Positions 1 to 32,694 of a stretch of DNA of 32,694 nt are shown in pieces. The position numbers and the translations under genes were made by a program. Source of the stretch: Alicyclobacillus herbarius DSM 13609 (GTDB taxonomy: Bacteria > Bacillota > Bacilli > Alicyclobacillales > Alicyclobacillaceae). Location of the stretch: the NCBI RefSeq assembly GCF_000430585.1, contig NZ_AUMH01000024.1:1-32694 (forward strand), written 5' to 3'. The notes under the pieces are model-generated. The model saw nothing but the letters and a program-made list of their open reading frames with translations. It had not been told where the DNA came from and ran no database searches. Numbering within the stretch: position 1 is the first letter of the stretch; every line of letters begins with the position of its first letter.

Positions 1-375
1 GGCCACATAGATACCCGCCCCCGTGCCGGCGAAGACCGAAAGCAGCGTCGCCACCCCCACCAACGCAATCGTCCACGGCAGGCTGTGGCCGATGACCGCA
101 GTCGTCGGCGTTGGGTAGTAGGTGAAGGATAGTCCCCAGTTGCCGGTTAACAGTCCTTTTAAATAATCGAAGTACTGCAGGATGAGCGGCTTGTTGCTAA
201 AACCAAACTGCAGTTCCAAGGCGTGCAGCGCGTAGGGCGTCAGGTGGCCCTGAAACTTAGCGAACATGGCCTCGGCCGGATCGCCCGGCATCATCCGCGG
301 CAGGATGAAGTTGATGGTGACCGCAGCCCACACCGAGATGACGAAAAACACCAACCGGTTGATGACGTATCGCAC
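1..375 (-). CDS. ABC transporter permease, DppB/OppB type (partial, C-terminal part outside window)
   Basis: N-terminal 125 residues of a binding-protein-dependent inner-membrane permease. The GTG start at 375 is preceded by AAGGAGG at good spacing. The protein opens with a basic stretch and TM1 (residues 2-25), then the family's periplasmic segment carrying LPRMMPGDPAEAMFAK and a later LTGNWGLSF motif, which is typical of DppB/OppB permeases (compare PGG...GLDQPL...LTGNFGYTF in the second importer of this window). The second TM begins near residue 100. It lies downstream of the solute-binding gene at 527-2215 and the LacI gene in the same direction, so it should be the first channel subunit of that importer. 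The gap to the binding-protein gene holds two hairpins. The rest of the gene, and presumably the DppC-type and ATPase subunits, lie left of the window. Substrate (peptide or oligosaccharide) is not shown by the sequence. Confidence 0.88.
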   Translation of the reverse strand, partial: MRYVINRLVFFVISVWAAVTINFILPRMMPGDPAEAMFAKFQGHLTPYALHALELQFGFSNKPLILQYFDYLKGLLTGNWGLSFTYYPTPTTAVIGHSLPWTIALVGVATLLSVFAGTGAGIYVA

Positions 376-387
376 GCTCGCGCCTCC

Positions 388-408
388 TTGAATACCGGCT
401 TGAATACC
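388..408. repeat. short tandem repeat, two copies of CTTGAATACC
   Basis: CTTGAATACC occurs at 388-397 and again at 399-408, directly upstream of the ribosome site of the permease gene. Function unknown; it may be a simple duplication. Confidence 0.5.
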
Positions 409-427
409 AGGTTCTCGACATGCGGGG

Positions 428-456
428 GGGCAGAAGGAGTAGAAATCCTTCTGCCC
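428..456 (-). promoter_or_regulatory. intercistronic hairpin between binding-protein and permease genes
   Basis: Perfect 11-bp stem GGGCAGAAGGA / TCCTTCTGCCC with a 7-nt loop. No T-run follows on either strand, so it is not a standard terminator. Its place between an abundant binding-protein gene and a permease gene suggests mRNA stabilisation or partial attenuation giving more binding protein than permease. A second, weaker stem (CAGGAC/GTCCTG, 462-489) lies next to it. Confidence 0.65.
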
Positions 457-526
457 GGATGCAGGACCGACGCACTATGCGCAGTCCTGTCACTTCCCGC
501 CGCAAACCCGCAATGCGACATTGAAA

Positions 527-2215
527 CTAAGAGCGCGGTTTCAAGTGCATCACGACAATTTCCGGCGCTGGCCAAGCCCAGGCGGCAGGCGTCACATACG
601 GATTGTTCGCATCTGGCCAACCGGTGTATTTGCTGTCGTTGTACTCATACCAGGTTGGGCCCTCGAAAAGCGGAATGGTCGGCAATTGCTCAGCGACAAT
701 CTTCTCAATTTTATAGACCGCCTGTTTTTGCGTGCTGGCATTAGTCGTCGTCGAGAACTCCTGCAACGCTTTCTCCACGTCGGAGTTGCTAAATTGCTCA
801 TAGTTTTGCGGACCATTCTTGCCGTACGTGGTTTTGTAGATGTAGTATGGATTGGGCCCTGTACCCGACGAATAAATGGCCAACTCGAATTTGTGGTCTT
901 GCAGCATCGACATGTAGCCGCCGTACTGCTGCTGTTGAACCTGAACCTTAATACCGATTTTTTGCAAGTCTTGGGCAATCATCTGCGCCGACATATCCCA
1001 GTCGGTCCAACCCGCTACAACCTGAAGCGTAAAGGACAGTGGCTTTCCGTCCGGGGTCTCAAATACGCCACTTGAGTTCTTTTTGAAGCCCGCATCCTCC
1101 AGCAGCTTTATCGCCTGCTGTTGGTTATACGTAAACTGGGTGTCTTCTTTTGGCAGGCTGGGGTCGAGCCAGTCTCTCATAATCGGCAGTAGCACTCCGG
1201 TCGGATTGGAGGCCTGTGGATATCCGTATTCAGCCTTTTTAATTAAAGCGCTGCGGTCAATCGCCAAACTTATGGCCTTGCGCACCGTCAGGTTGCTGAG
1301 AATCGGGTTTTTCAGATTGGGAATCACCTGAACGTTGTTGTTGGGCGGGAACCAGTAATGGTTATTCGCGCTTTTAGACACATAGACGTTTTGGATGTTC
1401 GGGATGAACTGGCTCGACCAGTCCGCTTCCCCCTTGGCCAGCGCCAGGTTCGCCGAGTCGTTACTGCTGTACGCCGGCATGTCAATCTCCGGCACCGGCG
1501 GTTTGCCCAGATAGTAGTCCGGATTGGCCTTAAACTTGTAATCTTGGGACGAGAAGCTGTCCAGTACATACGGACCTGTGCCAACCGGATTCTCGTTGTT
1601 GGTCTTCTTTGGGTCCTGAACGTTTTTCCAGATGTGCTCCGGCACGATGTAGGTCTCCAGTACGTACATGGCAAACGGAACGTCGGGCTTCTTGAAATCG
1701 AAAACGACCTTGTAGTCACCGTCCGCCTTGACGTCTGCGAGTTCCTGCCATACACCACTGGTATCGAGCGCCGGATTTTTCTTCAACAGATTGAACGTGA
1801 ACACCACGTCTTTGGACGTGAACTTCTGCCCATCGGACCATTTGACGTTGTCGCGCAGCGTCACAGTGAGCGTCTTGTTGCCATTACTCCACGACATGCT
1901 CTTCCCAAGGAGCCCATACTTCTCCGGTCCCACCAGGTTGTAATAAAATAACGGTTCATAGATAAATCCATCCGTTCCCGGATTGGCCGTCGTTTGGAAC
2001 GGGTTGAAGTTCCGTTGAAAGCTGCCGTACGGTGCGGGCACCATCACCAGTGACTGCCCCTGTCCACTGCCGTGCGATGGCGTCGCATTGGTTTTGCCAG
2101 AGGAGCTGCTACCGTTGTTCGTGGTCCCACCAGACCCAGAACCACAGCCGGCGATGGCTGCCGAAAGCGCTATCGCGACAGCGGCGGCACTACTGATCTT
2201 CCAATGTTTTTTCAT
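527..2215 (-). CDS. ABC transporter solute-binding lipoprotein, family 5 (SBP_bac_5)
   Basis: Extracellular binding lipoprotein of an ABC importer, 562 residues, normal for the family. A lipoprotein signal peptide spans residues 1-23 with lipobox IAGC; after the anchoring Cys comes a Gly/Ser/Asn-rich linker to about residue 50. Family-5 hallmarks follow: FIYEPLFYYNLVG, LRDNVKWSDGQKFTSKDVVFTFNLL near residues 122-147, VGTGPYVL near 212, and an ATP-independent C-terminal lobe. The ATG start has AAGGAGG upstream. It sits between a LacI-family gene and a DppB-type permease, all co-directional. Family 5 binds peptides, nickel or oligosaccharides. The LacI partner points to oligosaccharides, as seen for some plant-glycan importers of thermophiles, but this is inference. 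It is clearly more distant from the two dpp-type binding proteins in this window than those two are from each other. Confidence 0.93.
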   Translation of the reverse strand: MKKHWKISSAAAVAIALSAAIAGCGSGSGGTTNNGSSSSGKTNATPSHGSGQGQSLVMVPAPYGSFQRNFNPFQTTANPGTDGFIYEPLFYYNLVGPEKYGLLGKSMSWSNGNKTLTVTLRDNVKWSDGQKFTSKDVVFTFNLLKKNPALDTSGVWQELADVKADGDYKVVFDFKKPDVPFAMYVLETYIVPEHIWKNVQDPKKTNNENPVGTGPYVLDSFSSQDYKFKANPDYYLGKPPVPEIDMPAYSSNDSANLALAKGEADWSSQFIPNIQNVYVSKSANNHYWFPPNNNVQVIPNLKNPILSNLTVRKAISLAIDRSALIKKAEYGYPQASNPTGVLLPIMRDWLDPSLPKEDTQFTYNQQQAIKLLEDAGFKKNSSGVFETPDGKPLSFTLQVVAGWTDWDMSAQMIAQDLQKIGIKVQVQQQQYGGYMSMLQDHKFELAIYSSGTGPNPYYIYKTTYGKNGPQNYEQFSNSDVEKALQEFSTTTNASTQKQAVYKIEKIVAEQLPTIPLFEGPTWYEYNDSKYTGWPDANNPYVTPAAWAWPAPEIVVMHLKPRS

Positions 2216-2331
2216 CTCTCATTCGACCTCCTTCGAAAGCTTCCGTCATATCGGCGTCAACGTGGATATAGACTGTGACCTGCAGTCAACGCCCGCATGC
2301 GCGTGCAGATCAGGTCTAACGGGCCGCGCTC

Positions 2332-2343
2332 GAAACCGATTTC
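2332..2343. promoter_or_regulatory. putative LacI-family operator upstream of the binding-protein gene
   Basis: GAAACCGATTTC fits the LacI/GalR-family palindrome pattern GAAANCGNTTTC with its central CG. It lies in the 199-bp gap between the LacI gene and the binding-protein gene, 117 bp before the start codon. A half-similar element (GAAACCGA on the minus strand) is at about 2393-2400. I found no convincing -35/-10 pair at canonical spacing in this gap. Confidence 0.45.
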
Positions 2344-2414
2344 TTTCGTGGGTGCACGGCACCACATGCCACACTCCCCCCCCTGATCTTTTCGGTTTCT
2401 CTCTTGTCTTTCAA

Positions 2415-3458
2415 TCAGTTCTGCACTGGACGTCTTTCCACAGACCGCGGACTCCCTACGGTTTCGCGTACCACCAGCTCCGTGGGGACCGTGATGATGC
2501 TCGGGAGTTTTCCGGGTTCGCCAATCAGCCCCAGCAGCTCCTCGGCCGCCTTGCGCCCCATCTCTTCACGCGCCTGGCGGATGGTGGTCAATCCGGGTGT
2601 CACATACCGAGCCAAGGTAATGTCATCAAAACCAATCACCGAAATGTCCTTCCCTACCTCCAAGCCATGTTCACGAAGCGCGCGGATGGCGCCGATGGCC
2701 ATCAGGTCACTGGCGCAGAATAGGGCCGTTGGCCGCTCGGCACACTCCAGCAGCCGGCAAGCCGCCCGGTACCCACTCTCTTCCATAAAGTCACCTTTCA
2801 AGATCCACTCCGGACGAAATGGAAGGTTGCGCCGACGCAGTTCCTGTTGGTACCCAATCAACCGGTCCTGTCCCGGTTTGGAGGCAAGTTCATCCCCGAA
2901 GAAAGCGATTTCTCGATGACCGCACTCGACCAGATAGCGAACCGCCGCCATCGCCCCACCAATGTTGTCGGAGGTCAGGTAACTGGCCCGCGAACCTACC
3001 AAATCTAAATCGATGAATACGCACGGAATCTGGCTGTTAGCCAGCTCGAGTAGTCTCGGGTCCATGCGTGGCACGCCGAAGACCAACACCCCATCCACTT
3101 CACGATGGCGGGCGCGTGCCTCGAAACCGCTTAACACCTCGTCCAATTGCCGATCGGCAAAAAACAGCACATCGTAGCCTTGACGTCCGACCACATCCCG
3201 AAACGCGGAAATCAAATCATTGAAAAACGGATGGCGCAGACCAACATTCACGTAGTCCTCGAAGAACACGCCAATGCACATGGTGCGTTTTGTCGCCAAA
3301 CTACGCGCCACCGCGCTTGGCCGGTAGCCCAGTTCTTCCGTAATCCGCCGTACTTTCAACCGCGTTTCCAGGCTGACGTCCCGGTACCCGTTGAGTACTT
3401 TGGATACCGTGGCAGCCGAGACACCTGCACGCTTGGCTATGTCGTAGATGGTCGTCAC
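2415..3458 (-). CDS. LacI/GalR-family transcriptional regulator
   Basis: DNA-binding regulator of 347 residues, the usual LacI length. The N-terminal helix-turn-helix is textbook (TIYDIAKRAGVSAATVSKVLNG, residues 3-24), followed by the hinge region LGYRPSAVARSLATKRT (about 48-64). The periplasmic-binding-protein-like effector domain runs to the end (GVFFEDYVNVGLRHPFF, DGVLVFG, FIDLDLVG, FCASDLMAIGAIRALREHG, ISVIGFDD, TPGLTTIRQ). The start is GTG with AGGAAGG upstream. It lies directly before the binding-protein and permease genes, so it probably controls sugar-responsive expression of that importer, and itself through the palindrome just upstream of its start. The effector is unknown; the domain resembles sugar-responsive members. 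Confidence 0.95.
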   Translation of the reverse strand: MTTIYDIAKRAGVSAATVSKVLNGYRDVSLETRLKVRRITEELGYRPSAVARSLATKRTMCIGVFFEDYVNVGLRHPFFNDLISAFRDVVGRQGYDVLFFADRQLDEVLSGFEARARHREVDGVLVFGVPRMDPRLLELANSQIPCVFIDLDLVGSRASYLTSDNIGGAMAAVRYLVECGHREIAFFGDELASKPGQDRLIGYQQELRRRNLPFRPEWILKGDFMEESGYRAACRLLECAERPTALFCASDLMAIGAIRALREHGLEVGKDISVIGFDDITLARYVTPGLTTIRQAREEMGRKAAEELLGLIGEPGKLPSIITVPTELVVRETVGSPRSVERRPVQN

Positions 3459-3480
3459 ACGGCACCTTCCTCGCTTATCA

Positions 3481-3492
3481 GAAAGCGCTTTC
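3481..3492. promoter_or_regulatory. putative LacI-family operator (autoregulatory)
   Basis: GAAAGCGCTTTC is a perfect 12-bp palindrome with the central CG that LacI-family proteins favour. It lies 22 bp upstream of the GTG start of the regulator in an otherwise AT-rich stretch, so it overlaps the expected promoter or transcription start. It shares the GAAANCGNTTTC pattern with the site at 2332-2343. It also resembles a CcpA cre box but lacks the flanking T and A. Confidence 0.55.
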
Positions 3493-3566
3493 GAAAATAT
3501 GGTAAGTCATTTTAGTTTTCACGATAGAATGAAATTCGACAGAAATTGTGGAACTCCTTCTAGATA

Positions 3567-3610
3567 CATAAAAAATTTTTGAAGGCGGGACCTGCTCCCA
3601 AGGCCCCGCC
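3567..3610 (-). terminator. Rho-independent terminator of darB
   Basis: On the minus strand a stem of GGCGGGGCC against GGTCCCGCC (9 positions, one A/C mismatch; arms 3602-3610 and 3584-3592) with a 9-nt loop is followed by a T-rich tail in 3567-3580. It starts 15 bp after the darB stop codon and separates darB from the lacI unit. Confidence 0.75.
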
Positions 3611-3624
3611 CACCCCGGCCTCCT

Positions 3625-4068
3625 TTACGCGCGTTGATCGCGAACGAATTTGTAAAGCAGCACTAACAGCGCCCGCCGAGTCAGAATACCCAACAGTTCA
3701 CCACCGTCTTCCACCACACACAGAAACGGCCGGTTGATGGACAATTCCAGCGCCCGCAACAGCGATTCCTGCGCCCGGATGCAGGGCACCTCCTTTTGCA
3801 TGACTTGATCAACCGTGGATTCGGATAACTTTTCAAACTCAATTCGTTCGTTGCCTAGGATGGCATCGAGAATCATCGTCTTACTGATAATACCCTGAAC
3901 GTGAGAGCGTGTATCGAGAACCGGAATGGCCGAGTAACCGCTCTTTATCAAGACCAAGAGTGCGTGTTCCAGGTTGTTGAACGGTTGGACACAAGCTACA
4001 TTCTCCACTGGAATCAGCAAATCCCGGATATTCGTTGCCAGAATGTCCTTGTTCTGCATTTCCGTCAC
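3625..4068 (-). CDS. darB: CBS-domain c-di-AMP-binding regulator DarB/CbpB (YkuL family)
   Basis: Small cytoplasmic protein made of two CBS domains (about residues 13-70 and 85-145). It matches what I know of Bacillus subtilis DarB (YkuL/CbpB) in length (147 residues) and in signature stretches: NNLEHALLVL at about 31-40, GYSAIPVLD at 44-52, and ERIEFEKL at about 74-81. DarB proteins bind cyclic di-AMP. In B. subtilis the ligand-free form binds and stimulates the (p)ppGpp synthetase Rel and also pyruvate carboxylase, linking potassium and c-di-AMP status to the stringent response. The GTG start at 4068 has AGGAGGG upstream; the next Met (residue 4) is badly spaced. It appears monocistronic: divergent from the aminopropyltransferase gene and closed by a terminator. 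The same window carries a c-di-AMP riboswitch near its right end. Confidence 0.9.
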   Translation of the reverse strand: MTEMQNKDILATNIRDLLIPVENVACVQPFNNLEHALLVLIKSGYSAIPVLDTRSHVQGIISKTMILDAILGNERIEFEKLSESTVDQVMQKEVPCIRAQESLLRALELSINRPFLCVVEDGGELLGILTRRALLVLLYKFVRDQRA

Positions 4069-4145
4069 AAACGACGCCCTCCTAGCCTCTGCAACTTTAC
4101 GCTCTTACCAGAGCTGCACCCCTGGATAGAGCGCCGCCCTCCATA

Positions 4146-4151
4146 ATTGTA
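4146..4151 (-). promoter_or_regulatory. possible -10 element for darB
   Basis: TACAAT on the minus strand, 78 bp upstream of the darB start codon. No good -35 lies 16-18 bp upstream, so support is weak. Confidence 0.3.
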
Positions 4152-4266
4152 CCTTGTTCCGGGCTCCGGATGGTGGCGATTCTCCGACACCACCCAAGCC
4201 TTCGTGTTCGGCATGAGTTCCGCAAATTTGCTAAACTGGTATTGAGGTCATGGTTCAAGGAGGAGA

Positions 4267-5133
4267 TTGGCGTTGCCGTTTTGGTTTCACGAGCCGGCGG
4301 CCCCTGGGCACTTCCTCGGCTGGAAGGTAAACAAGATGCTGTACTCGGGACGGTCTCGTTTCCAGCAGATTGAATTTGTGGAGACCGAGGAGTTTGGCAC
4401 AGCCCTGGTGCTGGATGGTGTCATGCAGACCACGGCCGGAGATGAATACATTTATCACGAGATGCTGGCCGGAGTTCCCTTGAGCGCTCATCCGAATCCC
4501 CAACGCGTGCTCATCCTGGGCGGCGGGGATTGCGGGTTGGCATCCACCGTCTTGCAGGACTCGCGTGTGCAAGAACTGAAGATGGTTGAGATTGACGAAG
4601 AAGTCGTCAGCCTGTCCTGTACATACCTGCCGCGGCACACGCGAAGCCTGCAGGACCCAAGGATGAGCATCACGTATCAGGATGGTGCCCAGTTCCTGAG
4701 CAATAGTCGCCCCGAGGTATACGACCTCATTCTGGTCGACTCGACCGATCCGGACACCACTGCTGGACAGTGGCTATACACGTCCGAGTTCCACGCGTCC
4801 GTTCTGCGCGCCTTGAAACCGGGCGGAGCATACGTACAGCACTCCGGCACGCCCTTTTACGATCCGGACGTTGTCCGCCGCGTCAGTCACGACGTGGCCG
4901 AGCGCTTTCCAACCTGCCAAGTATATTGGACAACCATCCCCACCTATCCGGGGGGTCTATTCACGTTTACCGCGGGCAGCAAAGGCCTCGACCTGAGCGT
5001 TCCGCGCACCCGGCTGTCCTGGCCAACGCGCTGGTACAACGAAGACCTGCACCGCGCCGCCTTTGCCTTGCCAGAATCGTTGAAGGCACTGCTGCCCGCG
5101 TCGGTCGTTTCCTCGTCGGCGTCCCCGAGCTGA
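4267..5133 (+). CDS. speE: spermidine synthase-like aminopropyltransferase
   Basis: Cytoplasmic class-I methyltransferase-fold enzyme expected to move an aminopropyl group from decarboxylated SAM to a diamine such as putrescine. It is 288 residues and collinear with Bacillus SpeE: WF.EPAAPGHFLGWKVNKMLYSGRS, FQQIEFVETEEFG, LDGVMQTT..DE.IYHEML, HPNPQRVLILGGGD, MVEIDEEVV, DPRMS, YDLILVDSTDP (Asp158 at the catalytic position), IPTYPGGLFTF. Odd points: the glycine loop is GGGDCGLAST instead of GGGDGG..RE, and the region after strand 5 reads QHSGTPF where SpeE has QTDNPW. The substrate may therefore differ. TTG at 4267 lies only 3 nt after AAGGAGG; TTG at 4273 has 9 nt spacing and may be the real start. 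No speD is nearby. The closest homologue family is clear, the substrate is not. Confidence 0.85.
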   Translation: MALPFWFHEPAAPGHFLGWKVNKMLYSGRSRFQQIEFVETEEFGTALVLDGVMQTTAGDEYIYHEMLAGVPLSAHPNPQRVLILGGGDCGLASTVLQDSRVQELKMVEIDEEVVSLSCTYLPRHTRSLQDPRMSITYQDGAQFLSNSRPEVYDLILVDSTDPDTTAGQWLYTSEFHASVLRALKPGGAYVQHSGTPFYDPDVVRRVSHDVAERFPTCQVYWTTIPTYPGGLFTFTAGSKGLDLSVPRTRLSWPTRWYNEDLHRAAFALPESLKALLPASVVSSSASPS

Positions 5134-5183
5134 CACCGGACAGTAGGCAGGAAGTGGCGCCACCTCAAGGCCTCCCATAGGTT

Positions 5184-6557
5184 TTATAGGCGCCGCTTCT
5201 TGCGGCTTGCCGGCGTTCCTGCAGGTGCCGTTTGGCCACCCGGCGCCGTTTGTCCGCGTCGAACCTCGAACACATCACTCAACAAGTACCAATTCTGCGG
5301 GAAACTGTTGGGCAACACCCAATAACTTAAGCCTCGTAGCCGGTATTCCTCAATCAGATGAAACTTTGCTGCCACGCTCAGGGCGTCCTCAAACCATACC
5401 ACGTGACGCCGCCCCTGTTCGTCCGTGTAGTGGAAATACGGAGACGCGGACGGCTCATCCCACAAGACTTCCGCTTCGCGCTCAATCGCCAATTCCATGG
5501 CCGATTCGGAGGATAACCCAGCGGCCCGTTCACCCTGCCGCCACGGCAAAGCCCAGTCATACCCGTAAAGAGCCATGCCCATCAAGATCTTGGTCGAGTC
5601 GATTTGGGACGTAGCATAATCCAACACGGCCTTCACCTGATTGATGGGCGCCACCGCCATCGGAGGACCACCGACCCATCCCCACTCATACGTCATCAAC
5701 ATCAGAAAATCGACAACAGCCCCCAGGGCACGGTAATCGAACGCCCCCATCCAAGAGGCCATCGGCATATCGGAAGTCTTGGGACCGAGCGCGATGGAGA
5801 TCGACAACTGGTTTCTACGCGCCTCAGTCCCGACCTCGCGGACAAACTGATTGTACAGCTGGCGGTCTTCCGGACGCAGGTGTTCAAAGTCCACGTTGAT
5901 GCCCGCAAACCCCTTTTGCCGAGCGACCTGCAGCATGTTGGCAATGAGCCGCCCACGAATCGAACTGTTGCTGAGAATCGTATGGGCCAGTTCGGTGTTG
6001 AACGTGTTGCCGTCAAAATTCGTCACCGTGACCAACGGCCGGATGCCAAGTCGCTTTGCAGCGCGTATCGCTTCCTCATCGTGCTGTGGCACCACACTCC
6101 CATCTGCCCGAGCCTGGTAGCTAAAGATGGAGAGGTATGTCAGGTTTTCGATTTCCGCAACGAGATTGGCATCGCTGCTGCTTCCTTGCGGCAGCAAATA
6201 AGCGTTCACTTCGATGGTTCGCCTTTGTACCACGGGTTCGGGAAGGTACAAGGTCCGCCCCGCGATCAGCGCCTCGGCCTCCCGATGCCCGAGCCAAGCA
6301 CGCAGCTCTTGTTCCGTGACACCAATACGGCGTGCCAGCTGCGGTATCGTCTCCCCTGCCCTGACGACGTAGGGCTGTGCCATATAGCGATTGCGTGAAG
6401 GCAAGAGCAAGTGCAGGCCTACGGTCAACCGATCCCGCTGGCCTAATTCGTTCAGGCGTAGAATTCGTCGGGTGGAGACCCCAAATTTGTCGGCAATCCG
6501 GGTGACGGTGTCTCCCGGCTTGACGGTATATATCAACATCTTCATTCCGCCCCCCAT
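5184..6557 (-). CDS. sleL: LysM-GH18 protein, SleL/YaaH-like spore peptidoglycan N-acetylglucosaminidase
   Basis: Cell-wall lytic or spore-coat associated glycosidase of 457 residues. It has no signal peptide, as in SleL/YaaH proteins placed on spores from the mother cell. Two LysM domains (about 8-53 and 62-107; YTVKPGDTVTRIADKFGVS and YVVRAGETIPQLARRIGV) bind glycan. The GH18 domain follows (115-435) with the catalytic motif GFAGINVDFEHL; Glu225 is the expected acid and Asp223 its partner. Further GH18 landmarks are LMTYEWGW and MGMALYGYDW. The C-terminal tail is Pro/Gly-rich and ends in basic residues (RKKRRL). ATG at 6557 has GAGG at 6 nt; ATGs at residues 5 and 7 are alternatives. It is last in a tight six-gene minus-strand cluster, 48 bp after the GT-C-like gene, and faces speE. 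Confidence 0.88.
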   Translation of the reverse strand: MGGGMKMLIYTVKPGDTVTRIADKFGVSTRRILRLNELGQRDRLTVGLHLLLPSRNRYMAQPYVVRAGETIPQLARRIGVTEQELRAWLGHREAEALIAGRTLYLPEPVVQRRTIEVNAYLLPQGSSSDANLVAEIENLTYLSIFSYQARADGSVVPQHDEEAIRAAKRLGIRPLVTVTNFDGNTFNTELAHTILSNSSIRGRLIANMLQVARQKGFAGINVDFEHLRPEDRQLYNQFVREVGTEARRNQLSISIALGPKTSDMPMASWMGAFDYRALGAVVDFLMLMTYEWGWVGGPPMAVAPINQVKAVLDYATSQIDSTKILMGMALYGYDWALPWRQGERAAGLSSESAMELAIEREAEVLWDEPSASPYFHYTDEQGRRHVVWFEDALSVAAKFHLIEEYRLRGLSYWVLPNSFPQNWYLLSDVFEVRRGQTAPGGQTAPAGTPASRKKRRL

Positions 6558-6605
6558 GCATATCCTCGCTTACCCTATGCATGGGCGCCCTGCCATGTGC
6601 CGTGC

Positions 6606-8087
6606 TCAACCCGCCGTGTGCTGAGCCGGTTTGTGTACGAGGACCACGGCCGTGTCGTCCTGATAGACGACCTGCCAATCGGATTGACTCTCCAGATAGG
6701 TGACAATGGAGTAGCCCGGCGGGAACAAAGCCGCTTGAAACCGGTATTTACTCAATAACTCGGCACACTGCCACCACACGTTTTGCAGCGCCAGGTAATC
6801 ATCAAACACGCCGCTTTTCAGGAACACGTCGGTCCGGCCATCGACGAAGGTCGGCACGCCGCGATAGATGAGGTAGCCGCCCCAGTCATACGCATTCAGG
6901 AGCCGCTTCGTCAGGCCGTGCCGCTCTAAGTAGTCGACCGCCGCCACCGGATAGGCACTGGTGCTCAGGTGCTTATCCAGCGGTCCTTTTACCCCATCCC
7001 AGTGGTGTACCCCATAGAGGGTGATGGCGGCAACAGCCACGGCGCTGATGCCCCGAGACACCCACCGGAGCCACCGCCAGTCGAACAAGTGGACCATCCG
7101 CTTCTCCCAATCCGCGAGGACCTGTGTGAGGAGCGGCACGGCGCAAATCGTGGTATAGGGCAAAAACCGCTGATAAATCAACGTCACGGCAAACGCGCCG
7201 CCAAAAAACAGAGTCTCCCGGAGCGGCAAGTGAACGGGACGTGCCAACAAGACCAGAAAAACGACAATCAGAAACGGAAGTACGACCTGCTGAAACGAGG
7301 CGTCATGGAAATTTGGAGAATGCCACTCCATGATGTTATCCACCAAGTCTTTGTTGGTCGACAACAATCCATAGGTGAACGCCTGCAGGTGGTTCGGATT
7401 GAGCAAGCCCAGGGCGAGGCCGATTCCGGAGGCGGCCAAGAGACGGATACGGATACCCCAGGAGAGACAGAAGGCTTGCAGTCGACCGATGGAGGGTACG
7501 AAACTAAGCATGACCTCAAGCAGAATCACGACAATTCCGATGCTGGCCGACGCGTGCGCGTTCGCCCAGAGCCACAACAGCGGCGGCAGCAACCAAATGA
7601 TGGCCTGTCGGCCGTTGCGGATAAGGCTCAACGCCCAAAGAAACACCGTAAACAAGAGATACGACACCAGCTGCGGGCGCAAGGTCCAAAAGTCGAGCGC
7701 CACCCAGGTAGCGGTACAAGCCGCCAAGGCGCTTAAGCCGCGGGCACCTCCGGAGGCATTGACGCCAAGTCGGTAGAGCATAAAGACGGTCCATGCATGC
7801 AGGCCGGCGTACAACAACCAAGCCCCCAAGAACTGAAACCGCTTTGTCAACCACGCCAGGACGACTTCAAACAACCACTCATGGGTGACCCAGGGGTAGC
7901 CGCGCATCGTCCAGGAGAACGGGTCCGTGGTCGGTACCTCGTGGTGGGCCAACATGTAAAATCCGGCAGCCAGGTGCCAAGGGGTGTCCGGATCGGTCAG
8001 GGGGCGCATCGCGTATACTGCAAACCAAACCACCCATACCCAAAGCAAAGCATAGGGCCACAAAAACCATCTGCGCCGTTCGGACAC
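6606..8087 (-). CDS. polytopic membrane protein, GT-C glycosyltransferase-like
   Basis: Integral membrane protein of 493 residues with roughly ten hydrophobic segments. After TM1 (about 8-26) comes an extracytoplasmic loop DPDTPWHLAAGFYMLAHHEV, then TTDPFSWTMRGYPWVTHEWLFE. This acidic loop after TM1 is the hallmark of GT-C enzymes that use lipid-linked sugars (ArnT, PMT and similar). The family member itself and its substrate I do not recognise. The C-terminal 140 residues form a soluble extracytoplasmic domain (GGYLIYRGVPTFVDGRTDVF, VVLVHKP), common in this group. I chose GTG at 8087 because AAGGGGGTGA precedes it at good spacing; the longer frame to 8222 would run through the end of the upstream gene. 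It lies 34 bp downstream of the GPDPase-membrane-domain gene and is probably translated from the same message. Confidence 0.75.
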   Translation of the reverse strand: MSERRRWFLWPYALLWVWVVWFAVYAMRPLTDPDTPWHLAAGFYMLAHHEVPTTDPFSWTMRGYPWVTHEWLFEVVLAWLTKRFQFLGAWLLYAGLHAWTVFMLYRLGVNASGGARGLSALAACTATWVALDFWTLRPQLVSYLLFTVFLWALSLIRNGRQAIIWLLPPLLWLWANAHASASIGIVVILLEVMLSFVPSIGRLQAFCLSWGIRIRLLAASGIGLALGLLNPNHLQAFTYGLLSTNKDLVDNIMEWHSPNFHDASFQQVVLPFLIVVFLVLLARPVHLPLRETLFFGGAFAVTLIYQRFLPYTTICAVPLLTQVLADWEKRMVHLFDWRWLRWVSRGISAVAVAAITLYGVHHWDGVKGPLDKHLSTSAYPVAAVDYLERHGLTKRLLNAYDWGGYLIYRGVPTFVDGRTDVFLKSGVFDDYLALQNVWWQCAELLSKYRFQAALFPPGYSIVTYLESQSDWQVVYQDDTAVVLVHKPAQHTAG

Positions 8088-8121
8088 TCGCTCACCCCCT
8101 TGCCGGTCGCAGGCAGACGCC

Positions 8122-9039
8122 CTAACGAATGACCGGATTGAATTCCCCTTGACGGCTCCGGAGGTGAACGTACAAGTTGGCTTGTGCGAGCATGGAGAAC
8201 GGGGAAGTGAAGACAAGCACAATCCCGTTGACTACCACGGTGACAATCGGGTTATGGACAAAGCCTGCAACCAAAAGACCAATCGCGGCCTGCACCAAAG
8301 AAACAAAGAAAAACGTGACGACCAACACCCAAAAGACCCGCCAGCCTTGTTTGCGGGTCAGGTTCCAGGAACGGCGAATGGCCGACCACAGCATGATCGA
8401 CTCTGTAAAGACGATGGGAGACGTCTGTGAGCAGCGCACAGCAATCCAGATTCCCACGACCAAAGCGGCCAGTGCGAAGATGCTGGCGACAATAACCCCG
8501 GCGACATTTCCACCCGCGACCGCGACCGCAAAGGAGGCTATTAGGCTGGCTATAAAGACCATCACAGTCAGCACAACCAACCACAAAAACCACCAGAGAA
8601 CGGTAGTGACGGCCACGGCAAACAGGCGCCGGGCAGACACAGAGAGGGATTCATCTAAGGACGGAGATTTCCTGTGGGCCGCGAGGTGCAAGGATAAACG
8701 GAGCAGCATGCCGAACAACAGCGGCATCACCACAAGGGCGCGCAGCAAGCCGAGCACGGCGACCACCGCCGAATTATCGCCCGCAGTTCCGGTCGTCGCC
8801 TGCGAAGCGTTGAGCCATTGCTCCACCGATTTACTGTGCAAAAGCACCTGGAATACATCCGTCCACTGACTGACCGCATGGTAATCGAATATGGCGAGCA
8901 AGACCAAATACGGCACCAAAATGCACACGGTTGCCGTCAGCCAATAACGCACGTGCGCCCGATACTGAGACCAGGTCGCCGCCAATACCGCGCTCACCCG
9001 CACCTTGTCAAACTCAAAGTCTTTCCAGGAATCGGCCAC
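8122..9039 (-). CDS. membrane protein resembling the glycerophosphodiester phosphodiesterase membrane domain family
   Basis: Membrane protein of 305 residues with about six hydrophobic segments (near 34-54, 103-122, 148-172, 175-205, 236-260, 265-290). It follows the pattern of stand-alone proteins related to the membrane domain of glycerophosphoryl diester phosphodiesterase: a short N-terminal segment with W..Y......Y, and the late motif SIMLWSAIRRSWNLTRKQGWRVFWV. The family has no defined biochemical role. The GTG start at 9039 has GGAGG at 8 nt. The gap upstream holds an extended -10 promoter candidate. It sits between the cupredoxin gene and the GT-C-like gene, and both membrane proteins may act in envelope lipid or glycan handling; this last is inference. 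Confidence 0.7.
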   Translation of the reverse strand: MADSWKDFEFDKVRVSAVLAATWSQYRAHVRYWLTATVCILVPYLVLLAIFDYHAVSQWTDVFQVLLHSKSVEQWLNASQATTGTAGDNSAVVAVLGLLRALVVMPLLFGMLLRLSLHLAAHRKSPSLDESLSVSARRLFAVAVTTVLWWFLWLVVLTVMVFIASLIASFAVAVAGGNVAGVIVASIFALAALVVGIWIAVRCSQTSPIVFTESIMLWSAIRRSWNLTRKQGWRVFWVLVVTFFFVSLVQAAIGLLVAGFVHNPIVTVVVNGIVLVFTSPFSMLAQANLYVHLRSRQGEFNPVIR

Positions 9040-9073
9040 GAATACATCCTCCCAATCCTCTCACATCCCCCCT

Positions 9074-9079
9074 ATCATA
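9074..9079 (-). promoter_or_regulatory. candidate extended -10 promoter inside the six-gene cluster
   Basis: TGCTATGAT on the minus strand (extended -10, TG one base before TATGAT) lies 35 bp upstream of the start of the 8122-9039 gene. A TTGACC lies nearby but only 14 bp away, so the -35 is poor. It could give extra expression of the last three genes. Confidence 0.35.
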
Positions 9080-9095
9080 GCATACGTGGGCATGG

Positions 9096-9677
9096 TCAAC
9101 GGGTCTTTACCTGCGAATGTCCATGAGCATGCTTTGGTACAACCACCAGATATCCTTCCATCGGTCCTTCGTGGGCCGCGTCCTGGTGGCTTGTACAGAT
9201 GAGCCGAAACACCCCGGGCTTATCCGCGTGGAATTGCAGAGACAACACCTGATTGCGCTGTACGACCCCCTGCACGTTATAGTGTTCGAGATACACCGGA
9301 TGGGTGTGCCCCTTCAGCCCGCGAATGCGCAAATCGACTGTGTCGCCTTGGTTGACCACATACACGCCAGGGTCAAACCGATAAACCTCTTTCACCGATC
9401 CGTCCGCCTGTTTGGCCCGAATCTCATCGGTCACCACCTGATAGACGACCGGGTGTGAAGCTTTCGCGTCCGCATCGGCGCGAGCTGCCGCCCAGGCGAT
9501 GGAGCTGGTCATCCCGCTGAACACCAGGGCGAACGACCAACCGACCGCCAGACACACACCACGGGCGCGCCAACGGATGCCAAGCCGAGCACACGGTTGA
9601 CGGTGATGCCAAATCCTAATACTCCGCCCCCTTGGTCGACGAATGCTGCCCGTCTTACGTTGAACTTGCTGCGACAA
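9096..9677 (-). CDS. secreted or membrane-anchored cupredoxin-domain protein with atypical ligand pattern
   Basis: Exported copper-protein candidate of 193 residues. A long basic N-region (about 1-40) leads to a hydrophobic segment (about 42-63) ending in AWA, which may be a signal peptide or anchor. The mature domain is one cupredoxin fold: PGVYVVNQGDTVDLRIRGLKGHTHPVYLEHYNV, then PGVFRLICTSHQDAAHEG and MEGYLVVVP. It looks most like the CuA domains of nitrous oxide reductase or oxidase subunit II (N..DTV, PGV....C, H, M) but has only one Cys. The Cys, +3 His, +8 His spacing matches the ligands I recall for nitrosocyanin, and a Glu is available in LEHYNV. The TTG start at 9677 has AAGGAGG at 9 nt; the ATG closer to it opens a 9-codon dead end. 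It lies 31 bp after the second exporter gene. Confidence 0.75.
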   Translation of the reverse strand: MSQQVQRKTGSIRRPRGRSIRIWHHRQPCARLGIRWRARGVCLAVGWSFALVFSGMTSSIAWAAARADADAKASHPVVYQVVTDEIRAKQADGSVKEVYRFDPGVYVVNQGDTVDLRIRGLKGHTHPVYLEHYNVQGVVQRNQVLSLQFHADKPGVFRLICTSHQDAAHEGPMEGYLVVVPKHAHGHSQVKTR

Positions 9678-9708
9678 CGGACATATCCTCCTTCGGGTTA
9701 ACCATTTT

Positions 9709-11541
9709 TTACCGGTTAGATTGCATCAACGGTCCCGATTTATACATGTCCGCTTCCGCCTCTATGCCGGATTTACGATGGAGATCCGCGTAATGACCAC
9801 CCAAGCGCAACAATTCGTCATGGCTTCCTCGCTCGACAATGCGTCCTTGGTCCAAAACCAAGATTTGGTCGGCATGCCGAATGGTCGACAATCGGTGCGC
9901 AATCACCAGGGTCGTACGGTCCTTGGCCACCGCCGTCAGCCCGCGCTGAACCAGCGCTTCGGTACGGCTGTCGAGGTTTGCCGTCGCCTCATCGAGAATT
10001 AAGACCTTGGGATTTAAAGCGACAATACGGGCAAAGGAGATCAACTGCCGTTCCCCCATCGACAGGTTGGCTCCCTTCGCAAACAGGCGTGTATGGTATC
10101 CCTCCGGCAGGCGCTCAATGACCGTATCCGCCCCCACTGCGCGGGCCGCTCGAACCACGTCCTCCTCCCCGATATCCTCGCGAAACAGGCGGATGTTGTC
10201 GAATACGCTGCCCGTGAACAAGTAGACGTCCTGTTGTACCATACCGACCAACCGGTGGAGATCGGTCTGGCGTAGGCGTTGGATGTCCATGCCGTCAATA
10301 CGGATGGATCCGCTGGACGGATCGTAAAAACGGACCAAGAGACTCATGATAGAACTCTTCCCAGCCCCCGTGGGGCCAACAATGCCGATGAACTGGCCCG
10401 GTTCCGCCGTGAAGTGGATGTCTTTGAGCACCGGTCGGTCGGGGCGGTAGCCAAACCAGACGTGATCAAACTCCACCCGCCCACGCACGGATGTTGGCTC
10501 AATGACCGTTGGCTTGGGCGGGTCGGTAATCGTCGGCTCTACCCGCAGCACCCCGCCGATGCGCTCCGCCGCCACCATCGACGACTGAAGGGTGTTCCAC
10601 TGCTGGGTAATAGAGTTAATCGGCTGGAAAAACTGCCGAATGTAGCTGATGAACGCGTACAAGGTGCCGAACGGGATGGCATGGTGAAGGACGGCGGTGC
10701 CGCCGACCCAGGCCATTAGCGCCACCGCCACGTTGCCAAACAACTCCAGAGACCGGTTGAACATCACCGACAGGCGGTATTCCGCCACGTTGGCGCGGTA
10801 GTGGAGCCCGTTCAGCTCCGCGAAGGCTTGGGCCTGCCGGGACTCCTGGCGAAAAATCTGGATGATGCGCATGCCGGCGAGGTTTTCCGCCAGAAACGCG
10901 ACGATGTTGGACAGGCGCGTGCGCGTCGTTTGATAGCGCTGCCGCAGACGCCGGCGAAACAACATCGAAATTGCAAAAATCACCGGGATGACCACCATAC
11001 ACTCGAGCGCTATCCGTGCATTTAATTGAAACATCGCCACAACAATCATGACAATGGACAGTCCGTCGCGGATGAGGCTGAGAAAAAACTGCGTAAAGAA
11101 TTGACTGACCGTCTCTGTATCACTGGACACATTGGTAACGAGTCGGCCCAGGGCTCGCTCGTCAAAAAAGGCCATCGACTGGCGCTCGATGTGTTCGAAT
11201 AAGTCCTGGCGAATGCGTTGAATCACGCTTTGACCGGTGTATTGCAGGAGCAAAATCTGGAGGTAGTTAGCGACGACGCCCACCGCCACCACCCCGATGT
11301 AGACGAGGCTGATGACGAACACCCCATGCAGATTGGGATGGGCCACCGAGATGTCGCTGTCTATGGCAATTTTAACCAAGTAGGGCTGTAGAACCGAAGT
11401 CGTGTTGAAAATCACGACCAGGGCCACGACAGCGAGGAAGTTCCATATGTATGGGCGCGCATACGGCAGCAGGCGCGTCAGGCTGTGTATCCCAGCACCC
11501 TGGTTGGGACGGACCGGCCCCGCGTTCGACGATGCACTCAT
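9709..11541 (-). CDS. ABC exporter half-transporter, BmrD/YheH-like subunit (catalytic Glu present, degenerate signature)
   Basis: Half-size ABC exporter of 610 residues: six TMs in the first about 320 residues, then a nucleotide-binding domain. Visible motifs are Walker A GIVGPTGAGKSSIM, Q-loop MVQQDVYLFTGSVFDNI, a degenerate signature ANLSMGERQ (LSMGE for LSGGQ), Walker B VLILDEATANLD with the catalytic Glu, and the H-loop VIAHRLSTI. Its ATG overlaps the stop of the upstream half-transporter by 4 bp (ATGA), so the two are translationally coupled and surely form a heterodimer. The motif pattern is that of BmrCD and TM287/288: this subunit's Walker A/B pairs with the partner's intact LSGGQ to make the active site. 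Family members export drugs, peptides or lipids; the substrate here is unknown. Confidence 0.93.
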   Translation of the reverse strand: MSASSNAGPVRPNQGAGIHSLTRLLPYARPYIWNFLAVVALVVIFNTTSVLQPYLVKIAIDSDISVAHPNLHGVFVISLVYIGVVAVGVVANYLQILLLQYTGQSVIQRIRQDLFEHIERQSMAFFDERALGRLVTNVSSDTETVSQFFTQFFLSLIRDGLSIVMIVVAMFQLNARIALECMVVIPVIFAISMLFRRRLRQRYQTTRTRLSNIVAFLAENLAGMRIIQIFRQESRQAQAFAELNGLHYRANVAEYRLSVMFNRSLELFGNVAVALMAWVGGTAVLHHAIPFGTLYAFISYIRQFFQPINSITQQWNTLQSSMVAAERIGGVLRVEPTITDPPKPTVIEPTSVRGRVEFDHVWFGYRPDRPVLKDIHFTAEPGQFIGIVGPTGAGKSSIMSLLVRFYDPSSGSIRIDGMDIQRLRQTDLHRLVGMVQQDVYLFTGSVFDNIRLFREDIGEEDVVRAARAVGADTVIERLPEGYHTRLFAKGANLSMGERQLISFARIVALNPKVLILDEATANLDSRTEALVQRGLTAVAKDRTTLVIAHRLSTIRHADQILVLDQGRIVERGSHDELLRLGGHYADLHRKSGIEAEADMYKSGPLMQSNR

Positions 11542-13232
11542 CCCGCCACTCCTCCTTCCTCCTGCAGGGCATAGATGGAAGCGTACACACCACCGGCCGC
11601 CAGCAGTTCGTCGTGCGTCCCCCGTTCGACAATCACCCCATCGTCCAGAACGAGAATGAGATCGGCATGGCGCACGGCGGACAGACGATGGGCAACCACA
11701 ATCGTAGTCCGGCCACGGCGGATTCGACGCAGGTTTTCCAGGATACGCTTTTCCGTGTTCATGTCCACCGCAGACAGGCTGTCATCCAAAATGAGAATCG
11801 GTGCTTGTTTAAGCAGTGCCCGGGCGATGGCCGTGCGCTGCCGCTGCCCGCCGGACAGGGTGATGCCCCGTTCCCCAATCAGGGTTTCGTATCTCTCAGG
11901 AAGCGCTGCGATATCGTCGTCCAAGCAAGCCAGCCGGGCGGCCTCGGTGATTTCTGCGGGTGTGACCTCTTCCCGCGAAAAGCCAATGTTTTCCCCAATA
12001 CTGGTGGAAAACAAGAAGCCATCCTGAGGCACGTACGCAATCGCCTCGCGCAGATCGGCCAGGGACAGCTGACGGACATCCACGCCATCGATGAACACCG
12101 TACCCTGGGGCGGATCGAAAATCCGCGGCAAAAGATTGACCAACGTTGTCTTGCCGCCGCCCGTACGGCCGACAATTCCCACGGTCCAACCGGCCGGCAC
12201 GTGAAACTCGATGTCGCGCAGGACCGTCCTGTGGCCGCCAGGGTATGTATAAGCCGGGAGTCGTACCTCAATCTCACCGCGAATCAGGTCCCGGCGCACA
12301 GGCCGAGGCGCGTCCACGATATCCGGCTGCTCGGTCAGCAAGACGTGCAAACGGCGCAGGGACGCAGAGGCACGTTGAAAGTTGTTGAAGACGAAGCCGA
12401 GTTGCTGAAGCGGCTGAATCATCATGGTCAAATACAGGGTAAATGCGACAAACTCGCCGAGGTGGATATGACCGGACACGGTCAGCGACCCACCGTACAA
12501 GAGCGCGATGGCAAAACTGATGGACCCCATCAGCGGAATCAAGGACTGAAACGTAGCGCTACGCCGAAACATCTTCATTTGGCGCTGAACAATTGCATCC
12601 AGTCTGGCCGCGAAGCGGTGAGCCTCCACCGGTTCATTCGAGGTCGCCTTGATGAGGCGAATGGCGGATAGGCTCTCCTCGGTGAGATCGGCCATATCGG
12701 ACAAAGCCTCCTGCACGCGCCGAGACGCTTCACGCATCCTAGGACCGAAGTAAATGACAAATAAGGGCACCAAGAGAATCGGCAAGATGGACACCAGGGT
12801 GAGCCTCACGTTGACCGTGCGGAAGGTCATGTACAGAGTGGACAAGAGCAAAAAGATGGCGTTGGTCAGGATGTTCATTCCTCCCGCCAAAGCTTCCCGT
12901 ACGGCCCGGACGTCGTTCAGGGCGTGGTTGAGCAGATCGCCCGTGCTGCGTTTGTGATAATACGCGGCAGACAGCCGCTCCCAATGGAGAAACAGGCGTT
13001 CGCGGAGCTGATACTCAAAAGTCCTTCCCAACTGTCCGTTGATCATCTGGCCGATGCCGTATAAGACGACATACAGGATGCCAATGATGAGCAAGGCGAG
13101 GCTGTACATCGCAATGCCATGGCCGGTCAAACGCCCAGCTTGCAGCGCGTCGGTAAACTGCCCAAGCACATGCGGAAACTGAACCGTGACCACTTCAGAC
13201 GCCACAATCGATAAGGTGGAGAGGCCATACAT
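11538..13232 (-). CDS. ABC exporter half-transporter, BmrC/YheI-like subunit (catalytic Glu replaced by Asp; true start probably upstream)
   Basis: Partner of the exporter at 9709-11541. The NBD carries Walker A GIVGRTGGGKTTLV, Q-loop YVPQDGFLFSTSIGENIGF, intact signature TLSGGQRQR, Walker B ILILDDSLSAVD with Asp in place of the catalytic Glu, and H-loop VVAHRLSAV. It thus supplies the degenerate ATP site. From the ATG at 13232 the protein is 564 residues, but that ATG falls inside TM1 and has no ribosome site. The same frame is open upstream to a stop at 13377-13379 and encodes a normal elbow helix (DEPKTLLKQFLWTKKW), without any ATG, GTG or TTG. An AGGGGGTG lies 8 nt before an ATC codon at 13281-13283, giving 581 residues. 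The start is thus either ATC or a mutated codon. It is first gene of the six-gene cluster. Confidence 0.9.
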   Translation of the reverse strand: MYGLSTLSIVASEVVTVQFPHVLGQFTDALQAGRLTGHGIAMYSLALLIIGILYVVLYGIGQMINGQLGRTFEYQLRERLFLHWERLSAAYYHKRSTGDLLNHALNDVRAVREALAGGMNILTNAIFLLLSTLYMTFRTVNVRLTLVSILPILLVPLFVIYFGPRMREASRRVQEALSDMADLTEESLSAIRLIKATSNEPVEAHRFAARLDAIVQRQMKMFRRSATFQSLIPLMGSISFAIALLYGGSLTVSGHIHLGEFVAFTLYLTMMIQPLQQLGFVFNNFQRASASLRRLHVLLTEQPDIVDAPRPVRRDLIRGEIEVRLPAYTYPGGHRTVLRDIEFHVPAGWTVGIVGRTGGGKTTLVNLLPRIFDPPQGTVFIDGVDVRQLSLADLREAIAYVPQDGFLFSTSIGENIGFSREEVTPAEITEAARLACLDDDIAALPERYETLIGERGITLSGGQRQRTAIARALLKQAPILILDDSLSAVDMNTEKRILENLRRIRRGRTTIVVAHRLSAVRHADLILVLDDGVIVERGTHDELLAAGGVYASIYALQEEGGVAG

Positions 13233-13368
13233 CCATTTCTTGGTCCATAAAAACTGCTTGAGTAGGGTTTTTGGCTCGTCGATAGGTCGTGCACCCCCTG
13301 CGTCCCTAAAGATTTTGCCCTGCGTGAGAAACCGCCGCTTCAGCGCGTGAATATTGCGTGATACAGAT

Positions 13369-13396
13369 ATTTTACATCATAAAACACCATCGTGAA
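13369..13396 (-). promoter_or_regulatory. candidate sigma-A promoter of the exporter cluster
   Basis: Minus-strand TTCACG (13391-13396), 16-bp spacer, TAAAAT (13369-13374). Transcription would begin near 13362, leaving a leader of about 80 nt before the ATC at 13283 or 130 nt before the ATG at 13232. This is the only good promoter-like pair I see in the 320-bp gap between pgi and the exporter genes. Confidence 0.4.
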
Positions 13397-13419
13397 CGCA
13401 GAAGGACACATAACAGTAA

Positions 13420-13445
13420 GGCTGCGTAAGGTATCCCCCGCAGCC
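13420..13445 (-). terminator. possible weak terminator after pgi
   Basis: A 7-bp stem GGCTGCG / CGCAGCC with a 12-nt loop lies about 110 bp after the pgi stop codon. The minus-strand sequence after it is only moderately T-rich (TTACTGTTATG), so termination would be weak. It sits upstream of the exporter promoter candidate. Confidence 0.4.
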
Positions 13446-13552
13446 CTGTTCGTTACACGATGTAGTTATTCCGTTGCGAATCCTATTTCGGCTTCAGTCT
13501 GCCGATGGATGCGCCGTCGCACGCAAGCGCTCAACGCGCAGACAGTACATCC

Positions 13553-14914
13553 TTAACGCCCGGCGCCGTAGCCGGCAATCCGGTCCGTGATCGTCTTCTG
13601 CTGCGCCTCGAAGTCAGGCTTACCCAACAGGGCGAACATGTTCTTCTTGTACGCTTCCACTCCCGGCTGGTCAAACGGATTGACCCCGAGCAAGAGACCG
13701 CTCATAGCGCAAGCCAGTTCGAAGAAATAGAACAGTCCGCCCAGCGAACGAGCGCTGCGGTCCTTGACCGAGACCAACAAATTGGGAACTCCCCCGTCGG
13801 CGTGAGCCAACGCGGTCGCCAGGCGAGCCTGGTCATTAACCCAGGAGACGCCGCGGCCGGCCAGATACTCCAAGCCATCATCGAGCGACTTGTCGGACGG
13901 AACCTGGATTTCATGCTGCGGCTGTTCGATTTGGACGACCGTCTCAAACAAGGTCCGTAGCCCTTCTTGCACGTATTGACCCAGCGAATGCAAGTCAGTC
14001 GTAAACCCGAGTGACGACGGATAGATGCCTTTGCCGTCCTTGCCCTCGCTTTCGCCAAATAACTGCTTCCACCACTCAGCAAACTGCCGCAGCGCGGGCT
14101 CGTAAACCGCCAAAATCTCGGTCGTCTTGCCGCGCCGGTAGAGGACGTTGCGCACAGCCGCGTAACGGTACGCAATGTTCTCGGTCAGTGCGGGTGTCGA
14201 CAAGGTTTGCTCCATGGTCGCCGCGCCTTGCAAGAGCTCGCGGATGTCGATGCCGATGGCGGCCAGCGGCAACAAACCGACGGGCGTCAGGACCGAATAA
14301 CGGCCGCCAACATCGTCCGGGATGACAAACGTACGGTAGCCCTCCTCCTCAGCCAGCTGACGCAGGGCCCCTTTGGCCTTGTCCGTTGTCGCGACAATCC
14401 GTTTCTTGGCCTCTTCGGGCCCCACTTGCTTGAGCAACCAAGCGCGCAGAACGCGGAACGCCACCGCAGGCTCCGTCGTGGTACCCGACTTGGAGATCAC
14501 GTTTAACGTCACCCGCTTGCCTTCCAAAAGCCGTAGCAAATCGTGCAAACCGTCAGCGCTCAAGTGGTTCCCGGCAAAATACAGCTCCGGTCCCTTACGC
14601 TGTTCGCGGGAGAGCTGATTGTATCCTTCCGGTTGGCACCACTCAAACGCGGCCCGTGCGCCGAGGTACGATCCGCCAATGCCGATGACGACCAGTGCGT
14701 CGGATTGTTCCTTTATCTGCTCTGCAGTCTCCAGTAGGTCGGAGAGGCCCGCTTCCAGGGTCTGTGACGGTAAGTGTAGCCAGCCCAAAAAATCCCCGCC
14801 TGGGACGTCACCCTGCCCTAGGCGCCGATGCCACTCATCCACCACAGGCTGCAGCTGCATCCACTCACGCTCTGCCGCCGCACCGGCGACAAAACGTAAA
14901 TCCAGGTTAATCAT
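13553..14914 (-). CDS. pgi: glucose-6-phosphate isomerase
   Basis: Cytoplasmic enzyme interconverting glucose 6-phosphate and fructose 6-phosphate. At 453 residues it is the short form typical of Bacillales. Signatures: VVIGIGGSYLGARAA (about 76-90), NVISKSGTTTEPAVAFR (sugar-phosphate binding loop), VIPDDVGGRYSVLTPVGLLPLA (PGI signature 1), YPSSLGFTTDLHSLGQYVQEG, and near the C-terminus NPFDQPGVEAYKKNMF with the conserved catalytic-region Lys. The ATG is preceded by GAGAGGAAG at rather long spacing. It is transcribed alone, from a good promoter at 14959-14987 that carries a palindrome in its spacer, and is not linked to other glycolytic genes here. Confidence 0.97.
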   Translation of the reverse strand: MINLDLRFVAGAAAEREWMQLQPVVDEWHRRLGQGDVPGGDFLGWLHLPSQTLEAGLSDLLETAEQIKEQSDALVVIGIGGSYLGARAAFEWCQPEGYNQLSREQRKGPELYFAGNHLSADGLHDLLRLLEGKRVTLNVISKSGTTTEPAVAFRVLRAWLLKQVGPEEAKKRIVATTDKAKGALRQLAEEEGYRTFVIPDDVGGRYSVLTPVGLLPLAAIGIDIRELLQGAATMEQTLSTPALTENIAYRYAAVRNVLYRRGKTTEILAVYEPALRQFAEWWKQLFGESEGKDGKGIYPSSLGFTTDLHSLGQYVQEGLRTLFETVVQIEQPQHEIQVPSDKSLDDGLEYLAGRGVSWVNDQARLATALAHADGGVPNLLVSVKDRSARSLGGLFYFFELACAMSGLLLGVNPFDQPGVEAYKKNMFALLGKPDFEAQQKTITDRIAGYGAGR

Positions 14915-14958
14915 CTCTCTCGTGCACTTCCTCTCCTAGCAGTTGCACATCCAATCTC

Positions 14959-14987
14959 ACTCTATCAATCCCACGTTGGGATGACAA
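14959..14987 (-). promoter_or_regulatory. pgi promoter with palindromic operator-like spacer
   Basis: Minus-strand -35 TTGTCA (14982-14987), 17-bp spacer, -10 TAGAGT (14959-14964). The spacer contains ATCCCA-acg-TGGGAT (14968-14982), a perfect 6-bp inverted repeat around 3 bp, in an ideal place for a repressor. The start codon is about 45 bp downstream of the -10. Confidence 0.55.
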
Positions 14988-15058
14988 GTTAAACCGTTTT
15001 CTTGGCTACGAGCATCGAACGGCAATACCTGGCCGGTGCCGCATCTTCACATATTGGG

Positions 15059-16780
15059 TCAACGAAAGACAAATCCGGCCGCGGCATACGCCAGTGTGCA
15101 AGCTGCCGCCACCCAAAGCGACGCACGTAGCTTCATGCGCGCGTACTCCATCACCGGCAGCCGCATCACGGTGGCCATGGCGACCGTGTTATCGCTCAGG
15201 GGCGACGCAAAGCCGCCAAACGTGCCACTGGCAAATACCGCGCCCGCAATGAGCGGCAGGGCGGTGTGCGTGGTCGCGGCCAGGCTGAACCCCAGCGGCA
15301 GCAAAATTCCCCAAGTCCCAAAGGATGAGCCGACCACATACGAAATGGCGCAGCCAAAGACAAACAATGCGGGCGCAATCAGACTGGTGGGAATGAGGTG
15401 CCCCAGCGTGCGCTCGACGTAGGTATCAAACCCCAAATCCGTGGAAACCGCCGACACCGCCCATACCAGAATCAATAAGACGTTGACCCCCATCATTTCG
15501 TTGCCACCCTGCAGAACGCCAAACAAGACGCGTTCCAGCGGTTGGCGGCGCAAGGCGTACCAGACCACACTGACGAGCAGGGTGCACAACAGCGCCTCCA
15601 ACATCGCCTTAGCCGCGTTGGCCTGCACCAGCGCGGCGAATAAGCCGGGCGCCTTGGAATGCCCGTCCCACCAGGTGAGAAACAGTGTCAGGACCAACAA
15701 CAACCCTAACGGCAAGACAAGGTTCCCTGTATCCGGACGCACCCGCTCGGCAACCAATTCAATGACGTCCGGGTAGGTTTCGTGTTTTCGCTTCCCTTTT
15801 TCTGAAGCCTGAGGAGCTTTGTCCACACGTGCCTTGCCGGTCTCCTGACGGACGGCCTCAAGTTGGCGCGCCGATATGGCAACTCGCCCCGGTCCGCGCA
15901 CCTCCCCACGCCGGCGCGCTCGTCGCAAACCCGGTATCGGCGGAGCCAATTCACCAGCCGTTTCCAGATACGCAACCTGCGGCGCCACCCGCAGCCGCAA
16001 GCGGTTCGTAACCGCGTGACGGCGCGGAGCCCGACCATTCCGCTGACCGTTGGCGTCACGCGCTTCATCCGCGCGGTCCGTCGCCTGGTGACCTTCTTCC
16101 GTGAACTGAGGAACCGCGCGTGCCTCAGGATGTGCCTCGCGGCCGAAAAAGGTCCGGTACAGCGCAAACAGAATCATGGCGATGGCGAAAAAGTTTAGAG
16201 GTATGCTGAGCAGATACAATCGATAAGGGGAGCCGGGAATCGCCTGGTGCCGGCCAGCGGTCGCAATCAACCCGACCATATAGCCGACAAACGCCGTACC
16301 GATAGGAATGACCGCACAGACGGGGGTCGAGGTCGCGTCAATGACAAACGCCACTTTTTCCGTGGCCACCTTCAGGCGGGAGAAGACGCGTTCCATCACC
16401 GGTGCCACCGTGATGATGCGGAAATCGGGCGCCATGAACGTGACCAGGGAGGACAACCAGGTCACCGCGAACGCACCACGCTCCGATTTCACCCGCTGGC
16501 TCATCCACTCCGCGAATCCGGACACGCCTCCCGTCACTCGGACCAGTCCGACAAACGCGCCAAACCCGTAGAGAAACACCAACAACCGCAGGTTGTCTGA
16601 CACACCAATTTCCTTCAAGATGTATGTCAGGGACGCTTGAATCCCACCGAGCAGCGTTGGATGCAGCATGTAGGCGCCGACCAGCAGTCCCAGCATTAAC
16701 CCAGGTAATACCTGCCGGGTCCAGAGCGCAATCGGGATGACCACCAGAAACGGGACGGTCGACCAGATGCTCGCATGCAC
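15059..16780 (-). CDS. NhaC-family Na+/H+ antiporter-like transporter with a long arginine-rich cytoplasmic insert
   Basis: Polytopic transporter of the ion-transporter superfamily (Na_H_antiporter, NhaC/YheL/MleN-like), 573 residues. TM-rich halves flank a hydrophilic centre. Family features: FLYGFGAFVGLVRVTGGVSGFAEWM, FMAPDFRIITVAPVMERVFSRLKV, FVIDATSTPVCAVIPIGTAFVGY, and in the second half SYVVGSSFGTWGILLPLGFSLA and FGGFASPLSDNTVAMATVMRLPVMEYAR. These repeats carry the D/T/S residues of the ion path. Residues about 214-350 (15731-16141) are a hydrophilic insert, far longer than the short loop usual here and very rich in Arg, Ala, Glu and Pro. I chose GTG at 16780 because GGGGGGA precedes it; the longer frame to 16858 lacks one. 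It follows the HAD gene by 108 bp. It may exchange Na+/H+ or organic anions; the substrate is not certain. Confidence 0.82.
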   Translation of the reverse strand: MHASIWSTVPFLVVIPIALWTRQVLPGLMLGLLVGAYMLHPTLLGGIQASLTYILKEIGVSDNLRLLVFLYGFGAFVGLVRVTGGVSGFAEWMSQRVKSERGAFAVTWLSSLVTFMAPDFRIITVAPVMERVFSRLKVATEKVAFVIDATSTPVCAVIPIGTAFVGYMVGLIATAGRHQAIPGSPYRLYLLSIPLNFFAIAMILFALYRTFFGREAHPEARAVPQFTEEGHQATDRADEARDANGQRNGRAPRRHAVTNRLRLRVAPQVAYLETAGELAPPIPGLRRARRRGEVRGPGRVAISARQLEAVRQETGKARVDKAPQASEKGKRKHETYPDVIELVAERVRPDTGNLVLPLGLLLVLTLFLTWWDGHSKAPGLFAALVQANAAKAMLEALLCTLLVSVVWYALRRQPLERVLFGVLQGGNEMMGVNVLLILVWAVSAVSTDLGFDTYVERTLGHLIPTSLIAPALFVFGCAISYVVGSSFGTWGILLPLGFSLAATTHTALPLIAGAVFASGTFGGFASPLSDNTVAMATVMRLPVMEYARMKLRASLWVAAACTLAYAAAGFVFR

Positions 16781-16888
16781 GACACGCTTCCCCCCAATGT
16801 GGAACCTCAACCCTGCATAAGATTCCACTGGCAGAGCAAAACATGCGAGCCCCCGCAATCTACCCGATTCCCAGCCTTGCCAATGCCT

Positions 16889-17587
16889 CTATAACTTCCT
16901 CCGCCCGTGTGAGCGGGGACTCGTCCTGCCTCGCCTCGCCTGCCTGCGCATCGTAAATCTGCGGGTCAGGGCATACCACAGCGCCTCAAGCCCGCATCGG
17001 CGCGCGCCATCTACATCCGCTCGATAGTTATCGCCAATCATGACCGCCTTGTTCGGCTGTGTGCAAAGCCGTTCACAGGCGGCTTGGTATACGCTCGGAT
17101 GGGGCTTGGCCGCCCCAATATCGGCGGAGATAATCAACGTTTCCGGTTGAAAATAGGCGTCCAAACCGCAAATCACCAGTTTACGCCACTGCATATCGGG
17201 CGATCCGTTCGTAATGATCCCCAGCCGTGCACACGACTGTAACTTTTGCAACATCTCGTGCGTCCCGGGAAAGACGAACAGAGTCCGCTCAAGCGTCTCG
17301 TCATAGCGGCGCTGAAACGCCGCAGCCTCTGCCTCCGTTCGCTCCACGCCAAAATCTCGCCAGGCACGGAGAAACCGCTCCCGCCGTAGGTCATCCATCG
17401 TAATCTCCCGGGCGTCGTATTCGACCCACAACTGTTCATGATGGTGCATGAAACGCGCTTGAAATCCTGTCGGCAGCGCCTCGCCATACAACGCCTCTAA
17501 GGCCTCGTGGAGGCCAAGGTCATATTGCCGGCGCGTGTCGACTAATGTGTGGTCCAAATCAAAGAACACAACCTCATACGCAACCAT
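16889..17587 (-). CDS. HAD-superfamily hydrolase, YjjG/YfnB-like (noncanonical nucleotide phosphatase?)
   Basis: Cytoplasmic phosphatase of 232 residues with all four HAD motifs: DLDHTLVDT (nucleophile Asp10 and acid Asp12 from the chosen start), IITNGS (motif II), AAKPHP with the Lys (motif III), and MIGDNYRADVDGA (motif IV). An all-helical C1 cap lies between motifs I and II. The subgroup (YjjG, YfnB) removes phosphate from noncanonical pyrimidine nucleotides in characterised members, an appealing match to the divergent nucleobase permease, though the substrate is inference. ATG at 17587 has GGGGAGAGA upstream and starts right before the core strand; the longer frame to 17626 has no ribosome site. 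The tail after motif IV is very basic (TRRFTMRRQARRGR...), which is odd. Confidence 0.85.
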   Translation of the reverse strand: MVAYEVVFFDLDHTLVDTRRQYDLGLHEALEALYGEALPTGFQARFMHHHEQLWVEYDAREITMDDLRRERFLRAWRDFGVERTEAEAAAFQRRYDETLERTLFVFPGTHEMLQKLQSCARLGIITNGSPDMQWRKLVICGLDAYFQPETLIISADIGAAKPHPSVYQAACERLCTQPNKAVMIGDNYRADVDGARRCGLEALWYALTRRFTMRRQARRGRTSPRSHGRRKL

Positions 17588-17635
17588 GGAACAGATCTCT
17601 CCCCACAAACGTCGCTTCTCATCCATATTATCATG

Positions 17636-17681
17636 TTACCGTCCACAAATTACCGTCCCTACCACGAATCGTTGGACGGTT
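17636..17681. promoter_or_regulatory. three-copy GGACGGT motif in the HAD/permease divergent region
   Basis: TTACCGTCC occurs at 17636-17644 and 17650-17658 (direct, 14 bp apart), and the reverse complement GGACGGT at 17674-17680. The last copy runs into the -35 of the permease promoter. The arrangement suggests a regulator binding to several sites and blocking or activating that promoter, perhaps serving both divergent genes. Confidence 0.5.
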
Positions 17682-17708
17682 GCAAGCCTCTATGGATACG
17701 CTTACAAT
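17680..17708 (+). promoter_or_regulatory. sigma-A promoter of the NCS2 permease
   Basis: -35 TTGCAA (17680-17685), exactly 17-bp spacer, -10 TACAAT (17703-17708). Transcription should begin near 17715, giving a leader of about 108 nt. Confidence 0.7.
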
Positions 17709-17723
17709 CGATAGGTACGAATG

Positions 17724-17775
17724 TCCAGCGTTCTCTAGTGGATATACCATCATCTCAACGCTGGATTCCAGCGCT
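17724..17775 (+). promoter_or_regulatory. leader with mutually exclusive hairpins upstream of the permease
   Basis: Segment A TCCAGCGTT (17724-17732) pairs perfectly with segment B AACGCTGGA (17757-17765). Segment B can instead form CGCTGG-att-CCAGCG with segment C (17768-17773), which repeats the core of A. This A:B versus B:C arrangement looks like an attenuator or RNA switch. No U-run follows, so any effect would be on translation or RNA stability. It matches no riboswitch class that I recognise. Confidence 0.45.
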
Positions 17776-17822
17776 GAATTGCATCTCGATTTCACCGCCC
17801 CCGCCCGGATGGAGGGAACCAC

Positions 17823-19187
17823 ATGTTTACTCCTGCTCGCTTCGTCACCTTCTTTGCAGCTTTACAGTGGCTGGGATTCATGTTTGCCAATACCGTGGTC
17901 ATCCCACTGTCCGTGGGGCACGCGTTTCAACTGACACCCGAACAAATCAGCGGGGCCATGGCTCGGTCGTTCATCCTCACTGGGGCCGCCTGCCTTGTGC
18001 AAGCGGCATTCGGTCATCGCTTGCCCCTGATGGAAGGCCAATCCGGCCTCTGGTGGGGGGTGGTGTTAACCCTTTGTTCCCTCGCTCACGGGCCGGGCGC
18101 CCTGAAAACGGTTGGTAGCAGCCTTGAAATTGGCATGTTGCTCGGCGGTGTGGCGCTCGCTGTGTGCGCCGTGTTGGGGCTGCACCGCTTGCTCAACCGC
18201 TGGTTTACCCCGGTGACAATGGCGGTGTTGCTCATCCTTCTGGGTTCCCAGCTGGTGGATATCTTTTTTAAAGGCATGGTTGGGGTGACGGAGAGTGGAA
18301 AGATTCAGCCCGGCGTCGCCAGTTGGGCGCTACTCGTATCTCTGTTGGTCGCCGTCCTGACGATTGCGGGCAAGGGGCTGCTCAGCAACTTCTCGATTCT
18401 CATCGGCCTCAGTATCGGTTGGGTAGGCTATGTGATTTTCTTCGGATCGCCCGCGGCGGCCACGCCGCCGTTCCGGCACATGGCGGACTGGTTTGTTTGG
18501 GGAGACCCGTCTTGGAATTCCCTCGACGTCGGCATTCTGTTGACCGCCATCGTGACGGCCCTCATCAACACGACCAACACCATTGCCACCCTGCGCGCGG
18601 CAGAACCGACGCTCGCCATCACGGTCACAGATGCGGGGTACCGGCGCTCCTTGTTGGTTTCGGGTCTGTTCACGGCTTTGTCCGGGCCACTGGCACAGGT
18701 CGCGTACGCCCCCTACACCTCCACCATCGGTTTTCTGCGCACCACCCGCCTGGTGACCAAGGCGCCGTTTTTACTTGGCGCCGCACTGTTCGTGGTCATG
18801 GGTTTGCTGCCGCCCGTAGCAGGTTTCTTTTCACGCCTGCCCGTCCCTATCGGGGACGCCGTCTTGATGGTGGCCTATCTGCAACTCTTTGGCTCTGCCC
18901 TGCAAAACCTGGAAGGCATCACGTTCCATTTCAAGTCCATTTACCGCATTGCAGCCCCGGTGCTGCTGGGACTGGCGATTCAGGCCCTGCCGGCCGCCGC
19001 CTTTTCCAGTCTGCCACAGGTGCTGCGGGCCGTCCTGTCCAATGGCATGCTGGTCGGTGTCTTGATGGCCGTGATCTTAGAAAACGTCATCCCTTGGCAC
19101 CGATTCGCATCAGGTTCCCAAGCTCCGCAAAGGGTTCAGGCAGGGCCTCAATCGGCCGGGATGGACCAGTCGACCCGCTGTCGATAA
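17823..19187 (+). CDS. NCS2-family nucleobase permease, YwdJ-like (uracil/purine)
   Basis: Polytopic importer of 454 residues with about 12-14 hydrophobic segments. It belongs to the nucleobase-cation symporter-2 family. Diagnostic regions are LQWLGFMFANTVVIPLSVGHAF near the start, FGHRLPLMEGQSGLWWGVVL at about 63-82 (as in B. subtilis YwdJ), the family core ALINTTNTIATLRAAEPT near 241-258, and GPLAQVAYAPYTSTIGFLRTTR, corresponding to the conserved QN.G...T..R loop. The substrate is probably a purine or uracil. ATG at 17823 has GGAGGG at 6 nt. The gene is monocistronic, with a strong promoter and structured leader. Its 3' end overlaps the oppositely transcribed gene at 19148-19630 by 40 bp. 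Confidence 0.88.
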   Translation: MFTPARFVTFFAALQWLGFMFANTVVIPLSVGHAFQLTPEQISGAMARSFILTGAACLVQAAFGHRLPLMEGQSGLWWGVVLTLCSLAHGPGALKTVGSSLEIGMLLGGVALAVCAVLGLHRLLNRWFTPVTMAVLLILLGSQLVDIFFKGMVGVTESGKIQPGVASWALLVSLLVAVLTIAGKGLLSNFSILIGLSIGWVGYVIFFGSPAAATPPFRHMADWFVWGDPSWNSLDVGILLTAIVTALINTTNTIATLRAAEPTLAITVTDAGYRRSLLVSGLFTALSGPLAQVAYAPYTSTIGFLRTTRLVTKAPFLLGAALFVVMGLLPPVAGFFSRLPVPIGDAVLMVAYLQLFGSALQNLEGITFHFKSIYRIAAPVLLGLAIQALPAAAFSSLPQVLRAVLSNGMLVGVLMAVILENVIPWHRFASGSQAPQRVQAGPQSAGMDQSTRCR

Positions 19188-19630
19188 CTGCCCGCCTGCG
19201 GACCCTGGTGGATGGTCACAAAGAGACGATCCGTCTGCGGCTGATAGACAGCGTCCCCCTCGGTGACGGTGCGGCCAGTCCGCGGGTCTTGATAGACGAC
19301 GGTTAGATGGGTGCCGCCGTCCAGTTCGGCGTAGGCGCGCATCCAACGAACGAGATCGCCGCGCAGCTCGTCGGGATGTGGCGGGGCATGAAGGTGCAGC
19401 ACGCAAAAGTTGGTCTGGAAACCGGTGGCATCGCTCGCAATATCCGCCTGTCCCAGGTGATGGGTGAGCACATAATCGCGAAATTCCGACGAGTTTTGTG
19501 CCCGCAGGTGCAGGGCCTGTCTGGTCATCACCGCAAACGAGACGGCGAACAGAACGACGATAGCCCCACCCAACAAAAGCCATAACCGATTGCGTCGAAC
19601 CTGTGCACGCGTAGTCGTGGAGACGGACAT
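19148..19630 (-). CDS. hypothetical membrane-anchored protein
   Basis: A protein of 160 residues that I do not recognise. A basic N-terminus is followed by one TM (about 16-36) and an extracytoplasmic domain with no familiar motif, apart from a His/Pro patch (LHLHAPPHPDE) and VYQDPRTGRTV. ATG at 19630 is chosen because AGGGGG lies upstream at 12 nt and a promoter-like TTGACA-17-TAACGT would start transcription near 19667; ATG at 19654 is an alternative with a very short leader. It follows the second oligopeptide-binding gene and could also be read through from it. Its last 40 bp overlap the end of the permease on the other strand. Confidence 0.65.
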   Translation of the reverse strand: MSVSTTTRAQVRRNRLWLLLGGAIVVLFAVSFAVMTRQALHLRAQNSSEFRDYVLTHHLGQADIASDATGFQTNFCVLHLHAPPHPDELRGDLVRWMRAYAELDGGTHLTVVYQDPRTGRTVTEGDAVYQPQTDRLFVTIHQGPQAGSYRQRVDWSIPAD

Positions 19631-19673
19631 TTCGGAGACAGGCCCCCTAAGCATACTGTCTCTTTTGAATTTA

Positions 19674-19702
19674 ACGTTAACCAAGCGTGCGGACCCTGTC
19701 AA
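19674..19702 (-). promoter_or_regulatory. promoter candidate at the end of the second binding-protein gene
   Basis: Minus-strand TTGACA (19697-19702, perfect -35), 17-bp spacer, TAACGT (19674-19679, poor -10). The -10 overlaps the perfect palindrome TTAACGTTAA (19671-19680), which could be an operator. Confidence 0.4.
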
Positions 19703-19709
19703 CGCCAAC

Positions 19710-21404
19710 TTATCCGTTGCTCACCCACCAGTTTTCGATATGATAAAAGTAACCTTCAGCCAGACCGGGCTCTGGCGCGTCCCCGCTCTGCCAATGAACC
19801 TGCGCGGAATACCCGGCTGGCGCTCCGTATTGAAATAGGAACACATACGGCGGGTCTTGCGAAAAGTCGCGCGCAATTTGCGCATAGATTTGTTTGCGCT
19901 GCTGCGCATCGACGGTGTCATTCCCTGCCTCCCATAAGGCATCTGTCTGTGGATTCTTGTACCAGCCCATGTTGTCCCCGTTGGGCGGAAAGTACATCGA
20001 GCTAAAAATCGAAGCTTGATCCGGATCAGGCGTGTTCAGCGTCCAAGCTAAAAGCGCCGCCTGAAACTTGCCAGCATTGAGATCCTGGTCGACCCAGTTG
20101 GAGAAATCGACCGCCTGCGTCTTCACCTGAATGCCAACCGCCTTGAGCTCATGCTGGATGATGACAGCCTCCGCGGCCCGTCGGGTGTTCCCTGCGTCGT
20201 ACTGAAGGGTGAAGGTAAAACGATGTCCGTCCTTGACAAGGATTCCGTCCTTCCCCTTTTCCCACCCGGCCGCCTTTAGGAGTTGTTTTGCCTTGGCCCG
20301 GTTGTAGTGAAACTGCGTCGCCTGGTCATCGACATCATACCAGGTGTTCGGGAGAAACGGGGAGTTAATCACTGTCCCGGCACCGTTCAGGAGGCCTTGT
20401 ACCATCGCCTTGCGGTTTAGCGCATAGTAAATCGCCTGCCGTGTACGTGGGTCACTGAAGGGATCAAAATCACCTGGGAAATTGTGCGCGTCGAAGTTGA
20501 ACGCGAGAAATTCGTAGTGTGGACCCGGCTTCGTAAACACACGCAAATTCGCCTGCTTCTTCACCGTCGGCAACTGGTCAAACGGGATGGCTGCGTCAAT
20601 GTCCACGTCCCCTTGCATGAATGCCTGCGTCAAGGCGTTCTCGTTGCTGTAGACCTTATCGACGATTTTCTGGATATGCGGACGCGGCCCCCAGTAGTTG
20701 GGATTCCGCTCGAACTCCACGTATTGCTTCGGCTTCCACGTTTTCCAGACCCACGGACCGTCGGTCACCGTCTTGTCCGGATTTGTCCCGTAGGCGTACG
20801 AACGCAAGTCGACGGCGGAAACGTCTTGTAACACGTGTTCGGGCAGGGGTGTCAGGGTCGCCAAATAATCCGCAAACGGTGCGTACACCTGTTTCAACGT
20901 GATGCGAACCGTGTGCTTATCCACCGCCTTTAAGCTTTGTACTTTGTCGAACTCCGTGTACAAGGGGGATCCCACATCCGGGTTGAGAATTTCCTTGATG
21001 GTGAAAATGACATCTTCCGCGGTCAAAGGCCGCCCGTCACTCCACTTGGCGTCCGGCTTCAACTTCACGGTGTAAGTCTTGCCATCGTCGCTGATGGTCA
21101 ACGGGGCCGCAGCCAGGTCCCAGGGCTCTACCACGCGCTCCCCGGAACGGTTGAAATCATATAACGGCGCGAATATGAATGTAGCGGCGTCCTGGGACGC
21201 AGTATCGGTCATGTAGAGCGGATTTAGCGTCGTAATGTCCGAGATCGATCCGTACGTCAGTGTTCCGCCGGAAACTGGCTTGCTCGACGCCGGCGGCGTC
21301 TGTGCGTTGGAATCGGCGAAATGGGCACACCCTGCCGTCAGTAGGGCGACGAAGGCAGCCGCCACCCCCACCGCCGTGATAGAACCCCGTGTCCGGTTGC
21401 TCAT
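19710..21404 (-). CDS. oligopeptide-binding lipoprotein, SBP family 5 (second copy)
   Basis: Extracellular ABC-importer binding protein of 564 residues. Signal peptide with lipobox LTAGC near residue 26. Family-5 features: GGTLTYGSISDITTLNP at the start of the mature domain, TYTVKLKPDAKWSDGRPLTAEDVIFTI, DGPWVWKTWKPKQYVEFERNPNYWGPRP, LAFNFDAHNFPGDFDPFSDPRTRQAIYYALNRKAM, and FSQDPPYVFLFQYGAPAGY near the end. It aligns along nearly its whole length with the protein at 25773-27500, so the two are recent paralogues. The start is ATG at 21404, which has AGGAGG at 9 nt; the frame extends 6 codons further to a TTG that would overlap the ribosome site. It has its own promoter and a 250-bp structured gap after dppF, so it may be expressed differently from the core transporter. 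Confidence 0.93.
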   Translation of the reverse strand: MSNRTRGSITAVGVAAAFVALLTAGCAHFADSNAQTPPASSKPVSGGTLTYGSISDITTLNPLYMTDTASQDAATFIFAPLYDFNRSGERVVEPWDLAAAPLTISDDGKTYTVKLKPDAKWSDGRPLTAEDVIFTIKEILNPDVGSPLYTEFDKVQSLKAVDKHTVRITLKQVYAPFADYLATLTPLPEHVLQDVSAVDLRSYAYGTNPDKTVTDGPWVWKTWKPKQYVEFERNPNYWGPRPHIQKIVDKVYSNENALTQAFMQGDVDIDAAIPFDQLPTVKKQANLRVFTKPGPHYEFLAFNFDAHNFPGDFDPFSDPRTRQAIYYALNRKAMVQGLLNGAGTVINSPFLPNTWYDVDDQATQFHYNRAKAKQLLKAAGWEKGKDGILVKDGHRFTFTLQYDAGNTRRAAEAVIIQHELKAVGIQVKTQAVDFSNWVDQDLNAGKFQAALLAWTLNTPDPDQASIFSSMYFPPNGDNMGWYKNPQTDALWEAGNDTVDAQQRKQIYAQIARDFSQDPPYVFLFQYGAPAGYSAQVHWQSGDAPEPGLAEGYFYHIENWWVSNG

Positions 21405-21447
21405 GCCCCGCATCCTCCTCAACCATCCTCCCAGTTACATGTCCTGA

Positions 21448-21476
21448 ATTCTATCGCTGGAACGGGTTGAATGCAA
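21448..21476 (-). promoter_or_regulatory. promoter of the second binding-protein gene
   Basis: Minus-strand -35 TTGCAT (21471-21476), 17-bp spacer, -10 TAGAAT (21448-21453), about 40 bp upstream of the start codon. Confidence 0.55.
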
Positions 21477-21505
21477 AGCCCATGGCTGCGCCACAACATG
21501 GGGAA

Positions 21506-21564
21506 AGCCGGACGAGACCCAGGCAGGCCAATCTGCCTCGTGCCCGGTTCCATCTCGTCCGGCT
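21506..21564 (-). promoter_or_regulatory. large intercistronic hairpin between dppF and the second binding-protein gene
   Basis: A perfect 12-bp inverted repeat AGCCGGACGAGA (21506-21517) / TCTCGTCCGGCT (21553-21564) encloses a second stem AGGCAG/CTGCCT (21521-21526, 21533-21538). The minus-strand sequence afterwards is TTTCCCC, too short for a standard terminator. It could slow 3' decay of the upstream message or attenuate read-through. A second structure next to the dppF stop has stems ACGGTG/CACCGT and AACCC/GGGTT (21607-21656). Confidence 0.6.
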
Positions 21565-21655
21565 ATTGAACGGTTCCTTCTCACAGAAACAGCGGATTCC
21601 TGCCTTACGGTGTGTAACCCAGAACCGACATACCTGCCGCCGGGTTGTCTCACCG

Positions 21656-22686
21656 TTACGCCAAGGGGAAGTGACACGCCACCAACCGCCCCGGCGCCAG
21701 TTCCTGCAGCGCGGGCTCCTCTTCCCGGCACCGCGGCTGGGCGAACGGGCAGCGCGTGTGAAACCGACAGCCGCTCGGTGGATTGGCCGGCGACGGGACA
21801 TCCCCCGTCAGGATAATGCGCTCGCGCTTGCGTCGCACCTGTGGCCGCGGAATCGCCGACATCAGCGCGGCCGTGTACGGGTGCAACGGCTGGCGAAACA
21901 ACTCGTCCGTCTCCGCCACCTCCACCATCTTGCCTAAATACATCACCCCGACGCGGTCAGAGATGTGCCGAACCACGTTCAGGCCGTGGGCGATGAACAA
22001 ATAGGTTAAACCCAACTCCCGCTGCAGCTTCATGAGCAGGTTCAAGACCTGCGATTGGACCGACACATCGAGGGCCGATACGGCCTCGTCCGCCACGACA
22101 AACTTGGGACCCGCAGCGATGGCCCGGGCAATCCCGATGCGCTGCCGTTGGCCGCCCGAAAACTCGTGCGGGTACCGGTTGCGGCGGGACGGATCGAGCC
22201 CGACCAAGCGCATCAACTCGACCACCCGCTCGTCTCGCTCCTTGGCGCTCAGGCGCTCGTGCACGCGCAGCGGTTCCGCAATGATGTCTCGCACCAAAAA
22301 CCGTGGATTGAGCGATCCGTACGGGTCTTGAAAGATGATCTGCATTTCACGCCGCAAGCGGCGCACCTCGGCACCAGGAATCTTTAGGATATCCCTGCCC
22401 TCGTACAATACCTCGCCGCCGCTGGCTCCCTGGAGCCGGAGAATGACGCGTGCCAGCGTCGACTTGCCGCACCCGGATTCCCCGACCAAACCAAACGTCT
22501 CACCCGAGCGAATGCCAAACGAGACATCGTCGACCGCGCGTACGTTGCCGACCACCCGGTTGAATAAACCCTTCTGAATCGGAAAGTACTTCTTCACGTT
22601 TCGGGCCTCGACCAGATATGGGGTGGCCGTTTCAAAGGATGTCGTCCGCTGATGATCAACGCGCTCGACCTTCTGGGCCTGCTCCG

Positions 22687-22690
<4 letters not shown>
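21656..22690 (-). CDS. dppF: oligopeptide ABC transporter ATP-binding protein, DppF/OppF type
   Basis: Cytoplasmic ATPase subunit of 344 residues. An N-terminal extension (1-28) precedes the ABC domain: Walker [17 protein letters not shown]-loop [12 protein letters not shown] (typical of the F subunit), signature [16 protein letters not shown], Walker [15 protein letters not shown]-loop AHGLNVV. The C-terminal oligopeptide-specific region carries the Cys set of this family: [18 protein letters not shown]...VACHF. Four such cysteines hold an iron-sulfur cluster in a characterised mycobacterial homologue. The ATG overlaps the dppD stop by 4 bp, so translation is coupled. It is last in the core transporter operon. 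Confidence 0.95.
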
Positions 22691-23775
<1,085 letters not shown>

Positions 23776-24730
23776 TCTTCCAGCCTCCTTTTCGAGATCT
23801 TTACGCGATAACGGGGGTCCAGAGCGTCGCGAATCCCGTCGCCGATGAAGCTCACGGACAACACCACCAACAGGATGCACAGGCCAGGATACAGCGCCTC
23901 AATCGGGTTGGTCAGCATGTAGTCCTGCGCGTTGCTCAGCATCAAGCCCCAGCTGGTCTGCGGCGGCTGAATGCCAAGCCCGAGATACGAGAGACCCGAT
24001 TCACTGAGAATGGCCCCACCGACCATCAGGGTCGCATTGACGATGATAGGTGCCGTCGCATTGCGGATGAGGTGCCGTGCAATGATGGTCCAGTGGCTGA
24101 CGCCAATGGCACGCGCGGCCTCCACGTACTGCATCTCCCGCAGCTGCAGGAAGGTCCCTCGTACCAGACGCGCCACGCCCATCCAACTCGTCACGCTGAG
24201 GACAAGGATGAGCAGTTTAAACCCAGTCCCGAAAAGCGCCATGATAAGAATGTTTAGGAACAAGAGCGGAATGGAGTTCATCACGTCGACAAAGCGCATC
24301 AGAATGACATCGACCCATCCGCCAAAGTAGCCGGATATTGCCCCGATGACCGTGCCGATGAGCACCGTGCAAAACGCGACCGAAAAGCCCACGACGAGCG
24401 AAATCCGCCCCCCATAGAGCAGGCGCGTAAAGATGTCGCGCCCAATCTCGTCCGTCCCCAAGAGGTGCCCATCCGTTCCAGGAGGCAGACTGGTGTGCAG
24501 CATGTCCACTTTGGCAGGGTCGTACGGGGTCAGTACGGGAGCCAGAAGGGAGGCTAGGATAAAGATAAGAAGGACAATCGATCCGCCCACTGCAAACGGG
24601 TTTTGCAAAAACTTGCGTACCGCGATGCCCCACAGGCTCTGCGGACCGGAAGCGATGGTTTCCGTTGCCGCTGTCGTTACCGGTTCCGCGGCCAAACTCA
24701 GGTCCGGATTGTCCACCGGAGGCAATTGGC

Positions 24731-25702
24731 TCATGCCGACACGCCTCCCTTCTTACCCAGTTGGACGCGCGGATCGACCACCGCGTAGAGGATATCTGCA
24801 ATCAGGTTGCCGAGCACTACCATCACCGCAGTGATGACGGTGATGGCCATCAGCACCGAATATTCCCGAGCAAACGCCATCTCCACAAACTCGCGCCCCA
24901 TCCCCGGCCAGTTAAATACGTTTTCGGTCAGGAGGGCGCCCCCAACCAACACCGGCAGGTCCAGACCCAGCACCGTAATCACCGGGATCAACGCGTTACG
25001 CAGAGCATGGCGGTAGATGACTCGCCGCTCCGGCGCGCCCTTCGCGCGGGCGGTGCGGACAAAGTCCTGATGCAGCACCTCCAGCATGCTGGCCCGGGAG
25101 TATTTGAGATACCCAGCCAAGAAGCCAAGCGCCAACACCGTGACCGGGAGCACCATGTGCCACAACAGGTTTCCAATGTCGCCCTGCTTCCCCATGGACC
25201 ACATATCGGATAAGGGAAACCAGTTCAGTTTCAGGGAAAAATACTCCTGCAGCAGAATGCCAAACCAGAACGACGGAATCGCAAACCCCAGATACGCAAT
25301 CACCGTCGCCACGTTATCCGAAATCCCGTAGGCCTTCGTGCTGTTGTAAATCCCCCACGGAATCGCGATGATGAGCGATAAGACCCAGGCCGCCCCCATC
25401 AGGATGAGCGTATTGCCCACCGTCGGCCAAATGATAGAATTCACTGGAAGGTGATTCTTAAACGTGTAACCGAAATTGCCGGTCAGCATGTCCTTCAACC
25501 AATGCAGATATTGTAAAGGCAAGGGTTGGTCGAGCCCCATGTTGTGTGCCTGGATTTTCAACGCTTCTGCGGACAGTCCAGGACCCAGCAGTACGTGCGT
25601 CGGTCCACCCGGTGCGGCGTGCATCAAGGCAAACGTGAACACCGTCACCAAAAACAACACCACAATCGACTGCAGGACCCGGCGAATCAGGTATTCCGTC
25701 AT
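24731..25702 (-). CDS. dppB: oligopeptide ABC transporter permease, DppB/OppB type
   Basis: Inner-membrane permease of 323 residues. N-terminal YLIRRVLQSIVVLFLVTVFTFALMHAAPGGP (B-subunit signature), the extracytoplasmic LDQPLPLQYLHWLKDMLTGNFGYTFKN, then FWFGILLQEYFS, and an EAA loop TARAKGAPERRVIYRHALRNALIPVIT. The end has the ENVFNWPGMG motif and ILYAVVDPRVQLG. The ATG has AGGAGG at 8 nt. The 70-bp gap before it contains a very strong hairpin after the binding-protein gene. Confidence 0.96.
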   Translation of the reverse strand: MTEYLIRRVLQSIVVLFLVTVFTFALMHAAPGGPTHVLLGPGLSAEALKIQAHNMGLDQPLPLQYLHWLKDMLTGNFGYTFKNHLPVNSIIWPTVGNTLILMGAAWVLSLIIAIPWGIYNSTKAYGISDNVATVIAYLGFAIPSFWFGILLQEYFSLKLNWFPLSDMWSMGKQGDIGNLLWHMVLPVTVLALGFLAGYLKYSRASMLEVLHQDFVRTARAKGAPERRVIYRHALRNALIPVITVLGLDLPVLVGGALLTENVFNWPGMGREFVEMAFAREYSVLMAITVITAVMVVLGNLIADILYAVVDPRVQLGKKGGVSA

Positions 25703-25719
25703 CGATGCATCCTCCTACA

Positions 25720-25753
25720 GACAGGGAAGGGATGAGGCCATCCCTTCCCTGTC
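25720..25753 (-). promoter_or_regulatory. perfect 15-bp intercistronic hairpin between the binding-protein gene and dppB
   Basis: GACAGGGAAGGGATG (25720-25734) and CATCCCTTCCCTGTC (25739-25753) form a perfect 15-bp stem with a 4-nt loop. The minus strand after it reads TGTAGGAGG, which is the dppB ribosome site, not a T-run. It probably protects the binding-protein message and lowers permease expression. The equivalent spot in the first importer also carries a perfect hairpin (428-456). Confidence 0.75.
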
Positions 25754-25772
25754 ACCGGTCGTATCGGGCTGG

Positions 25773-27500
25773 TTATTGATTCGATAGCCACCAGGTCTGT
25801 ACGTGATACAAGTAGCCGTACGATAGTCCGAGCTGGGGTGCGTCCTGCGCCTTCCAATGCACCCGCGAGGTGTATCCGGCTGGGGCCCCGTACTGGTAGA
25901 GGAACACGTACGGCGGGTCCTGCGAGAAGTCCTTGGCAATTTGTCCGTAAATCTGTTTGCGTTTTGCCCGGTCGACCGTCGAGTAACCTTCGACCCACAA
26001 CTTGTCGGTTTCTGTGTTTTTATACCAGCCCATGTTTTGCCCGTTGGGCGGGAAGTATTTGGAGCTATAGATCGATTCCTGATCTGGATCAGGTGTGTTC
26101 ATCTGCCAACTCAACAGCACTGCCTGGAACTTACCGGGGTTGAGGTTTTGATCCACCCAGGCCGAGAAGTCGATGCCCTTTGGCTGGCAATCAATGCCTA
26201 CAGCCTTCAGTTCCTGCTGGATGACGGACGCAAGCTGTTCGCGCCGCGTGTTGCCGGTGTTGTACTGGAGTTGGAAGGAGAACTTGTGTCCATCCTTTTG
26301 CAGAATGCCGTCCGGCCCCGGTTTCCAGCCCGCCTCTTTGAGCAACTGTTTGGCCTTGGTCGGGTCATACGTAAAGTTGGTGGCCTGGTCATTCACGTCG
26401 TACCAGGTGTTCGGTAAAAACGGAGAGTTCATAATCGTTCCGGTGCCCTTGAGGATATCTTTCACCATCGCCTGGCGGTCCAGTGCGTAGTAAATGGCCT
26501 GACGGGTCTTTGCATCCGTAAACGGGTCAAAGTTGCCTGGGAAGTTGCTGGCCTTGAAGTTAAACGCGAGAAATTCGTACATTGGGCCAGGTTTATTGAT
26601 GACCTTGTCATTCTGGTTGTTCTCGACGGCACTCAACTGCTGCACCGGAATCGCGGAATCGACGTCGATGTCGCCTTTCATGAGCGCCTGTGTCATTGTG
26701 TTCTCATCGGCGTAGATTTTATAGATAACCTTGTCGATGTGCGGCTTCGGTCCCCAATAGTTCGGGTTGCGGTCGAACTCCAGGTACTGCTTCTGCTTCC
26801 ACGTCTTCCACACCCAAGGTCCGTCGGTCACCGTCTTGCTGGGGTCAGCACCGTATGCGTATTTCTGCAGCTTGCTGGGGTCGACGTTCTTGAGTACGTG
26901 TTCAGGTACAGGCGTAAGCAGACCGAGTGCGTAGTTGAATGGCGCATAGACCTGCTTTAAGGTCACCTGCACCGTGTAGTCGTCCACTTTCTTGATGCTC
27001 TGTATCTTGTCGTACTCGCTGATGCCCGGAGAACCCGCTTTCGGGTTCATAATCGTTTTGAGGGTAAAGATGACGTCGTCCGCCGTCACCGGCTTCCCGT
27101 CGCTCCACTTGGCGTTTTGCTTGAGCTTGACGGTGTACGTTTTGCCGTCGTTACTCACCTTGAGCGGCTCGGCCGCCAGGTCCCAGGGCTGGACCACCAG
27201 GTTGCCTTGCGGATCGAGGTCATACAACGGCGCGAAGATAAACTGAGAGGCGTCGCCCGATGCGGTGTCTGCAATGTAAATCGGGTCGAGCGTCACGATG
27301 TCCGAAAACGTTCCATACGTGAGCGTTCCCCCATCGACCGGCTTATCCGACGATCCGGTCTGCGTCCCAGTCTTGTTCGCAGTTGCGTTTGTGCTGTTGC
27401 TGCTCCCATTCCCCCCAGTGCTGCCGCAACCCGCCACCAACAAAGCCAGTGACGCGGCCGTCGCAACGGTCGCCATTGAAGCCTTTGACAGCTTCTTCAT
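25773..27500 (-). CDS. dppA: oligopeptide-binding lipoprotein, SBP family 5 (first gene of the dpp operon)
   Basis: Extracellular binding lipoprotein of 575 residues. The signal peptide ends in LLVAGCGSTG (anchoring Cys about residue 25), followed by a Ser/Asn/Thr-rich linker to about residue 52. Family-5 features: GGTLTYGTFSDIVTLDPIY, VKLKQNAKWSDGKPVTADDVIFTLKTI, DGPWVWKTWKQKQYLEFDRNPNYWGPKP, LAFNFKASNFPGNFDPFTDAKTRQAIYYALDRQAM, FSQDPPYVFLYQYGAPAGY. ATG at 27500 has AAGGGGGT upstream. It heads an operon with both permeases and both ATPases, and a paralogue closes the cluster. Several bacterial dpp/app/opp systems are known to use more than one binding protein to widen peptide range. Confidence 0.94.
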   Translation of the reverse strand: MKKLSKASMATVATAASLALLVAGCGSTGGNGSSNSTNATANKTGTQTGSSDKPVDGGTLTYGTFSDIVTLDPIYIADTASGDASQFIFAPLYDLDPQGNLVVQPWDLAAEPLKVSNDGKTYTVKLKQNAKWSDGKPVTADDVIFTLKTIMNPKAGSPGISEYDKIQSIKKVDDYTVQVTLKQVYAPFNYALGLLTPVPEHVLKNVDPSKLQKYAYGADPSKTVTDGPWVWKTWKQKQYLEFDRNPNYWGPKPHIDKVIYKIYADENTMTQALMKGDIDVDSAIPVQQLSAVENNQNDKVINKPGPMYEFLAFNFKASNFPGNFDPFTDAKTRQAIYYALDRQAMVKDILKGTGTIMNSPFLPNTWYDVNDQATNFTYDPTKAKQLLKEAGWKPGPDGILQKDGHKFSFQLQYNTGNTRREQLASVIQQELKAVGIDCQPKGIDFSAWVDQNLNPGKFQAVLLSWQMNTPDPDQESIYSSKYFPPNGQNMGWYKNTETDKLWVEGYSTVDRAKRKQIYGQIAKDFSQDPPYVFLYQYGAPAGYTSRVHWKAQDAPQLGLSYGYLYHVQTWWLSNQ

Positions 27501-27703
27501 TCCTTAACCCCCTTAGGAAATCAAAAAAATGTATGCCTTCAGCGCCCGGGCCGCCTGGTGAGCTTTTCTACCACGCTACAGGTGGTCAACCGGTGCGTTG
27601 AATCCCCGTCGACTTGTGGGGCGTCGCTTGCCAATCCACCAGCCGATAATTGGGTCCCGCAACCAACGTCAACCCACTCTCTCTAAAGATAATATTCAGA
27701 GCA

Positions 27704-27732
27704 ATTGTACCGTTAGCCAAGAATGGTGTAAA
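27704..27732 (-). promoter_or_regulatory. sigma-A promoter of the oligopeptide operon
   Basis: Minus-strand -35 TTTACA (27727-27732), 17-bp spacer, -10 TACAAT (27704-27709). The predicted start near 27697 leaves a leader of about 195 nt before the start codon at 27500. The leader has several short stems (CCAAT/ATTGG, CCCC/GGGG, TGGGT/ACCCA) and a T7 run near 27525, but no riboswitch or T-box motif that I recognise. Confidence 0.6.
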
Positions 27733-27837
27733 GACGAGAAAGAGTACGAGAGCCAGATGAAATATGAGAGCCTTATCCTGAATGGAATCGACAACAGTAA
27801 GTTTATTCTATTTTAGAAAATAGCAAGTTCGCAACCC

Positions 27838-28074
27838 TCAACTCTGGGGGTTTATATACTTTTCGTGATAAAAACAGATGAAGACTGACAAAATGACCGA
27901 GCACAAGACCGGCTTGCCCGCCACCGTCATCGGTTTCCCCAAAGTCGTGTGGATATAGAGGGCATTGACCGGCCACAACAGAGACAAGCCGGCAATGTTG
28001 AGAAAACACCCTGCGCCCAGCCACCAGAGGTCTACCGGATAGGCCATCCTCACCCGCTCTATGACTGTGTCCAT
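27838..28074 (-). pseudogene. remnant of an MFS transporter (first about 65 residues)
   Basis: A good start (ATG at 28074 with GAGG and AAGG upstream) leads into a typical major-facilitator opening: YPVDLWWLGAGCFLNIAGLSLLWPVNALYIHTTLGKPMTVAG, that is TM1, the loop and the beginning of TM2. The frame then changes to KPVLCSVILSVFICFYHEKY and stops at 78 residues. One frame over, the DNA reads QAGLVLGHFVSLHLF, as expected for the family, so a frameshift lies near 27905-27925. The remaining eleven or so TM segments are missing; AT-rich sequence follows. It is a decayed gene. A genuine 78-residue small membrane protein is possible but less likely. Confidence 0.6.
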
Positions 28075-28228
28075 TCCCGCCTTCACTCCTCGACAAAACA
28101 CAGCGAGACCATCAACACATTTCGCCGTACCGACTGTATCCAGTCCGCAGTCGCCATGCAAGCATCCGCAGTGGCGCTTTAACGAGCCAACGCAGGCAAA
28201 ACGTTCTGCAGTCCCTCCCGGCTCTTGG

Positions 28229-28234
28229 TATACT
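28229..28234 (+). promoter_or_regulatory. extended -10 promoter of the two-component operon
   Basis: TGGTATACT at 28226-28234 is an extended -10 (TG, one base, TATACT). The -35 region (CTGCAG or TCTGCA) is weak, which extended -10 promoters tolerate. Transcription would begin near 28241, 90 nt before the response-regulator start. Confidence 0.5.
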
Positions 28235-28331
28235 GAAGGGCGACAGCCGCTTGTCCCGCAGCCGACGGTGGCAAGACCTGAGTCGGCTGGGAATCTGCCT
28301 GTGCTACGGCTGCCCTGGTGGAGGTGAGAAC

Positions 28332-29009
28332 ATGCGCATCCTCCTTGTCGAAGATGAGAAACGCTTGGCGGCTGCCCTGTTGCAGTTGTTCAAAGAGCAC
28401 AACTACGCAGCGGATGTCGCCCATGACGGAATCACCGGTTTGGATTTAGCCAGTACGAACAGCTATGACATTCTGGTCCTCGATGTCATGCTGCCCGGCA
28501 TGAGCGGCCTGGACATCGTTCGCCAGCTGCGCGCCGAAAAGCTGGACGTGCCGATTCTCCTCTTGACCGCGCGCGACGCCGTCAGTGACCGGGTCGCCGG
28601 TTTGGACGCCGGAGCGGACGACTACTTGGTCAAACCGTTCGCCAATGAGGAACTCTTGGCCCGCATCCGCGCCTTGGCTCGGCGTCCTGCAGCGTTGGCC
28701 GGGACGGACGCCATTTCTGCCGGTCCCTTTCGGATTGACCTAGGAACCCGCGAGGCGACACGGGATGGGGTGGCGCTCAACCTGACGGCCAAGGAGTTTC
28801 AATTGCTGGAGCTGTTCATCCGGAATCAAGGCAAAGTGCTGGCGAAAGACCTGATTCTCGACCGCGTATGGGGTCCAGACGCGGACGTCATCGCCAATGC
28901 GGTGGAAAACTATGTGCACTTCTTACGCAAGAAGATTGACCAGCCCGGCAAGCCTTCTTACATCGAGACGGTGCGCGGTGTTGGATACGTGTTCAAAATC
29001 CCGGAGTGA
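28332..29009 (+). CDS. OmpR-family response regulator
   Basis: Two-component response regulator of 225 residues. Receiver domain 1-118: acidic pair in LLVEDEKRL, phosphoacceptor Asp51 in DILVLDVMLPGMSGLD, Thr79 and Lys101 in DDYLVKPF. The winged-helix output domain at about 128-225 shows LTAKEFQLLELFIRNQGKVLAKDLILDRVWG and the VENYVHFLRKKID...IETVRGVGYVF ending typical of OmpR/PhoB. ATG at 28332 has GGAGGTGA upstream; the frame extends back to 28251 without a ribosome site. It precedes its histidine kinase by 15 bp. The signal and targets are unknown. Both proteins look like the Firmicutes CutRS/YkoGH-type pairs. Confidence 0.95.
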   Translation: MRILLVEDEKRLAAALLQLFKEHNYAADVAHDGITGLDLASTNSYDILVLDVMLPGMSGLDIVRQLRAEKLDVPILLLTARDAVSDRVAGLDAGADDYLVKPFANEELLARIRALARRPAALAGTDAISAGPFRIDLGTREATRDGVALNLTAKEFQLLELFIRNQGKVLAKDLILDRVWGPDADVIANAVENYVHFLRKKIDQPGKPSYIETVRGVGYVFKIPE

Positions 29010-29024
29010 CAAGGAAGAGTTTAG

Positions 29025-30311
29025 GTGTTCAATCGAGTCCGACTGCAGCTGACCGCGCTCACCGTAACCCTGTTTGCGGTCCTGTACGCCCTGTCCGCGT
29101 ACGCCATCTTTTCCATAGTACACCGCGCCGTCCTCCACAACGTCGACTCCCAGCTGATTTATGCCATTCACCAGTTTGAAGGCAATCCGGGCCACCTGAC
29201 CTCCTTGCCGCCGAATACCTACTTTGTGATTCAGGAGGGCCCGGTGGTCAATTCCAATGCCGGATATGACCTTGTAACGTTCTTACAACACTGGCTCCAG
29301 CAGCAGAAACAGTCGCAGTCGGTGGTGGCCGATGTACACGGTCCGCACCAAACTATGTACCGCATCTACTACCAGCCCATCCTCGGCGACGATGACCACG
29401 TGTCGGTCTACGTCCTGCTGGCGCAAAACGTCAACCGCGAGTGGAGCGTGCTGTTTCAGCTTCGCGCCGTGCTCTGGTGGGTGGGCGCCACGGGCGCGCT
29501 CGCAGCGGCCGTCCTCGGGTTTTGGTTGGCGGCACGGGCGCTGCTCCCCATCCGGCAAGCCTATCAACGGCAGACTGAGTTTGTCGCGGACGCATCGCAC
29601 GAGCTGCGCACCCCGCTGGCCGTTATTCAATCCAATCTGGACATCGTCCTCAGCCACAGCGATGAGTCGGTCATGGATAATCTGGAGTGGATTCAAAACG
29701 CGCGCGGAGAAGCGCGCAGGCTGGCGAAACTGGTGGAAGACCTGCTGACTCTGGCTCGTCAGGATGCGGACCGCGCCCTTCTGCATCAAGAGCGGGTGGA
29801 GGCGGACAGCTTGGTCCGCCGCCTCATCGAACTGTTTCTCCCGTTGGCCGATGCGAAAAACGTGCACCTGTCCGCCGATGTGGAACCGGGTATCCTCGTT
29901 TGGGGCGATCCGGATCGTCTACATCAACTGCTGGTGATTCTACTCGACAACGCCATCAAGTACAACCGCCCCGGGGGACGCGTCTGGATACGGGTAGAGA
30001 CCAGCCGCAACTGGGCGGTGTTTCGGGTCGAAGACACCGGTATCGGCATCCCCGAGGCGGATGTTCCAAAGGTGTTCGACCGTTTCTACCGGGCCGATCC
30101 CGCCCGTCAACACGAAGAAACCACGGGTGCCGGCCTGGGCCTGTCGATGGCCAAATGGATTGTCGACGCGCACAAGGGCCGCATTCGCGTCGACAGCACG
30201 GAGGGGAAAGGCACGACGGTGACGGTGCAGCTTCCGTTGGCTTCACGAGGAGGCGACACGGACGGCCCGTCCCACCCCGAAACCCTCACAGGTGATAAAG
30301 ACGGCGGATGA
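29025..30311 (+). CDS. sensor histidine kinase without HAMP domain
   Basis: Membrane kinase of 428 residues, partner of the upstream response regulator. TM1 at about 9-31, an extracytoplasmic sensor of about 115 residues with no recognised fold, TM2 at about 148-171. TM2 is followed directly by LLPIRQAYQRQTEFVADASHELRTPL, leaving no room for a HAMP domain; His192 is the phosphorylation site. The catalytic domain has the N box LLDNAIKYN, G1 DTGIGIP, F box DRFYRADPAR and G2 GAGLGLSMAKWIV. The start is GTG at 29025 with AAGGA about 9 nt upstream. The hydrophilic C-terminal tail (about 20 residues) overlaps the convergent lipL-like gene by 26 bp. Confidence 0.94.
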   Translation: MFNRVRLQLTALTVTLFAVLYALSAYAIFSIVHRAVLHNVDSQLIYAIHQFEGNPGHLTSLPPNTYFVIQEGPVVNSNAGYDLVTFLQHWLQQQKQSQSVVADVHGPHQTMYRIYYQPILGDDDHVSVYVLLAQNVNREWSVLFQLRAVLWWVGATGALAAAVLGFWLAARALLPIRQAYQRQTEFVADASHELRTPLAVIQSNLDIVLSHSDESVMDNLEWIQNARGEARRLAKLVEDLLTLARQDADRALLHQERVEADSLVRRLIELFLPLADAKNVHLSADVEPGILVWGDPDRLHQLLVILLDNAIKYNRPGGRVWIRVETSRNWAVFRVEDTGIGIPEADVPKVFDRFYRADPARQHEETTGAGLGLSMAKWIVDAHKGRIRVDSTEGKGTTVTVQLPLASRGGDTDGPSHPETLTGDKDGG

Positions 30312-31059
30312 CGTCGGCCAGCTCCATGGCCGCGATCTTCGCGTTTTCCGCCGCGTCCAAACGCCAGTCTCTATCTGGCAGCACATCGCGCAGGGTCACC
30401 GACGTGTCTGGGTTGACGCGGTAATCCTGCCCGGCCAAGGCGTAAAACTCGTTGATCCAAGACAGGGCGGTCATCAAATTGAGGTCAATCATGATGCAGG
30501 CGTGAGCGAGGACAAATCCGGGATGGCGAGAGCTTACACCGGCAAGCCCCCCGCGCCACGCCTGCGCCGTCCCCACCAGCTTACGGCCGTTTGCCAGGAC
30601 GTTATACGATCCGTCGCAATAACTGCCTGGCAGTTCGCCGGTTGTGGCGGAAATCCCGTTTTCCTCCAGCCAACGTACCAGCGGCGCGCATAACAAACGG
30701 TAATAAGCGTCAGTGGTGGCGGCGGCCTGCTGGCGGGGAAGGATGAACGACAGGTGCAGCACCCCATCTCCCTGCGGCACGGCCGTACCCCCGGTCTGGC
30801 GGACAATGACCGCCAAGCCGCGGTCGCGCAGCGTCTGGGCAGCCGACTGCCCGCCCGGTCCGGCCACATCCTTGCGACTCACCGCAATCCCCGGATGGTG
30901 GGCGGATCGCCAGATGCGAATCAGGGCCGGGGATTCCCCTTGCGCCACCGCTTGTCCCAGTTGCATTTCCAGGTCCGCGTTGTATTGACCGTCCTCCAAA
31001 GCCTCCAAAAAGCTGAACTCCACCGTATCTGGCAGCAGGCTTCGCTCGTCCATGGCCAA
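30286..31059 (-). CDS. lipL: lipoate/octanoate transferase family protein, LipL-like
   Basis: Cytoplasmic acyltransferase of 257 residues in the biotin/lipoate protein ligase fold. The family stretch VIVRQTGGTAVPQGDGVLHLSFILP (about 84-108) corresponds to the R.SGG.AV..D.G.LN.S motif. SYCDGSYNVLANGRKLVGTAQAWRGG (about 147-171) matches LipL, which has the active Cys in SYCPGSYDLS; here it is Cys148, and the Lys of GRKLVG follows. LipL moves octanoyl groups from GcvH to E2 subunits during lipoate assembly. LipM or a lipoate ligase are alternatives, but the Cys position fits LipL better. TTG at 31059 has GAGGAG at 5 nt; ATG at 31053 is possible. Own promoter; the 3' end overlaps the kinase gene. 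Confidence 0.75.
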   Translation of the reverse strand: MAMDERSLLPDTVEFSFLEALEDGQYNADLEMQLGQAVAQGESPALIRIWRSAHHPGIAVSRKDVAGPGGQSAAQTLRDRGLAVIVRQTGGTAVPQGDGVLHLSFILPRQQAAATTDAYYRLLCAPLVRWLEENGISATTGELPGSYCDGSYNVLANGRKLVGTAQAWRGGLAGVSSRHPGFVLAHACIMIDLNLMTALSWINEFYALAGQDYRVNPDTSVTLRDVLPDRDWRLDAAENAKIAAMELADVIRRLYHL

Positions 31060-31092
31060 CCTGTCTCCTCTCCAGATTGCCGTAACGGCATC

Positions 31093-31098
31093 ACTATA
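31093..31098 (-). promoter_or_regulatory. extended -10 promoter of the lipL-like gene
   Basis: Minus-strand TGGTATAGT is an extended -10 (TG, one base, TATAGT) 34 bp before the TTG start. A possible TTGTTC -35 lies 18 bp upstream, within the tail of the preceding terminator. Confidence 0.5.
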
Positions 31099-31122
31099 CC
31101 AAATCGCGCGTCAGCAGAACAA

Positions 31123-31154
31123 AACCTCCGGATGCCAGCGGGCACCCGGAGGTT
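31123..31154 (-). terminator. Rho-independent terminator of the NlpC/P60 gene
   Basis: AACCTCCGG (31123-31131) pairs with CCGGAGGTT (31146-31154); a further inner stem TGCC/GGCA is separated by one A/C mismatch and closes on a 4-nt loop. On the minus strand it is followed by TTGTTCTG. It lies 29 bp after the stop codon of the wall hydrolase. Confidence 0.75.
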
Positions 31155-31182
31155 GCTTGAAGATGGCTTCCCAAGCCCTCAA

Positions 31183-32154
31183 TTAGCCGAGGACGCGTGT
31201 GCACTTGATGAGTTTTGGCTGCCAATACGACGTATTCAACGACTGGTAGCAGACGCCCCCGTGTACGGTTGCCGAAATAAATTGCCCGCCGCCGGCCCAG
31301 ATGCCGACGTGGGAATACGGTTCTCCCGTGGTGTTGAAGAAGACCAAATCACCTGGCTGCAGTTGGGAGACCGAGATGGCGTGTCCGACCTGTGCTTGAG
31401 CGGCTGCGACTCTCGGCAGAGTGATACCGAAGTGAGCAAACACGGCCTGGACCAGACCCGAGCAATCCCAACCGCTCGTCGACTCACCGCCATACTGGTA
31501 CGGCTGGCCAAGAAACTGTTTCGTATAGTTGACAATATCCTGTCCACGGACGGATTGGGTTACACTCGCCGGCGGCAGTCCGCCTCGGGATGCGGGCGCT
31601 GGCGTCGTCGGTTGGGCCGAAACGTTGGCTGATTCGGCCGCCGGTTGCGAACCAGATGCCGCAGCCACGGCCGCGAGGTGCAGCACCATTCCTGGATAGA
31701 TGAGGTTGGGATTGGAGATGGAATTCCAACGGATGAGGTCGCTCACCGTGACACGGTTGCGCTGCGCAATGAGCCACAGCGTGTCTCCCCGGCGCACCAC
31801 GTACGTCTTGCCTCCAGTTTGGGTTTTAGCCGCCGTGGCAGTCGCGGATGCCCTCGAAGGTGTATCGCCCGACAATAAGAGAACCTGATTTGGATAAATG
31901 AGGTTTGGATTGGAAAGGTGATTGTACGCCGCTAGCTGGGAAACCGTGAGACCGTATCTGTGGGCGATGGACCAGACACTGTCCCCGGGTTTGACGGTAT
32001 AGGAAGTGGCGGCCAGGGCAGTGGTGATGCCCACCGCTCCGGTCAGTGCGCCGCCGACTGCGGTTCCGGCAAGACGGCGGTAGAGTTGGTTGGAACGTCG
32101 CACGGAACGACGCAAGTGCTGTGGCTGTCTTCGGTGACGCTTGCGGTGTTTCAC
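31183..32154 (-). CDS. LysM-NlpC/P60 peptidoglycan endopeptidase
   Basis: Exported cell-wall hydrolase of 323 residues, expected to cut the D-Glu to diamino-acid bond in stem peptides (DL-endopeptidase, like LytE/CwlS). A very basic N-region (1-27) and hydrophobic segment (about 28-48, ending ALA) form the signal peptide. Two LysM domains follow (about 51-95 and 117-160; YTVKPGDSVWSIAHRYGLTVSQL, YVVRRGDTLWLIAQRNRVTVSDL), then a Ser/Pro-rich linker, then NlpC/P60 (about 205-323). Catalytic residues visible: Cys231 in WDCSGLV, His282 in YSHVGIW, His298 in TVHGGV. GTG start at 32154 with AAGGAG at 8 nt. A c-di-AMP riboswitch lies immediately upstream, so expression follows the c-di-AMP level; such wall-hydrolase genes are known riboswitch targets. 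Confidence 0.93.
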   Translation of the reverse strand: MKHRKRHRRQPQHLRRSVRRSNQLYRRLAGTAVGGALTGAVGITTALAATSYTVKPGDSVWSIAHRYGLTVSQLAAYNHLSNPNLIYPNQVLLLSGDTPSRASATATAAKTQTGGKTYVVRRGDTLWLIAQRNRVTVSDLIRWNSISNPNLIYPGMVLHLAAVAAASGSQPAAESANVSAQPTTPAPASRGGLPPASVTQSVRGQDIVNYTKQFLGQPYQYGGESTSGWDCSGLVQAVFAHFGITLPRVAAAQAQVGHAISVSQLQPGDLVFFNTTGEPYSHVGIWAGGGQFISATVHGGVCYQSLNTSYWQPKLIKCTRVLG

Positions 32155-32172
32155 GCTATCGACTCCTTCTCT

Positions 32173-32286
32173 CGTCCTGCGGGGTTCGTTGACGGGTTCG
32201 GGAAAGAAGGATAGACCCTACACAAAAGCCCGCGATTCACCCTGAAAAAGTACATCCCCCCGCTCGCAGCCTAGCGATTCGGACGC
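32173..32286 (-). promoter_or_regulatory. cyclic di-AMP riboswitch (ydaO-yuaA class)
   Basis: The minus-strand leader of the NlpC/P60 gene carries the conserved parts of this class in order: CCGAAT after the P1 5' strand, a GCGGGG helix strand, CTTTTTCAGGGTGAATC, GTAGGGTCTATCCTTCTTTC, CCCGAACCCG, ACGAACCCCGC, then the P1 3' strand GGACG. P1 is CGTCC/GGACG, and GCGGGG pairs with CCCCGC. It matches, block by block, the Thermoanaerobacter c-di-AMP riboswitch as I remember it (CTTTTTGGGGTTAATC, GTAGGGATACCTTCTGTC, CCCGCACCCG, AGCTAACTCCGG). The ribosome site AAGGAG (32163-32168) begins only 4 nt after P1, and there is no room for a terminator, which suggests control of translation. Confidence 0.85.
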
Positions 32287-32310
32287 TTAATAGACATAGA
32301 TTTAGTGGAA

Positions 32311-32341
32311 TTGTCGATAGTGTAACGAGATTTGTCGATAG
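32311..32341. repeat. 10-bp direct repeat spanning the promoter
   Basis: TTGTCGATAG at 32311-32320 and again at 32332-32341, exactly 21 bp (two helical turns) apart. One copy touches the -35, the other overlaps the -10 and the likely transcription start. This is a plausible operator for a tandem-binding regulator, but it does not fit the WalR consensus that I know for wall hydrolase genes. Confidence 0.5.
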
Positions 32342-32347
32342 ACTCAA
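32319..32347 (-). promoter_or_regulatory. promoter of the riboswitch/NlpC-P60 unit
   Basis: Minus-strand -35 TTGAGT (32342-32347), 17-bp spacer, -10 TACACT (32319-32324). Transcription would begin near 32312, about 26 nt before the riboswitch. Confidence 0.5.
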
Positions 32348-32694
32348 GACGTAGTTTCTTACAGACCCTCTCTCAGGGAAAGTAGGTTTTTCTTCGTTTT
32401 TCTCACTCAATCGCACGATTTCGCATTTGACTCCTTGCGTACCCAGACCGCAAAATGTGTGATGTGAGTGGGCGGACCCGTTTGAGGGTGTACCAAACCA
32501 GACGGTGTAGCACCGCCTTCTAGATTTTGGTACGCACCTCGGATCTCCACCAAACACTTTCGTGGTTTACCCTCTCATGTCTCACAGGGTCTGTGCCCCA
32601 AGCAGTCCTTCGTACGGCCTATCGAAAGGGTGGAGGCCAGCCAAGCTCATGTGCAGGGTCTATGCCCGAATGGATCAGATATCTGCTGGCTTCT
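32348..32694. other. gene-free stretch with stem structures and an imperfect direct repeat
   Basis: No convincing gene. A two-part hairpin lies at 32484-32540: outer arms GAGGGTGTACCAAA and TTTGGTACGCACCTC (2-nt bulge), inner hairpin CGGTG-tag-CACCG (32503-32515). Two copies of CAGGGTCT(G/A)TGCCC stand at 32585-32598 and 32654-32667 (13 of 14 identical, 69 bp apart), with GGCCT/AGGCC between them. A short open frame starting ATGGATCAG at 32669 runs off the right end without a ribosome site. The look is that of a structured non-coding end of a mobile element, or of another leader RNA, but nothing here proves either. Confidence 0.4.

Follow-up and report, generated by a model that had tools for sequence, protein, structure and literature searches.

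A possible local operator between divergent HAD-family hydrolase and NCS2 permease genes of Alicyclobacillus herbarius

Results

We analysed a stretch of 32,694 nucleotides from A. herbarius DSM 13609 (contig NZ_AUMH01000024.1), referred to here as the window, and all positions follow its numbering. The interval 17588-17822 lies between two divergent genes: to its left is a HAD-family hydrolase gene (16889..17587, minus strand), to its right an NCS2 permease gene (17823..19187, plus strand). The permease scores above the cut-off of the uracil/xanthine transporter model PRK11412, and its gene is preceded by a GGAGG-like ribosome-binding site (17811-17816, plus strand). The NCBIfam models nearest to the hydrolase are the YjjG_YfnB nucleotidase and TIGR02253, with both scores falling under the curated cut-offs. 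At its maximal length the HAD reading frame starts at 17626; position 17587 is the more likely start, since a GGGGAG ribosome-binding site lies upstream of it and the proteins of relatives align from residue 1-4.

HAD matches (E 1e-30) were found in 22 of 41 genomes of the family, the own genome counted. Of the 21 family relatives with such a match, 17 have the permease gene as the divergent neighbour of the HAD gene, so that joint control of the two would make sense. Judging from this gene order, the conserved pair of a HAD phosphatase and an NCS2 permease may have a joint role in nucleobase salvage. The permease query has a single match in its own genome. Among relatives the best match is 62% identical, and the 11 loci returned from named relatives, several Alicyclobacillus species among them, show 52-60% identity. 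In the two remaining genomes of the genus, the HAD match is lacking and no permease exceeds 35% identity. Elsewhere in the window, a c-di-AMP riboswitch (RF00379, 32159-32294, minus strand, 71.9 bits against a threshold of 38) immediately precedes a gene for a LysM-NlpC/P60 cell-wall hydrolase (31183-32154, minus strand); such genes are a usual target of this riboswitch class.

The promoters of both genes probably lie within the interval. For the permease, the predicted promoter is TTGCAA-N17-TACAAT (17680..17708, plus strand), with the −10 element TACAAT at 17703-17708 and 9 of 12 positions matching; sites of this quality are expected 0.5 times by chance in the 401 bases scanned. The earlier note had described a near-consensus promoter here: the −35/−10 pair with its 17-bp spacing is indeed present, but at 9/12 and with 0.5 sites expected by chance the label is generous. 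No minus-strand site was reported by the promoter scan. A GATAAT on the minus strand, within the left arm of the dyad described below, could serve as the −10 for the HAD gene.

A set of GGACGGT repeats occupies the sole spot between the divergent genes and contacts the predicted permease −35. The sequence TTACCGTCC occurs exactly at 17636-17644 and again, as a direct repeat on the plus strand, at 17650..17658; the start-to-start distance of 14 bp corresponds to no integral number of helical turns. An inverted copy, GGACGGT, exact across seven bases, follows at 17674-17680, and the permease −35 (TTGCAA, 17680-17685) begins at its final T. All three copies, including the one entering the −35, are thus where the earlier note had placed them. 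The two outer copies form the cores of longer inverted arms that share the composite element TGGACGGT-N10-TATGGAT. The left arm (17621..17645, minus strand) includes the first TTACCGTCC copy, while the right arm (17673..17697, plus strand) includes the inverted GGACGGT and overlaps the permease −35. In the 3.31-Mb genome the exact composite element occurs at two sites, both in this interval and mutually inverted. Allowing up to two mismatches yields four further sites in the own genome, equal to the four control matches; three are within long ORFs and one is near a methyltransferase gene. The latter (L114; genome G000, contig C1, 206617-206641), with two mismatches, lies ahead of a methyltransferase-domain gene and is the only one of the four outside a long ORF.

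We assessed how unusual these arrangements are with 5000 dinucleotide shuffles of 17627-17822 and with 76 intergenic regions of 120-400 bp taken from 300 kb sampled in the own genome, which we judge to be the better control. A 9-bp direct repeat within 50 bp arose in 91 of the shuffles and a 9-bp inverted repeat in 80, with both occurring jointly in 3. The corresponding counts among the 76 genomic regions were 5 for the direct repeat, 10 for the inverted repeat and 1 for the two together. A triplet of the A/B/C kind described below was found in 8/5000 shuffles and in 2 of the 76 regions, none of which combined it with a direct repeat; over the 32-kb window, the real sequence contains 3 triplet matches against a shuffled mean of 0.9 (sd 1.2). 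Each repeat or pairing is therefore ordinary taken singly, and their combination is uncommon.

The dyad was assessed in the same manner. Across 200 shuffles of the whole interval its score was reached by 4, 1 and 5 shuffles under three mismatch penalties, and in the 115 bases upstream of the transcript it was reached by 0/200 for each penalty. Arms of 25 nt with 18 matches, a measure picked post hoc with the dyad already seen and counted without G015 (region of less than 60 bases), were absent from all 19 of the divergent intergenic regions sampled and present in 6 of the 76 regions of all kinds; no region of the 76 combined 25-nt arms with a direct repeat. The plain dyad score was equalled in 4, 2 and 2 of the 19 divergent regions under the three penalties and in 18/76 regions of all kinds, and was also reached in one of 21 relatives' regions. 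Given how often divergent and other intergenic regions equal the plain score, the dyad appears suggestive rather than exceptional.

The predicted permease transcript contains three further segments on the plus strand: A (TCCAGCGTT, 17724..17732), B (AACGCTGGA, 17757..17765) and C (TCCAGCGCT, 17767..17775, pairing stretch 17767-17773). As proposed in the earlier note, B can pair either with the upstream copy over 9 bp or with the downstream copy over 6 bp. A and B constitute a perfect 9-bp inverted repeat, while the 6-bp B:C helix closes a 3-nt loop and is extended by three extra pairs past a 1x1 mismatch; as DNA, B and C form a near-palindrome (17757-17775). When cut out, the A:B and B:C stems fold better than shuffled sequences (z −4.1 and −4.4), whereas the whole leader, taken from 17715 onwards, shows no such advantage (z −0.81). 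By ensemble energy the A:B state is favoured over B:C by 3.4 kcal/mol. In both forced states the ribosome-binding site is predicted to be paired with early coding sequence (unpaired probability of G17811-G17814 at most 0.01 with A:B and at most 0.14 with B:C), and the choice between the two pairings therefore has no visible effect on the site. A scan of the interval found no intrinsic terminator, so that neither termination nor differing masking of the ribosome-binding site provides a predicted expression platform. In an Rfam search of 17600-17850 with E values up to 10, the sole match was to a snoRNA model (E 4.7), whose 15.4 bits are far short of the threshold of 44. Rfam families likewise gave no match in 20 loci comprising the own locus, relatives and two paralogues.

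The leader DNA matched in none of 60 relatives. In an alignment of 18 leaders (own plus the 17 relatives that keep the gene pair), segments A, B and C are not kept, with at most four positions equal to the own sequence, and no pair was predicted in the consensus structure; this alignment is poor, being built from the last 130 bases of regions 58-390 bases long, and omits the 4 of 22 HAD loci that have no permease in the fetched stretch (G007, G014, G016 and G028). Homologous leaders thus displayed neither conserved nor covarying alternative helices: the earlier note had proposed to ask whether A, B and C are conserved or covary in relatives, and this test fails at the distances available (permease identity at most 62%). 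With up to three mismatches, the A/B/C pattern was found across 59 genomes of the order in the own genome and 3 of the 58 others, against 3 in the control; the own match alone is exact, and none of the three others is at the permease match. Conservation at these distances is a coarse test, and with the closest permease 62% identical it rules out a widespread switch and does not speak against a species-specific one.

The operator-like elements were not conserved either. Among the regions upstream of the HAD gene in the 21 relatives there was no inverted repeat longer than 8 bp (loop up to 40), and the best GGACGGT direct repeat scored 12/14, no better than chance level; this score came from a locus without permease (G014, reached by 4/200 shuffles), followed by 11/14 in G008 (11/200). 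Direct repeats of at least 9, unrelated in sequence, were present in 5 of the 21 regions. A three-part operator pattern searched in the 59 genomes occurred at 10 places in 7 genomes, against 9 in the control; the own occurrence alone is exact, and the other nine, by contig and coordinate, are not at a permease match. Two relatives have repeats of their own between the HAD and permease genes. One interval (L095, G004) is filled by about a dozen 14-bp tandem copies (CACACTGGCAAATG) that are absent from the other relatives, and another (L090, G003) contains a 16-nt direct repeat, GAGAACTTTTCCTACC, with its copies 25 bp apart, a possible operator of different sequence at the equivalent place.

Searches of the own genome for a regulator or regulon were negative. 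No regulator gene adjoins the dyad, and there is no second exact site of the composite element outside the interval. The direct repeat with up to three mismatches was found at itself and three other sites, against four in the control, and ACCGTCC-N7-ACCGTCC with up to two mismatches matched 51 times, against 34 in the control; no regulon emerged from the direct repeat, the match list of the wider pattern, the three-part pattern or the composite element. We considered PucR as a regulator and rejected it: the sole PucR-domain protein above the cut-off in the genome adjoins an aminotransferase gene, the near-motif count is at chance level, and its locus has no 9-mer in common with the interval. 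A literature search covering titles and the beginnings of abstracts contained, among the matches listed, nothing about this element.

Discussion

Collectively, we tentatively favour, at somewhat short of an even chance, a reading in which the GGACGGT copies form a local operator and the A/B/C hairpins are incidental rather than a ligand switch. Two of the copies, in the inverted TGGACGGT-N10-TATGGAT pair, would form this operator together with the extra one. A DNA-binding regulator would occupy both the permease −35 and the region where the HAD transcript starts, either lowering expression of the two genes or placing a co-regulator. In the permease leader, A:B would be an incidental stem and B:C its weaker alternative. 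The placement of the dyad fits an operator for both genes, as the permease −35 falls under the right arm and the HAD promoter is expected at the left arm; the latter position presupposes the translation start at 17587, which the ribosome-binding site and the relatives suggest. The operator layer of the earlier note therefore survives in part: each predicted promoter position has copies of the repeat, and no exact composite element lies elsewhere in the genome, but conservation in relatives is lacking. Repeated and dyad sites are found at the promoter, though equal-scoring dyads are not rare in the genome, and the sites are not kept in orthologous promoters among the 59 genomes of the order or the 21 relatives' regions. 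The analysis directly shows the repeats, the dyad, the gene order and the absence both of conservation and of an evident output of the RNA alternatives; the promoters, operator function, the direction of control and a regulator are what we infer from this arrangement.

It is quite possible, although we do not favour it, that the repeats and hairpins are inert, having arisen by chance, and that the interval contains promoters and a leader only. Each element taken singly is common in intergenic regions of the own genome (5/76, 10/76 and 2/76, with the dyad score in 18/76), and no element was seen in relatives; what speaks against chance is the rarity of the direct and inverted repeats together (3/5000 shuffles, 1/76 regions), the 0/76 for a direct repeat with 25-nt arms, and a composite element that is exact twice in the genome, both times here. 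In another reading, B and C (17757-17775, AACGCTGGATTCCAGCGCT) would be a second protein-binding DNA palindrome acting as a roadblock about 45 bp past the predicted transcript start, and A would serve as a spare half-site. The palindrome is near-perfect (11-nt arms, 91% complementary, 1 nt between them) and its arm spacing suits an operator no less than an RNA hairpin; yet with up to three mismatches it occurs in the genome only as itself and is absent from relatives, and we consider this unlikely.

The reading proposed in the earlier note, in which the leader is an RNA switch that controls the permease through pairing of B with A or C, now seems highly improbable. Both pairings are real, the isolated stems beat shuffles and such a triplet is rare in shuffled intervals, but the full leader folds unremarkably, has no Rfam match and no terminator, and leaves the ribosome-binding site paired in both forced states with A:B favoured. 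Moreover, the A/B/C pattern is no more frequent in other genomes than in the control and is not at the permease there, the 18 leaders yield no consensus structure, the 60 relatives have no matching leader, the segments are not retained by the 17 that share this gene pair, and the alternatives lack a visible output. A young, lineage-restricted nucleobase-sensing leader RNA, alternating between A:B and B:C and combined with a shared operator through which the conserved HAD phosphatase partner gene would be controlled as well, seems more improbable still. Most likely, the A/B/C segments form an incidental hairpin. Were there an RNA switch here, it would represent a new class, but the evidence speaks against one. 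If the operator at the GGACGGT copies is real, it would place a nucleobase permease and a HAD phosphatase under joint control and would hint at a role of the phosphatase in nucleobase salvage; such joint control would be of use for annotation and not surprising.

Several known systems bear comparison with this locus. Purine (guanine/xanthine) riboswitches control purine genes, permeases included. The NMT1 riboswitch has been reported to bind xanthine. Unlike both of these, the leader described here has no covariance-model match, and we found neither an aptamer-like conserved region nor an expression platform. In PyrR attenuation, the leader RNAs of pyrimidine genes form alternative hairpins; the permease leader is similar in its alternative hairpins and differs in having no terminator and no Rfam family at threshold. 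In Bacillus subtilis, PucR controls purine permeases. Unlike in that system, the PucR-domain protein here is encoded next to an aminotransferase gene and its locus shares no 9-mer with the interval. Like operators in divergent promoter regions, the GGACGGT element consists of repeated and inverted short sites that overlap a −35; it differs from them in that the composite occurs at no further site in the genome and is not conserved in the relatives examined.
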